Shown: positions 1 to 64,000 of the stretch, piece after piece | Numbering within the stretch: position 1 is the stretch's first letter | How the letters are laid out: the number at the start of each line of letters is the position of its first letter | Assembly: GCA_031178355.1 (NCBI GenBank) | Contig: JAPSJC010000006.1 | Coordinates: forward strand, 1 to 64,000 | Direction: 5' to 3' | Source: Ureibacillus sp. | Lineage (GTDB): Bacteria > Bacillota > Bacilli > Bacillales_A > Planococcaceae | Length of the DNA: 64,000 nucleotides | Made by a program: the position numbers and the translations under genes | The notes under the pieces: model-generated | Databases searched by the model: none | The model's input: only the letters and a program-made list of their open reading frames with translations | Told to the model about the DNA's origin: nothing

Positions 1-483
1 GTACGGCTTTGTTATACATATGTGCGAAATTGGATAACGGCTGAAGATTTAGCACAGGAAACGTTTATAAAATTTTATCGAGCAATACCAAAATTTCGTC
101 ACCATTCGACGGTGAAAACATTTCTGTACCGAATTGCAGTGAATGTTTGTCATGATTATTTATCCAGTTGGAAGCACAAACGTGTAATTATTACGAACAC
201 CTTTCAGAAGTTAATGAAAGAAGAGAAGACAACTGAACAAATTATTCTACATCAAACGGAGGACAAAGCACTTATTAAGGCAATTGAAAACTTACCACCA
301 AAATATAAAGATGTTATCGTTCTTTATCACTTTGTTGAAATGTCACAAGATGAAATTAGCGAAACACTGAATTTACCATTAAATACAATCAAAACAAGGT
401 TAAGACGTGCGCGGCAAAAACTAGCATTTACGTTACAGGAAGGAGATGAGTTTAATGGATCACATAAAAAAGGTAATGGATAA
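1..483 (+). CDS. ECF-type RNA polymerase sigma factor (5' end outside window)
   Basis: The reading frame is open to the first base of the window, and residues before the first GTG (22) already match sigma region 2, so the gene begins upstream and is truncated here by the window edge. Visible parts are the end of region 2 (AEDLAQETFIKFYRA) and a region 4 helix-turn-helix (SQDEISETLNLPLNTIKTRL). Such factors bind core polymerase to switch on stress or envelope genes. It overlaps the next gene, a membrane protein that is probably its anti-sigma partner. The regulon cannot be told from sequence. Confidence 0.9.
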   Translation, partial: VRLCYTYVRNWITAEDLAQETFIKFYRAIPKFRHHSTVKTFLYRIAVNVCHDYLSSWKHKRVIITNTFQKLMKEEKTTEQIILHQTEDKALIKAIENLPPKYKDVIVLYHFVEMSQDEISETLNLPLNTIKTRLRRARQKLAFTLQEGDEFNGSHKKGNG

Positions 484-1639
484 TGCGTATAAAGAGGGTA
501 ATTTTACGGAAGAGAAGAAGAGGCTAACATTAGAAGCTATTCAGAAAAAGAAAAGAACACTTATTCTTCTGCCGGTTCCAATTGTCACTACTCTCTTTGT
601 TGTTATTCTCATACTCTTTATTTCTACGATGATTCAATCTACGGAACAAGTAGAGTATGTTAGTACTGCAAATGGGAATGAGGGAACTAATTTAGAAGAA
701 GCATATATGAAACGTATCCTAGATGGCTTTAACATTTCAACAGAAGAAGAATTAGAACAGTATCTATCGGAAAGTGATTGGTTGTTACAACGCGCATTGG
801 AAAGTGGTAGTAGCGTATTTTATCGCTCTTATGAACTAAGTCAGTGGGAACGAGAAGATTTAGTTTCACTGCTACATCATCTATATATGTGGCGAGAAGC
901 GTACGGTACGAAAACATTACCTTTTGATACAGTTGCAACCTTTTATGAGGTTACAAGAGACGCTCCCTTTTATGTGAAAGTATTGAGTGATTTTTTAGAG
1001 GATGAAACGTATATGACATCTACTGAAGAAAAAAGGGAAATACCAGTTAATTACTTTGGTTCAATGTCACAAGGAAATCAAATAGGTTTATTTTGTACAA
1101 TCATTTTCTTTATCCTACTTTTTATATGGAATGTCAAAAGTAAGGTGAATTTACTTTTCAGGTTCATCCCAATCGTAATTATTTTAATGTGCTTCATTCC
1201 TTTCATCTATCCTGTTAATAACGATTACGCTTATGATGAAACCTCTATAATGCAGGTGGCTCAAAACCAATTAGAGTTCAATGGTGGTGTTCTAGAAAAT
1301 GCTGCGACATTTGAAAATGCGCGTTATGGACTAATTTCTGTAAATAATATGCGCTACATGGTGACATTTATAAAAGATGAACACGGCTATAGTTACTCAG
1401 GGTCTCAAGGTGGTTCAGGTTGGGTGATGGTAGATAGCATCATAGGAAATGAAGAAATTGGTTATATTTTTGGTTTTTTTAAAGGGCACCCATATTCGAA
1501 AGTGAAGCTTGTTGGAGATGGTGGCCAAGAGGTAGAGATCCAAGTTATACCGGGAGAATCTATTATTAAAAAGGTGGAATTGACAAGAGGTTCGTACCGG
1601 TATTATTACTACGATGAAAAAGGTAACGAAATGGAATAA
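455..1639 (+). CDS. membrane protein, probable anti-sigma factor of the upstream ECF sigma
   Basis: I do not recognise the family. A short basic cytoplasmic N-terminus (about 34 residues) is followed by one membrane helix (about 35-60), an acidic outer segment of about 145 residues, two more helices (about 209-227 and 234-256) and a C-terminal outer domain. The ATG at 455 is preferred over the one at 446 because AGGAAGGAG lies 9 bases before it. Overlap with the sigma gene and the membrane topology suggest an anti-sigma or sensor role; no zinc-binding ZAS motif is visible. Function is inferred from context only. Confidence 0.7.
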   Translation: MDHIKKVMDNAYKEGNFTEEKKRLTLEAIQKKKRTLILLPVPIVTTLFVVILILFISTMIQSTEQVEYVSTANGNEGTNLEEAYMKRILDGFNISTEEELEQYLSESDWLLQRALESGSSVFYRSYELSQWEREDLVSLLHHLYMWREAYGTKTLPFDTVATFYEVTRDAPFYVKVLSDFLEDETYMTSTEEKREIPVNYFGSMSQGNQIGLFCTIIFFILLFIWNVKSKVNLLFRFIPIVIILMCFIPFIYPVNNDYAYDETSIMQVAQNQLEFNGGVLENAATFENARYGLISVNNMRYMVTFIKDEHGYSYSGSQGGSGWVMVDSIIGNEEIGYIFGFFKGHPYSKVKLVGDGGQEVEIQVIPGESIIKKVELTRGSYRYYYYDEKGNEME

Positions 1640-1692
1640 GAGAAATGCTAAATTGTTCAGCAAAGGGTCTTATCTTTAGATATAGCATAAAA

Positions 1693-1733
1693 AAGCCGCT
1701 TTGGAGAATTTCAATTCAAAACGGCTTCTTTCT
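1693..1733. terminator. bidirectional Rho-independent terminator
   Basis: Inverted repeat AAGCCG/CGGCTT, extended by TTTG/CAAA, with T-rich sequence on the right and A-rich sequence on the left. It sits between the convergent sigma/anti-sigma operon and the minus-strand small gene and can serve both. Confidence 0.75.
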
Positions 1734-1746
1734 TGTGTACTACAAA

Positions 1747-2058
1747 TTAAATGGCTCTATTATAATAAGAAGCTTTTTTACCTTTATTTCTTTTAACGGC
1801 TAGAACTTCTTCTAATTTATTAATATATTCAAGATCATTTGAGATTCTTGTTAAGCTTGTTAAAAAATAGGGTCTCAAACCAGAATTTATTTTTTTGCAT
1901 CTTGCTAGATTAATTAAATACTTAGCCATCTTAAAGGATTTAAGATGGGTGTGTCCGTTTTTGAACTCTTTCTTCGTATTAACAACCATAAATTCTTGCT
2001 TTCGCCCTTTATAGAAAGGGGTAATAATAAATTCATCTTTCTTAAAGATTTGATTCAT
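1747..2058 (-). CDS. small conserved-looking hypothetical protein (103 aa)
   Basis: Basic, lysine-rich soluble protein with no membrane segment or signal peptide. It resembles small uncharacterised Bacillales proteins I recall (an ITPFYKGRKQEFMVVNTKKE-like core), but I can assign no function. A weak ribosome site (AAAAGGG) lies about 9 bases before the ATG. It converges on the sigma/anti-sigma operon and shares its terminator. Codon use is ordinary for this AT-rich genome. It could be a spurious frame, but length and the conserved-looking core argue for a real gene. Confidence 0.6.
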   Translation of the reverse strand: MNQIFKKDEFIITPFYKGRKQEFMVVNTKKEFKNGHTHLKSFKMAKYLINLARCKKINSGLRPYFLTSLTRISNDLEYINKLEEVLAVKRNKGKKASYYNRAI

Positions 2059-2941
2059 ATTATTTTCAGCCCTTTTCTTACGAATATTTTGAAAATTAAT
2101 AAGAAAAATAGAAATATTTAATTTTTATGACCTCTACGGTAAATACTACATCCCCTCCTTAAACGCCTTATTACGATTTAATGAATGTAAAATTCATCTA
2201 TCCACTATTATTATAGTAAATCTTTAGCGTATTATTAATTGATTTGTACATGTAAAGTTTATGTAAATTAGGGCAACTGCATAGAATACATTCATTAGAA
2301 AGAATTTAATTAGGGAAATAAAGCTTAGTAATATCGGAAGACGGTATCTGTAGGGTAAATTTAAGGTGAATTTGCATCTTTAGTCCTTGAAGCTGGCTGG
2401 CCGATATGATTAAGCGTTGATAATGTACGACAAGTAGAAATAATGGTTAGTTACTATAAGATATTAAAAAATCATCAATTTAATATGGGCAACTATCTAG
2501 AAGCATTGACACAAATTATGGCGGTTAGATGGGTTATAATAAGATGATAGTCGGTATATTTTAAGATTGCGAAGAGTAATTACTGAATAATAAGATAATG
2601 GTGATAAATTTTCACTATCCTTTATTAGTCATAACAGTCTCATCATTAAGTTCTTCATCTAAATTGTGTTAGTTATATTGGATATTTGGAAACAGTGTTA
2701 AAATGGCTATAAATACTGTTTGTAAAGGTGTTGAACATATAAGATGCTGAATTATAGATTACAGTAGTCATTAATGATAGCTAAACCTTCCAGGTAGAAA
2801 ACATATGGTGTATATAGTAGTGGCTATGGTAAAAAAGAATTTTACTACGCAATTTGTCGAAATGTCGGATTTAAAATTCATTACTATTACAACTATTTTA
2901 TAAGGTAGAAGAAAACTTAACAGCAAAGGGTGTTAAATGAT
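2059..2941. other. gene-poor interval with a possible coding fossil
   Basis: About 880 AT-rich bases with no intact gene. Bases 2365-2547 read as about 60 protein-like codons in one frame (FASLVLEAGWPI, then LSVDNVRQVEIMVSYYKIL) interrupted by TGA at 2407 and lacking a start and ribosome site; it may be the remains of a gene I cannot identify. On the minus strand an isolated AAGGAGGGG (2148-2160 region) has no start codon after it. No terminator or convincing promoter was found. Confidence 0.4.
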
Positions 2942-3412
2942 TTGGAAAATGCAGTGCCAATGGGACAATCTCGTACTATCCAATCACGTCTAGTATTACC
3001 ACCAGATACAAATCATCATTTCTCCATTTTTGGTGGTAAGGTGTTAGCCTATATTGATGAAGTAGCCGCCATAGCAAGTATGAAACATGCAAAAAGTGAA
3101 ATTGTAACAGCTGCTTTTGATTCTGTGGATTTTAAATCGCCAGCAAATGTTGGTGATATATTAGAATTAGAGGCAATCGTCACTTCAACGGGAACTACTT
3201 CAATGGAAGTATATGTGAAAGTGAAATCAATTAATTTCCGTACCGGGGAAGAAAAAATAACTACTGAATCATTTGTCACAAACGTTGCAATTGATAACAA
3301 AGGTAAACCAGTTACCGTTCCAGGTGTCTATCCTGAAACTGAGGAAGAAAGAGTATTATATGAAAAAGGACTTGTTCGGAGAAAACAACGAATGGACAGT
3401 CGCAAAGAATAA
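2942..3412 (+). CDS. hotdog-fold acyl-CoA thioesterase (YkhA-like)
   Basis: Members of this family hydrolyse acyl-CoA thioesters to free fatty acid and CoA in the cytoplasm. The family pattern is clear: the DTNHHFSIFGGKVLAYIDEVA segment carries the conserved N-x-x-G-x-x-F-G-G-x-x-x-x-x-x-D element, followed by the DSVDFKSPANVGD strand region. Length (156 residues) suits a single hotdog domain. TTG at 2942 is chosen because AAAGGGTG lies 9 bases before it; GTG at 2930 would sit on the ribosome site, and ATG at 2960 is an alternative. The physiological substrate is unknown. Confidence 0.85.
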   Translation: MENAVPMGQSRTIQSRLVLPPDTNHHFSIFGGKVLAYIDEVAAIASMKHAKSEIVTAAFDSVDFKSPANVGDILELEAIVTSTGTTSMEVYVKVKSINFRTGEEKITTESFVTNVAIDNKGKPVTVPGVYPETEEERVLYEKGLVRRKQRMDSRKE

Positions 3413-3432
3413 CGAAAAAGGAAGTATTCTTA

Positions 3433-3651
3433 ATGTGGAAACAACGATCAAAATACGTCATCCCTACGATGATCATTGTAGCTGTCGCTGCAACATATAT
3501 GTTGGTCAATTATTATGGGGAAGTACAAACCTATCATAAAGTAATCATTATTATTGGCGCCATGTTATTTTCAGGTCTTATATCAGCATTATTATTCCCA
3601 AAAGATGAACATAACGTTGATGAGAAAAAAGTGGGAAATGGAACTAAATAA
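3433..3651 (+). CDS. small two-helix membrane protein
   Basis: 72 residues: a short basic N-terminus, two hydrophobic helices (about residues 9-26 and 36-55) and a charged C-terminal tail. GGAAG lies 7 bases before the ATG, and the gene follows the thioesterase by 20 bases, so the two are likely co-transcribed up to the strong terminator just downstream. I recognise no family and no function. Confidence 0.7.
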   Translation: MWKQRSKYVIPTMIIVAVAATYMLVNYYGEVQTYHKVIIIIGAMLFSGLISALLFPKDEHNVDEKKVGNGTK

Positions 3652-3660
3652 GTAGTAAAT

Positions 3661-3702
3661 AATATCCGACTAAATACGTAAAATATTTAGTCGGATATTT
3701 TA
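3661..3702 (+). terminator. strong Rho-independent terminator
   Basis: A perfect 16-base-pair inverted repeat (AATATCCGACTAAATA and its complement) with a 7-base loop, followed by TTTAATTT. It isolates the thioesterase pair from the ctsR operon. Confidence 0.9.
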
Positions 3703-3790
3703 ATTTCCTAATTTTTGAAAAAAACTTCTTTAAGTAGTCTTGTTTTCAAGAAATTTGTCAATGCTTCATAAGATGATATAGGTTTATTAT

Positions 3791-3838
3791 TTGCATTTTT
3801 TATGAACCGTTAATATAATAAAGTCAAAGATAGTCAAA
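3791..3838 (+). promoter_or_regulatory. ctsR operon promoter with CtsR operator
   Basis: A SigA-type promoter, TTGCAT (3791-3796), 17-base spacer, TATAAT (3814-3819). It is overlapped at the expected transcription start by AGTCAAAGATAGTCAAA (3822-3838), an exact match to the known CtsR heptad direct repeat RGTCAAANANRGTCAAA. Binding there would block initiation, giving autoregulated heat-shock control of ctsR-mcsA-mcsB-clpC. Confidence 0.93.
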
Positions 3839-3868
3839 GTCAGACTCTAGTGAGGTGAGGTATAAAAA

Positions 3869-4336
3869 ATGAGAAATATATCTGACATCATAGAAGGGTA
3901 TTTAAAACAAGTTATCGAATTAGGAGGCAAAGAACATATTGAAATAAAGAGAAGCGAACTGGCAGACAAATTTCAATGTGTTCCCTCACAGATTAATTAC
4001 GTTATTAATACACGCTTTACCGTCGAAAGAGGGTATCTTGTTGAAAGTAAAAGAGGTGGCGGTGGTTATATCCGTATTCTACGAATAAGGCCAAACTCTA
4101 AGCTTGAATTATTAGATGCAATGATTGATCAAATTGACAATGGTGCAACACAGTCTATGGCAGAAGATATAGTCTATCGACTGATTGACGAAGGTGTCAT
4201 TACTATGCGGGAAGCGAAACTTATGCTCGCAGCCCTTGATCGTTCAACTTTAAGGTTGCAATTACCTGCTAGGGATGAACTGAGATCCTACATCATGCGA
4301 GCGATGCTTACTACCTTAAAATACGATAGCCAATGA
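3869..4336 (+). CDS. ctsR: CtsR, class III heat-shock repressor
   Basis: Represses clp genes by binding a tandem heptad operator and is released on heating. 155 residues, the family's usual length. The N-terminal winged-helix part includes the RGGGGY glycine loop (residues 62-67) known as the intrinsic thermosensor; the C-terminal half is the dimerisation and McsB-contact domain. GAGGTGAGG precedes the ATG. First gene of ctsR-mcsA-mcsB-clpC, with its own operator in the promoter. Confidence 0.97.
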   Translation: MRNISDIIEGYLKQVIELGGKEHIEIKRSELADKFQCVPSQINYVINTRFTVERGYLVESKRGGGGYIRILRIRPNSKLELLDAMIDQIDNGATQSMAEDIVYRLIDEGVITMREAKLMLAALDRSTLRLQLPARDELRSYIMRAMLTTLKYDSQ

Positions 4337-4347
4337 GGTGACGGTTG

Positions 4348-4902
4348 ATGATATGTGAACATTGTAAAGTCAGACAAGCGACCGTAACGGTTACACAAAT
4401 AGTAAATGGTCAAAAGAGTGAAAGACATTATTGTGAAGTTTGTGCAAATCAATTTCATCCATTCAATATAGATTTTAATAAAGAAGATAATCTTCAACTA
4501 GCACAACTCGTTTCAAATTGGTTTGGCTTAACGGTTTGGAAAAATGAAAACCAAGAAAAGCAAACACAAGCGACTCAAACTGCTACAAGTTGCCCTAATT
4601 GTGGATATACATTTCGTCAATTTTTGAATGAAGGAAAGTTAGGGTGTCCACAATGCTATGAAACATTTAACACGAAGCTTCCGCAGGTATTTGAAAAGAT
4701 CCAAGCCGGAACGCAACATAGTGGAAAGGTTCCTGGTACATCCAATAATCATCATCTCGTCTTGAAAAAACAAATTGATTCTATCCGAGAACAATTACAA
4801 CAAGCGATCATAGATGAACGTTTTGAAGATGCTGTAAAGCTAAGAGATGAAATTAAGGACATGGAAAGAAAGCTTCAAATTGGGGGTGTAGATACACCAT
4901 GA
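4348..4902 (+). CDS. mcsA: McsA, zinc-binding activator of McsB
   Basis: Partner and activator of the protein-arginine kinase McsB. Four cysteine pairs are visible: C3/C6, C29/C32, C82/C85 and C100/C103, giving two zinc modules, followed by a UVR-type helical domain (about 139-176) that contacts Clp/kinase partners. ATG 4348 is chosen over TTG 4345 because GAGGTG is 7 bases upstream. Its last bases overlap mcsB (ATGA), implying translational coupling. Confidence 0.96.
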   Translation: MICEHCKVRQATVTVTQIVNGQKSERHYCEVCANQFHPFNIDFNKEDNLQLAQLVSNWFGLTVWKNENQEKQTQATQTATSCPNCGYTFRQFLNEGKLGCPQCYETFNTKLPQVFEKIQAGTQHSGKVPGTSNNHHLVLKKQIDSIREQLQQAIIDERFEDAVKLRDEIKDMERKLQIGGVDTP

Positions 4903-5999
4903 ATCTAGAACATTTTTTAAAAAATAAGGCACCAAGTTGGATGAGCAATAATGGGGCTGATGCAGATATTGTCATAAGTACTAGAATCCGACTTGCCCGA
5001 AACCTAGATGGATATCGATTTCCAAGAAGTTTTTCTGAACAGGAAGCTAAGCAGGTTGATGATGTCGTTACAAACGCGTTATTAAACATAAATAAAGGTG
5101 ACCAAAATTTTTCCCATTTTACAATTAGAGAAATGGCTGCATTACAAAGGCAAGTATTAGTAGAAAAACATTTAATTAGCCCTTTACTAGCTAAAAAAGA
5201 GAAATCCGCTTCTGTTGTTATTTCAAATGACGAATCAATTAGCGTAATGGTTAATGAAGAAGACCATCTTCGAATACAATGTTTAGCACCAGGTTTTCAA
5301 ATATTTGAAACCTATGAAATAACAAATAAGCTTGATAGCTATCTTGAGAAGCATCTACCATATGCTTTTAATGAAACATTTGGCTATTTAACTTGCTGTC
5401 CAACGAATGTGGGGACAGGACTTAGAGCTTCTGTTATGATGCATCTTCCAGCGCTTACTATGTCTAATCAGATGAAAGTTATCACTCAAATGTTAACAAG
5501 ATTAGGGATGGTTGTTAGAGGGATTTATGGTGAAGGTAGCGAAAATTTAGGGAACATGTACCAAATTTCTAATCAAGTGACGCTTGGGAAATCAGAGCAG
5601 GAAATTTTAGAGGACTTGCAAAATGTCGTTACACAAATCATTAAAAATGAAAGAAACGCTAGACAATCCATCTTAAAACAGGCACCAATAGCTTTAGAAG
5701 ATCGTATTCAACGTGCTTTAGGAACACTAAAGTATGCCCGAATAATGACAAGTGAAGAAGCTGCTACATGTTTATCCAATGTCCGCCTTGGCGTAGACTT
5801 AGGATTAATAAAAGGTATCCCACTCGGCATATTAAATGAATGTATGATTTTAATTCAACAAGGATTTGTGCAACAGTATGCAGGAACAACTCTACAAGCA
5901 ACAGAACGAGACCTGTTCAGAGCAAAATTATTACGCGAAATGTTAAATGTTGAAAACCAAATTTCGAAGGAAAAGGGAGAGGAAAAATATGATGTTTAA
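4899..5999 (+). CDS. mcsB: McsB, protein-arginine kinase
   Basis: Phosphorylates arginines on misfolded proteins, marking them for ClpCP, and inactivates CtsR. It is homologous to phosphagen kinases: the nucleotide-binding [10 protein letters not shown] (27-36) and the catalytic cysteine loop [12 protein letters not shown] with C167 are present. 366 residues, normal length. Start overlaps the mcsA stop and its end overlaps the clpC start by 11 bases, so the operon is tightly coupled. Confidence 0.96.
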
Positions 6000-8433
6000 T
6001 CGTTTTACACAACGTGCACAAAAAGTTTTACAACTAGCACAAGAAGAAGCTATTCGCTGGAAACATGAATCCATTGGTACAGAACATATTCTTCTAGGCC
6101 TTATTCGAGAGGGTGGAGGCATTGCAGCAAAAGCTTTAGAAGCGATTGATGTAAGCCCACAAATCATTGAATCTGGAATTGAAGAATTAGTAGGAAAAGG
6201 AACAAAAGATGTTGGCCCTATCGTTCATTACACACCACGAGCTAAGAAAGTGATTGAGTTATCTGTCGATGAATCTCGTAAACTAGGTCATGCATACATC
6301 GGTACGGAACATATTTTATTAGCACTAATACGTGAAGGTGAAGGTGTTGCTGCACGAGTTCTTTCAAATGCTGGTGTAAGTTTAAATAAAGCACGTCAAC
6401 AAGTATTATTATTACTAGGCAATAATGATTCAGCACAAAGTGGCACTAATCAAACGCAATCAGTTAATACACCGACATTAGACGGATTAGCAAGGGATTT
6501 AACAGCCATTGCAAGAGAAGGCTCTCTGGACCCGGTTATTGGGCGTAGTAAAGAAATTACTCGTGTAATTGAAGTATTATCACGTCGTACAAAGAACAAC
6601 CCAGTATTAATTGGAGAACCGGGAGTAGGTAAAACTGCCATTGCTGAAGGACTTGCACAACAAATTGTTAATAATGAAGTTCCTGAAATTTTACGTGATA
6701 AACGCGTTATGACATTAGATATGGGAACAGTTGTTGCCGGTACAAAATATCGTGGTGAATTTGAAGATCGTTTGAAAAAGGTGATGGACGAAATCCGTCA
6801 GGCAGGAAACGTTATTTTATTCATCGACGAGTTACACACATTAATCGGTGCCGGTGGTGCAGAAGGTGCAATTGATGCATCCAATATTTTAAAACCATCT
6901 TTAGCACGTGGCGAATTACAATGTATTGGTGCTACAACTTTAGATGAGTATCGTAAATATATTGAAAAAGATGCTGCTCTAGAGCGCCGTTTCCAACCAA
7001 TCCAAGTGGATGAACCAACAGTTGATGAAACAATCCAAATTATCAACGGATTGCGTGATCGTTATGAAGCACATCACCGTGTGAAAATTACGGACGAAGC
7101 GGTTGAAGCAGCGGCAAAATTATCTGATCGTTATATTTCCGATCGCTTCTTACCAGATAAAGCAATCGACTTAATTGACGAAGCGGGTTCAAAAGTAAGA
7201 TTACGTTCATTCAATATTCCACCAAACTTAAAAGCATTAGAAGATAAATTAGAAAATGTCCGTTCTGAAAAGAATGCAGCGGTATCTTCACAAGAATTTG
7301 AAAAGGCTGCAGCGCTTCGTGATACAGAACAAAAAATTAAAGACGAAGTAGAACAAACGAAGAAAACGTGGAAAGAAAAGCAAGGTAAAGAAGAATCTAA
7401 AGTTACTGTAGAAGATATAGCTCTTGTCGTTTCAATGTGGACTGGAATCCCTGTATCGAAAATTGCACAAGAGGAATCTGCAAAACTGTTAAATCTTGAA
7501 GAAGAATTACACAAACGTGTTGTTGGTCAAGGTGAAGCGGTAGAAGCTATTTCTCGTGCTATTCGCCGTGCTCGTGCAGGATTAAAAGATCCGAAACGCC
7601 CAATTGGTTCATTTATTTTCTTAGGTCCAACAGGTGTAGGTAAAACAGAACTTGCCCGTGCGCTTGCAGAAGTAATGTTTGGCGATGAAGACGCAATGAT
7701 TCGAATTGACATGTCGGAATATATGGAAAAACATTCAACTTCACGTCTAGTAGGTTCACCGCCAGGTTATGTCGGATTCGACGAAGGTGGTCAATTGACT
7801 GAAAAGGTTCGTCGTAAACCATATTCTGTTGTATTATTCGATGAAATTGAAAAAGCACATCCAGATGTATTTAATATTTTATTACAAGTCCTTGATGACG
7901 GTCGCTTAACAGATTCTAAAGGTCGTAAAGTAGACTTCCGCAACACAGTAGTCATTATGACTTCTAATATTGGGGCAGAAGCGCTTAAATATCGTAAAAA
8001 TTTAGGATTTGGAGCTGGTGCAAGTTCTGAAAATAAATATAAAGATATGAAGGGCACAATGCTTGAAGAATTGAAAAAGGCATTCCGACCAGAGTTCTTA
8101 AATCGAATTGATGAGATGATTGTCTTCCACTCATTAGAAAAAGACCAATTGAAAGAAATTATTTCTTTAATGGCTTCTTCATTAACAAAACGATTAAAAG
8201 AGCAAGACATCGAATTAGAATTAACAGATGCTGCTCTAGAGAAAATTGCTGAAGAAGGATACGACCCTCAATATGGTGCGCGTCCATTACGTAGATCACT
8301 TCAAAAACATGTGGAAGATCGACTATCTGAAGAGCTATTAAAAGGTAATGTAGCAAAAGGTCAACAAGTTGTCATTGATTATGTTGAAAGTGAATTTGTC
8401 GTACGACAAAAGGATGTAGTACAATCTAGATAA
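5989..8433 (+). CDS. clpC: ClpC, AAA+ unfoldase of the ClpCP protease
   Basis: Unfolds arginine-phosphorylated and adaptor-delivered proteins for ClpP. Domain order: two N-terminal Clp repeats (to about 145), first AAA+ with Walker A GEPGVGKT (209-216), a UVR/M coiled segment (about 420-470), second AAA+ with GPTGVGKT (546-553) and a C-terminal D2-small domain. Start 5989 gives 814 residues and the MMF beginning typical of the family, with AGGGAGAGG upstream; a longer in-frame start at 5947 lies within mcsB and is unlikely. Confidence 0.97.
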
Positions 8434-8442
8434 CAAAAGTAG

Positions 8443-8473
8443 GGTGTCTCGTATATTACGGGCACCTTTTTTA
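8443..8473 (+). terminator. Rho-independent terminator after clpC
   Basis: GGTGTC/GGCACC arms with inner CGTA/TACG pairing, followed by TTTTTTT. Closes the CtsR operon before radA. Confidence 0.85.
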
Positions 8474-8505
8474 TTAAGCATATTTACAGCTTTTTAGGAG
8501 GGCAT

Positions 8506-9885
8506 ATGGCAAAGAAAAAAATAAAGTTTTGCTGTCGATCTTGTGGTTATGAATCTCCAAAATGGATGGGGAGATGTCCTGGGTGCGGTGAGTGGAATAC
8601 TTTTGAGGAAGAAGTTGAAATTGTAACAAAAGGTCCACGAGGTGCATTCCAACATTCAAGTGATACAGTAATTCAAAAGGCTACACCAATTACTAAGGTT
8701 GAAACAGTTGATGAGAAGCGAATCGAAACAGAGATGGAAGAGCTAAACAGAGTCCTTGGTGGGGGTATTGTTCCAGGTTCTCTTGTGCTCATTGGAGGAG
8801 ATCCCGGTATAGGAAAGTCCACATTACTAATGCAAGTCTCTGCCCTTTTAGCGCAGAAAAATCATCGGGTTTTGTACATATCTGGGGAAGAATCAATGCG
8901 CCAAACAAAACTTCGTGCAGAAAGACTAAATGTCACATCCGAAGAATTGTATATTTACTCAGAAACAAATTTAGAACTAATAAATAAAACAATAGAGGAA
9001 GTCTCACCGAAATTTGTCATTGTGGATTCTATTCAAACCGTCCATCATCCAGAAGTAACGAGTGCCCCTGGAAGCATTTCGCAAGTACGAGAGTGTACAG
9101 CCGAGCTAATGCGTATTGCTAAAACAAAAGGGATCGCCATTTTCTTAGTAGGGCATGTAACGAAGGAAGGGCAGATCGCAGGTCCTAGGTTATTAGAGCA
9201 CATGGTAGATACTGTTCTTTATTTCGAAGGAGAGCGCCATCACACTTATCGAATATTACGAAGTCAAAAAAACCGTTTCGGTTCTACAAATGAAATTGCC
9301 ATTTTTGAGATGGTCCATCATGGTCTAAAAGAAGTGAGTAATCCATCTGAATTGTTCTTGCAAGAACGATCTCATGGTGCACCTGGATCAACTATTGTTG
9401 CCTCCATGGAAGGAACACGACCAATATTAGTGGAAATTCAATCACTTGTAACTCCGACCAGCTTTAATTACCCAAAACGTATGGCAACTGGATTGGACCA
9501 TAATCGGATACAGTTATTGATGGCTGTATTAGAAAAAAGAATGGGTATGCTTTTACAAGCTCAAGATGCATATATTAAAGTAGCGGGCGGCGTAAAGTTA
9601 GATGAACCCTCCATTGATTTGGCCGTACTAACATCGATTGTATCAAGTTATAAAGAGCAACCGGTTAATGCTACAGATTGTTTTGTAGGTGAAGTTGGCT
9701 TAACAGGCGAAGTAAGACGAGTATCCCGTATTGAGCAGAGGGTTCAAGAGGCTGCAAGATTAGGGTTTAAAAGAGCATTTATACCAGCGTCTAATCTAGG
9801 TGGTTGGGATTATCCAGAAGGTATTAAAGTTATTGGGGTGGAGACGATTAATGAATCATTAAGAGCATGTTTTAATGATTTGTAA
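8506..9885 (+). CDS. radA: RadA, DNA repair branch-migration ATPase
   Basis: Acts with RecA in recombinational repair and transformation. N-terminal C4 zinc finger (C10, C13, C24, C27), RecA-like ATPase with Walker [11 protein letters not shown] (97-106), the diagnostic KNRFG motif (255-259) and a Lon-protease-like C-terminal domain. 459 residues matches the family. TTTTTAGGAGGG lies just before the ATG. In B. subtilis disA follows; here it does not. Confidence 0.97.
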
Positions 9886-9900
9886 TGATATAAAACAAAG

Positions 9901-9935
9901 TGCCTATACAAATTTCTAACTGTATGGGCATTTTT
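9901..9935 (+). terminator. Rho-independent terminator after radA
   Basis: TGCCTATAC/GTATGGGCA stem with one G-T pair, then TTTTT. It separates radA from the yacL transcription unit. Confidence 0.85.
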
Positions 9936-10104
9936 AGTTTTTATTATGGGTAGTAATAGATAGAGGTAAGTGTAATTAGGATGTATTTCACTATTAATCA
10001 AATGTCTCCCCGTAATATTTCCTAAATCTTCATTTAGAGAGTGTTCCAAATCGCAAACTGAAGATGAACTATGTATAATTATGTTAAGAAAAGGAGGTGA
10101 GCTA

Positions 10105-11187
10105 ATGTTAAAGAGAATTATACAATTTGCATTCTTGTTTATCGGTGGAGCGTTAGGTTTTGTTTTCTTACCGCCATTATACGAAATTATCAATTTATCC
10201 TCTAATCCTTGGCTTAACAATCCATATGTATCGGTAACAATAGGGGCAATTTTGTTATTTGTATTATCTTTTGCATTATCAGATTACTGTGTGAAGTTAA
10301 TTCAATGGTTAGAAGAGGTATTGTTTAAGATACCCGCTGCAGACTTATTATTTGGGACTCTTGGTTTAATAGTAGGTTTAATGGTTGCGTACTTAATTGG
10401 TTTTGCAATTGAACGTATTCAAATACCGATTATTAATGACATCTTCCCGATTTTATTATCGATTATTTTGGGGTATTTAGGATTCCGTGTAGGCTTTACC
10501 AAACGTGATGAACTAAGCCAGATGTTTTCAAAATCAGGACCTGGGTCAAAAAAGAAAATTGGCGATCCGAACAGTGATCAAAAATCATTACTAAAATTAC
10601 TAGATACAAGTGTAATTATTGATGGTCGAATTGCAGATATCTCATCAACAGGATTTATTGAAGGCGTTTTAATTGTTCCACAGTTTGTACTTACAGAGCT
10701 CCAACATATAGCCGATTCTTCTGATACACTGAAAAGAACAAGAGGACGTCGAGGTCTCGATATGTTAAAAAAATTGCAAGACGAACGTGCTACAAATGTG
10801 GTTATTATAGACGATGATTTTGATGATGTACATGAAGTCGATTTAAAGCTGGTCCGACTTGCAAAGAAACTAGGCGCACAAATTGTTACAAATGATTTTA
10901 ACCTAAATAAAGTTAGCGAGTTACATCATGTGCAAGTGTTAAATATCAATGACCTTGCTAATGCAGTAAAACCAGTGGTAATACCTGGCGAGGATATGCA
11001 AGTCGTTGTTATAAAAGATGGTAAAGAACATAATCAAGGTGTCGCTTATTTAGATGACGGTACGATGATTGTGGTAGAAGGCGGTAGAGTTTTTATCGGC
11101 CAATCTATTACAGTAACGGTTACCAGTGTGTTACAAACCTCTGCTGGTCGCATGATTTTTGCCAAACCTAAAGATGAAGTAGCATAA
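10105..11187 (+). CDS. yacL: YacL-type membrane PIN/TRAM domain protein
   Basis: Four N-terminal membrane helices are followed by a cytoplasmic PIN nuclease-like domain starting at LLDTSVIIDGRIADI (acidic residues of the PIN active site present) and a C-terminal TRAM nucleic-acid-binding segment. The family (YacL/PilT N-terminus type) is widespread in Firmicutes; its role is not settled. ATG 10105 is chosen for AAAGGAGGTGA directly upstream, discarding 8 codons of a longer frame. A TATAAT at 10074-10079 may be its -10, with only a poor -35. Confidence 0.92.
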   Translation: MLKRIIQFAFLFIGGALGFVFLPPLYEIINLSSNPWLNNPYVSVTIGAILLFVLSFALSDYCVKLIQWLEEVLFKIPAADLLFGTLGLIVGLMVAYLIGFAIERIQIPIINDIFPILLSIILGYLGFRVGFTKRDELSQMFSKSGPGSKKKIGDPNSDQKSLLKLLDTSVIIDGRIADISSTGFIEGVLIVPQFVLTELQHIADSSDTLKRTRGRRGLDMLKKLQDERATNVVIIDDDFDDVHEVDLKLVRLAKKLGAQIVTNDFNLNKVSELHHVQVLNINDLANAVKPVVIPGEDMQVVVIKDGKEHNQGVAYLDDGTMIVVEGGRVFIGQSITVTVTSVLQTSAGRMIFAKPKDEVA

Positions 11188-11223
11188 CCAATAGCCTTGT
11201 TAAAGAGTAGGAAGTGGATTAAG

Positions 11224-11916
11224 GTGAATTATGAAGTAGTATTACCTGCTGCAGGAAGCGGAAAAAGGATGGGAGCTGGGAAAAATAAATTATTTCTCCT
11301 CCTACAAAATAAACCGATTCTCATCCATACGTTAAATGTATTTCAAGAGGATGATAACTGCACGGGAATTTGGCTAGCGGTTAAACCAGAAGAGCGTGAT
11401 TTTATTCAACAATTACTTCAAGAGCATGGTATTACCAAAGTGAAGGGGTTACCAAATGGTGGAGAAGAACGTCAGCACTCTGTTCATTCTTGTATTAAAG
11501 AAATGGAACAGGTTGATATCGTATTAGTTCATGATGCGGCTAGGCCATTTATCACCCATGAAATCATTTCTAGTCTCGTTAAAGGTGTGTTGGATAAAGG
11601 TGCAGCTATAGCTGGAGTTAGAGCGAAAGATACCATGAAAAAAGTGCATAATGGTGTTATTGTTGAAACGGTAGATCGAGAGAATTTATGGATGATTCAA
11701 ACTCCACAAGCTTTTCGTTTTGATTTATTGTATGAAGCTGAAGATGTTGCGGAGAAAGTTGGTTTCCTAGGTACAGATGAAGCGATGTTAGTAGAACGAC
11801 TAGGTTACCCCGTACATATCGTTGAAGCAAGCTACGATAATATTAAAATGACAACACAAGAAGATATTGTATTAGGTGAAGCAATCCTACGAAAACGTAG
11901 CTTAGAAAAAATATAA
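11224..11916 (+). CDS. ispD: IspD, 2-C-methyl-D-erythritol 4-phosphate cytidylyltransferase
   Basis: Third step of the MEP isoprenoid pathway: MEP plus CTP gives CDP-ME. Shows the nucleotide-binding LPAAGSGKRMG loop near the start with the following lysine, and the HDAARPFI motif. GTG 11224 gives 230 residues, the usual length, and has AGGAAGTGG about 6 bases upstream; the TTG at 11197 would add a nonconserved tail. Likely co-transcribed with yacL. ispF follows after a terminator. Confidence 0.95.
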   Translation: MNYEVVLPAAGSGKRMGAGKNKLFLLLQNKPILIHTLNVFQEDDNCTGIWLAVKPEERDFIQQLLQEHGITKVKGLPNGGEERQHSVHSCIKEMEQVDIVLVHDAARPFITHEIISSLVKGVLDKGAAIAGVRAKDTMKKVHNGVIVETVDRENLWMIQTPQAFRFDLLYEAEDVAEKVGFLGTDEAMLVERLGYPVHIVEASYDNIKMTTQEDIVLGEAILRKRSLEKI

Positions 11917-11925
11917 ATGAAAAGG

Positions 11926-11964
11926 AATCTCGTAAAAGCCATTCCAGGTTAACGAGGTTTTTTT
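11926..11964 (+). terminator. Rho-independent terminator after ispD
   Basis: AATCTCGT/ACGAGGTT stem followed by seven T. Its presence means ispF needs its own promoter or read-through, unlike the usual tight ispD-ispF arrangement. Confidence 0.8.
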
Positions 11965-12226
11965 CATTTTATATAGCCCTATATCCACCATCTACTAGTA
12001 AGTAAAACAAAACCTGTACTGTTGCTAAACCATCTTTTGATAACAATCAGCATATGGCATTTACTTTTATTCAATTTATATCGATAAATTAGAATAATTA
12101 CGCTTACAATCCAAGGTAATGGGAAATATGTTAATATATGAGTTAGAAATATAGATAATTTAAAGTAAAGGATGGTGAAGCTGCAATTGTTATAGTCGTT
12201 TCTATAGCGATAGCAGCAATAATGAT

Positions 12227-12703
12227 ATGTTTCGAGTAGGACAAGGTTTTGACGTTCATGCGTTTGCAGAAGGGCGTCCCTTAATATTAGGTGGAATTAC
12301 AATTCCTCATGATCGTGGACTATTAGGTCATTCTGATGCAGACGTGTTATTACATACAGTAACTGATGCAGCGCTTGGTGCCATTGGTGAAGGGGATATT
12401 GGTCATCATTTTCCAGACACTGACCCTGCGTTTAAAGATGCAGATAGTGCCATGTTATTGGAGCATATATGGAAGATTGTTGAGGGGAAAGGCTATGTTC
12501 TTGGAAATGTAGATTGTACAATTATGGCGCAACGTCCGAAATTAGCGCCTTACATTGAGCAAATGCGTAATCGAATAGCTGAATTACTGAAGGCGGAACC
12601 TTCACAAGTAAATGTTAAAGCAACAACAACAGAAAAACTAGGTTTTACAGGAAGAGAAGAAGGAATTGCTGCCATGGCGACAATTCTACTAATTAAAAAA
12701 TAA
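12227..12703 (+). CDS. ispF: IspF, 2-C-methyl-D-erythritol 2,4-cyclodiphosphate synthase
   Basis: Converts CDP-ME 2-phosphate to MEcPP with release of CMP in the MEP pathway. Metal-binding GFDVHAF (D and H ligands) and the [10 protein letters not shown] motif are intact; 158 residues is normal. The start is fixed by family alignment (MFRVGQGFD), but no good ribosome site precedes it. The 260 bases upstream contain no gene and a hydrophobic, start-less frame that overlaps the ispF start. Confidence 0.96.
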
Positions 12704-12838
12704 GAACTAAGTGGTTTCAGTGATGTATTCCACGCAAATAATATTCTGCAAGAATGAAAAGTAGCACAACTTTCATTTCTTACAACACAATGATAAAATG
12801 TACAAAGCATTTTACATAATTAGGAGGCAATTTAAACT

Positions 12839-14299
12839 ATGACAAAGGAAGTTCGCGTTCGTTATGCGCCAAGTCCAACAGGTTTTCTACACATTGGTGG
12901 AGCACGTACAGCATTATTCAACTATCTATTCGCAAAACATCATAATGGTAAATTTATCGTTCGTATAGAGGATACTGATATTGAACGTAATGTTGAAGGC
13001 GGAGAAGCATCACAACTTGATAATTTACGTTGGTTAGGGATTATTCCAGACGAATCAATTGATATCGGTGGACCTTATGCACCGTATCGTCAAATGGAAC
13101 GTTTAGATATTTATCAAAAACACGCTGAAGAACTATTAGAACGCGGAATAGCTTACAAATGCTTCTGTACGCCTGAAGAATTAGAAGCTTCGCGTGAAGT
13201 GCAAAAAGCAAAAGGTGTAGCAGCACCAACTTATGATGGTAAATGTCGCCATTTAACAACTGAACAAGTTGCAGAAAAAGAAGCAGCAGGAATTCCTCAT
13301 ACAATTCGTATGCGTGTACCTGAGAATACAACATACCATTTCACAGATTTAGTGCGCGGTGATGTAACGTTTGAATCTAAGGATATTGGTGACTGGGTAT
13401 TAGTAAAAGCAAATGGTATACCAACATACAATTATGCGGTTGTATTGGATGATCATTTTATGGATATTACACATGTGTTCCGTGGGGAAGAGCATCTATC
13501 AAATACACCAAAACAAATGATGATTTTTGATGCATTTAATTGGGAATACCCACAATATGGTCATATGACATTAATCGTGAATGAAGACCATAAAAAATTA
13601 TCAAAACGTGATGAATCCATTATTCAATTCGTTGCTCAGTATAAAGACCTTGGTTACTTACCAGAGGCGATGTTTAACTTCTTTGCACTACTTGGTTGGT
13701 CTCCAGAAGGTGAAGAAGAGATCTTCACGAAAGAACAATTCATTGAAATGTTCGATGAAAAACGTCTTTCTAAGTCACCATCTATGTTTGATAAAAATAA
13801 ACTAACATGGATGAATAACCAATATATTAAAAAAGTAACTTTAGAAGAAGCGGTTGCATTGTCTTTACCACATTTGCAAAAAGCGGGCTTACTTCCAGAG
13901 GTATTAACAGAAGAACAAAGTGCGTGGGCAACAGCTTTAATCGGTTTATATCATAACCAAATGAGTTATGGTGCGGAAATCGTTGAATTATCTAGCCTAT
14001 TCTTCAAAGATGAGATTGAATATGATGAAGAATCAAAAGAAGTTTTAGCTGGAGAACAAATTTCTGAAGTGATGATTTCATTTAAAGCACAACTTGAAGC
14101 GTTAGAAAGCTTTGATGCTCCATCTATTAAGGCGGCTATTAAAGCAGTTCAAAAGGAAACTGGTCATAAAGGGAAAAACTTATTTATGCCAATTCGTGTT
14201 GTGACAACAGGTCAAATGCACGGTCCTGAATTAGCGGATGCAATTGCTCTAATTGGTAAGGAAAAAGTAATTGAACGCGTATCTAAACTTGCGAATTAG
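12839..14299 (+). CDS. gltX: GltX, glutamyl-tRNA synthetase
   Basis: Class I synthetase that charges tRNA-Glu; in Bacillales it also mischarges tRNA-Gln for the GatCAB amidotransferase (family knowledge). ATP-binding [16 protein letters not shown] near the N-terminus is the HIGH signature and KKLSKRDES is the KMSKS equivalent. 486 residues. TAGGAGGC precedes the ATG. Followed by the promoter and T-box leader of cysS. Confidence 0.97.
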
Positions 14300-14305
14300 T
14301 ACTAT

Positions 14306-14333
14306 TTGACTTTTAGCGCGACTGAGGTAAAAT
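14306..14333 (+). promoter_or_regulatory. promoter of the T-box/cysS unit
   Basis: TTGACT (14306-14311), 16-base spacer, TAAAAT (14328-14333). It lies immediately after the gltX stop and drives the leader below, so cysS is transcribed separately from gltX as well as possibly by read-through. Confidence 0.65.
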
Positions 14334-14339
14334 GGATTT

Positions 14340-14665
14340 ACAAAATGGTAAAAAAATAAGCGTACTATAGATGAAGTTATTTTGAACGATACACGTAAAA
14401 GAACTGAATATTAAATAAGCGTTGAGAAGGAGAAGTACGTAAAATAAGTCTTAAAGAGAGGGTCATCATCGGCTGCAAGTGACCTAGGCCTCTATTTTAC
14501 GGAAATGCACCTTTGAGCACGATGCTGAACATATAAAGTAGGCAAGTCGGAATTGTCCTCGTTATTGGACTTTTGAGCGGAAGGTACAGTACTACCTTCA
14601 ATCAGAGTGGAACCACGTAATTTAAAGCGTCTCTGTCATTTTTTTAAAATGATAGAGACGTTTTT
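14340..14665 (+). ncRNA. T-box leader (cysteine specifier) upstream of cysS
   Basis: The hallmark AGAGTGGAACCACG (14604-14617) is followed by a 13-base-pair terminator (arms about 14628-14640 and 14648-14660) and TTTTT. Stem I features are present, with TGC (14506-14508) in the context GGAAATGCACCTTTGAG, which fits the specifier position and reads as a cysteine codon. Uncharged tRNA-Cys would stabilise the antiterminator and allow expression of cysS. The usual first target, cysE, is missing. Confidence 0.93.
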
Positions 14666-14822
14666 CTTTTTAGAAATAAGTTTTAGAATTGCTATATGGT
14701 GGTAAAGTAAAAGAAGAAATAAGAAAATGTACGAAATCGCCAATTGGAATTACATTAGATCAACAAATATCAATTTGACCTGGTATGCTTAAATAGCTGA
14801 GTTTCAAAGGAGGAGATAGTAA

Positions 14823-16226
14823 GTGTCAATCCAGATTTTTAACTCTCTAACGAGACAAAAGGAACCATTCGTTCCACTTGAAGAAGGTAAAGTGAAAATG
14901 TATGTATGTGGACCAACAGTCTACAATTTTATTCATATAGGAAATGCTCGACCTGTTATTGTTTACGATACGGTTAGAAGATACTTCCAATACAAAGGGT
15001 ATGACGTAAAGTATGTTTCCAATTTTACGGATGTAGATGACAAAATCATTAAAGCCGCCAATGAACTAGGAGAAGATGTTTTTGAATTAACAGAGCGTTT
15101 TATTAATGCATATTTCGAAGACATTACAGCATTAGGATGTCAAAAGGCGGATGTGCACCCACGTGTTACGAATCATATGGAAGATATCATAGAATTTATA
15201 AAAGTTTTAGTAGAGAAAGACTATGCATATGAATCACAAGGTGATGTTTATTACCGAACTCGTAAGTTTAATGGTTATGGTAAGTTAAGTCACCAATCGA
15301 TTGATGACTTAAAGGTTGGAGCTCGGATTGAGGCTGGGGAGAAGAAAGAAGACCCACTTGATTTTGCGCTTTGGAAAGCTGCTAAACCAGGAGAAATTCA
15401 CTGGTCTAGTCCGTGGGGAGAAGGACGACCTGGCTGGCATATAGAGTGTTCTGTTATGGCTAGAGAGCATCTTGGGGATACGATTGACATTCACGCAGGT
15501 GGTCAAGATTTAACTTTCCCTCACCATGAAAATGAAATCGCTCAATCAGAAGCGTTTACAGGGAAAACATTTGCAAAGTATTGGATGCACAATGGATACA
15601 TTAATATAGACAATGAAAAAATGTCTAAATCATTAGGCAACTTTGTTTTGGTAAATGATATTAGAAAGCAGCTTAACCCTCAAATATTGAGATTCTTTAT
15701 GCTATCAGTTCACTATAGACATCCTATTAACTTTGCTCAAGACTTAGTTGAGTCTGCAAAGGCAGGATTAGAACGTTTGCGAACAGCTTATTCAAATATT
15801 GAATATAGATTAACGAAAACAACAGGTTTATCAGATGATGGTAATGAGTGGGTACAAAAAATTGCAGAAGTTAAAAAACAATTTGAAGATGCAATGGATG
15901 ATGATTTTAATACAGCTAATGGTATTTCAGCTTTATTTGAATTAGCGCGAATTGCAAACACTTATTTAAATGAAAGCAATACAGAAGAACGTGTGTTAAA
16001 AGCATTTATTGAAACATTTGATCAGTTGGGTGGAGTGTTAGGTATCCAATTTAAAACTGAAATTGAATTGTTAGATGAAGAAATTGAAGCAATGATTGAA
16101 GAGCGCAATAATGCAAGAAAGAACCGTGACTTCGCAAAATCAGATGAAATCCGTGATAAACTTCTCGAAATGAATATCGTTCTAGAAGATACTCGTCAAG
16201 GAACACGCTGGAAACGAGGCCTTTAA
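14823..16226 (+). CDS. cysS: CysS, cysteinyl-tRNA synthetase
   Basis: Charges tRNA-Cys. CGPTVYN supplies a zinc-ligand cysteine (C29), HIGN (38-41) is the HIGH motif and KMSKS is at 266-270; 467 residues. GTG start with AAAGGAGGAGA upstream. Under T-box control. The 157 bases between the T-box terminator and this start hold no serine acetyltransferase (cysE) gene, unlike the common cysE-cysS order. Confidence 0.97.
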
Positions 16227-16227
16227 A

Positions 16228-16647
16228 ATGGCGCAATTGCGTATAGAAGATGTAAAGCAGCTCAATGCATTAGCATTGGCTTATATGGGAGATGCTGTTC
16301 TTGAACAAAAAGTTCGAGAACAACTTCTTCTAGCTGGACGAGCTAAACCAAATCATTTGCATAAAGAAGCAACTCATTATGTTTCTGCTAAAGCACAATC
16401 TATGGTCGTTCACCGACTCTTAGCGGAAGGTTTTTTAACTGATGAAGAAATAGCTGTTTTTAAAAGAGGTAGAAATGCAAAATCAGGGTCAGTTCCAAAA
16501 AATACAGACGTTCAAACATATCGTAACAGTTCGGGTTTTGAAGCAGTGTTAGGTTATTTGTATTTAACCAAACAAACGGAGCGAGTTTACGAAGTAATTG
16601 ATTATGCTATTGCAATTGTTGAACAATCGAAAGGAGCAACAACATGA
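16228..16647 (+). CDS. mrnC: MrnC, mini-ribonuclease III
   Basis: Lacks the double-stranded RNA-binding domain of RNase III and matures the ends of 23S rRNA. The RNase III signature appears as [11 protein letters not shown] with catalytic acidic residues, and the second acidic cluster lies near the C-terminus (EAVLGYLYL). 139 residues is normal. The ATG begins one base after the cysS stop and its end overlaps rlmB (ATGA), so cysS-mrnC-rlmB are coupled. Confidence 0.95.
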
Positions 16648-17399
16648 CAGAGCAAAATGGTGAAATGATTGCTGGTAAAAATCCTGTACTAGAAGCTCTT
16701 CGTTCAGGTCGTGAGATAAACAAAGTATGGATAGCTGAGGGAGTAAAAAAGACAGGTATAAATGAAATACTTGACTTAGCTAGAGAACGCGGGGTACTCG
16801 TACAATTTGTACCGAAGAAAAAAGTAGATCAATTATCAAGCGAGAATCATCAAGGGATTGTCGCATCGGTTGCAGCATACAAATATGCAGAACTAGATGA
16901 TTTATTTAATGCTGCAAAAGAAAAAAATGAAGATCCATTCTTTTTAATTTTAGATGAACTAGAAGATCCGCATAATTTAGGATCAATTATGCGTACTGCA
17001 GATGCAATAGGTGTACATGGAATTATTATTCCTAAAAGACGTTCTGTTGGTTTAACGGCAGTTGTAGCAAAATCTTCAACAGGAGCAATTGAACATGTTC
17101 CTGTGGTTAGAGTGACGAATTTAGCTCAAACTGTTGATGAACTTAAGGACAAAGGAGTTTGGATTGCAGGAACTGATGCCAAAGGATCGGTTGATTATCG
17201 TAAAATGGACGCAACATTACCACTAGCAATTATAATTGGTAGTGAAGGGCGTGGAATGAGCAGACTATTAAAGGATAAATGTGACTTTTTATATCACTTA
17301 CCAATGGTTGGGCACGTCACTTCTTTAAATGCATCTGTAGCCGCAGCGTTATTAATGTATGAAGTTTATCGTAAAAGACAAGAACGAGTGGAAAAATAA
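16644..17399 (+). CDS. rlmB: RlmB, 23S rRNA 2'-O-ribose methyltransferase (SpoU family)
   Basis: Methylates a peptidyl-transferase-region guanosine using SAM. SpoU motifs are visible: [16 protein letters not shown] (motif 1), IGSEGRGMS (motif 2) and [13 protein letters not shown] (motif 3), forming the trefoil-knot SAM site; the N-terminal quarter is the substrate-binding domain. 251 residues. Start overlaps the mrnC stop. Confidence 0.95.
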
Positions 17400-17404
17400 C
17401 CTCC

Positions 17405-17917
17405 ATGCAAACTATTTTGATAGTAGATGGCTACAACATGATTGGTGCTTGGAAAGAGCTAAGACCACTTCGTGATTCGGATTTTGAAGCAGCACGTAAT
17501 CGACTAATTGAGATCATGGCTGAGTACAAGGCAGCAATGGGGTGGAGAGTCATTGTTGTCTTTGATGCTCACTTAGTACCTGGAGTTGAACAGACTTATA
17601 TTCACAATGCTGTTGAAGTGATTTATACACGGAAAAATGAAACTGCAGATGAAAGAATTGAAAAACTAACTAATGAATTAAAGGGCCGAAAAATACAAAT
17701 CTATGTAGCAACTTCAGATATGACAGAACAAAATGTAATCTTTGGCCAAGGTGCGCTTCGCAAGTCAGCAAGAGAGCTAGAAATTGAAGTGCAAATTATT
17801 CAATCTAAAATATCCTCTGATGTAAAAACGATTAAAGTAGAAAAACCTGCTAGTAGAATCAATCTACCAAAAGAGATAGAAATAGAATTCGAGAAATGGA
17901 GAAGAGGTTTGAAATAA
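17405..17917 (+). CDS. rae1: Rae1 (YacP), ribosome-associated A-site mRNA endonuclease
   Basis: NYN/PIN-like nuclease that cleaves certain mRNAs in the ribosomal A site in B. subtilis. The domain starts with ILIVDGYNMIGAW; the acidic active-site positions VDGYN, the TADERIE segment and ATSDMTEQ are present. 170 residues. Five bases separate it from rlmB, so it is in the same operon of RNA-maturation genes. An unusual weak spacing (CTCC before ATG) suggests coupling to rlmB translation. Confidence 0.92.
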   Translation: MQTILIVDGYNMIGAWKELRPLRDSDFEAARNRLIEIMAEYKAAMGWRVIVVFDAHLVPGVEQTYIHNAVEVIYTRKNETADERIEKLTNELKGRKIQIYVATSDMTEQNVIFGQGALRKSARELEIEVQIIQSKISSDVKTIKVEKPASRINLPKEIEIEFEKWRRGLK

Positions 17918-17921
17918 CTGA

Positions 17922-17951
17922 TTGACCTATATTTTCCAATTCCGTTATACT
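17922..17951 (+). promoter_or_regulatory. sigH promoter
   Basis: TTGACC (17922-17927), 18-base spacer, TATACT (17946-17951), about 30 bases before the sigH start. SigA-type; no AbrB site can be called by eye. Confidence 0.7.
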
Positions 17952-17988
17952 GTTTTTAAACGATTCTTAGCATTTTGAGGTGAAGCCG

Positions 17989-18636
17989 TTGCTAAAAAAC
18001 ATTCAAATGCAAGTATTACAAAGGTTTGACGATTATACAGATGAGCAACTAGTTGAATTAGTACATCAAGGAAGCGCAGATGCGTTGGATTATTTAATTA
18101 CGAAATATAGATTGTTTGTTAAAGCGAAGGCACGTTCTTATTTTTTAATTGGTGCTGATAAGGAAGATATTGTTCAAGAGGGAATGATAGGTTTATATAA
18201 AGCAATCCGAGATTTTAAGGAAGACAAGCTATCTTCGTTTCGAGCATTTGCTGAACTATGTATTACTCGTCAGATTATCACTGCTATTAAGACGGCTACC
18301 CGCCAGAAGCATATTCCGCTTAATTCCTATGTTTCTCTCGATAAACCAATCTATGATGAAGAGTCTGATAGAACGCTATTAGATGTAATTACTGGGTCAG
18401 AATCAGAGGATCCAGAACATCTGATGATACATCGTGAAGAGTATTCTCATTTAGAAGGGAAAATAGGAGAAATTCTAAGTGAACTAGAACAACAAGTACT
18501 AGCTCTTTACTTAGATGGACAATCCTATAATGAGATATCAGAAGAATTAAACCGGCATGTGAAGTCGATAGATAACGCTTTACAACGTGTAAAACGCAAG
18601 TTAGAACGTCACCTAGAAATTGATCAACTAATTTAG
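17989..18636 (+). CDS. sigH: SigH, sporulation/stationary-phase sigma factor
   Basis: RNA polymerase sigma-30/H that starts the sporulation programme. Region 2 motif (ALDYLITKYR, KEDIVQEGMIGLYKAI) and region 4 helix-turn-helix (SYNEISEELNRHVKSIDNALQRVK) are near-identical to B. subtilis SigH as I recall it. TTG 17989 is chosen for GAGGTG 6 bases before it, giving 215 residues; GTG 17980 would sit inside the ribosome site. Its presence suggests a spore-forming lineage. Confidence 0.95.
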   Translation: MLKNIQMQVLQRFDDYTDEQLVELVHQGSADALDYLITKYRLFVKAKARSYFLIGADKEDIVQEGMIGLYKAIRDFKEDKLSSFRAFAELCITRQIITAIKTATRQKHIPLNSYVSLDKPIYDEESDRTLLDVITGSESEDPEHLMIHREEYSHLEGKIGEILSELEQQVLALYLDGQSYNEISEELNRHVKSIDNALQRVKRKLERHLEIDQLI

Positions 18637-18731
18637 TGTAACATGACATTTGACTTCTAGGAATATTGACATGTTACTTTTTAGGTGATAGTCTTTATAA
18701 GACATACTATGTAAAAAGAGTGATGCTTTTT

Positions 18732-18878
18732 ATGGTAAAAAAAATAGTTCTAAGTTGTGAAAAATGTGGGACAAGAAACTACACATTTCCAGAAAAAACA
18801 GAATCAACTAAACGTCTTGAATTAAAAAAGTTTTGTTCGAATTGTAATGAACATACGGTTCATAAACAAACAAAATGA
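18732..18878 (+). CDS. rpmG: ribosomal protein L33
   Basis: 48-residue large-subunit protein of the zinc-type L33 class: CEKCG and CSNC cysteine pairs are both intact. ATG 18732 starts the conserved MVKKIVLSCEKCG; an ATG at 18723 would add three residues. AAAGAGTG is the likely ribosome site. Lies between sigH and secE as in Bacillus. Confidence 0.94.
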   Translation: MVKKIVLSCEKCGTRNYTFPEKTESTKRLELKKFCSNCNEHTVHKQTK

Positions 18879-18960
18879 TACTATAAATTCAATGAGTTCG
18901 ATGCTTTAATTGGGGTAATGAATACGTAGAATAGACGAGTAATTCGGAGGTTAAGCTGTA

Positions 18961-19146
18961 ATGGGCAAGTTAAAAGAATTTTTCCGTAACGTAATGTCAG
19001 AAATGAGAAAAACTAGCTGGCCGAAAAGTAAAGAGTTAACGAAATATACGGTAGTAGTAATTTCGACGGTTATCTTTTTTGCAGTGTTTTTCATGCTAGT
19101 TGATTTAGGAATTTCAAGTTTAGTTCGTTGGTATTTTGCGCTATAA
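18961..19146 (+). CDS. secE: SecE, preprotein translocase subunit
   Basis: Essential partner of SecY. 61 residues: amphipathic cytoplasmic helix ([21 protein letters not shown]) and a single C-terminal membrane helix (about 28-50), the minimal Gram-positive form. CGGAGGT precedes the ATG. Followed by a terminator, so nusG is transcribed separately. Confidence 0.96.
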
Positions 19147-19173
19147 TAATTACAATGTGAATATTTTGAAAAT

Positions 19174-19202
19174 AGCCCGTCCAATTTTTAACGGGTTTTT
19201 TT
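19174..19202 (+). terminator. Rho-independent terminator after secE
   Basis: AGCCCGT/ACGGGTT arms with an internal G-T pair, then a run of T. Confidence 0.8.
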
Positions 19203-19252
19203 CATTTGTTTTATAATAAAAATGTAAAGCTATACGCCTTGTCGTATATGTA

Positions 19253-19284
19253 AAGGAGGAACGGACTTAATAGTCCTACTAAAT
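19253..19284 (+). promoter_or_regulatory. nusG translation start region with spacer hairpin
   Basis: A strong AAGGAGGA (19253-19260) lies 24 bases before the nusG ATG, too far for normal use. The spacer contains a perfect GGACT-TAAT-AGTCC hairpin (19263-19276); folding it leaves 10 unpaired bases, close to an ordinary Shine-Dalgarno distance. No alternative in-frame start lies between. Confidence 0.6.
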
Positions 19285-19821
19285 ATGGAGAAAAATTGGT
19301 ATGTAGTTCATACTTATTCTGGTTATGAAAATCGAGTAAAAGCAAATCTCGAAAAACGTGTTGAAACAATGGGCATGCAAGATAATATTTTCAGGGTAAT
19401 CGTTGCAGAACACGAAGAGACAGATTTAAAAGATGGTAAAAAGAAAACAGTTATGCGTAAAGTTTTTCCTGGATACGTTCTAGTTGAAATGATTTTGACA
19501 GATGAATCTTGGTATGTTGTTCGTAACACTCCAGGTGTAACTGGCTTTATCGGTTCTTCTGGTGGTGGAGCAAAGCCAACTCCGTTACTACCTGAAGAAG
19601 CAGAGCGTCTCTTGAAACAAATGGGCATTAATAAGAAAACAGTTGGAGAAATTGATCTTACAATTGGAGAGTTAGTTGAAGTATTAGAAGGACCGTTTGC
19701 TCACTTCCAAGGGAAAGTTGAAGAAGTGGATATTGACAAAGGTAAAGTGAAAGTAAGTGTCGATATGTTCGGTCGAGAAACAAAAATGGAGCTTGACTTC
19801 GAGCAAATTCAAAAAATATAG
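19285..19821 (+). CDS. nusG: NusG, transcription elongation/termination factor
   Basis: Binds the polymerase clamp, modulates pausing and couples transcription to translation. N-terminal NGN domain (EKNWYVVHTYSGYENRVKAN; FPGYVLVEM) and C-terminal KOW domain (VLEGPFAHFQGKVEEVD). 178 residues. The start is fixed by the family MEKNWYVVHTYSG; see the hairpin-spaced ribosome site just upstream. Confidence 0.97.
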   Translation: MEKNWYVVHTYSGYENRVKANLEKRVETMGMQDNIFRVIVAEHEETDLKDGKKKTVMRKVFPGYVLVEMILTDESWYVVRNTPGVTGFIGSSGGGAKPTPLLPEEAERLLKQMGINKKTVGEIDLTIGELVEVLEGPFAHFQGKVEEVDIDKGKVKVSVDMFGRETKMELDFEQIQKI

Positions 19822-19840
19822 TAATAAATTGTTTTTTCAC

Positions 19841-19869
19841 TTGCTAATAAGTATTAAAAGTGATATCAT
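19841..19869 (+). promoter_or_regulatory. rplK operon promoter
   Basis: TTGCTA (19841-19846), 17-base spacer, TATCAT (19864-19869). It begins a leader of about 120 bases before rplK. Confidence 0.75.
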
Positions 19870-19875
19870 TTCATA

Positions 19876-19997
19876 GGTCAGACTGTCTTTGATAGTCTGC
19901 TTTGATAGTTAATGTTATCGGCAAGTAGCTGACAGACAGATATTGAGTGGGAGGGGTAACCCAATTACCACATCACGGACTTAAGGAGGTGTGTCTC
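19876..19997 (+). ncRNA. rplK leader with L1-type hairpin
   Basis: The leader holds a CAGACT/AGTCTG hairpin and then GTGGGAGGGGTAACCC with closing CCAC (GTGG 19947-19950, CCAC 19968-19971) just before the AAGGAGGTG ribosome site. Ribosomal protein L1 is known to repress its own L11-L1 mRNA by binding an rRNA-like hairpin, and the same motif recurs before rplA here. Assignment to L1 is inference. Confidence 0.5.
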
Positions 19998-20423
19998 GTG
20001 GCTAAAAAAGTTATTAAAATTGTAAAACTTCAAATCCCTGCTGGTAAAGCAAACCCAGCGCCACCGGTTGGTCCTGCATTAGGTCAAGCAGGTGTAAATA
20101 TCATGGGATTCTGTAAGGAGTTCAATGCACGTACAGCTGATCAAGCTGGATTAATTATTCCAGTTGAAATTACAGTGTTTGAAGATCGCTCATTCACTTT
20201 TATTACAAAAACGCCACCTGCAGCAGTATTACTTAAAGTAGCGGCAGGTATCCAATCTGGATCTGGTGAACCGAATCGTAAAAAAGTTGCGACGGTTAAA
20301 CGTGATAAAGTACGCGAAATTGCTGAACAAAAAATGCCTGACCTTAACGCTGCATCAGTAGAAGCGGCTATGTTAATGGTTGAAGGTACAGCACGAAGCA
20401 TGGGTATTGTTATAGAAGACTAA
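19998..20423 (+). CDS. rplK: ribosomal protein L11
   Basis: Part of the GTPase-associated centre and needed for stringent-factor activation. N-terminal proline-rich [20 protein letters not shown] is intact. GTG 19998 with AAGGAGGTG upstream gives 141 residues; an upstream in-frame GTG at 19947 lies inside the leader hairpin and is rejected. First gene of rplK-rplA. Confidence 0.97.
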
Positions 20424-20457
20424 TTCCCGAAACACTTGATGATAAAGGCTTTTGTTT

Positions 20458-20525
20458 ATAAGGTTGCGGAACGTTCAAAAGAACTCGCAACCTTTATACG
20501 TGGGAGGAAAATCCGCTACAACCAC
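20458..20525 (+). ncRNA. rplK-rplA intercistronic hairpins
   Basis: AGGTTGCG/CGCAACCT (20461-20468 with 20486-20493) forms a stable stem without a T run, so it is more likely a processing or regulatory hairpin than a terminator. It is followed by a second L1-type element, GTGGGAGG (from 20500) closing on CCAC (20522-20525), directly before the AAGGAGGAAA ribosome site of rplA. Confidence 0.5.
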
Positions 20526-20545
20526 AATCAAGGAGGAAAAATATA

Positions 20546-21238
20546 ATGGCTAAAAAAGGTAAAAGACTGCAAGAAGCAGTAAAATTAGTAGACCGCTCTA
20601 AATTTTATGCAGCTGAAGAAGCAATCGCTTTAGCAAAAGAAACTAGTACGGTTAAATTTGACGCAACTGTTGAAGTTGCTTTCAAACTTGGTATCGATAC
20701 TCGTAAAAATGACCAACAAATCCGTGGAGCAGTTGTGCTTCCAAACGGTACAGGTAAAACTCAACGCGTATTAGTATTCGCTAAAGGTGAAAAACTTAAA
20801 GAAGCAGAAGCAGCAGGTGCTGACTATGTGGGCGATGCTGAATATATCAACAAAATCCAACAAGGTTGGTTTGACTTTGATGTAATCGTTGCTACACCTG
20901 ACATGATGGGTGAAGTTGGTAAACTTGGTCGTGTATTAGGACCTAAAGGTTTAATGCCAAACCCTAAAACTGGAACTGTTACTTTTGATGTAACTAAAGC
21001 AATCCAAGAAATTAAAGCAGGTAAAGTTGAATACCGTGCTGATAAAGCTGGTATCATCCACGCTCCAATCGGTAAAGTATCATTTGATGCTGAAAAATTG
21101 GTTGAAAACTTTAACACTGTATTCGATGTAGTTCAAAAAGCTAAACCAGCTGCAGCTAAAGGAACTTACATGAAGTCTGTAAACGTAACAACTACTATGG
21201 GCCCATCAATTAAAATTGATGCTTCTAGTGTGAAATAA
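20546..21238 (+). CDS. rplA: ribosomal protein L1
   Basis: Forms the mobile L1 stalk that releases E-site tRNA, and is the usual autogenous repressor of rplK-rplA. 230 residues with the conserved [15 protein letters not shown] segment. AAGGAGGAAA precedes the ATG. Preceded by a hairpin resembling the one before rplK, consistent with self-control. Confidence 0.97.
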
Positions 21239-21268
21239 TAAATTATACAACTATTTTAATTAATATAG

Positions 21269-21297
21269 TTGACAACAGTCCTTTTCTTTGGTAAGAT
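21269..21297 (+). promoter_or_regulatory. rplJ-rplL promoter
   Basis: TTGACA (21269-21274), 17-base spacer, TAAGAT (21292-21297); a consensus -35. Transcription begins the L10 leader. Confidence 0.85.
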
Positions 21298-21303
21298 GGG
21301 TGC

Positions 21304-21445
21304 TGTTGTGAATCATCCATTTGTACCGTAGACAGTAGGGGTGCTTAGACACTTAATCATCCTACCGAGGACATCGGAAATCAGATTCTTTTTTAGATGA
21401 TGACTTTCTGCCTCTGTGTCTATGAGACATAGAGGCTTTTCTTTT
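21304..21445 (+). ncRNA. L10 leader RNA with attenuator
   Basis: Known Firmicute leader class bound by the L10(L12)4 complex. The segment CAGTAGGGGTGCTTAGACAC and the following CCTACCGAGGACATCGG form the L10-binding region. It ends in a 12-base-pair terminator, arms 21410-21421 and 21425-21436 with an ATG triloop, then a T-rich run, giving premature termination when L10 is in excess. Confidence 0.85.
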
Positions 21446-21481
21446 GTCGGTATAAATGACATTCTAATAGGAGGTGTCAAA

Positions 21482-21985
21482 ATGAGCAGTACAGTAATCG
21501 AAACTAAAAAAGTTCAAGTTCAAGAAATCGCTGAAAAATTCCAAACTGCTTCATCAGTTGTAGTAGTTGACTACCGTGGTTTAACTGTTGGTCAAGTTAC
21601 AGAATTACGTAAACAATTACGTGAAGCTGGTGTGGAGTTTAAAGTTTACAAAAACACTTTAACTCGTCGCGCTACTGAAATTGCTGGTTTAGAAGGAATC
21701 AACGATGTATTAACTGGACCAAACGCTATCGCTTTCTCAAAAGAAGACGTTATAGCTCCAGCAAAAATCATCAATGAGTTCGCTAAAAAGAACGATGCTT
21801 TAGAAATTAAAGCTGGTGTGATCGAAGGTAACGTAGCAACTGCTGAAGACGTAAAAGCTCTTGCAGAACTTCCATCTCGCGAAGGTCTACTATCTATGCT
21901 TTTATCTGTACTTCAAGCCCCAATGCGCAACTTCGCTCTTGCAACAAAAGCAGTTGCAGAACAAAAAGAAGAACAAGGTGCTTAA
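21482..21985 (+). CDS. rplJ: ribosomal protein L10
   Basis: Base of the L7/L12 stalk; binds 23S rRNA and multiple L7/L12 dimers through its C-terminal helix. ATG 21482 with AGGAGGTG upstream gives 167 residues; a longer frame begins inside the attenuator hairpin and is rejected. Co-transcribed with rplL after the attenuator. Confidence 0.97.
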
Positions 21986-22055
21986 TAAGCGCGTAACTTT
22001 TATACCAAACAAAAAGGCAAATAGCCTAACTAACATCCAATAGGAGGAAATTATA

Positions 22056-22418
22056 ATGAGCAAAGAGCAAATCTTAGAAGCTATCAAAACTATGACAGTT
22101 TTAGAATTAAACGATTTAGTAAAAGCAATTGAAGAAGAATTCGGTGTAACAGCTGCTGCTCCAGTAGCAGTAATGGCTGGTGGCGGTGCAGCTGCTGCAG
22201 AAGAAAAAACTGAATTTGACGTAGTACTAGCATCTGCTGGTGACCAAAAAATTAAAGTAATCAAAGTGGTACGTGAATTAACTGGTCTTGGCTTAAAAGA
22301 AGCTAAAGAAGTAGTAGATAACGCTCCTAAAGCTATTAAAGAAGGTATCTCTAAAGAAGAAGCTGAAGAAATGAAAGCTAAATTAGAAGAAGTTGGCGCT
22401 TCTGTAGAAGTGAAATAA
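22056..22418 (+). CDS. rplL: ribosomal protein L7/L12
   Basis: Multicopy stalk protein that recruits translational GTPases. 120 residues: N-terminal dimerisation helices, an alanine/glycine-rich hinge (about 40-52) and a C-terminal globular domain ([20 protein letters not shown]). TAGGAGGAAA precedes the ATG. Confidence 0.97.
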
Positions 22419-22484
22419 TAACTTTTTCTTTGAAAGTTAAAAGGCTTCAATTGCAAACACCATTAACTGTTTCATTTGTAGCCT

Positions 22485-22520
22485 GAAAGCTCGTCTTATA
22501 TTTGACGAGCTTTCTTCATT
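22485..22520 (+). terminator. terminator after rplL
   Basis: Perfect 11-base-pair stem GAAAGCTCGTC/GACGAGCTTTC with a TTATATTT loop, followed by TTCATTTCC. It is T-poor for a full terminator but well placed at the end of rplJ-rplL. Confidence 0.75.
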
Positions 22521-22686
22521 TCCCCAGGTGTAAACATCCGGAAGACACCCATTGAAATACTTGCTAAAAAACATGCTATATAGTGGGAGAACATGGGTGT
22601 TAACATCCCCGATTGGTTCAACTATCAATCAGTGAGATAAAAACCCTCGCTGATTGTAGTTTTACTTTATCCCGAGGAGGACGTAA

Positions 22687-23289
22687 ATGTCTGAACATTA
22701 CTATTCAAAAAAGCCTCAAATAGAAAGTAACCCACGCCAATGGAAATTTAAATTACTTGGTCATTCGTTTCAATTTGAAACGGATAGTGGTGTATTTAGT
22801 AAAAGCGAAGTAGATTTTGGATCCCGTACTTTAATCGAATACTTTCAGTTGCCAGAAGTGGATGGTGCTATTTTTGATATCGGATGTGGTTATGGACCGA
22901 TAGGGTTAGCGATTGCAAAAGAGTATCCTGAACGTACTATCTATATGATGGATGTTAATGAAAGGGCGGTTTCGTTAGCAAAAAGGAATGCTGAACTAAA
23001 CGGAATTCAAAATGTACGTATATTTGAAAGTGATGGAGTTACTGCTGTTGGTGAAGAGGTTAAAGCAGCTGCAATTCTAACCAATCCTCCTATAAGAGCT
23101 GGTAAGGAAGTTATCTTTAAGTTTTACGATGGAGCTTATGAGAAACTTGTGCCAAACGGAGAGTTGTGGGTAGTTATTCAAAAGAAACAGGGCGCACCAT
23201 CAACTGTTGCGCATTTAGAAGAAAAGTTTGCTGAAGTTGAAATAGTCGAGAAGAATAAAGGCTATTGGATAATAAAAGCAAAAAAATAA
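22687..23289 (+). CDS. ybxB: class I SAM-dependent methyltransferase (YbxB/RsmC-like)
   Basis: Has the Rossmann SAM-binding motif FDIGCGYGPIGLAIA and the NPPIRAGKEV catalytic motif of RsmC-type guanine-N2 rRNA methyltransferases, but only one methyltransferase domain (200 residues) where E. coli RsmC has two. YbxB occupies this same slot between rplL and rpoB in B. subtilis. Substrate is probably rRNA, by inference from family and neighbours. GAGGAGG precedes the ATG. Confidence 0.9.
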   Translation: MSEHYYSKKPQIESNPRQWKFKLLGHSFQFETDSGVFSKSEVDFGSRTLIEYFQLPEVDGAIFDIGCGYGPIGLAIAKEYPERTIYMMDVNERAVSLAKRNAELNGIQNVRIFESDGVTAVGEEVKAAAILTNPPIRAGKEVIFKFYDGAYEKLVPNGELWVVIQKKQGAPSTVAHLEEKFAEVEIVEKNKGYWIIKAKK

Positions 23290-23308
23290 GGCTAATTCGC
23301 ATAAAATA

Positions 23309-23541
23309 TTGACTTGACAAATTGCCTATGATAATATAATAAAATGCAAAATTATTATTTTGTGGGAGTATGCCCATTTGTATGCAGTTATGATTTGGTG
23401 GGTATACTTGCCATGAATAAGCTTAGTTTAACCGAAAATGAGATCTAAGAAAAGGCTCGTTTTCTTTTTGTCTTTTGAAATCATACACCATTATTATGAT
23501 TTTGGAAAGGCCTATTATCGCTTTAATGAGGGGTGAATAAG
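23309..23541 (+). promoter_or_regulatory. rpoB promoter and structured leader
   Basis: Overlapping -35 options TTGACT (23309) and TTGACA (23314) precede TAATATAAT (23332-23340). The transcript would carry a 12-base-pair hairpin (23366-23377 with 23398-23409, several G-T pairs) and then a weak AAGAAAA/TTTTCTT hairpin followed by T (23447-23470) that could act as an attenuator before the GAGGGGTG ribosome site. Confidence 0.6.
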
Positions 23542-26500
23542 TTGACGGGTCAACTAGTTCAGTACGGACAACACCGCCAGCGTAGAAGCTTTGCGCGTAT
23601 TAAAGAGGTGCTGGAGCTTCCGAATTTAATCGAAATTCAAACAGCATCTTATGAGTGGTTCCTTGAAGAGGGATTGCGTGAAATGTTCCGCGACATTTCG
23701 CCAATCGAAGATTTTACGGGTAATCTTTCGCTTGACTTCATCGATTATACATTAGGTGAGCCTAAGTATGATGTAGATGAGTGTAAAGAGCGAGACGTAA
23801 CTTATGCAGCGCCATTGCGCGTAAAAGTACGTTTGCATAACAAAGAAACAGACGAAGTAAAAGAGCAAGATGTCTTTATGGGTGACTTCCCATTAATGAC
23901 GGAAGTTGGTACTTTTGTTATTAATGGTGCTGAACGTGTTATCGTATCACAATTAGTACGTTCACCAAGTGTTTACTTCCACGATAAGACAGATAAGAAT
24001 GGTAAAAAAGGCTTTGGTGCAACGGTTATTCCAAACCGTGGTGCTTGGTTAGAGTACGAAACTGATGCGAAAGATGTTGTTTATGTACGTATAGACCGTA
24101 CTCGTAAACTACCTGCAACAGTTTTATTACGTGCTTTAGGTTTCGGTTCAGATCAAGAAATTATCGATATTCTAGGTGATAACGAGTATTTACGTAATAC
24201 TCTAGAAAAAGATAATACTGATAGTACTGAAAAAGCATTATTAGAAATTTATGAACGTCTTCGTCCTGGAGAACCGCCTACAGTAGATAGTGCGAAAAGT
24301 TTACTATATTCACGTTTCTTCGATGCTAAACGCTATGATTTAGCTAATGTTGGACGTTATAAAATGAATAAAAAGCTTCACATTAAAAATCGTTTATTTA
24401 ACCAAACGGTTGCAGAAACTCTTGTGGATCCTGAAACAGGAGAAATCATTGTTGAAAAAGGTACAATTCTTGACCGTCGTAACTTGGATCGTTTAATTCC
24501 TTACCTAGAAAACGGAGTAGGATTCCGAACATTGTCTCAAGTTGGCGGAGTATTAGAAGAAGATGTAACAGTACAATCTATTAAGATTTTTGCACCAAAT
24601 GATGAAGCGCAAAAAGAAATCAATGTTATTTCAAACGCTTATGTAGATGAAGAAGTGAAAAATTTAGCACCAGCTGACATTATCGCTTCTATGTCTTATT
24701 TCTTCAACTTGTTACATGGCATAGGAAATACTGATGATATTGATCATTTAGGTAACCGTCGCTTACGTTCTGTAGGTGAATTGTTACAAAATCAGTTCCG
24801 TATTGGTTTATCTCGTATGGAACGTGTAGTACGTGAACGTATGTCAATTAACGACACAGCTTCAATCGTACCACAACAATTAATTAACATCCGTCCTGTA
24901 ATTGCATCAATTAAAGAGTTCTTTGGTAGCTCTCAATTATCGCAATTCATGGATCAAACGAATCCTTTAGCGGAGTTAACGCATAAGCGTCGTCTTTCTG
25001 CATTAGGACCTGGTGGATTAACACGTGAACGTGCTGGTATGGAAGTTCGAGATGTTCACTACTCTCACTATGGTCGTATGTGTCCAATCGAAACTCCAGA
25101 GGGTCCTAACATTGGTTTAATTAACTCTCTATCATCTTATGCAAAAGTTAATAAATTTGGTTTCATTGAAACGCCATATCGTAAGGTAGACCCTGAAACT
25201 AGTCGTGTAACTGAACAAATTGATTATTTAACTGCAGATGAAGAAGATAACTATATTGTTGCTCAAGCAAACTCACCGTTAAATCCGGATGGATCATTTA
25301 CTAACGAAGAAGTACTTGGACGTTTCCGTGGTGACAACACAGTGTTTAAAAGAGACCGTGTTGACTATATGGACGTATCACCTAAACAAGTAGTTTCTGC
25401 TGCGACAGCATGTATTCCGTTCTTAGAGAATGACGATTCAAACCGTGCACTAATGGGTGCGAACATGCAACGTCAAGCGGTTCCTTTATTAAATCCTGAA
25501 GCTCCATTTGTAGGTACAGGTATGGAGCACGTAAACGCTCGTGATTCTGGTGCGGCAGTTGTTTGTAAACATAATGGTATTGTTGAACATGTAGAAGCTC
25601 GTTCAATTCACGTGCGTCGTATTGAAGAAATCGATGGTAAAGAAGTGAAAGGTGAATTAGTGAAATATAAACTACAAAAATTCACTCGTTCTAACCATGG
25701 TACTTCTATTAACCAACGTCCAATTGTACAAATTGGCGACCGTGTTAAACCACGTGACATTTTAGCTGATGGTCCTTCAATGGAAAAAGGCGAACTTGGT
25801 TTAGGCCGTAACGTACTTGTTGCCTTCATGACTTGGGAAGGATTCAACTACGAAGATGCTGTTATTATGAACGAACGACTAGTTCGTGATGATGTTTATA
25901 CATCAGTTCATATTGAAGAATATGAATCTGAGTCTCGAGATACAAAACTTGGGCCAGAAGAAATTACTCGTGATATTCCAAACGTTGGTGAAGATGCACT
26001 ACGCAACTTAGATGACCGTGGTATTATTCGAATTGGTGCAGAAGTTCGTGATGGAGATATCTTAGTAGGTAAGGTAACACCTAAAGGGGTTACAGAGTTA
26101 ACAGCAGAAGAACGATTATTACACGCTATCTTCGGTGAGAAAGCACGAGAAGTTCGTGATACTTCATTACGTGTTCCTCATGGTGCAGGTGGTATTGTTC
26201 TTGATGTTAAAGTCTTTAACCGTGAAGATGGTGATGAGTTACCACCAGGAGTTAACCAATTAGTTCGTGTTTATATTGTTCAAAAACGTAAAATTCGTGT
26301 TGGAGACAAAATGGCCGGACGTCACGGTAACAAAGGGGTAATTTCAAGAATTTTACCTGAAGAAGACATGCCGTTTATGCCAGACGGAACACCAGTAGAT
26401 ATCATGTTAAATCCACTTGGGGTACCTTCGCGTATGAATATCGGACAAGTTTTAGAGTTACATTTAGGTATGGCTGCTCGTTACTTAGGCATTCATATGG

Positions 26501-27099
26501 CTACACCAGTATTCGATGGAGCAAACGAACAAGATGTTTGGGAAACGATGGAAGAAGCCGGTATGAATCGTGATGGTAAAACTATTCTTTATGATGGACG
26601 TTCTGGTGAACCGTTCGACAATCGTGTATCTGTAGGGATCATGTATATGATTAAACTTGCACATATGGTTGACGATAAGTTACATGCGCGTTCAACTGGA
26701 CCATACTCACTTGTTACACAACAACCACTTGGCGGTAAAGCACAATTTGGTGGACAGCGTTTCGGTGAGATGGAAGTTTGGGCTCTAGAAGCATACGGTG
26801 CAGCTTATACACTTCAAGAAATTTTAACAATTAAATCAGATGACGTTGTTGGACGTGTTAAAACATATGAAGCGATTGTTAAAGGTGAAAGTGTACCTGA
26901 ACCAGGTGTTCCAGAATCCTTCAAAGTATTAATTAAAGAACTTCAATCTTTAGGACTAGATGTAAAAATGCTAACTATAAATGATGAAGAAGTTGAACTT
27001 CGCGATTTGGATGACGAAGACGACCTTCAACCAGCAGATGCATTAAACATCTTACCTCCAAATGATAAAGAAGAAGATAAAGTAGAATCATTTGAATAA
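23542..27099 (+). CDS. rpoB: RpoB, RNA polymerase beta subunit
   Basis: Catalytic core subunit, 1185 residues. TTG 23542 begins the conserved [19 protein letters not shown] with GAGGGGTG six bases upstream; a GTG three codons earlier overlaps the ribosome site. The rifampicin region (around residues 462-490, [20 protein letters not shown]) has the usual drug-sensitive residues. The beta C-terminus ends with the acidic tail common in Bacillales. Own promoter and leader upstream. Confidence 0.98.
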
Positions 27100-27106
27100 C
27101 ATCTTT

Positions 27107-27139
27107 ATTGCATCGGATAGTTTAACTGTCCGGTGCAAT
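27107..27139 (+). other. rpoB-rpoC intercistronic hairpin
   Basis: A 14-base-pair stem (ATTGCATCGGATAG with CTGTCCGGTGCAAT, two G-T pairs) closes on a 5-base loop and is not followed by T. Because rpoC must be transcribed through it, an RNA-processing or stability role is more likely than termination. Confidence 0.6.
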
Positions 27140-27248
27140 AAGGTTATATATTTAAAATTGGATTTTTTGTGCAAAGTTATCTATTTGCAATTGATGTCGA
27201 GCTTCGGAAGAGTCAGTGAAGGACTTATACTAAAGGGAGGTAGGCTCC

Positions 27249-30200
27249 TTGATAGACGTTAATGAATTTGAATATATGAAAATTGGTTTAGCTTCACCAG
27301 ATAAAATCCGTTCTTGGTCTTATGGAGAAGTTAAAAAACCAGAAACAATCAACTATCGTACTTTAAAACCAGAAAAAGATGGTCTTTTCTGCGAACGTAT
27401 CTTTGGACCAACAAAAGACTGGGAATGTCATTGTGGTAAATACAAACGTGTACGCTATAAAGGTGTAGTTTGTGATCGTTGTGGTGTTGAGGTAACTCGA
27501 GCAAAAGTACGTCGTGAACGTATGGGTCACATTGAACTTGCTGCTCCGGTTTCACATATTTGGTATTTCAAAGGGATTCCTAGCCGTATGGGACTTATCT
27601 TAGATATGTCACCTCGTGCTTTGGAAGAAGTAATTTACTTTGCTTCTTATGTTGTGATCGATGCTACAGGTACTAGTTTAGAAAAGAAACAACTTCTTTC
27701 GGAAAAAGAATACCGTGCATATCGTGAAAAATTCGGTAATAGCTTTGATGCTGCTATGGGTGCGGAAGCTATCAAAAAACTTCTTCAACAAATTGATTTA
27801 GAAGAAGAAACGAACATTCTAAAAGAAGAATTAAAAACTGCTCAAGGTCAACGTCGTACACGTGCAATTAAACGCCTTGAAGTAATTGAATCATTCCGTA
27901 ATTCGGGTAACAAGCCTGAATGGATGATTTTAGATGTACTACCAGTAATTCCACCGGAACTTCGTCCGATGGTGCAGTTAGATGGTGGTCGTTTTGCAAC
28001 TTCTGACCTTAATGATTTATATCGTCGTGTTATCAACCGTAACAATCGTTTAAAACGTCTACTTGATCTTGGTGCACCAAGCATTATCGTTCAAAACGAG
28101 AAGCGTATGCTTCAAGAAGCTGTAGATGCATTAATCGACAATGGTCGTCGTGGTCGTCCGGTAACTGGACCTGGTAACCGTCCATTAAAATCACTTTCTC
28201 ATATGTTAAAAGGGAAACAAGGTCGTTTCCGTCAAAACTTACTTGGTAAACGTGTAGACTACTCAGGTCGTTCCGTTATTGTTGTAGGGCCAAACTTAAA
28301 AATGTATCAATGTGGTCTTCCTAAAGAAATGGCGATTGAATTATTTAAGCCATTCGTTATGAAAGAACTAGTTGAACGCGGTTTAGCACATAACATTAAA
28401 AGTGCGAAACGTAAAATCGAACGTTTACACAACGAAGTTTGGGATGTACTAGAAGATGTAATTCGCGAACATCCAGTTTTATTAAACCGTGCCCCTACTC
28501 TACACAGATTAGGTATTCAGGCATTTGAACCAACATTAGTTGAAGGCCGTGCAATTCGTCTGCATCCACTTGTATGTACAGCATATAACGCTGACTTCGA
28601 TGGTGACCAAATGGCGGTGCACGTTCCATTATCGGCTGAAGCTCAGGCAGAAGCTAGATTGTTAATGTTGGCAGCACAAAACATCCTTAACCCGAAAGAT
28701 GGTAAACCAGTTGTTACACCTTCTCAAGACATGGTATTAGGTAACTACTACTTAACACTTGAACGTGAAGGTGCACGTGGTGAAGGTTCTGTATTCTATG
28801 GACCAAACGAAGTGTTAATTGCATACCAAACTGGTCATGTACATTTACACACGCGTATTGCCATTAAGGCAGGATCGTTAAATAACCAAACATTCACTGA
28901 TGAACAAAATGAAATGTTCTTAATTACAACTGTTGGTAAGGTGATTTTCAACGAAATTCTTCCTGAAACATTCCCTTACATCAATGAACCAACAGCTTAC
29001 AATTTAGAGCAAAAAACACCGGATAAATATTTCACTAACTTAAGAATCGACGATGAGTTATTAAAAGAAGTGGAAGCAAGCGAAGGGTATAATACTTTAT
29101 CTGAACAAGAAAAGATAGATGTACAACGCCAAGCGCTATTGAAAAAATACTTTGCCGATGCTCAAATTATTAACCCATTCCGTAAAAAATTCTTAGGTAG
29201 CATTATTGCGGAAGTATTTAAACGATTCCATATTACAGAAACATCTAAAATGCTTGACCGCATGAAAGATTTAGGATTTAAATACTCAACAAAAGCAGGT
29301 ATCACGGTAGGTGTATCTGATATCGTAGTATTACCTGATAAAGGTGAAATTTTAGAAGAAGCACAGAATAAAGTTGATAAAGTAACTGTTCAATTCCGTC
29401 GAGGTCTGATTACGGAAGAAGAACGTTATGACCGAGTAATCTCAAGTTGGTCTGCAGCTAAAGATGCAATTCAGGCAAAACTGATGGACTCTTTACCAAA
29501 TACAAACCCAATCTTTATGATGAGTGACTCAGGTGCCCGTGGTAACGCATCGAACTTTACTCAGCTTGCAGGTATGCGTGGATTAATGGCCAACCCAGCT
29601 GGACGTATTATCGAACTTCCAATTAAATCTTCATTCCGTGAAGGTTTAACGGTATTAGAATACTTCATCTCAACTCACGGTGCTCGTAAAGGGTTAGCCG
29701 ATACAGCGTTGAAAACAGCTGACTCAGGTTACTTAACTCGTCGTCTAGTTGACGTAGCGCAAGATGTAATTGTTCGTGAAGTTGACTGTGGTACTGACCG
29801 TGGATTAACAATTGGTTCTTTAAAAGAAGGTACTGAAATAATCGAAGGTCTTGATGAACGTATCGAGGGCCGTCATGCGAAGAAAACAATTCGTCATCCT
29901 GAGACGGGCGAAGTAATTGTAGAACGCAATGGATTGATTACCCAAGATATTACTCGTGAAATTATCGATGCTGGTATAGAAGAAGTGACAATTCGCTCTG
30001 CATTCACATGTAACACTAAGCATGGGGTATGTAAGAAATGTTATGGTATTAACCTTGCAACAGGTGAAGAGGTAGAAGTTGGAGAAGCAGTAGGTATTAT
30101 TGCAGCTCAATCGATCGGTGAGCCTGGTACACAGTTAACAATGCGTACATTCCATACTGGTGGGGTTGCTGGTAACGATATTACTCAAGGTCTTCCACGT

Positions 30201-30938
30201 ATCCAAGAAATTTTCGAAGCTCGTAATCCAAAAGGGCAAGCGGTTATTTCTGAGATTAAAGGTAACGTAATTGAAATTGACGAAATCCGTGAAGGCCTAA
30301 AAGAAATAACAATTCAAGGTGAAATTGAAACACGTAAATATCAAGCACCTTATAATGCACGTATTAAAGTTCAAATTGGAGAAGCAATAAACCCAGGGCA
30401 AGTTCTATCCGAAGGTTCGATTGATCCAAAACAACTTTTAAAAGTAAAAGATGTATCAACAGTACAAGAGTACTTACTTAAAGAGGTACAAAAAGTATAC
30501 CGTATGCAAGGGGTAGAAATTGGAGATAAGCATATCGAAGTAATGGTACGTCAAATGCTTCGTAAAGTTCGTGTTATTGAAGCGGGCGATACGGATTTAT
30601 TACCAGGTTCTTTATTAGATATTCACCAATTTACAGAGGCAAACAAGGAAGTAATTCTTTCTGGAAAAGTTCCAGCAACATGCCGTCCTGTAATCCTAGG
30701 TATTACAAAAGCATCTCTTGAAACTGAGTCATTCTTATCTGCAGCATCATTCCAAGAAACTACTCGTGTGTTAACTGACGCTGCAATTAAAGGTAAGCGC
30801 GATGAACTTCTTGGACTTAAAGAAAATGTAATTATTGGTAAGCTTGTTCCTGCTGGTACAGGTATGCAACGTTACCGCCAAATTAAAATTAAAGAAGATT
30901 CAGTAGATACACTAGAAGAACTAACTTCAGCTGAATAA
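27249..30938 (+). CDS. rpoC: RpoC, RNA polymerase beta' subunit
   Basis: Core subunit holding the active-site magnesium: NADFDGD (447-453). N-terminal zinc ribbon C60, C62, C75, C78; second zinc site [11 protein letters not shown] towards the C-terminus. TTG start with GGAGG 8 bases upstream. 1229 residues, about 30 longer than I recall for B. subtilis; extra sequence is visible around residues 599-650 (a charged, helix-like stretch). Transcribed with rpoB. Confidence 0.98.
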
Positions 30939-30954
30939 CAATTGCAATAAAATG

Positions 30955-30984
30955 ATTCCAGGGAGAAAACTTTCTCCTTGGAAT
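30955..30984 (+). terminator. hairpin after rpoC
   Basis: ATTCCAGGGAGAAA with TTTCTCCTTGGAAT forms a long stem; the run after it is only TTTC. A weak or partial terminator, placed just before a fresh promoter. Confidence 0.55.
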
Positions 30985-30998
30985 TTCATAAAAAACAT

Positions 30999-31027
30999 TT
31001 GACAGTTTATTTTAGTAATGTTAATAT
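30999..31027 (+). promoter_or_regulatory. promoter of ybxF-str operon
   Basis: TTGACA (30999-31004), 17-base spacer, TAATAT (31022-31027), 46 bases before ybxF. Likely drives ybxF-rpsL-rpsG-fusA-tuf. Confidence 0.8.
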
Positions 31028-31072
31028 ACTTAAGGTTGATAGTTAACTGTCTGTACTTCGGAGGATATGTAA

Positions 31073-31324
31073 ATGTCTTATGAAAAAGTCAAACAGGCTA
31101 GTAAAACAATCATAGGGACAAAGCAAGCAGTTAAAGCAATAAAAGCAGGCCAAGTGAAAGAAATTGTCGTTGCACTTGATGCAGATAATTGGGTAACCGA
31201 TCCGGTTATTATTCTTGCAAAAGAAGTCGGCCTACCAGTGAATCTCGTTAAGTCTAAAAGAGAACTTGGTAAAGCATGCGGTATTCATGTGGGTGCTGCA
31301 GTTGTTGCAATTGCTAGCGTGTAG
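31073..31324 (+). CDS. rplGB: L7Ae-family K-turn-binding protein (YbxF)
   Basis: 83-residue single-domain member of the L7Ae/L30e/S12e family, which binds kink-turn RNAs; YbxF occupies this place before rpsL in Bacillus. Conserved core features include [20 protein letters not shown] and the C-terminal [20 protein letters not shown] precedes the ATG. Its role in the ribosome is not established. Confidence 0.92.
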
Positions 31325-31420
31325 TTTTTGTGTTTAATCACAAAGACTTTGTTTTTTACCCAAAAAATGAACCACCTGGATATGTGGATTTACATGAAAG
31401 AATGAAGGGAGGAAAAACCG

Positions 31421-31840
31421 ATGCCTACAATTAACCAATTGGTACGTAAGCCTCGTAAATCAAAAATCACGAAATCAAATTCACCAGCGTTAAATAGAGG
31501 ATATAACAGCTTTAAAAAATCTTTAACAGATGTTAAATCACCTCAAAAACGTGGAGTTTGTACTCGTGTTGGTACTATGACACCTAAAAAACCTAACTCA
31601 GCGTTACGTAAATATGCTCGTGTTCGCTTAACTAACCAAATCGAAGTTACAGCTTACATTCCTGGTGAAGGTCACAACTTACAAGAACACAGCGTAGTAT
31701 TAATTCGCGGTGGACGAGTAAAAGACTTACCAGGGGTACGTTACCATATCGTTCGTGGTGCTCTTGATACTGCTGGTGTAAACGGCCGTATGCAATCACG
31801 TTCTTTATATGGAACAAAACGTCCAAAAGAAAAAAAATAA
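31421..31840 (+). CDS. rpsL: ribosomal protein S12
   Basis: Decoding-centre protein of the small subunit, 139 residues. The [11 protein letters not shown] and [13 protein letters not shown] segments have the usual lysines, so streptomycin sensitivity at this locus is expected. GGGAGGAAA precedes the ATG. First of the classic str genes. Confidence 0.97.
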
Positions 31841-31883
31841 TTCAGTTTCTTAAATGATTAGATCGCCTTTGCTAGTTCGTACA

Positions 31884-31925
31884 AGATTTTGAGTTCATAT
31901 GAATCGTGCGCACGGTTCAAAATCT
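31884..31925 (+). other. rpsL-rpsG intercistronic RNA structure
   Basis: AGATTTTGA (31884-31892) pairs with TCAAAATCT (31917-31925), enclosing two small palindromes, TTCATATGAA and CGTGCGCACG. In E. coli S7 represses translation by binding the same intercistronic interval; whether this is an S7 site here is inference. Confidence 0.4.
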
Positions 31926-31990
31926 GAGTATTAAATACAAATGGCAACTTGATTATATAAAAGAGATAATTTTTGAAAGGAGGAAAACAC

Positions 31991-32461
31991 ATGCCTCGTA
32001 AAGGTCCTGTTTCCAAACGTGACGTGTTACCAGATCCAATTTACAATTCAAAACTAGTAACTCGTTTAGTCAATAAAATGATGATTGATGGTAAAAGAGG
32101 TACTTCTGAAAAAATCTTATACGGTGCGTTCCAATTAGTAAAAGAGCGTTCTGGTCAAGAACCATTAGAAGTATTTGAAGCAGCTTTAAATAACGTTATG
32201 CCAGTACTTGAAGTACGCGCTCGTCGTGTTGGTGGTTCTAACTACCAAGTACCAGTTGAAGTTCGTCCAGAACGTCGTATTACTTTAGGTCTTCGTTATT
32301 TAGTTAACTATTCTCGTCTTCGTGGTGAAAAAACTATGGAAGAGCGTTTAGCTAACGAAATTCTTGATGCATCTAATAACACTGGTGCTTCAGTTAAAAA
32401 ACGTGAAGATATGCACAAAATGGCAGAAGCAAACAAAGCATTTGCACACTATCGCTGGTAA
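31991..32461 (+). CDS. rpsG: ribosomal protein S7
   Basis: Primary 16S rRNA head-assembly protein, 156 residues ([20 protein letters not shown] start). ATG 31991 with AAAGGAGGAAA upstream; a frame extending to 31973 runs through the ribosome site and is rejected. Lies between rpsL and fusA. Confidence 0.97.
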
Positions 32462-32496
32462 TTTAGACTATGTACTAGCAATTTGTTAGTACTAGT

Positions 32497-32617
32497 TTAA
32501 CATCATAATGTTTTTACCCTGATGATGTTAAATGCCTAAGTTAATTCCAAAGTTTTCGTAAAGAATGTAACACGTGTTTACAGGACTTCGAATACTTGGA
32601 TAAAATAAGCTTAGGCA
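32497..32617 (+). other. structured rpsG-fusA spacer
   Basis: Two perfect complementary pairs: TTAACATCA (32497-32505) with TGATGTTAA (32523-32531), and TGCCTAAG (32533-32540) with CTTAGGCA (32610-32617). Neither ends in a T run, so they do not look like terminators. Possible translational or processing control of fusA. Confidence 0.45.
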
Positions 32618-32662
32618 TATTTCTAATATAGTCTAAACCAAACTGGAAGGAGAAAATTTCCT

Positions 32663-34741
32663 ATGAAACGCGAATTCTCACTTGAGAATACTCGTAATAT
32701 CGGAATTATGGCTCATATTGATGCTGGTAAAACAACAACAACTGAGCGTATCCTTTATTACACTGGTAAGATTCATAAAATCGGCGAAACTCATGAAGGT
32801 GCCTCTCAAATGGACTGGATGGAGCAAGAACAAGAACGTGGTATTACAATCACTTCTGCCGCTACAACAGCACAATGGAAAGGTAACCGTGTTAACATCA
32901 TCGATACACCTGGACACGTAGACTTCACTGTTGAAGTTGAACGTTCTTTACGTGTACTTGATGGTGCAGTTACAGTACTTGATGCTCAATCTGGTGTTGA
33001 GCCACAAACTGAAACTGTATGGCGTCAAGCTACAACTTACGGAGTACCACGTATCGTATTCGTTAACAAAATGGATAAAATCGGTGCGGATTTCTTATAT
33101 TCAGTGAAAACACTTCACGAACGTTTACAAGCTAACGCTCATCCAATTCAATTACCAATCGGTGCTGAAGATGAATTCGAAGCTATTATCGATCTAGTTG
33201 AAATGAAAGCTATCTTCTATGGTAATGACCTTGGTACTGATATTCAGGAACGTGAAATTCCAGAAGAACACAAAGCGCAAGCTGAAGAATACCGTGAAAA
33301 ATTAGTTGAAGCTGTTGCAGAGTTAGATGAAGAACTTATGGAGAAATACTTCGCTGGTGAAGAAATTACTACCGAAGAGCTTAAAGCGGGTATCCGTAAA
33401 GCGACACTTTCTGTTCAATTCTATCCAGTAATCTGTGGTACAGCGTTCAAAAACAAAGGTGTTCAATTAATGCTTGATGCTGTAATTGACTATCTACCAG
33501 CTCCAACTGATGTAGAAGCAATTAAAGGTGTTGATGCTGATACAGGTGAAGAAATTGAAAAACATGCAAGCGATGAAGAAGCATTCGCTGCACTTGCTTT
33601 CAAAGTTATGACTGACCCTTATGTTGGTAAATTAACATTCTTCCGTGTGTACTCTGGTGTGTTAGAATCAGGATCATACGTACAAAACTCAACAAAAGGT
33701 AAACGTGAACGTGTAGGTCGTATCCTTCAAATGCACGCAAACTCTCGTGAAGAAATTTCTAAAGTATTCGCTGGTGATATTGCTGCAGCTGTAGGTCTTA
33801 AAGACACTACAACTGGTGACACTTTATGTGACGAGAAAAACCTTGTTATTTTAGAGTCAATGGAATTCCCAGAGCCAGTTATCTCTTTATCAGTTGAACC
33901 AAAATCAAAAGCAGACCAAGATAAAATGGGTCAAGCTTTACAAAAACTTCAAGAAGAAGATCCAACATTCCGTGCACACACTGATCAAGAAACAGGTCAA
34001 ACAATCATCTCAGGTATGGGTGAGCTTCACCTTGATATCTTAGTTGATCGTATGAAGCGTGAATTTAAAGTTGAATGTAACGTAGGTGCTCCTCAAGTAT
34101 CTTACCGTGAAACATTCCGTGGCTCTGCACAAGTGCAAGGTAAATTCACTCGTCAATCTGGTGGTCGTGGTCAATACGGAGATGTATGGATTGAATTCTC
34201 ACCAAACGAAGAAGGAAAAGGTTTCGAGTTTGAAAATGCAGTCGTTGGTGGTGTAGTTCCACGTGAATATATTCCTGCTGTTGAAGCTGGTCTTCGTGAC
34301 TCACTTGACCGTGGTGTAATCGCTGGATATCCATTAATCGATATTAAAGCAAAACTATATGATGGTTCTTACCATGATGTTGACTCGAACGAAATGGCAT
34401 TCAAAATTGCTGCTTCTATGGCGCTTAAAGCTGCTGCATCAAAATGTAACCCAGTACTTTTAGAGCCAATCATGAAAGTTGAAGTTGTAATTCCTGAAGA
34501 ATACCTTGGAGATATCATGGGTAACATTACTTCACGCCGTGGACGCGTAGAAGGTATGGAAGCTCGTGGTAATGCACAAGTTGTTCGTGCTATGGTTCCA
34601 CTTGCTGAAATGTTTGGATATGCAACGACTTTACGTTCTGCAACACAAGGTCGCGGTGTATTCTCAATGGTATTTGATCATTATGAAGAAGTACCAAAAT
34701 CAATTTCAGAAGAAATTGTCAAAAAAAATAAAGGTGAATAA
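32663..34741 (+). CDS. fusA: FusA, elongation factor G
   Basis: Translocation GTPase, 692 residues. G1 AHIDAGKT (17-24), G3 DTPGHVDF and G4 NKMD are intact, followed by domains II-V ending in the conserved [19 protein letters not shown] precedes the ATG. Downstream of rpsG in the str operon. Confidence 0.98.
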
Positions 34742-34874
34742 TATTAATTGAAATTTCACCTTGCATCAAGTATAAATAATTTGTAAGCTATGATTGTTTG
34801 GTTAGAATGTATATTCAAACCAAGCAGTTATAACATAAAAAAACAATAAAACAGATTATAGGAGGCTTTCTCTA

Positions 34875-36062
34875 ATGGCTAAAGAAAAATTTGACCGTTC
34901 GAAAACGCATGCTAACATTGGTACAATCGGACACGTTGACCATGGTAAAACTACATTAACTGCTGCAATCGCTACAGTTCTTTCTAAAAAAATGGGTGGT
35001 ACAGCTAAATCTTACGCTGATATCGACAACGCTCCAGAAGAAAAAGAACGTGGTATCACAATCAATACTTCTCACGTAGAGTATGAAACTGAATCTCGTC
35101 ACTATGCACACGTTGACTGCCCAGGACATGCTGACTATGTTAAAAACATGATCACTGGTGCTGCTCAAATGGACGGCGGTATCTTAGTAGTTTCTGCTGC
35201 TGATGGCCCAATGCCACAAACTCGTGAGCACATTCTTTTATCTCGTCAAGTAGGTGTACCATACTTAGTAGTATTCTTAAACAAATGTGATATGGTAGAC
35301 GACGAAGAATTATTAGAATTAGTTGAAATGGAAGTACGTGACTTACTATCTGAATACAACTTCCCTGGCGATGACATTCCTGTAATCAAAGGTTCTGCTC
35401 TTAAAGCTCTTGAAGGTGAACCAGAATGGGAAGAAAAAATCGTTGAATTAATGGATGCTGTTGATAGCTATATCCCAACTCCAGAACGTCAAACTGACAA
35501 ACCATTCATGATGCCAGTAGAGGACGTATTCTCTATCACTGGTCGTGGTACAGTTGCTACTGGTCGTGTAGAACGCGGTCAAGTTAAAGTTGGTGACGTA
35601 ATCGAAATTATCGGTCTTGCTGAAGAAGCTAAATCTACAACTGTAACTGGTGTAGAAATGTTCCGTAAGTTATTAGACTATGCTGAAGCTGGAGACAACA
35701 TCGGAGCTTTATTACGTGGTGTTGCTCGTGAAGATATTCAACGTGGACAAGTATTAGCTAAACCAGGCTCAATCACTCCACATACAACTTTCAAAGCTGA
35801 AGTTTACGTTTTATCAAAAGAAGAAGGTGGACGTCATACTCCATTCTTCTCTAACTACCGTCCTCAGTTCTACTTCCGTACAACTGACGTAACTGGTGTT
35901 ATCAACTTACCAGAAGGCGTAGAAATGGTTATGCCTGGTGACAACATTGAAATGTCTGTAGAACTAATTTCTCCAATCGCTCTTGAAGAAGGTACTAAAT
36001 TCTCTATCCGTGAGGGTGGACGTACTGTAGGCGCTGGTGTAGTAGCTACTATCGAAAAATAA
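34875..36062 (+). CDS. tuf: Tuf, elongation factor Tu
   Basis: Delivers aminoacyl-tRNA to the ribosome, 395 residues. G1 GHVDHGKT (19-26), DCPGHADY, and NKCDMVDD motifs are present. TAGGAGGC precedes the ATG. The strong terminator right after it ends the str operon; the next 3.6 kb are not part of the usual superoperon. Confidence 0.98.
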
Positions 36063-36076
36063 TAATCTGCAATTCT

Positions 36077-36117
36077 AACCAACTCCTGGGGACGCCCTAG
36101 AGTTGGTTTTTTCTTTT
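36077..36117 (+). terminator. Rho-independent terminator after tuf
   Basis: AACCAACTC/GAGTTGGTT arms with further pairing inside, followed by TTTTTTCTTTTT. Confidence 0.9.
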
Positions 36118-36159
36118 TAATTTATTTCTTGAATTTCGACATTAATCGAAGGTGTTATT

Positions 36160-36760
36160 TTGAATGTAAAAGTTATTTTAATTGAAGATGATCAATCAAT
36201 TTTTTAAACAGTTCGAGAACGTTTTTGCAATGGACTATGAAGGTAGTAAGAACAACAAATTCCAAAAAGTGATTGGTTATTTTATCGAGAAAATGACTCA
36301 TCTAGCTCTTACTGATATTCAGTTACGTGCATATGATGGCTTCCATTGGGGCAAAGAAATACGAGTAATTTCAAATGCGCCTATAATAATATGATCATTT
36401 CAAGATTCTCCAATGGATAGTTATGGCCATGCAAATGGGTGCCGACGATTTTATTCAAAAGCTATTACATATGGATGTTCTTTTAGCAAAAGTACAAGCG
36501 TTATTTAGGCGAACTTATGATTATGTGGAAGTACATACTGATATTTAAATTATTGATTATAAAAAAGATACAATAACAAACGATTTAACTTACTAAAAAT
36601 GAACTATTTATATTACGAGTTCTTTTACAATCTCATAATCAGATTGTTTCTAGGGATGAGCTTATGCGTAAATTAGGGGATGATGAAAGGTTAGTAAATG
36701 ATAATACATTATCTTTTAACATCAATCGTCTGGTTTAGTATTAAGGTGGCAGTTACAATA
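36160..36760 (+). pseudogene. decayed OmpR-type response regulator (BceR-like)
   Basis: Starts plausibly at TTG (36160) with VKVILIEDDQSIF, the acidic receiver pocket, then hits TAA. Later pieces continue in other frames: ALTDIQLRAYDGFHWGKEIR (phospho-acceptor Asp region), MQMGADDFIQK, and a winged-helix part with QIVSRDELMRKLGDD and NDNTLSFNINRLV before more stops. Several frameshifts and stop codons make it non-functional. Order and sequence point to the regulator of a bacitracin/peptide-sensing Bce system. Confidence 0.8.
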
Positions 36761-36772
36761 TAGAGGTAATCC

Positions 36773-37390
36773 ATGTTGACTTTATTTTTAAGAGAGCGTA
36801 GATACCTTTTTTCCTAATTGTCCTCCTATTCGTGAACATATTATTCTATCTTGATATAGGTTTGTTAGTGGTTCGGTTGATTATTTTAATTTAGAAATAA
36901 TATCTTTATTCACAGTATTTCTTTTATGGCATTATAAAAATGAAGTAAACTAGTTTAAAAAATTTCCTAGGAAATATATATGAAAATAACTTTAACGTGA
37001 TACAAACCAACAATTTTTCTCCATTTCAATGGAAGTACAGAGATGTACTTTATGAACTGATTCAACAGAAAGACAATATACTAAATAACACAAAGATAAA
37101 AGTGCAAGGGAATACGGATGATACTCTCGAGTTATGAAAATATAGAAGTACATATATACACAGAAGTAGATTTGCACAATTATATACTTTTACACAGATT
37201 CATGGTGTTGGAATTAATAGTGGTGATTTACCTAGAGTATTTCAAAAATTGTTTACAGGTACTATAGGGAGAGAGTCCAAATATTATTCTTAAAGTGCTG
37301 CAAAACGACTTTGCTTGACGTTCTATGCTCTATTGATTATCCGTCAGAAGGTATGGTGGAGATTAAGGTCAAAATTCAAGAGGAATGAAA
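36773..37390 (+). pseudogene. decayed BceS-like sensor histidine kinase
   Basis: ATG 36773 opens MLTLFLRERRYLF, then a frameshift; membrane-helix text (FLIVLLFVNILFYLDIG) follows in another frame, as in short intramembrane-sensing kinases. Far downstream the ATPase G-box survives as HGVGINSGDLPRVFQKLFTGT. The region between, including the phosphohistidine box, is no longer readable in any frame. Adjacent to the regulator remnant, so the two formed one two-component system. Confidence 0.7.
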
Positions 37391-37500
37391 GAAAAAGATT
37401 TAGCTTCCTTTAGACGAGACCAGTAAGGATTATCTTCCAAGACTATAATTTACTTGATACATTGACAGGAAGGAAATTGTTGAAGGAACACCTTTATGTA
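37385..37500 (+). pseudogene. fragment of BceA-like ABC transporter ATPase
   Basis: Only an internal piece remains: MKEKDLASFRRDQ, stop and frameshift, then IFQDYNLLDTLTG, matching the Q-loop region of MacB/BceA-type ATPases. Walker A, signature and Walker B are all gone, so most of the gene has been deleted. Confidence 0.7.
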
Positions 37501-37529
37501 TACTCCACAACCCTATGAACAATTACGAA

Positions 37530-37905
37530 GGGTAATATAGCAACTTTTGGCATAACTATGTTTGTTACTTCCTTTTAGAATTGGCATTCTTATTAACAAC
37601 AGGGAGTATATTATACTTTAAACAGATGGCAGAAGCAGAAGATGAAAAAGGTAGCTATACTACATTAAGAAACATGGGCTTTTCAACAACTGATATTAGA
37701 GGTATTTATGCAAAACAGTTATTTGGTTTTGGTGTGTCTTTTTTAATTGGTCTATTGCATCGTATCTTTGCAGTAAAATCTGGGTGGTTTTTATTTGGAA
37801 CAGAATTAAAGCACCACTAATCACTACAATGACTATATATATTCTCATGTATGCAATAATTTCGATCCAGTATTATAAAAGGTTTGTTAAAAATTCAATA
37901 TAATA
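37530..37905 (+). pseudogene. C-terminal fragment of BceB-like FtsX permease
   Basis: A readable stretch (GSILYFKQMAEAEDEKGSYT, LRNMGFSTTDIRGIYAKQLF, AVKSGWFLFGTELK) matches the last third of BceB permeases before a stop and frameshift; residual hydrophobic text continues to a tandem stop near 37903. A 79-codon open frame (37581-37820) survives, but it lacks a ribosome site and most of the protein. It completes the fossil BceR-S-A-B order. Confidence 0.75.
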
Positions 37906-37914
37906 GAAGAAAGT

Positions 37915-37955
37915 CGTTATAATATCTGAATCTACTGAATATTATAACGTTTTTT
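37915..37955 (+). terminator. Rho-independent terminator after the fossil Bce module
   Basis: Perfect 11-base-pair stem CGTTATAATAT/ATATTATAACG followed by TTTTTT. It is intact although the genes before it have decayed. Confidence 0.88.
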
Positions 37956-37961
37956 AACATA

Positions 37962-37990
37962 TTGACATTTATTTTATTTGCTATTACACT
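37962..37990 (+). promoter_or_regulatory. promoter of the YuiF-like transporter
   Basis: TTGACA (37962-37967), 17-base spacer, TACACT (37985-37990), 43 bases before the start codon. Confidence 0.75.
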
Positions 37991-38033
37991 TTAACACATC
38001 ATCAATTTAGCAGAGGAAAGTGTGAGGTACATC

Positions 38034-39350
38034 ATGAATGCAGTCATAATAGCAGTAGTCGTAATGTTAGTTTTAAGTTTATTACGTGTTAATGTAGTAA
38101 TTTCTTTGGTTTTGGGTGCCGTCATTGGTGGTTTAACAGCTGGTATGTCTTTACCGGATACTATCACTGCATTCCACAATGGACTAGGGAATGGTGCACA
38201 AGTAGCTCTAAGTTATGGGTTACTAGGAGGATTTGCAATTGCCATTTCAAAAACAGGAATTACTGAAATTTTTATAGATAAGATTTTAAAATTAGTCCGT
38301 CAAAATGGAGAAACAGAAAAGAAGGGGTACATTAAGGCACTTATATTCTTCTTCTTATTATTAATGGCAATCTTTTCGCAGAATTTAATACCAATTCATA
38401 TTGCATTTATTCCATTATTAGTACCACCGATATTGAAAATTTTAAACATACTAGAAGTTGATCGCCGATTAATTGCGTGTATCCTAACATTTGGTTTAGT
38501 TACACCCTATATGCTATTACCTTATGGTTTCGGTTTTATCTATCGTGATATTCTAGCAACACAAATAGGGTTATCTGGGCTAGAGGTCAATATTAATGAT
38601 TTTACAAAAGCAATGGCTATACCAGCCTTAGGAATGTTACTTGGTTTAATTGTCGCTTTCTTCACTTACAGAAAACCAAGAGTATATAAAACTATTCAAG
38701 TGGAAGAAGAGAAACTTGAAGTTACTGTTAAAACACGTAACATTATATTCACGATGTTATCATTGATCATTGCAGTTGTTATTCAGATTATAACTGGTTC
38801 TATGATCGTAGGTGCACTTTCGGGTATTCTTGTGTTGTATATAACTGGTGCACTAAAATGGAATGATGCGGATGTTATATTGTCTGATGGAATGCGAATG
38901 ATGGCTTTTATAGGATTTGTAATCATCGCTGCTAATGGATTTTCATCAGTAATCAATGCAACTGGAGATGTAGAAAGTTTAGTAGGGAATACTTTAGACA
39001 TTGTAAACGGTAATGTCAGTTTAGCTGTATTACTAATGTTAATAGTAGGCCTAGTTGTCACAATGGGTATAGGTTCTTCATTTGCAACGATTCCAATTGT
39101 AGCAGCTATATTTGTTCCATTAGCTATAGAATTAGGATTAAGTGAATTAGCTATCATCGCTCTAATAGGGACAGCAGGGGCATTAGGTGATGCGGGTTCG
39201 CCTGCTTCTGACTCAACTTTAGGACCTACATCTGGGCTAAATGCAGATGGGCAACATAATCATATATGGGATTCAGTAGTACCAACATTCATATTTTATA
39301 ACATTCCCTTAGTGGTATTCGGTTGGTTAGCTATTATGTTTGTACTGTAG
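38034..39350 (+). CDS. yuiF: YuiF-like Na+/H+ antiporter-family transporter
   Basis: 438-residue integral membrane protein of the NhaC-type/ion-transporter superfamily with about 11-12 helices. The C-terminal GDAGSPASDSTLGPTSGLNA signature and GIGSSFATIPI closely resemble B. subtilis YuiF as I recall it. Substrate is uncertain (sodium/proton or amino-acid exchange). ATG 38034 with GTGAGG 6 bases upstream is preferred to GTG 38022. Monocistronic, with its own promoter and terminator, lodged between tuf and rpsJ. Confidence 0.88.
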   Translation: MNAVIIAVVVMLVLSLLRVNVVISLVLGAVIGGLTAGMSLPDTITAFHNGLGNGAQVALSYGLLGGFAIAISKTGITEIFIDKILKLVRQNGETEKKGYIKALIFFFLLLMAIFSQNLIPIHIAFIPLLVPPILKILNILEVDRRLIACILTFGLVTPYMLLPYGFGFIYRDILATQIGLSGLEVNINDFTKAMAIPALGMLLGLIVAFFTYRKPRVYKTIQVEEEKLEVTVKTRNIIFTMLSLIIAVVIQIITGSMIVGALSGILVLYITGALKWNDADVILSDGMRMMAFIGFVIIAANGFSSVINATGDVESLVGNTLDIVNGNVSLAVLLMLIVGLVVTMGIGSSFATIPIVAAIFVPLAIELGLSELAIIALIGTAGALGDAGSPASDSTLGPTSGLNADGQHNHIWDSVVPTFIFYNIPLVVFGWLAIMFVL

Positions 39351-39356
39351 TAATAA

Positions 39357-39386
39357 AGTAGCCTTTTTAATAAAGGCTACTTTTTT
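39357..39386 (+). terminator. Rho-independent terminator after yuiF
   Basis: Perfect AGTAGCCTTT/AAAGGCTACT stem with a 5-base loop and six T. Confidence 0.92.
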
Positions 39387-39546
39387 ATGTTGTTGAAAAG
39401 TTGTTAACTCAAATTACCAGTATAAAATTTAGATAAAACAATTGAATACTGCGTGTATATTATATATACTGTTTAAGGTCTAGTGAAAAAGATTAGCAGA
39501 AAGAGATATACAAACATAACAATAATAAAGAATTTAGCAAAAATGC

Positions 39547-39575
39547 TTGCTTATTCTTTTTTTATTGTATATAAT
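39547..39575 (+). promoter_or_regulatory. S10 operon promoter
   Basis: TTGCTT (39547-39552), 17-base spacer, TATAAT (39570-39575). The start would fall near 39582, giving a leader of about 120 bases before rpsJ. The stretch from 39387 to 39546 holds no gene. Confidence 0.8.
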
Positions 39576-39580
39576 GTTGA

Positions 39581-40012
<432 letters not shown>

Positions 40013-40062
40013 TGGTAAAAACAAATAGAAAAACTTTTTAAATATCACAGGAGGTGTGACAA

Positions 40063-40692
40063 ATGACTAAAGGAATCTTAGGTAGAAAAATCGGTATGAC
40101 TCAAGTTTTCGCTGAAAATGGAGATTTAATCCCTGTAACAGTTATCGAAGCTGCTCCAAACGTAGTACTTCAAAAGAAAACAGTCGAAACTGATGGCTAC
40201 GAAGCAATCCAAGTTGGTTTCGAAGATAAGCGCGTTAAGCTTTCTAATAAACCACAACAAGGTCACGTAGCAAAAGCGAATACTGCTCCTAAGCGCTTCA
40301 TTCGTGAATTCCGTAACGTAAATGTTACAGAATACGAAGTTGGTCAAGAAGTCAAAGTAGAAATTTTCGCTGAAGGCGATGTTGTAGATGTAACTGGAGT
40401 TACTAAAGGTAAAGGTTTCCAAGGTGTTATTAAACGTCACGGACAATCTCGCGGACCTATGGCCCACGGTTCTCGTTACCACCGTCGTCCTGGTTCAATG
40501 GGGCCAGTTGCTCCGAACCGCGTATTCAAGCAAAAGAAATTACCTGGTCAAATGGGTGGTACTGTTGTAACAATCCAAAATTTACATATTGTAAAAGTGG
40601 ATGCAGAACGCAACTTGCTACTAGTTAAAGGTAATGTTCCTGGTTCTAAAAAAGCATTAGTTACAGTTAAAACAGCTGTAAAATCTAAATAA
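40063..40692 (+). CDS. rplC: ribosomal protein L3
   Basis: Early-binding large-subunit protein whose loop reaches the peptidyl-transferase centre. 209 residues; [10 protein letters not shown] start and the conserved [13 protein letters not shown] loop ([13 protein letters not shown] region) are present. AGGAGGTG precedes the ATG. Confidence 0.97.
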
Positions 40693-40718
40693 TCTCTTTA
40701 AGAAAGGAGGAAACAGGA

Positions 40719-41342
40719 ATGACAAAGGTATCTGTACTTAGTCAAACTGGTGCTTCAGTTGGTGAAATCGAATTAAACGATGCGATTTTCGGAATCGAAC
40801 CAAATGAAGCAGTATTATTCGACGCAGTAATCGCTCAACGCGCTTCTCTACGTCAAGGTAATCACAAAGTAAAAAACCGTTCTGAAGTTGCTGGTGGTGG
40901 ACGTAAACCATGGCGTCAAAAAGGAACTGGTCGTGCTCGTCAAGGATCTATCCGCTCTCCACAATGGCGTGGTGGTGGTACTGTATTCGGACCAACTCCA
41001 AGAAGCTACAGCTATAAATTACCAAAGAAAGTTCGCCGTCTAGCTCTTAAATCAGCTTTATCAGCTAAAGTTGGAGAACAAAACTTCTTAGTTCTTGATG
41101 CATTACAATTAAATGCACCAAAAACAAAAGATTTCAAAGCAATTTTAGGTAACTTAAACCTAAACAAAAAAGCATTATTTGTTACTGCTGAAGTGGATGA
41201 AAACATTGCATTATCTGCTCGTAACATCCCTGGTGTAACAGTTTTAACAGCTTCTGGAATCAACGTTCTTGATCTAGTAGGTCACGAAAAAGTTGTATTC
41301 ACAAAAGCTGCAGTAGAAAAAGTTGAGGAGGTGCTTGGATAA
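40719..41342 (+). CDS. rplD: ribosomal protein L4
   Basis: Large-subunit protein lining the exit tunnel; in E. coli it represses its own S10 operon. 207 residues; tunnel-loop segment [20 protein letters not shown] is unmodified. AGAAAGGAGG precedes the ATG. Its stop overlaps the rplW start (TAATG). Confidence 0.97.
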
Positions 41343-41620
41343 TGGAAGCACGTGATATTCTAAAACGTCCGGTCATTACTGAGCGTTCTTCTGAGCTTAT
41401 GGCTGAGAAAAAATACACTTTCGAAGTTGATGTTCGTGCGAACAAAACTGAAGTAAAAGACGCTGTTGAAGAAATCTTTGGAGTAAAAGTTGAAAAAGTA
41501 AACATCATGAACTACAAAGGTAAATACAAACGCGTTGGTAAATTCGGTGGTTACACAAACAAACGTCGTAAAGCGATTGTTAAATTAACTGCTGATTCTA
41601 ACGAAATCGAAATCTTTTAA
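41342..41620 (+). CDS. rplW: ribosomal protein L23
   Basis: Exit-site protein that docks SRP and trigger factor. 92 residues, [17 protein letters not shown] start. Ribosome site GAGGAGGTG lies within the end of rplD, and the start shares a base with its stop, implying coupling. Confidence 0.97.
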
Positions 41621-41672
41621 TATATAGATCCGTCAGGATTAGATATGAACAATCAAGAAGGAGGGAAAACAC

Positions 41673-42503
41673 ATGGCGATAAAAAAGTATAAACCAACCT
41701 CAAATGGTCGTCGTAACATGACGTCATCTGACTTTGCGGAAATCACTGCAACAAAACCTGAGAAATCATTACTTGCTCCTAAAAAACGCAAAGCTGGTCG
41801 TAATAACCAAGGTAAAATTACTGTTCGTCATCACGGTGGTGGTCACAAACGTCAATACCGTATTATTGACTTTAAACGTGTGAAAGATGGCATTCCTGGA
41901 CGCGTTGCCACTATCGAATATGATCCAAACCGCTCAGCTAACATTGCATTAATCAATTACGCTGATGGTGAAAAAACATACATCCTAGCTCCAAAAGGGT
42001 TAGAAGTAGGTCAAACAATCGTTTCTGGACCAGAAGCTGATATTAAAGTAGGTAACGCATTACCTCTTATCAATATCCCAATGGGTACTACGATTCATAA
42101 CATCGAGTTAAAACCTGGTAAAGGCGGACAATTAGTACGTTCAGCTGGTACTTCTGCTCAAGTACTTGGACGTGAAGGTAAATATGTAATCGTTCGTTTA
42201 CAATCTGGTGAAGTACGTCTAGTGTTAGCTACTTGCCGTGCAACAATCGGTCAAGTTGGTAATGAACAACATGAACTTATCAACATTGGTAAAGCAGGTC
42301 GTTCTCGTTGGTTAGGTAAACGTCCAACTGTACGTGGATCTGTAATGAACCCTAATGATCACCCACACGGTGGTGGTGAAGGTCGTTCTCCAATCGGACG
42401 TAAATCTCCAATGACACCTTGGGGTAAACCGGCTCTTGGTTACAAAACTCGTAAGAAAAAGAATAAAACTAGCAAGTTAATTATTCGTAGTCGTAAAAAA
42501 TAA
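41673..42503 (+). CDS. rplB: ribosomal protein L2
   Basis: Subunit-association and peptidyl-transferase assembly protein, 276 residues. The conserved [18 protein letters not shown] segment with the critical histidine is present. AGGAGGGAAA precedes the ATG. Confidence 0.98.
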
Positions 42504-42562
42504 GTGATGGAACTACGGTACGGTAAACCGGCCGTGGTGATGTCACGGAGGGAGGTTCCTAA

Positions 42563-42841
42563 ATGGGTCGCAGTTTGAAAAAAGGACCTTTTGTCGATGA
42601 TCATTTAATGAAAAAGGTCGAAGCACAAGAGAGTTCTGAGAAAAAACAAGTGATTAAAACTTGGTCTCGCCGTTCTACTATCTTCCCAAACTTCGTTGGA
42701 TTAACTATCGCAGTGTATGATGGACGTAAACATGTACCTGTGTTTGTTACTGAAGATATGGTAGGTCACAAACTAGGCGAGTTCGCACCAACTCGTGCAT
42801 ACAAAGGTCACGGTGCGGATGACAAGAAAACAAGACGCTAA
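42563..42841 (+). CDS. rpsS: ribosomal protein S19
   Basis: Small-subunit head protein, 92 residues ([19 protein letters not shown]). GGAGGGAGGT precedes the ATG. In S10 operon order. Confidence 0.97.
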
Positions 42842-42863
42842 TTTTGAGAGGAGGTAATTTCGA

Positions 42864-43208
42864 ATGACACAAGCTAAAGCTATCGCTCGCACAGTGCGTA
42901 TCGCCCCTCGTAAAGTTCGTTTAGTTGTAGACTTAATCCGAGGTAAGCAAGTTGGTGAAGCAGTTGCAATTTTACGTCATACTCCAAAAGCGGCGTCTCC
43001 AGTCGTTGAAAAAGTGTTAAAATCTGCAGTTGCTAATGCTGAGCATAACTATGAATTAGATGTAAATAACTTAGTTGTATCTGAAATCTTTGTTGATGAA
43101 GGTCCAACATTAAAACGTTTCCGTCCACGTGCTCAAGGACGTGCAAGCGCAATTAACAAACGCACAAGCCACATTACAATCGTGGTATCTGAGAAGAAGG
43201 AGGGTTAA
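42864..43208 (+). CDS. rplV: ribosomal protein L22
   Basis: Exit-tunnel protein, 114 residues. Globular N-terminus and the extended beta-hairpin segment ([19 protein letters not shown]) are present with no insertion of the kind seen in macrolide resistance. AGAGGAGGT precedes the ATG. Confidence 0.97.
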
Positions 43209-43211
43209 TCC

Positions 43212-43868
43212 GTGGGTCAAAAAGTACATCCAATAGGATTACGAGTTGGTATTATTCGTGACTGGGAGTCAAAATGGTACGCTGAAAAAGACTATGCGAC
43301 TCTATTACACGAAGATATCAAAATTCGTAAATATATCGAGACTGCTTTAAAAGAAGCTGCTGTTTCTAAAGTGGAAATCGAACGCGCTGCAAATCGTGTA
43401 AACATTACAATTCACACTGCGAAACCAGGTATGGTAATTGGTAAAGGCGGTCAAGAAGTAGAAAACTTACGTAAATACCTAGGTGATATTACTGGTAAAC
43501 GCGTACACATTAATATTATTGAAATCAAAAAAGCTGATCTTGATGCTCGCTTAGTAGCTGAAAATATCGCTCGTCAACTTGAGAACCGCGTATCATTCCG
43601 TCGTGCTCAAAAACAAGCAATCCAACGCACAATCCGTGCTGGTGCAAAAGGAATTAAAACACAAGTATCTGGTCGTTTAGGTGGCGCTGATATCGCGCGT
43701 GCTGAACATTACAGTGAAGGAACTGTTCCACTTCATACTCTTCGTGCTGACATTGATTATGCTCATGCTGAAGCTGACACAACTTATGGTAAGTTAGGTG
43801 TTAAAGTATGGATTTACCGTGGTGAAGTCCTTCCAACGAAGAAGAACTCTGTGGAAGGAGGCAAATAA
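43212..43868 (+). CDS. rpsC: ribosomal protein S3
   Basis: mRNA-entry helicase component of the small subunit with a KH domain ([16 protein letters not shown]). GTG start with AAGGAGG in the end of rplV, 3 bases after its stop. 218 residues. Confidence 0.97.
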
Positions 43869-43870
43869 TT

Positions 43871-44495
<625 letters not shown>

Positions 44496-44513
44496 TAAGG
44501 GAGGTTTTAAAGT

Positions 44514-44777
44514 ATGACTGAGCGTAATCAACGCAAAGTTTACACAGGCCGTGTTGTTTCTGACAAAATGGATAAAACAATCACTGTTTTAGTAGAAACA
44601 CATAAAAAACACAAATTATACGGTAAGCGTGTAAAATACTCTAAGAAATTTAAAGCTCATGATGAGTTAAATGAAGCGAAAATCGGTGATATCGTACGTA
44701 TCATGGAAACTCGCCCACTTTCAGCTACAAAGCGTTTCCGTTTATTGGAAGTTGTAGAAAGAGCGGTTATTATTTAA
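44514..44777 (+). CDS. rpsQ: ribosomal protein S17
   Basis: Early-assembly 16S rRNA binding protein, 87 residues ([19 protein letters not shown]). GGGAGGT precedes the ATG. Confidence 0.97.
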
Positions 44778-44819
44778 TAACATTTTCGGATTTACAATTC
44801 CGAAGGGAGGTAACCTAAA

Positions 44820-45188
44820 ATGATCCAACAAGAAAGTCGTATGAAAGTTGCTGACAACTCAGGTGCTCGTGAAGTATTAACGATCAAAGTACTTGGTGGT
44901 TCTGGCCGTAAGACTGCTAATATCGGCGATATCGTCGTATGTACAGTTAAGAAAGCAACACCAGGAGGCGTTGTCAAAAAAGGTGACGTTGTAAAAGCTG
45001 TTGTAGTTCGTACAAAGTCTGGCGTACGTCGTAAAGATGGTACTTATATCAAATTTGACGAAAACGCTTGTGTAATCATCAAAGATGATAAATCACCTCG
45101 TGGAACACGTATTTTCGGACCTGTTGCGCGTGAATTACGTGATAGCAACTTCATGAAAATCGTTTCTCTAGCTCCAGAAGTTCTTTAA
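44820..45188 (+). CDS. rplN: ribosomal protein L14
   Basis: Subunit-interface protein and docking site of the silencing factor RsfS. 122 residues ([19 protein letters not shown]). GGGAGGT precedes the ATG. Confidence 0.97.
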
Positions 45189-45225
45189 TTTCATGATAGT
45201 ACCAATCAAGGAGGTGCGACACATA

Positions 45226-45534
45226 ATGCATGTAAAAAAGGGCGACAAAGTAAAAGTTATTACTGGTAAAGATAAAGGTAAAGAAGGTGTTGTTTTATCA
45301 GCCTTCCCTAAACAAGAACGTGTTCTTGTTGAAGGTGTAAACATCGTGAAAAAACACATTAAACCTAACCAGTTAAACCCACAAGGTGGAATTGTTAGCG
45401 AAGAAGCGGCAATCCACGTATCGAACGTAATGCTAATCGATCCCAAATCTGGCGAGCCGACTCGCGTAGGTTATAAAATCGAAGATGGCAAAAAGGTTCG
45501 TGTTGCAAAAAAATCAGGTGCAGTAATCGACTAA
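45226..45534 (+). CDS. rplX: ribosomal protein L24
   Basis: Assembly initiator near the exit tunnel with an N-terminal KOW motif ([17 protein letters not shown]). ATG 45226 with AAGGAGGTG upstream gives 102 residues; an ORF extension back to 45193 runs through this ribosome site and is rejected. Confidence 0.96.
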
Positions 45535-45562
45535 TAAGTAAACTAAGAAGGGAGGTACGAAA

Positions 45563-46102
45563 ATGAGCCGCCTAAAAGAAAAATATACTAATGAAGTTTC
45601 TCCAGCTCTAATGAGCAAATTCAATTATAAATCTGTTATGCAAGTGCCAAAAGTTGAAAAAATCGTTATCAACATGGGTGTTGGTGATGCAGTTCAAAAC
45701 TCTAAAGCACTTGACGCTGCTGTTGAAGAATTAACTATTATTACAGGTCAAAAACCAGTTGTAACTAAAGCGAAAAAATCTATCGCTGGTTTCCGTTTAC
45801 GTGAAGGTATGCCTATCGGAGCAAAAGTTACATTACGTGGGGACCGTATGTATGAATTCTTGGATAAATTAATCGCTATCGCACTTCCACGTGTACGTGA
45901 CTTCCGTGGTGTTTCTAAAAAATCATTCGATGGTCGCGGTAACTACACATTAGGTGTAAAAGAACAATTAATTTTCCCTGAAATCGATTACGATAAAGTT
46001 TCGAAAGTACGCGGTATGGACATCGTGATCGTAACGACAGCGAATTCTGATGAAGAAGCTCGCGAGTTATTGACACAATTCGGTATGCCGTTCCAAAAGT
46101 AA
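45563..46102 (+). CDS. rplE: ribosomal protein L5
   Basis: 5S rRNA-binding central-protuberance protein, 179 residues ([19 protein letters not shown]). GGGAGGT precedes the ATG. Confidence 0.97.
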
Positions 46103-46105
46103 TAA

Positions 46106-46309
<204 letters not shown>

Positions 46310-46338
46310 TCCCCTAATTTGGGAAGGAGGTAAAATTT

Positions 46339-46737
46339 ATGACAATGTCTGATCCGATTGCAGATATGCTAACACGCATTCGTAATGCGAACATGGTACG
46401 TCACGAGAAATTAGAAGTTCCTGCTTCAAATTTAAAGAAACAAATCGCTGAAATTTTAAAGCGTGAAGGTTTCGTACGTGATGTTGAGTATGTTGAAGAC
46501 AACAAACAAGGTATTATCCGTATCTTCTTAAAATACGGTAAAGATAATGAACGTGTTATCACTGGTTTAAAACGTATTTCTAAACCTGGATTACGTGTTT
46601 ACGCTAAAACTGATGAAGTACCAAGAGTTTTAAACGGCTTAGGAATCGCTTTAGTATCAACTTCTCAAGGTGTACTAACTGATAAAGAAGCTCGTGCAAA
46701 ACAAGTTGGCGGAGAAATCTTAGCTTACGTTTGGTAA
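46339..46737 (+). CDS. rpsH: ribosomal protein S8
   Basis: 16S rRNA helix 21 binder and, in E. coli, repressor of the spc operon. 132 residues ([21 protein letters not shown]-terminal [10 protein letters not shown]). GGAAGGAGGT precedes the ATG. Confidence 0.97.
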
Positions 46738-46767
46738 TATGCAATAAACGAATGGAGGTGCAACTAA

Positions 46768-47307
46768 ATGTCTCGTGTAGGTAAAAAACCAATCGAGGTT
46801 CCTGCAGGCGTAACAGTAACGATCGCTGACGATAATACTGTTACTGTTAAAGGACCAAAAGGAGAACTTACTAGTTCTTTTAACCAAGATATTAAAATCG
46901 AACAAGAAGGTAATGTTATTACATTAACTCGTCCTTCTGAATCAAAAGAACACCGTACAATTCACGGTACAACTCGTGCGTTACTAGCAAATATGGTAAC
47001 AGGTGTTTCTGAAGGATTCACTCGTTCACTAGAACTTATCGGTGTCGGTTATCGTGCGCAACTACAAGGAAACAAACTTGTATTAAACGTTGGTTACTCT
47101 CATCCAGTAGAGTTCACACCAGAAGAAGGTCTAGAAATCGAAGTTCCTTCAAACACAAAGATCACTATTAAAGGTATTAACAAAGAACGTGTTGGTGCAT
47201 TAGCATCTAACATTCGTGACGTACGTCCACCAGAGCCTTACAAAGGTAAAGGGATCCGTTACGAAGGTGAACAAGTTCGTCGTAAAGAAGGTAAAACAGG
47301 TAAATAA
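46768..47307 (+). CDS. rplF: ribosomal protein L6
   Basis: Near the factor-binding site, two repeats of one fold, 179 residues ([30 protein letters not shown]). ATGGAGGTG precedes the ATG. Confidence 0.97.
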
Positions 47308-47340
47308 TGCTGCTTAAAGCGTTAGAAAGGAGTGACCTCT

Positions 47341-47700
47341 GTGATTACGAAACAAGATAAAAATCAAGTTCGTAAAAAACGTCATGCGCGTGTTCGTACT
47401 AAAATTACTGGTACTGCTGAACGTCCACGTTTAAACGTATTCCGTTCAAATAAGAACATCTATGCGCAAATTATTGATGATGTTGCAGGAATTACAATTG
47501 TAAGTGCATCTACTCAAGAAAAAGACTTTGATGGTGCAGGTAACAATATTGAAGCTGCAACTAAAATCGGTGAAATTATCGCTAAACGCGCTGCGGAAAA
47601 AAATATTACTGCTGTAGTATTTGACCGTGGTGGTTACTTATATCATGGACGTGTAAAAGCTTTAGCTGAAGCTGCACGTGAAAACGGCTTAGAATTTTAA
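47341..47700 (+). CDS. rplR: ribosomal protein L18
   Basis: 5S rRNA-binding protein. GTG 47341 with AGAAAGGAGTGA six bases upstream gives 119 residues; GTG 47332 lies inside that ribosome site. Conserved core [20 protein letters not shown] and C-terminal [20 protein letters not shown]. Confidence 0.96.
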
Positions 47701-47721
47701 TAAGAAGGAGGGACATACTTC

Positions 47722-48222
47722 ATGAGTCGAATTGACGCAAACAAACTTGAACTTGAAGAACGCGTAGTAACGATCAACCGCGTTGCTAAGGTTGTTAAAG
47801 GTGGACGTCGCTTCCGCTTCTCAGCACTAGTTGTTGTTGGAGATAAAAATGGCCATGTTGGTTTCGGTACTGGTAAAGCTCAAGAAGTTCCAGACGCAAT
47901 CAAGAAAGCTGTTGAAGATGCGAAGAAAAACTTAATCGAAGTACCACGTGTAGGTGGAACAACACCTCACGAAGTGCATGGTCGCTTTGGCGCAGGTAAA
48001 ATCTTAATTAAACCTGCATCTGAAGGTACAGGAGTTATCGCTGGTGGTCCAGTACGTGCCGTACTTGAACTTGCTGGTATTACTGATATTCTTTCAAAAT
48101 CTCTAGGTTCAAACACACCTATTAATATGGTTCGTGCAACTATCTCAGGTCTAAAAGAACTTAAACACGCAGAAGAAGTTGCAAAACTTCGCGGTAAATC
48201 AGTGGAAGAATTATTAGGATAA
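47722..48222 (+). CDS. rpsE: ribosomal protein S5
   Basis: Accuracy and spectinomycin-site protein, 166 residues. The [20 protein letters not shown] loop is of normal length, with no deletion typical of spectinomycin resistance. AAGGAGGG precedes the ATG. Confidence 0.97.
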
Positions 48223-48236
48223 GGGGGGGAATCGAG

Positions 48237-48419
48237 ATGGCAAACAAACTAGAGATCACCCTTACTAAATCTGTTATTGGTGCGAAACCACAACAACGAA
48301 AAATCGTTGAAGCTTTAGGTTTACGCAAAATGAATCACACTGTGGAGCAAGCTGATAACGCAGCGATCCGTGGTATGCTAGATAAAGTAGCTCACTTAGT
48401 TACTGTAAAAGAAAATTAA
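48237..48419 (+). CDS. rpmD: ribosomal protein L30
   Basis: 60-residue large-subunit protein ([18 protein letters not shown]). GGGGGGAATCGAG precedes the ATG. Confidence 0.96.
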
Positions 48420-48454
48420 TATCCCTAAACAATGAACAAGGAGGTGCCACCCAT

Positions 48455-48895
48455 ATGAAACTTCATGAGTTAAAACCAGCGGAAGGTTCTCGTAAAGAGC
48501 GCAACCGTGTTGGTCGTGGTATCGGTTCTGGTAACGGTAAAACTGCAGGTAAAGGTCACAAGGGTCAAAACGCCCGTTCTGGCGGCGGAGTACGCCCTGG
48601 ATTTGAAGGTGGTCAAAACCCACTTTTCCGTCGTTTACCTAAACGCGGCTTTACGAACATCAACCGTAAAGAATACGCTATCGTGAACATCGATACATTA
48701 AATCGTTTTGAAGATGGCGTTGAAGTAACACCTGCATTATTAGTTGAAACTGGTGTCGTGAGTAATGAAAAAGCTGGTATTAAGGTCCTAGGTAATGGAA
48801 CTCTTAATAAAAAGCTTACTGTAAAAGCTCACAAGTTCTCTGCATCAGCTAAAGAAGCTATTGAAAATGCTGGTGGAACTACAGAGGTGATTTAA
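48455..48895 (+). CDS. rplO: ribosomal protein L15
   Basis: Late-assembly protein, 146 residues with the glycine/arginine-rich N-terminal tail ([20 protein letters not shown]). AAGGAGGTG precedes the ATG. Its stop shares a base with the secY start. Confidence 0.97.
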
Positions 48896-50190
48896 TGTTT
48901 CAGACAATCTCTAACTTCATGCGTGTTCGAGATATACGAAATAAAATCATCTTTACATTAATTATGCTCCTAATATTCCGTATTGGAACATTCATTCCAG
49001 TACCAAATGTAGATGCTGAGGTTTTACAGGTAGCTGATCAGTTTAATCTAATCGGTTTCCTTAATACCTTTGGCGGTGGAGCTTTGGCTAACTTCTCAAT
49101 CTTTGCATTGGGAATTATGCCATATATTACAGCATCAATTATTGTTCAACTATTACAAATGGATGTTGTACCTAAGTTTTCAGAATGGGCTAAACAAGGT
49201 GATGTAGGTCGCCGTAAACTTGCACAGTTTACTCGCTACTTTACAATCATACTTGCTTTCCTACAAGCATTTGCTATGTCATTTGGTTTTAACCAAATGT
49301 ACGGTGGGGCATTAATAACTGATACAAGTATTATGTCTTACATAACAATTGCAATTGTGTTAACTGGTGGTACTGCATTCCTATTATGGCTAGGAGAACA
49401 AATCACCACTCATGGTGTAGGGAATGGTATCTCAATTATTATCTTTGCTGGTATCGTTGCAGCTATTCCTACTGCAGTAAATCAAATCTATGCACAGCAA
49501 GTAGAAGGTGCTGGAGATCAACTTTTCATTAAGATTATTATCCTAGCTCTTCTAGTATTAGTACTGTTAGCAGTTGTAGTCGGTGTTATATACGTGCAAC
49601 AAGCACTACGTAAAATTCCAATTCAATATGCTAAGAGAGTTGCTGGTCGTGGATCACAAGCTGGCGGTCAACAAACGCATTTACCTTTAAAAGTTAATGC
49701 TGCTGGGGTTATACCGGTAATCTTTGCTATGGCATTTATTGTTACACCACAGACATTAGCTATGTTCTTCGGACAAAACGATGTTACAACATTTATTACC
49801 AACACTTTTGATTATACAAAACCTGTAGGTATGTTAATATATGTTGCATTAATCGCTGCATTCACTTATTTCTATGCTTTTATTCAAGTGAATCCGGAAA
49901 ATTTAGCTGATAATCTGAAAAAACAAGGTGCTTATATCCCCGGGATCCGTCCAGGTAGTGACACACAAAGTTACTTAACTAGAGTTTTATACCGTTTAAC
50001 TTTTGTTGGTGCTCTATTCTTAGTAGTTATTTCAGTGTTACCGTTACTATTTATCAATTTCATGAATCTACCTGCTACAGCACAAATTGGTGGTACTAGT
50101 GTTATTATCGTAGTCGGTGTTGCATTAGAAACAATGAAACAGCTAGAGTCACAATTAGTTAAACGTCACTATAAAGGCTTTATGAAATAA
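48895..50190 (+). CDS. secY: SecY, protein-translocation channel
   Basis: Ten-helix translocon subunit, 431 residues ([35 protein letters not shown]; ending RHYKGFMK). The start overlaps the rplO stop (TAATG) with GAGGTG upstream. Partner SecE is encoded near 19 kb in this window. Confidence 0.98.
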   Translation: MFQTISNFMRVRDIRNKIIFTLIMLLIFRIGTFIPVPNVDAEVLQVADQFNLIGFLNTFGGGALANFSIFALGIMPYITASIIVQLLQMDVVPKFSEWAKQGDVGRRKLAQFTRYFTIILAFLQAFAMSFGFNQMYGGALITDTSIMSYITIAIVLTGGTAFLLWLGEQITTHGVGNGISIIIFAGIVAAIPTAVNQIYAQQVEGAGDQLFIKIIILALLVLVLLAVVVGVIYVQQALRKIPIQYAKRVAGRGSQAGGQQTHLPLKVNAAGVIPVIFAMAFIVTPQTLAMFFGQNDVTTFITNTFDYTKPVGMLIYVALIAAFTYFYAFIQVNPENLADNLKKQGAYIPGIRPGSDTQSYLTRVLYRLTFVGALFLVVISVLPLLFINFMNLPATAQIGGTSVIIVVGVALETMKQLESQLVKRHYKGFMK

Positions 50191-50203
50191 TGTTGGTGAA
50201 TAG

Positions 50204-50910
<707 letters not shown>

Positions 50911-50911
<1 letters not shown>

Positions 50912-51007
50912 TACCCGGCATTAGGCGAATGAATATTGCTTTTCGCGTGTGAACTGCGGTGCAACAAAAAACTAATGAGAGTTGCAAAAGCATAATGTGC
51001 CCGGTAT
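50911..51007 (+). other. 97-base nested hairpin after adk
   Basis: Three helices stack without gaps on the 3' side: ATACCCGGCATTA (50911-50923) with TAATGTGCCCGGTAT (50993-51007, one mismatch and a 2-base bulge); TGCTTTT (50937-50943) with AAAAGCA (50986-50992); and GCAAC (50961-50965) with GTTGC (50981-50985). No T run follows. It may be a structured RNA or a short palindromic repeat element. No protein-coding explanation is apparent. Confidence 0.55.
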
Positions 51008-51095
51008 ATACTGTTTGTTAGGAGTATATCTTATTTTTGGATAGCACTAATAAAAGTGTGTTATGGGTTTCGTGGAAGCATCTGTGTAAACGGGT

Positions 51096-51323
51096 ATGAA
51101 TCTCTCATCCAAGACATTCCGGCTATCGTTAAACAATAAGGATAACAGTTTCAAAAAAAGAATCTGTTTTATCCGTGGATTGTGTGAAGCGAAACCAGAC
51201 GAGCGTCTTTCGAACATCTCTCATACAATCCATGCATATGTTAATGGTGTTGCTTCTTTTGAAGAAAACAATTGGATGGTTTCTCTAATAGAGAATCGGA
51301 AAACGCATATAGAAGGGAGATAG
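51096..51323 (+). pseudogene. fragment of methionine aminopeptidase (map)
   Basis: A 75-codon open frame contains GLCEAKPDERLSNISHTIHAYV, matching the internal GLxEAKPGERLSNISHAIQTYV segment of Bacillus MAP. The N-terminal domain and every metal-ligand motif are missing, and text on both sides is not MAP-like in this frame. It lies exactly where map sits in Bacillus (adk-map-infA). It is most likely a deletion remnant; a working map gene must exist elsewhere. Confidence 0.8.
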
Positions 51324-51328
51324 GGTTG

Positions 51329-51547
51329 ATGGCGAAAGACGATGTAATTGAAGTCGAAGGAACAGTTGTTGAGACTTTGCCAAACGCGATGTTTAAGGTA
51401 GAATTAGAAAATGGGCACACGGTTCTTGCACATGTATCTGGAAAGATTCGTATGCATTTTATCAGAATTTTACCTGGAGATAAGGTTACTATCGAGTTAT
51501 CTCCTTACGATTTAACTCGCGGTCGTATCACATACCGTTTTAAATAA
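51329..51547 (+). CDS. infA: InfA, translation initiation factor IF-1
   Basis: 72-residue OB-fold protein ([31 protein letters not shown]) that blocks the A site during initiation. ATG 51329 with AAGGGAGATAGGG upstream; the frame is open further back into the map remnant and that extension is rejected. Confidence 0.97.
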
Positions 51548-51584
51548 TCTTTTGCACTCCGGAATAATAAGGAGGTTGGGTTAG

Positions 51585-51698
<114 letters not shown>

Positions 51699-51722
51699 TA
51701 TAGAAGGAGGTGCACTTAAGAT

Positions 51723-52088
51723 ATGGCACGTATTGCTGGTGTTGACATTCCTCGCGACAAACGCGTTGTAATTTCATTAACTTACATTTACGGTATTGGT
51801 AAAACTACATCTTCAAAAGTATTAGCAGATGCTGGTGTATCTGAAAATACACGCGTACGCGATCTTACAGAAGATGAGTTAAACCGTATTCGTGAACAAT
51901 TAGATAAATACAAAACAGAAGGTGACTTACGTCGTGAAATCTCATTAAACATCAAACGTTTAATGGAAATCGGTTCATTCCGTGGTATCCGTCACCGTCG
52001 TGGTTTACCTGTTCGTGGTCAAAATACGAAAAATAATGCGCGTACGCGTAAAGGTCCTCGTAAGACTGTAGCGAACAAGAAAAAATAA
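51723..52088 (+). CDS. rpsM: ribosomal protein S13
   Basis: Head protein contacting P-site tRNA and L5, 121 residues ([20 protein letters not shown]; basic tail [12 protein letters not shown]). AAGGAGGTG precedes the ATG. Confidence 0.97.
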
Positions 52089-52112
52089 TAAGTAAAGGGG
52101 GTTCCTTTTAAC

Positions 52113-52502
52113 ATGGCTCGTAAACAACAAACTCGTAAACGTCGTGTGAAAAAGAATATCGAATCTGGTATTGCTCACATCCGTTCTACATTTAACAATA
52201 CAATTGTAACGATTACAGATATGCAAGGTAATGCGGTATCTTGGTCTAGTGCTGGTGCGCTTGGTTTCAAAGGCTCACGTAAATCTACACCTTATGCTGC
52301 TCAAATGGCTGCTGAGGCTGCTGCAAAGTCATCCCTTGAACATGGTCTGAAGACGTTGGAAGTAACTGTTAAAGGTCCTGGTGCTGGTCGTGAAGCTGCT
52401 ATTCGTGCACTTCAAGCTGCTGGTTTAGACGTAACAGCAATTAAAGATGTTACTCCAGTTCCACACAACGGTTGCCGTCCACCAAAACGTCGTCGTGTGT
52501 AA
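52113..52502 (+). CDS. rpsK: ribosomal protein S11
   Basis: Platform protein at the mRNA exit, 129 residues ([21 protein letters not shown]-terminal [12 protein letters not shown]). AAGGGGG precedes the ATG. Confidence 0.97.
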
Positions 52503-52539
52503 TGGGTGCATCTCATAGTTCTTGAGTACCTCATTTTTT

Positions 52540-52569
52540 TTGCAAAGCGAAAGTAAATGCAATTATAAT
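52540..52569 (+). promoter_or_regulatory. internal promoter before rpoA
   Basis: TTGCAA (52540-52545), 18-base spacer, TATAAT (52564-52569), in the 120-base rpsK-rpoA gap. Would allow extra rpoA-rplQ expression. Confidence 0.65.
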
Positions 52570-52625
52570 AAGTATATGATGGTATGAACCTAATACATTC
52601 GATGTTTTGAAGGAGGGTAAATTGA

Positions 52626-53570
52626 ATGATCGAAATTGAAAAACCAAAGATTGAAACTGTGGAAATCAGCGAAGATTCCAAATATGGTAAGTTTGTTGTT
52701 GAACCGCTTGAACGCGGATATGGAAACACTTTGGGTAATTCTTTACGTCGTATCCTTCTGTCTTCACTTCCAGGAGCTGCTGTTACATCTATCCAAATTG
52801 ATGGAGTACTACATGAATTCTCAACTGTCGAAGGTGTAGTTGAAGATGTGGCATCTATTATTTTAAATATTAAAAAGCTTGCACTTAAAATCTATTCTGA
52901 CGAAGAAAAAGTTATTGAGATTGACGTGAAAGGCGATGCAGTAGTTACTGCTGCTGATATTACACATGATAGTGACGTTGAAATTCTAAATCCAGATCTA
53001 TATATTGCAACAATTGCTAAAAATGGACATCTGCGTATACGTATGTATGCACGACGTGGCCGTGGATATACTCCTGCTGATCAAAACAAACGTGAAGATC
53101 TTCCTATCGGCGTGATCCCGATCGACTCTATTTACACTCCAGTTTCACGCGTTAACTTTCAAGTAGAAAATACTCGTGTCGGACAAAATTCTGACTTCGA
53201 TAAATTATCTCTTGATGTTTGGACTGATGGAAGCATTGGTTCGAAAGAGGCGATTTCGCTTGGCGCTAAAATTTTAACTGAGCATTTAAATATCTTCGTT
53301 GGTTTAACGAACGAAGCACAAACGGCAGAAATCATGGTTGAAAAAGAAGAAGATCAAAAAGAAAAAGTTTTAGAAATGACAATTGAGGAACTTGATCTTT
53401 CTGTTCGTTCTTACAACTGTTTAAAACGAGCTGGTATTAATACCGTATTAGAGCTTGCTAATAAATCAGAAGATGACATGATGAAGGTCCGTAACCTTGG
53501 TCGTAAATCACTTGAAGAAGTAAAAGCGAAATTAGAAGAGCTTGGTTTAGGATTACGTAAAGAAGACTAA
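52626..53570 (+). CDS. rpoA: RpoA, RNA polymerase alpha subunit
   Basis: 314 residues: N-terminal dimerisation/assembly domain ([20 protein letters not shown]) and C-terminal DNA/activator-binding domain ([39 protein letters not shown]), joined by an acidic linker. GAAGGAGGG precedes the ATG. Confidence 0.98.
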
Positions 53571-53615
53571 GCATTACTTTTCAAGACTTAGTACATTTAG
53601 AAGGAGGGAACATCT

Positions 53616-53996
53616 ATGGGTTACAGAAAACTTGGTCGTACAAGTTCTCAACGTAAAGCGTTATTACGTGATTTAGCTACTGACTTAATCGTAAATGAAC
53701 GCATTGAAACAACAGAAGCACGTGCTAAAGAATTACGTTCTGTTGTTGAAAAAATGATTACTTTAGGTAAGCGTGGAGATTTACATGCCCGTCGTCAAGC
53801 AGCTGCTTTCATCCGTCGTGAAGTAGCAACTACAATTGATGAAAACGGTAATGAAACAACTTCATTCGCATTACAAAAGTTATTTAACGATGTAGCACCA
53901 CGTTATGCAGAGCGTCAAGGTGGTTATACTCGTATCCTTAAAGTAGGTCCTCGCCGTGGTGACGGTGCGCCTGTAGTAGTAATTGAATTAGTTTAA
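53616..53996 (+). CDS. rplQ: ribosomal protein L17
   Basis: Exit-site protein, 126 residues, about six more than I recall for B. subtilis because of a short acidic insertion ([16 protein letters not shown]). AAGGAGGG precedes the ATG. Last gene of the alpha operon. Confidence 0.97.
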
Positions 53997-54010
53997 TTAT
54001 TCTATAGCGG

Positions 54011-54058
54011 AAAAAGAGGTGTCCGGTTCACCGGTTGAACCCGGCCCCTCTCTTTTTA
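54011..54058 (+). terminator. Rho-independent terminator after rplQ
   Basis: AGAGG/CCTCT outer arms around a CCGGTTCA/TGAACCCGG inner stem, followed by CTTTTT. Ends the S10-spc-alpha cluster. Confidence 0.88.
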
Positions 54059-54197
54059 AAATGTATGAAATTACAACTACGTAATCCAAGACGTACTTTG
54101 TGGTTTCATACAAACTTATTATATGATTTATACGACAATAAAATGGCTTGAGCGTTATGATGAGCGGGTCACTATGGCAGCGTCTCGTCTAGCTCTC

Positions 54198-54479
54198 CGC
54201 ACCTCATTCATTAGAACATGGAATTGAGCAGCTATGTTCTTAAAATCAAATGCGCCTTCATGTATTTGCGAATAGATTCTAATCGAGTATACTCGATGAA
54301 TTACCCTTTAGATTCTGTCTCATACTTTGAAGGCATAAACTACATTTAGTCGTGGTTGATCTTACAGAATGGGTATCTGTATGTATTTATCTCATTATCT
54401 TTAGAAGTGAGAGACTAAGCTGAATGAAGTTTAAGTGTATTTTTAAGCGCATTTCTCTGAATGAGGTGCGCGCTTTTTT
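54198..54479 (+). ncRNA. candidate leader RNA with alternative pairing (or miniature inverted-repeat element)
   Basis: CGCACCTCATTCA (54198-54210) is perfectly complementary to TGAATGAGGTGCG (54458-54470). The second copy is also part of a terminator hairpin, AAGCGC (54445-54450) with GCGCTT (54470-54475) followed by TTTTTT. Long-range pairing would therefore break the terminator. The same layout could be 13-base terminal repeats of a 273-base element. Confidence 0.4.
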
Positions 54480-54540
54480 ATTCTATTAATATTGGCAATG
54501 AAATCCATTTTAATAGACTAACTACTGATCATAATTTGAT

Positions 54541-54613
54541 ACATATATAAAAATAAGTTACGTTTATGTCTTGAAAGGTTATGACTGTTAGCGTACCTTA
54601 TTTTTGTATATGT
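54541..54613. repeat. 22-base inverted repeat
   Basis: ACATATATAAAAATAAGTTACG (54541-54562) and its near-complement at 54592-54613 match at 20 of 22 positions, one of the two differences being a G-T pair, around a 29-base loop. Neither side has a T run, so it is not an obvious terminator. Confidence 0.65.
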
Positions 54614-54693
54614 AAAAATACGACTTCTACCTAGATAGGGTAATCTTAATATAATGTCATATAGTTGAGTAAGTCCGAGAGGAGAAAAGTATA

Positions 54694-55539
54694 GTGAAGG
54701 AAATTCTGTCGTTTAAAAATGTAAGTTTTTCATACACACCAGAAATAGATGATGCAAGAAAAGCAGTTAAAGATGTTTCATTTACAATCAATGAAGGTGA
54801 ATGGATCTCAATTGTTGGTCATAATGGTTCTGGAAAATCTACAATGGTAAAAATCATTTGTGGCTTATTATTCCCTCAAGAAGGGGAAGTTCGTGTCATG
54901 AATAATCTATTAACGGAAGAAAACCTTTGGGAATCACGTTCTCAAATTGGTATGGTTTTCCAAAACCCCGACAATCAGTTTGTAGGTGCTACCGTACAAG
55001 ATGATGTTGCATTTGCACTAGAGAATAATGGTGTTTCTTATGAAGATATGATTGAAAGAGTGCACACTTCTTTAAAACAGGTAAAGATGGATACGTACTT
55101 AAATCATGAACCACATCACTTATCTGGTGGACAAAAACAACGTGTTGCGATAGCAGGTGCCTTAGCAATGCGTCCTAAGATATTGATCCTCGATGAAGCA
55201 ACTGCAATGCTTGATCCTCAAGGGCGCTCTGAGGTGTTGAAAACTGTAAGTGAATTAAGAAAAGAGATTGGTTTAACGGTACTGTCTATTACCCACGATG
55301 TAGAAGAAGCACTATTAGCAGATCGTATACTTTTTATGAACGATGGGAAGAAGTATGCTGAAGGTTCTCCTCAGGAAATCTTTTCATTAGGCGATAAATT
55401 AATTGAATTCGGATTAGAAATGCCATTTGCGATGAGGATGACTAAGTTGTTACAAACGAATGATGTTAAGCTGCTTGGTGAACATATGACAGAAGAAGAG
55501 TTGGTGAATGATATATGGATATCAAACTTCAACAAGTAA
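54694..55539 (+). CDS. ecfA1: EcfA1, ECF transporter ATPase
   Basis: One of two ATPases of the general energy-coupling module for vitamin uptake. Walker A GHNGSGKST, signature LSGGQKQR and Walker B ILILDEAT are intact; 281 residues. GTG start with GAGAGGAG upstream. Overlaps ecfA2 by 25 bases. No substrate-binding S component is adjacent, as expected for a shared (group II) module. Confidence 0.96.
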   Translation: MKEILSFKNVSFSYTPEIDDARKAVKDVSFTINEGEWISIVGHNGSGKSTMVKIICGLLFPQEGEVRVMNNLLTEENLWESRSQIGMVFQNPDNQFVGATVQDDVAFALENNGVSYEDMIERVHTSLKQVKMDTYLNHEPHHLSGGQKQRVAIAGALAMRPKILILDEATAMLDPQGRSEVLKTVSELRKEIGLTVLSITHDVEEALLADRILFMNDGKKYAEGSPQEIFSLGDKLIEFGLEMPFAMRMTKLLQTNDVKLLGEHMTEEELVNDIWISNFNK

Positions 55540-56387
55540 GCTTTGCCTATTCAATCGGTACACCATTTGAAAAGCCTGCATTATTTGATGTTGATTTAGA
55601 AATTCCTTCGGGAACATATCAAGCTGTAATCGGACATACTGGTTCAGGTAAGTCTACAATATTACAACATTTTAATGGGTTATTAAAACCATCTAAAGGT
55701 GAAGTACATATAGGTGAGAGAGTGATTGTTGCTGGTAAAAAGCAAAAGGATTTAAAGCCAATACGTCAAAAGGTTGGGATTGTCTTTCAATTCCCTGAAC
55801 ATCAACTTTTTGAAGAGACTGTCTTGAAAGATATTATGTTTGGTCCATTGAATTTTGGGGTTTCTGAGGAAGAAGCAGAAAGCCGTGCCAGGGAGTTAAT
55901 AAGGCTTGTTGGATTATCTGACTCCGTATTAGAGAAGTCTCCTTTTGACCTATCTGGTGGCCAAATGAGGCGTGTTGCAATTGCTGGTGTTCTCGCGTTA
56001 CAACCAGAAGTAATTGTTCTAGATGAACCAACTGCTGGATTAGACCCACGAGGACAACGTGAAATAATGGATTTATTTTATAAACTTCACAAAGAACGTG
56101 GTTTAACGACCATTCTTGTTACTCACAGTATGGAAGATGCTGCAAGATATGCGGACAAGCTAGCGATCATGCACGAAGGCCAAAGCGTATTAACAGGTAC
56201 GCCTCGAGAAGTATTTGCTGATTCAACAATACTTGAGAAGTATCGATTAGAGTTACCACGTATTATAAAGTTTCAACAAAAAGTTGAGAACTTAATTGGC
56301 AAAAAGCTTCCTAAAATTTGCTTAACAGAAGAAGAACTTGCTTTAGAAATTGCTCATGCAATAAATAGGGAGCGTGATGAGCAATGA
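55515..56387 (+). CDS. ecfA2: EcfA2, ECF transporter ATPase
   Basis: Second ATPase of the module. Walker A GHTGSGKST, signature LSGGQMRR (the M/R form typical of EcfA2) and VIVLDEPT are present; 290 residues. Its start lies inside ecfA1 and its end overlaps ecfT by 4 bases, so the three subunits are made in a coupled way. Confidence 0.96.
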   Translation: MDIKLQQVSFAYSIGTPFEKPALFDVDLEIPSGTYQAVIGHTGSGKSTILQHFNGLLKPSKGEVHIGERVIVAGKKQKDLKPIRQKVGIVFQFPEHQLFEETVLKDIMFGPLNFGVSEEEAESRARELIRLVGLSDSVLEKSPFDLSGGQMRRVAIAGVLALQPEVIVLDEPTAGLDPRGQREIMDLFYKLHKERGLTTILVTHSMEDAARYADKLAIMHEGQSVLTGTPREVFADSTILEKYRLELPRIIKFQQKVENLIGKKLPKICLTEEELALEIAHAINRERDEQ

Positions 56388-57181
56388 TGGAAAAAATGAT
56401 ATTTGGTCGTTATATCCCAGGAGATTCATTTGTCCACCACCTCGATCCACGATCAAAATTAGTATTTGTATTTGCTTTTATCATTGTTGTGTTTATTGCT
56501 AACAATACAGTAACGTATGCTTTGCTATTAGCGTTTACACTTTTTATCATCCTAGTATCTCAAATTCGGTTATACTTTTTAATTAATGGGTTAAAACCAA
56601 TATTAATTTTGTTAGTGTTTACATTCTTAATTCATATCTTCTTCACAAGAGAAGGAGATCTCCTATTCGAACTTGGCTTTTTTAAAGTATATGAAGAAGG
56701 ACTAAGACAAGGATTTTACATCTCAATAAGATTTATAGTACTTGTTTTCATAACGTCAATCTTAACTTTAACAACATCGCCAATTTCAATAACAGATGGA
56801 ATTGAAGTGTTACTAAACCCTTTAAAGAAAATTAAGGTTCCAGTTCATGAATTAGCTCTAATGATGTCAATTGCTCTTCGTTTTATACCTACATTAATGG
56901 ATGAAACAGATAAAATTATGAAAGCACAAATGGCACGTGGATCAGATTTAAGTGCAGGATCATTAAAAGATCGAATTAAAGCTGTTGTTCCCTTATTAGT
57001 ACCTCTCTTTGTCAGTGCGTTTAAACGTGCTGAAGATTTAGCTATAGCTATGGAAGTTAGAGGATATCGTGGCGGAGAAGGCCGTACACGCTATCGTAAG
57101 CTCAAATGGGATTGGCGAGATACGGTGAGTATGTTGATGTTAGTCGTGTTGACAGCTATATTAATTTATTTACGTACTTAA
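56384..57181 (+). CDS. ecfT: EcfT, ECF transporter transmembrane component
   Basis: Scaffold that couples the ATPases to exchangeable S components. About five to six helices, with the two coupling-helix motifs MKAQMARGSDL and ALAMEVRGYRGG-like (AIAMEVRGYRGG) that contact the ATPases. 265 residues, overlapping the ecfA2 stop. Confidence 0.95.
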   Translation: MMEKMIFGRYIPGDSFVHHLDPRSKLVFVFAFIIVVFIANNTVTYALLLAFTLFIILVSQIRLYFLINGLKPILILLVFTFLIHIFFTREGDLLFELGFFKVYEEGLRQGFYISIRFIVLVFITSILTLTTSPISITDGIEVLLNPLKKIKVPVHELALMMSIALRFIPTLMDETDKIMKAQMARGSDLSAGSLKDRIKAVVPLLVPLFVSAFKRAEDLAIAMEVRGYRGGEGRTRYRKLKWDWRDTVSMLMLVVLTAILIYLRT

Positions 57182-57195
57182 AGGGGGGGACTGAC

Positions 57196-57936
57196 TTGCG
57201 CCGATTAAAAGCAACGATAAGTTACGATGGTACACACTTTTCAGGTTATCAAGTGCAACCGGGGGAGCGAACAGTTCAACTCGAATTGGAAAAAGTCTTA
57301 TCTAAAATGCACAAAGGGGAAATGGTGCGTGTTACAGCTAGTGGCCGAACCGATTCTAAGGTTCATGCAACAGGACAAGTAATTCATTTTGATACGAATT
57401 TAACGATCCCCATTGATCGCTATCAGAGAGCTTTAAATGTTCAGCTTCCTAGTGATATTCGTGTGTTACAAGTTGAGGAAGTTCCTACTGATTTCCACGC
57501 TAGATTTAGTGTGAAAGGGAAAAGGTATCGATATATTTGGAGCTTTAAAGCGGTTCAAAGCCCATTTCGCAGATATTACTCGGTCGATACAAAAGGTGTA
57601 AAACCTGATGTAGAAAAAATGCAAGAAGCTGCGGGATTTATTATAGGCACCCACGATTTTTCCTGTTTTTGTGCAGCTAATACAAGTGTGGTAGATAAAG
57701 TACGAACAGTGTATTCATTAAACTTTGAATTGCATGGTGAAGAATTGCACATGGTCATTGAAGGTAATGGTTTTTTATATAACATGGTTAGAATTATTGC
57801 AGGTACACTTTGGGAAGTTGGAACTGGTAAAAGGGAAGCCAATAATCTAAATGATGTGATTTCATCAAAGGATCGTGGAATGGCTGGGAAAACCGCTCCA
57901 CCACACGGTTTGTACTTAGAAGCAGTAAATTATTAA
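57196..57936 (+). CDS. truA: TruA, tRNA pseudouridine(38-40) synthase
   Basis: Isomerises uridines 38-40 in the anticodon arm. Catalytic aspartate D53 in ASGRTDSKVHATGQ. TTG 57196 follows GGGGGGGA by six bases and starts the conserved RRLKATISYDGT; the frame is open 30 codons further back, but that is ecfT sequence. 246 residues. Last gene of the ecf operon. Confidence 0.95.
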   Translation: MRRLKATISYDGTHFSGYQVQPGERTVQLELEKVLSKMHKGEMVRVTASGRTDSKVHATGQVIHFDTNLTIPIDRYQRALNVQLPSDIRVLQVEEVPTDFHARFSVKGKRYRYIWSFKAVQSPFRRYYSVDTKGVKPDVEKMQEAAGFIIGTHDFSCFCAANTSVVDKVRTVYSLNFELHGEELHMVIEGNGFLYNMVRIIAGTLWEVGTGKREANNLNDVISSKDRGMAGKTAPPHGLYLEAVNY

Positions 57937-57978
57937 ATACAATGTGAAAAAACAACTTTACCAGGTGTTCATTTTTAC

Positions 57979-58007
57979 TTGACTTATATTGAAAAATATT
58001 ATAAGAT
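57979..58007 (+). promoter_or_regulatory. rplM-rpsI promoter
   Basis: TTGACT (57979-57984), 17-base spacer, TAAGAT (58002-58007). Drives the L13 leader. Confidence 0.82.
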
Positions 58008-58013
58008 GACATA

Positions 58014-58110
58014 TGGTATTTTCATTACCAACCACGAATAAGCCCCGAATCTTATAAGTGATTATATAATGAAAAATAACGGTAATCGAATCGATTAGGA
58101 GGACATATAA
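58014..58110 (+). ncRNA. L13 leader RNA
   Basis: Leader before rplM containing ACCAACCACGAATAAGCCCC and a following pairable segment, which match the known Firmicute L13 leader class as I recall it. It is thought to let L13 repress rplM-rpsI. AGGAGGA lies just before the start codon. Confidence 0.6.
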
Positions 58111-58548
58111 ATGCGTACAACATTCATGGCTAAAGGTCACGAAGTAGAGCGTAAATGGTTAGTAGTTGACGCAGAAGGCCAAACTCTTGGACGTTTAGCT
58201 TCTGAAGTAGCTGCTATCTTACGCGGTAAACATAAACCAACATTCACACCAAACGTTGACACTGGTGATCACGTAATCATCATCAACGCAGAAAAAATTC
58301 AGTTAACAGGTAACAAATTAGAGGGTAAAATTTACTACCGTCACACTCAATTCGCTGGTGGTTTAAAACAACGTACAGCTGGTGAAATGAAAGAAAAATA
58401 CCCACGTCAAATGCTTGAATTAGCAGTTAAAGGGATGCTTCCTAAAAACTCTTTAGGTCGTAAAATGTTCACTAAACTTCACGTTTACGCTGGAGCAGAA
58501 CACCCACATGCAGCACAAAAACCGGAAAGCTATCAGCTTCGCGGATAA
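58111..58548 (+). CDS. rplM: ribosomal protein L13
   Basis: Early-assembly large-subunit protein, 145 residues ([20 protein letters not shown]). TTAGGAGGA precedes the ATG. Likely self-regulated through the leader upstream. Confidence 0.97.
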
Positions 58549-58570
58549 TTAATTAGAGGAGGATATACAC

Positions 58571-58963
58571 TTGGCACAAGTTCAATATATCGGCACAGGT
58601 CGCCGTAAAAGCTCAGTAGCTCGCGTACGTCTAGTACCAGGCGAAGGCAAAATCGTTATTAACAACCGTAACATTGAAGAGTACTTACCATTCGAAACTT
58701 TACACTTAATCATCAACCAACCATTAGAAGCAACTCAAACTAAAGGTAGCTATGATGTATTTGTAAACGTAAACGGTGGTGGATTCACAGGTCAAGCTGG
58801 TGCAATCCGTCATGGTATCGCTCGTGCGTTATTACAAGTTGACCCAGATTTCCGTCCAGCACTTAAATCTGCAGGTTTACTAACTCGTGACCCACGTATG
58901 AAAGAACGTAAAAAATACGGTCTTAAAGGTGCTCGTCGTGCGCCTCAGTTCTCAAAACGTTAA
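58571..58963 (+). CDS. rpsI: ribosomal protein S9
   Basis: P-site-contacting small-subunit protein, 130 residues ending in the conserved APQFSKR tail. TTG start with AGAGGAGG upstream. Co-transcribed with rplM. Confidence 0.97.
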
Positions 58964-58976
58964 TATATACGTTTTC

Positions 58977-59014
58977 AAGGCTCTTTTCTCTTCGGAGGAA
59001 AGGGTCTTTTTTTA
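58977..59014 (+). terminator. Rho-independent terminator after rpsI
   Basis: A 14-base-pair stem with several G-T pairs closed by a TTCG tetraloop (58991-58994), followed by seven or more T. Confidence 0.9.
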
Positions 59015-59166
59015 TGTGAGAATAAGGAACCTAAGGAGTTTAAGTTTAGTCTTTATACTATATTGTACATTTGGATAAGCTAAATGGAGTAGTAGGGAAC
59101 TCTACTAAGTGTTCTTTGCTCATATATACGAAAAATCTAACCGATTGTGAATAGAGGGTTTTTATA

Positions 59167-60105
59167 GTGTTAAAACAGACAAAAATTGCGAGTATTTGGT
59201 CACTTTCAGAAAAAACACTACTTTTTCGGATACTATTGTTGATTATTTTACTTTTGACATTATTTATAGATAATCTTACCCAAAAACCGATGGGAGCGCT
59301 TTATATCATTGTAATGATAATAGCGGGTTTCGCTTTTAAGCAGATCAAGACACTTTTGTTACTTAGCGGAATATTGACATGCATTTATTTTTATCTACAC
59401 CAAAAAAGTTTCTTAGAGTGGGATATTCTTTTATATGAATGGACCTCTTTTTTCTTTATTTCTTTTTCTATTAGAACGTTATTGCAAAAATACAAAAACC
59501 AGAAATTTAATGTCATCCAGCTTACAACGGTTTTAGCTAAGGCTTTAGACTCAAGGGATGCTTATACTGCTAATCATTCCGAGAATGTAGCACGTTACTC
59601 AAAAATGATTGCAGAGGAAATGGGTTATACAAAAAATCAACTAGAGGATCTTTATTATGGCGGCCTTTTGCACGATATTGGTAAGATAGGTATTCCAGAA
59701 GCAGTTTTGACCAAACCGGGACGTTTGACAGATGCTGAATTTGAACAAATTAAGAGACATCCAGAGATTGGCTATAACATTTTAAAAGAGGTATCCTCTT
59801 TTGGGGAAAAAGGGATATTAGACATCGTTTTATATCACCATGAGAGAGTGGATGGGAACGGGTATCCAAAAGGACTGAAAGGTGAAGAAATCCCTTTAAA
59901 TGCACGAATTGTATCTCTTGCAGATGCATACGATGCAATGACGACAAATCGTACCTACAGAGATAAGCAAAACATTGAGTTTGCAATTGCTGAGATTAAG
60001 AAAAGTAAAGGGAAACAATTTGACGAAGAAGTTGTAGATGTCTTTTTAAATTTAATAGCAAAGCAGAAATTAAAGAGTGAGAATTTGGAGGAAAAAGTTT
60101 TATAA
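59167..60105 (+). CDS. membrane-anchored HD-GYP domain phosphohydrolase
   Basis: N-terminal third holds about four membrane helices (residues about 19-105) and the rest a complete HD-GYP domain: HSENVARYS, HDIGKIGIPE, HPEIGYNIL, and HHERVDGNGYPKGLKGEEIP with the diagnostic GYP. Such domains hydrolyse cyclic di-GMP, though some act on other nucleotides. No GGDEF partner is nearby. GTG start with GAGGG 9 bases upstream; monocistronic with its own terminator. Confidence 0.92.
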   Translation: MLKQTKIASIWSLSEKTLLFRILLLIILLLTLFIDNLTQKPMGALYIIVMIIAGFAFKQIKTLLLLSGILTCIYFYLHQKSFLEWDILLYEWTSFFFISFSIRTLLQKYKNQKFNVIQLTTVLAKALDSRDAYTANHSENVARYSKMIAEEMGYTKNQLEDLYYGGLLHDIGKIGIPEAVLTKPGRLTDAEFEQIKRHPEIGYNILKEVSSFGEKGILDIVLYHHERVDGNGYPKGLKGEEIPLNARIVSLADAYDAMTTNRTYRDKQNIEFAIAEIKKSKGKQFDEEVVDVFLNLIAKQKLKSENLEEKVL

Positions 60106-60123
60106 TTTTTTCCCTTTATGAAT

Positions 60124-60151
60124 GGGTTGCCTTTCTGAGGCAACCCTTTTT
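60124..60151 (+). terminator. Rho-independent terminator after the HD-GYP gene
   Basis: Perfect GGGTTGCC/GGCAACCC stem, 7-base loop, TTTTT. Confidence 0.92.
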
Positions 60152-60344
60152 AATGTGTGTCTATAACCTAACAATATAAACTAATAATCATTCAGTATTA
60201 TAAGGATATGGAGTTATTGGGCTAAAATATCAGAGTAGAGGAGATTAAGATGAACCAAATACAGTAACAAGAGTATTTACCTTTGAAAAAGGTGAATAGA
60301 CGTAATTTACGGGGAAGGTATAATCAGAATCTACTAGTAATAAC

Positions 60345-60400
60345 CTTATAAACAAAACCTGCACCCCTAATCGTTAGTGTTAAACAATTGAGATGCAGGT
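60345..60400 (-). terminator. terminator of the BCCT transporter gene
   Basis: Read on the minus strand, ACCTGCA pairs with TGCAGGT across a 29-base loop and is followed by TTTTGTTT. It is about 20 bases past the transporter stop codon. Confidence 0.65.
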
Positions 60401-60420
60401 CATAAGTACTTTGAGGCCCT

Positions 60421-61950
60421 TTATGGATTTCCTACTTTTTTTCGAGGTTTTGGTTTATGATACAATCCGAGTTCTTTTTTATCTTTTACTAAGGAGCGAT
60501 AAAGGGAGATCATCATCAAAATTATAATAAATGAAAATGGAAAGGCTGCTATGATTAATGCATTTTGCAGTGCTTGTAGTCCTCCACTATAAATAAGAAC
60601 TAAAGCTACAACTGACTGTGTAAACCCCCAAGTTAATTTTACAGCAGTTAATGGATTGAGTGATCCATAAGTTGATTGCATACCAAGTACAAAGGTTGCA
60701 GAATCAGCTGATGTAATAAAGAAAACACTCACTAGTGCAAGTGCTACAATTGCTAAAATCGTAGACCAAGATAGTTCGTTAAAAATAGCAAATAAAACTT
60801 CTTCAGTCGCCAATTGTGATATATCATGACTTACAGCCTTTTGAACTTCGATTCCTGTTGTACCAAACACTGTAAACCAAATAAAGCATACGAGTGTCGG
60901 AAGTAATAAAACGCCAATAACAAATTCTCGTATTGTTCTTCCTCTTGATACGCGGGCGATAAAAATTCCTACAAATGGCGCCCATGAAATCCACCATGCC
61001 CAATAAAAGACTGTCCAGCTGTTAATCCAAGTGCGATCATCCTCATTTAGTGGAGCAATACGAAAGCTCATATGAACAATGTTTTGTATGTAGCCACCAA
61101 TTGAATCAGTAAACATGTTTAAAATGAGAATTGTTGGTCCAATAATAAACATTAAAACTAATAAGATAACGGCCAATAACATATTTATATTACTTAATAT
61201 CTTGATTCCTTTACCTAATCCAGTTGATGCTGAAATCGTAAAGAGAATAGTAACAACAGCTACAATAATGAATTGAACGGTGAAATTACTTGGTATTCCA
61301 AATAAGTAAGATAGTCCTCCATTAATTTGTGTTGCACCAAAACCTAAAGTTGTAGCAACTCCAACAACAGTTGCTACAACTGCTAGCACATCAATAATTG
61401 TTCCAAGAGTACCTTCCATTGCTTTATTTCCTAATACAGGTTTTAATGTTGCTGAGATGAGTGCGGGTTCTCCCTTTCGGAAATTGAAATATGCTAATGC
61501 TAAGGCCACTAGTGCATAAATTGCCCATGCATGAATACCCCAATGGAAAAAAGTGTATCTCATTGCTTCTTTATGTGCTGCATTTGTACCTGATTCAGCC
61601 AGTGGAGGGGTCATAAAATGAGAAAGTGGCTCAGCTGCTCCCCAGAAAACAAGTCCAATTCCCATACCTGCACTAAATAACATCGCAAACCAAGAAATTC
61701 TAGAAAACTCAGGTTCTTCACTGGGTTTTCCAAGCTTTATAATCCCAACTGGGCTGAAAATAAGAAATATACAAAAGGTCACAACGATTGTAACTAATAT
61801 TAAGTAATACCATCCAAAAGTAGACGTAAGAAATGCTTGTATATTATCTGTTGATAGTTCAAAATTTTCTGGTGCAATTACACCATATATACAAACTGCA
61901 AGAACGATTGCTACTGAAATCCAAAATACATTTGAAACCTTTTTCATCAT
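60421..61950 (-). CDS. BCCT-family glycine betaine/choline/carnitine transporter
   Basis: 509 residues, 12 predicted membrane helices. Family hallmarks: [18 protein letters not shown] in helix 3 and the aromatic substrate box [20 protein letters not shown], with the RGRTIREF segment after it. Imports compatible solutes, probably sodium-coupled, for osmoprotection; OpuD-like, but the exact substrate cannot be read. AAAGGAATTC precedes the ATG pair. The only large minus-strand gene here, convergent with the HD-GYP gene. Confidence 0.93.
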
Positions 61951-62464
61951 GAATTCCTTTCCCGGCAGAAAATTTACTTTGATATTCCATCAAATGAATT
62001 AAATTTACCTATGAAAGTATCTGTTTATTTTTGCTTTATTCTTTCCCTAAAGTATTACATTAATACTAAAAAGGATGCTTATCAAATTCCACAATTTCAT
62101 AGGTCAAAGTTTAGTATCTATAAAAACATGTCTGGCAATTCTCTCATATTTATATTTAATTGGAGTTATTATTCTATTAACGAAGGAAGAGCTAAAGGTG
62201 AAATCAAGGTGATTGGATAATTGTATATTGTTCGACGTACATAATTGTTAAGTTTAGTGGTAAACACATATATTAATAAACAAAAGCCCTAGCAGTAAAA
62301 TGATATTAACTGTTAGGACTTTTTTTATGTTTAAAGTTATAAAAAATCAAACAAAAGTATCTTCATAATTAAATAAATATATTAGATTTAGTGATATCTA
62401 TCTATTCACGCATGATCTCTAAGCATAATATACAGATGTATTAAACAGTGAAGGGAGGTTACTT
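61951..62464. other. intergenic region between divergent genes
   Basis: 514 bases holding the upstream regions of the BCCT gene (minus) and the surface-type protein (plus). An open frame at 62011-62220 has no ribosome site and no family look. A terminator at 62285-62327 faces plus. CATAATATA (62424-62432) resembles the -10 of mother-cell sporulation sigmas, but no properly spaced -35 was found. Confidence 0.5.
62285..62327 (+). terminator. orphan Rho-independent terminator
   Basis: AGCCCTAGCAGT with ACTGTTAGGACT (one mismatch, one G-T pair), 12-base loop, then eight T. No recognised gene precedes it on this strand, so it may end an unannotated short transcript. Confidence 0.75.
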
Positions 62465-63880
62465 ATGTATAGGGAGATAATCAACAGACAAATAGAGGGA
62501 AGTCTCAAAAAGATAGTTAACTATCTAAAAGAGATGGACAAGTATCCCGATAAGATGGGAGTTAATCTTAAAGAGATACACAAACAGCTAGAGTATATAA
62601 GAAAAAATTACAAGCTGCTAAATAATATTATTCAAATATCGAAAGGAGAATATGAAAATATGAGTAATGGTTTTCAACCACAACAGTCAGGTCCAACATC
62701 ATTACGGGTTACGAAAACAGCAACAGGATTCCGTGAAACTGTAAGAGAATACGATTGGAATATCCAAAAAACTGCGAATCCTACAGAAATTGATCTACCT
62801 ATGGGTCAAACTGAGAATGCAAGCTTTACACTAACAATTACACGTAGTTCCACAGATACTTCAAGGGTTGGGGTAAGAGGGGTAATAACTGTAGAAAATA
62901 CTGGTGAAAATCCAACTGTAGGTTTGTCAGTTGGTGATATCGTTCAATTTAGACTACCTGGATCAGGACCTAATTTTGCGGCTGTGCCCGACCAAAGAGT
63001 TGTATCTATTACACCGATCCCTCCTACACCATCAGATGAACTACCTGCAGGGGCAACGGGAAGATATGCATATGAAGTTGAATTTACACCACCTGCGAAT
63101 AATGCGGTATATAGAAATGAGGCACGCGTAACAATACAGAACCATCCAGATGGTGTACGTACCTTCGTTTTCAGACAAGATTTTACACTTCCTACTACTC
63201 CAACGCTTATCGAAATTGATGAAACTGCTGTACTTAGTGATGTAGTTTCTTTCCCTTCTGGTATTACTGGCACTCAGCCGACAGATCAAGTCTTTAATGC
63301 ACCACCTACAGAACCAATTATTATAAATATACCTATTACAAATGAATCGGCTGCATGTGGTCAAAATTTAACGTTGAGTAATCAAGCAACCCTTACCGAA
63401 ACAGATACAGGTACAACACGTGTGAGTACAGCTGATGTTACTATTAATACTGGAGATTGTCCACCTAGTATATGTCCATTGAGCAGAGGATTTTGGATGA
63501 CACATTATCCAACAGATTGGCCACAAACTGTTCTAGACTTTGGACTGAAAATTGGGAATGTCCTTTATTCTGCATCTCAATTACAAAATACATTAAATCG
63601 ACCTCCACGAGGAGATGCGAGTATCATTCTAGCGCACCAGCTTATAGCCGCTAAATTAAACATCGCTAACGGAGCAGACCCTAGTCCAGTTTTAGAGATT
63701 ATTGCAAATGCAGATGCACTTCTACAAGCAGCATCTCCATGTCAAACAAATCTAATGCCTAGCTGTCAAGTGCCATATAATATTTCCCCGTCTTCTTCAG
63801 CAGGAGCTAAAATGGTTGCTGCCGCTTCAATCCTCGATGCATATAATAGAGGTCAAATGACTCCTGGATGTGCAATCTAA
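62465..63880 (+). CDS. surface/exosporium-type protein with beta-rich repeats and a C-terminal GFW...RGDA domain
   Basis: 471 residues. A basic, helical N-terminal 65 residues is followed by beta-rich Ig/DUF11-like sequence (about 75-345) and a C-terminal domain with CPLSRGFWMTHYPTDWP and NRPPRGDASIILAHQLIAAK, a pattern I recall from secreted proteins of varied bacteria. No signal peptide, membrane anchor or LPXTG is visible, so export, if any, is unexplained; spore-surface placement is one guess. GGGAGG precedes ATG 62465; a second ribosome site (AAAGGAG) precedes in-frame ATG 62660, giving 406 residues. Confidence 0.75.
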   Translation: MYREIINRQIEGSLKKIVNYLKEMDKYPDKMGVNLKEIHKQLEYIRKNYKLLNNIIQISKGEYENMSNGFQPQQSGPTSLRVTKTATGFRETVREYDWNIQKTANPTEIDLPMGQTENASFTLTITRSSTDTSRVGVRGVITVENTGENPTVGLSVGDIVQFRLPGSGPNFAAVPDQRVVSITPIPPTPSDELPAGATGRYAYEVEFTPPANNAVYRNEARVTIQNHPDGVRTFVFRQDFTLPTTPTLIEIDETAVLSDVVSFPSGITGTQPTDQVFNAPPTEPIIINIPITNESAACGQNLTLSNQATLTETDTGTTRVSTADVTINTGDCPPSICPLSRGFWMTHYPTDWPQTVLDFGLKIGNVLYSASQLQNTLNRPPRGDASIILAHQLIAAKLNIANGADPSPVLEIIANADALLQAASPCQTNLMPSCQVPYNISPSSSAGAKMVAAASILDAYNRGQMTPGCAI

Positions 63881-63934
63881 TTTACTATTGTAAAAAAATA
63901 AAAAATTAATAGAGATTGACATTTTAATTAGAAG

Positions 63935-63976
63935 AACAGGATTCTCTCTCATTGAGAGCAATTCTGTTTTTTTTGG
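63935..63976 (+). terminator. Rho-independent terminator at the right edge
   Basis: AACAGGAT/ATTCTGTT outer stem (one G-T pair) with a CTCTC/GAGAG inner stem, then eight T. Confidence 0.88.
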
Positions 63977-64000
63977 TTAAATACTATTTTTAACATGCTT

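Follow-up and report, generated by a model that had tools for sequence, protein, structure and literature searches.

In the Bce family, cell-wall-targeting peptides such as bacitracin are sensed by a complex of BceS and BceAB, while BceR induces bceAB and BceAB frees targets of the lipid II cycle. BceS is an intramembrane-sensing kinase with two transmembrane segments, a short linker and no large sensor domain, and BceB is an FtsX-type permease with a large extracytoplasmic loop. The BceRS-BceAB system of Bacillus subtilis is a bacitracin sensing and resistance module of the Bce-like subfamily IV (PMC3023708), and the published consensus for Bce-type regulators is TNACA-N4-TGTAA (PMC9020739). 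Frequent gain and loss of Bce modules, with pseudogenes included, has already been described (PMC3023708).

Here, we analysed a stretch of 64,000 nucleotides from Ureibacillus sp. (the window), in which a first-pass annotation had placed a fossil Bce-type module between tuf and rpsJ. This interval spans positions 36063-39703, and approximately 1.75 kb of it, following the tuf hairpin, contains no convincing open reading frame. The Bce pieces among the features listed below were identified by comparison with G002, the sister genome of the window genome in a tree of fusA, tuf and S10-operon genes, which carries an intact module.

34875-36062, + strand: tuf (EF-Tu), intact open reading frame of 395 aa, which adjoins the module in relatives; 5′ boundary of the interval
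36077-36112, + strand: terminator-like hairpin of tuf (-19.0 kcal/mol, z = -4.1), followed by a T run
36160-36767, + strand: bceR pseudogene, with 88% of its length retained (tblastn match with the G002 orthologue at E 9e-36; alignment)
36773-37297, + strand: bceS pseudogene, about 51% left (tblastn; alignment)
37298-37467, + strand: bceA pseudogene, about 22% left (tblastn E 2e-10; alignment)
37468-37469, no strand: deletion junction between bceA and bceB, 1985 bp missing relative to G002 (alignment with L010, L009 and L011)
37469-37903, + strand: bceB pseudogene, C-terminal 22% left (tblastn E 8e-36; fragment match to B. subtilis BceB)
37914-37954, + strand: terminator-like hairpin of the former module (-11.3 kcal/mol, z = -2.8)
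38034-39350, + strand: Na+/H+ antiporter family gene, intact, not a Bce component (PF03553, E 9e-66)
39592-39688, + strand: intact S10 leader RNA preceding rpsJ (RF03136, 36.9 bits; gathering score, 35.1)
39704-40012, + strand: rpsJ, intact (open reading frame; relatives); 3′ boundary of the interval

The tuf terminator, the antiporter gene and the S10 leader are unaffected by the decay of the module. An open frame at 39581-39703, upstream of rpsJ and fused to it (MLVFDCDEA...), seems highly conserved across the genus; since it overlaps the S10 leader RNA, this conservation probably belongs to the RNA and not to a protein. Elsewhere in the window, an L10 leader RNA (RF00557, 81 bits) lies at 21308-21451, upstream of the rplJL genes as expected.

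When the proteins of the intact G002 module (locus L010) were used as tblastn queries against window positions 36000-39400, pieces of BceR, BceS, BceA and BceB were all recovered, in the order R-S-A-B, all on the + strand and interrupted by frame changes and stops. Residues 8-214 of the 242 of BceR matched 36142-36732 in several frames (E-values of 9e-36 and 1e-23), residues 1-123 and 228-289 of the 340 of BceS matched 36773-37278 (main pieces 3e-22 and 9e-13), residues 56-111 of the 263 of BceA matched 37302-37467 (2e-10), and residues 521-669 of the 669 of BceB matched 37470-37900 (8e-36 and 7e-8). As measures of sequence similarity, these E-values are far beyond chance, and a scrap at 37581-37817 on its own matches B. 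subtilis BceB at 1.1e-24. The stretch is thus a pseudogene remnant of a four-gene Bce-type module, as the first-pass annotation had proposed. The limits given there, 36160-37955, were also essentially right: the remnants occupy approximately 36160-37903, and the hairpin, which had been read as the terminator at the end of the module, extends to about 37955. Its sequence is common to the relatives and was aligned in L009 and L011.

To assign the family, the intact G002 proteins were compared with solved structures. The permease matched B. subtilis BceB over its full length at 1.1e-147 and PsdB at 1.4e-39, while the ATPase matched BceA at about 1e-101 and PsdA at 6e-80. The kinase of 340 aa aligned over its full length with BceS (5e-71), and by this orthology the earlier identification of an intramembrane-sensing kinase is probably correct. 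Pfam domains of the intact module were Response_reg and Trans_reg_C, HATPase_c, ABC_tran and FtsX; none of the four Bce proteins scored above the cut-off of any NCBIfam family. Together with the BceB match of the window scrap, these comparisons confirm the Bce assignment, which had been made from family similarity. Among the structures matched, which included none of YxdLM, the values for permease and ATPase led us to reject the Psd type (PsdRSAB). In 15 of 18 relatives, the motif TGACA-N4-TGTCA is found at the bceS-bceA junction. By their membership of the family, the intact orthologues in relatives would act in peptide sensing and in the release of lipid-II-cycle targets.

The window genome also contains an intact Psd-like module on contig C80. 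It shares the R-S-A-B architecture of the Bce module but belongs to a different lineage and lies at another location, its permease scoring 2e-50 against PsdB and 4e-31 against BceB. Conservation of the Psd-like permease extends to all 10 genus mates tested. An intact Bce copy relocated within the same genome was considered as well and rejected for the sequenced part, as a BceB profile search of the draft (76% complete, 158 contigs) gave only the pseudogene and the Psd-like permease; a copy in unsequenced DNA would escape this search.

To describe how the window copy is broken, the remnant was aligned at the DNA level with three intact relatives: G002, U. manganicus (G011) and U. acetophenoni (G006). 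Of a module of roughly 4.5 kb, deletions have removed about 2.7 kb, leaving 88% of R, 51% of S, 22% of A and 22% of B, and the frame-breaking indels number around a dozen or more, with small frameshifts of 1-2 bp dispersed over the surviving sequence. The bceR pseudogene contains in-frame stops and about five frame-breaking deletions. In bceS, the N-terminal part has a broken frame, and a 344-bp deletion removes the central part, namely the kinase core including the region of the phospho-acceptor His. The 3′ end of bceS was lost together with the bceS-bceA junction, which carries the BceR-box region, and the 5′ part of bceA. This loss of the junction explains why no TGACA-N4-TGTCA box was found in window positions 35500-39800. 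What is left of bceA starts inside the Walker A region, ends at the Q-loop (IFQDYNLLDTLT) and carries two 1-bp frameshifts. The 1985-bp deletion then joins bceA to bceB, whereby the rest of bceA and approximately three quarters of bceB are gone. The surviving part of bceB is the last FtsX-type transmembrane part, with four 1-bp frameshifts, and the large loop is deleted. Because of these frame-breaking indels, stops and large deletions, no working kinase or transporter can come from the remnant.

The window-specific substitutions number 68, 56 and 62 at first, second and third codon positions, at 498, 548 and 328 comparable sites, respectively. They are nearly even over the codon positions and thus reveal little codon constraint. 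The corresponding counts are 18/11/52 for the intact sister module of G002 and 35/6/48 for the antiporter gene of the window, which served as the constraint control and is constrained. The excess at third positions, when counted per site, would fit a module that still worked during part of the branch and was dead thereafter.

These lesions also bear on two other readings of the locus. Since the genome is a draft of 158 contigs, errors of sequencing or assembly could be suspected of making intact genes look broken. However, base-calling errors do not yield deletions of 344 and 1985 bp or excess substitutions spread equally over codon positions, and the flanking genes on the same contig are open and constrained. 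In addition, two other genomes, one of which consists of only two contigs, show decay of their own at this site. On the large deletions, the codon-position pattern and the intact neighbour control, we rejected an assembly artefact, which we regard as extremely improbable. A remnant that still has some role, whether transcribed as a spacer, yielding short peptides or binding DNA through a BceR-like part, might seem compatible with the preservation of bceR over 88% of its length and of the hairpin at the end. Nevertheless, bceR itself is interrupted by stops and by frame-breaking indels, of which there are about five. The module has lost its kinase core, its BceR-box region and most of the ATPase, and the substitutions reveal little codon constraint, all of which makes such residual activity very unlikely. 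A dead remnant remains the preferred reading of the window copy.

The first-pass annotation had considered the acquisition of a resistance module into the most conserved gene cluster, followed by decay, to be unusual. This view is contradicted by intact orthologues that occupy the same site across Ureibacillus and in no fewer than five other genera. The same R-S-A-B set lies intact between tuf and rpsJ in 17 of the 17 first-sampled genus mates with contigs spanning the interval, and in nearly all sampled Ureibacillus. In a scan of named genomes, 46 of 80 BceB loci were flanked by both tuf and rpsJ, and these belong to six named genera (Ureibacillus, Lysinibacillus, Psychrobacillus, Viridibacillus, Solibacillus and Caryophanon); the module is located elsewhere in Sporosarcina, Planococcus, Bhargavaea, Rummeliibacillus, Kurthia and others. 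The BceB proteins from tuf-rpsJ loci form one clade with a support of 0.98, in which only the Kurthia and Rummeliibacillus copies, located elsewhere, are nested, and this nesting fits a later relocation in these genera. The same site in Ureibacillus and five further genera, together with the single clade, indicates that the module was inherited and that its placement is ancient. The simplest account is that the module was inserted once, long ago, and then descended vertically, although one internal node of the BceB tree has a low support of 0.46.

A recent acquisition of a foreign Bce module into the ribosomal cluster, followed by its loss, would agree with the frequent horizontal transfer for which Bce modules are known (PMC3023708), and some genus mates indeed lack the neighbouring antiporter gene or carry extra inserts there. 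It is difficult to reconcile with a single BceB clade and with an identical site at which nearly all genus mates, as well as five other genera, carry intact orthologues. Furthermore, the remnant is nearest to its sister group, which consists of G002, G011 and G006, as vertical descent predicts. Recent horizontal acquisition was rejected on the shared site and the single clade, and we give it hardly any credence compared with inheritance of the module.

The tuf-rpsJ seam was also surveyed in 60 other genomes from the class, 53 of which have both genes on one contig. The spacing is below 500 bp in 23 genomes and 0.6-41 kb in 27, and the two genes are far apart in 3, so that 30 of the 53 have more than 600 bp between them. 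With extra DNA or a break in over half of these genomes, the seam is permissive and not especially conserved, and the placement of the module at such a junction is not remarkable. Within the genus, it also hosts malate synthase-like and LysR-like genes and a group II intron reverse transcriptase. By eye, five loci (L013, L016, L020, L024 and L025) contain two genes between tuf and the Bce module, one resembling malate synthase G (about 730 aa) and the other encoding a divergent LysR-type regulator. In G002, a group II intron reverse transcriptase/maturase (TIGR04416, 1e-121; L010, oriented 2658-4052) is located between tuf and the intact module.

The two other genomes with decay at this site, G166 (L118) and G191 (L119), carry broken Bce modules between tuf and rpsJ and are placed on a branch separate from that of the window genome and G002 in the tree of fusA, tuf and S10-operon genes. 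Across the locus, the two share about 95% identity, yet they differ in their frameshifts, their stops and the ends of their deletions of about 2.1 kb. The deletion in G166 brings the 5′ part of bceS beside the 3′ part of bceB. No common frame-breaking lesion was seen among the window genome, G166 and G191. The separate branch and the differing lesions imply that the module was inactivated at least twice, perhaps three times, within the genus; a common first hit of G166 and G191 within the region deleted in both is possible. A Psd-like permease or module has been retained at another location in each of the three genomes and may make the loss of the Bce module less costly. Moreover, G166 encodes a pair of a 255-aa Bce-like ATPase and a 621-aa permease (L125 4553-7160; G166:C2, approximately 1541.5-1544.2 kb), which adjoins a divergent two-component system whose kinase is larger and not a BceS. 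G191 has a BceB-like permease in an open frame of the same length as the 621-aa permease, and no such BceB-like permease was among the matches listed in eight other genus mates searched. The pair in G166 is a possible candidate for a replacement of the lost module. A more general proposal is that the module has been lost repeatedly and independently in Ureibacillus (window genome, G166 and G191), maybe due to a cost of its position between two very highly expressed operons or to a niche free of peptide; we advance it tentatively and consider it rather doubtful. If true, repeated loss would make Ureibacillus a natural series for how resistance modules die.

Combined, the locus is almost certainly best explained as a whole by an inherited Bce-type module that has become a dead remnant in the lineage of the window. 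The module would have entered the tuf-rpsJ junction in the common ancestor of the six genera and then have been passed on vertically. After the split from the intact G002, it was inactivated in the window lineage and degraded through large deletions, small frameshifts and substitutions under no constraint. This loss may have been tolerated in a niche without the inducing peptide, or because the retained Psd-like module was sufficient, or both. The case is one of ordinary lineage-specific gene loss and not of a strange insertion, and only the decay is local. What appeared to be an odd insertion in a ribosomal cluster is a long-inherited resistance module, dead in one lineage. The practical value is modest: the stretch should be annotated as bceR, bceS, bceA and bceB pseudogenes, and, for Ureibacillus, Lysinibacillus and related genera, the intact tuf-rpsJ copies should be treated as a Bce locus that is ancestral and stable.

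In the literature searched, which was covered in part, no description of the tuf-rpsJ location or of repeated decay in Ureibacillus was found; as to mechanism, nothing here is new. The remnant resembles the Bce-like pseudogenes of Firmicutes, where degenerate components were likewise detected by tblastn and modules are frequently lost (PMC3023708). Compared with BceRS-BceAB of B. subtilis, the gene order R-S-A-B is the same, and the orthologues in relatives match the BceB, BceA and BceS structures best. The box upstream of bceA in relatives, TGACA-N4-TGTCA, resembles the published consensus and differs from it at one position of the right half (PMC9020739). In contrast to the B. subtilis system, the window copy is a non-functional remnant that lies between tuf and rpsJ and from which the box has been deleted.
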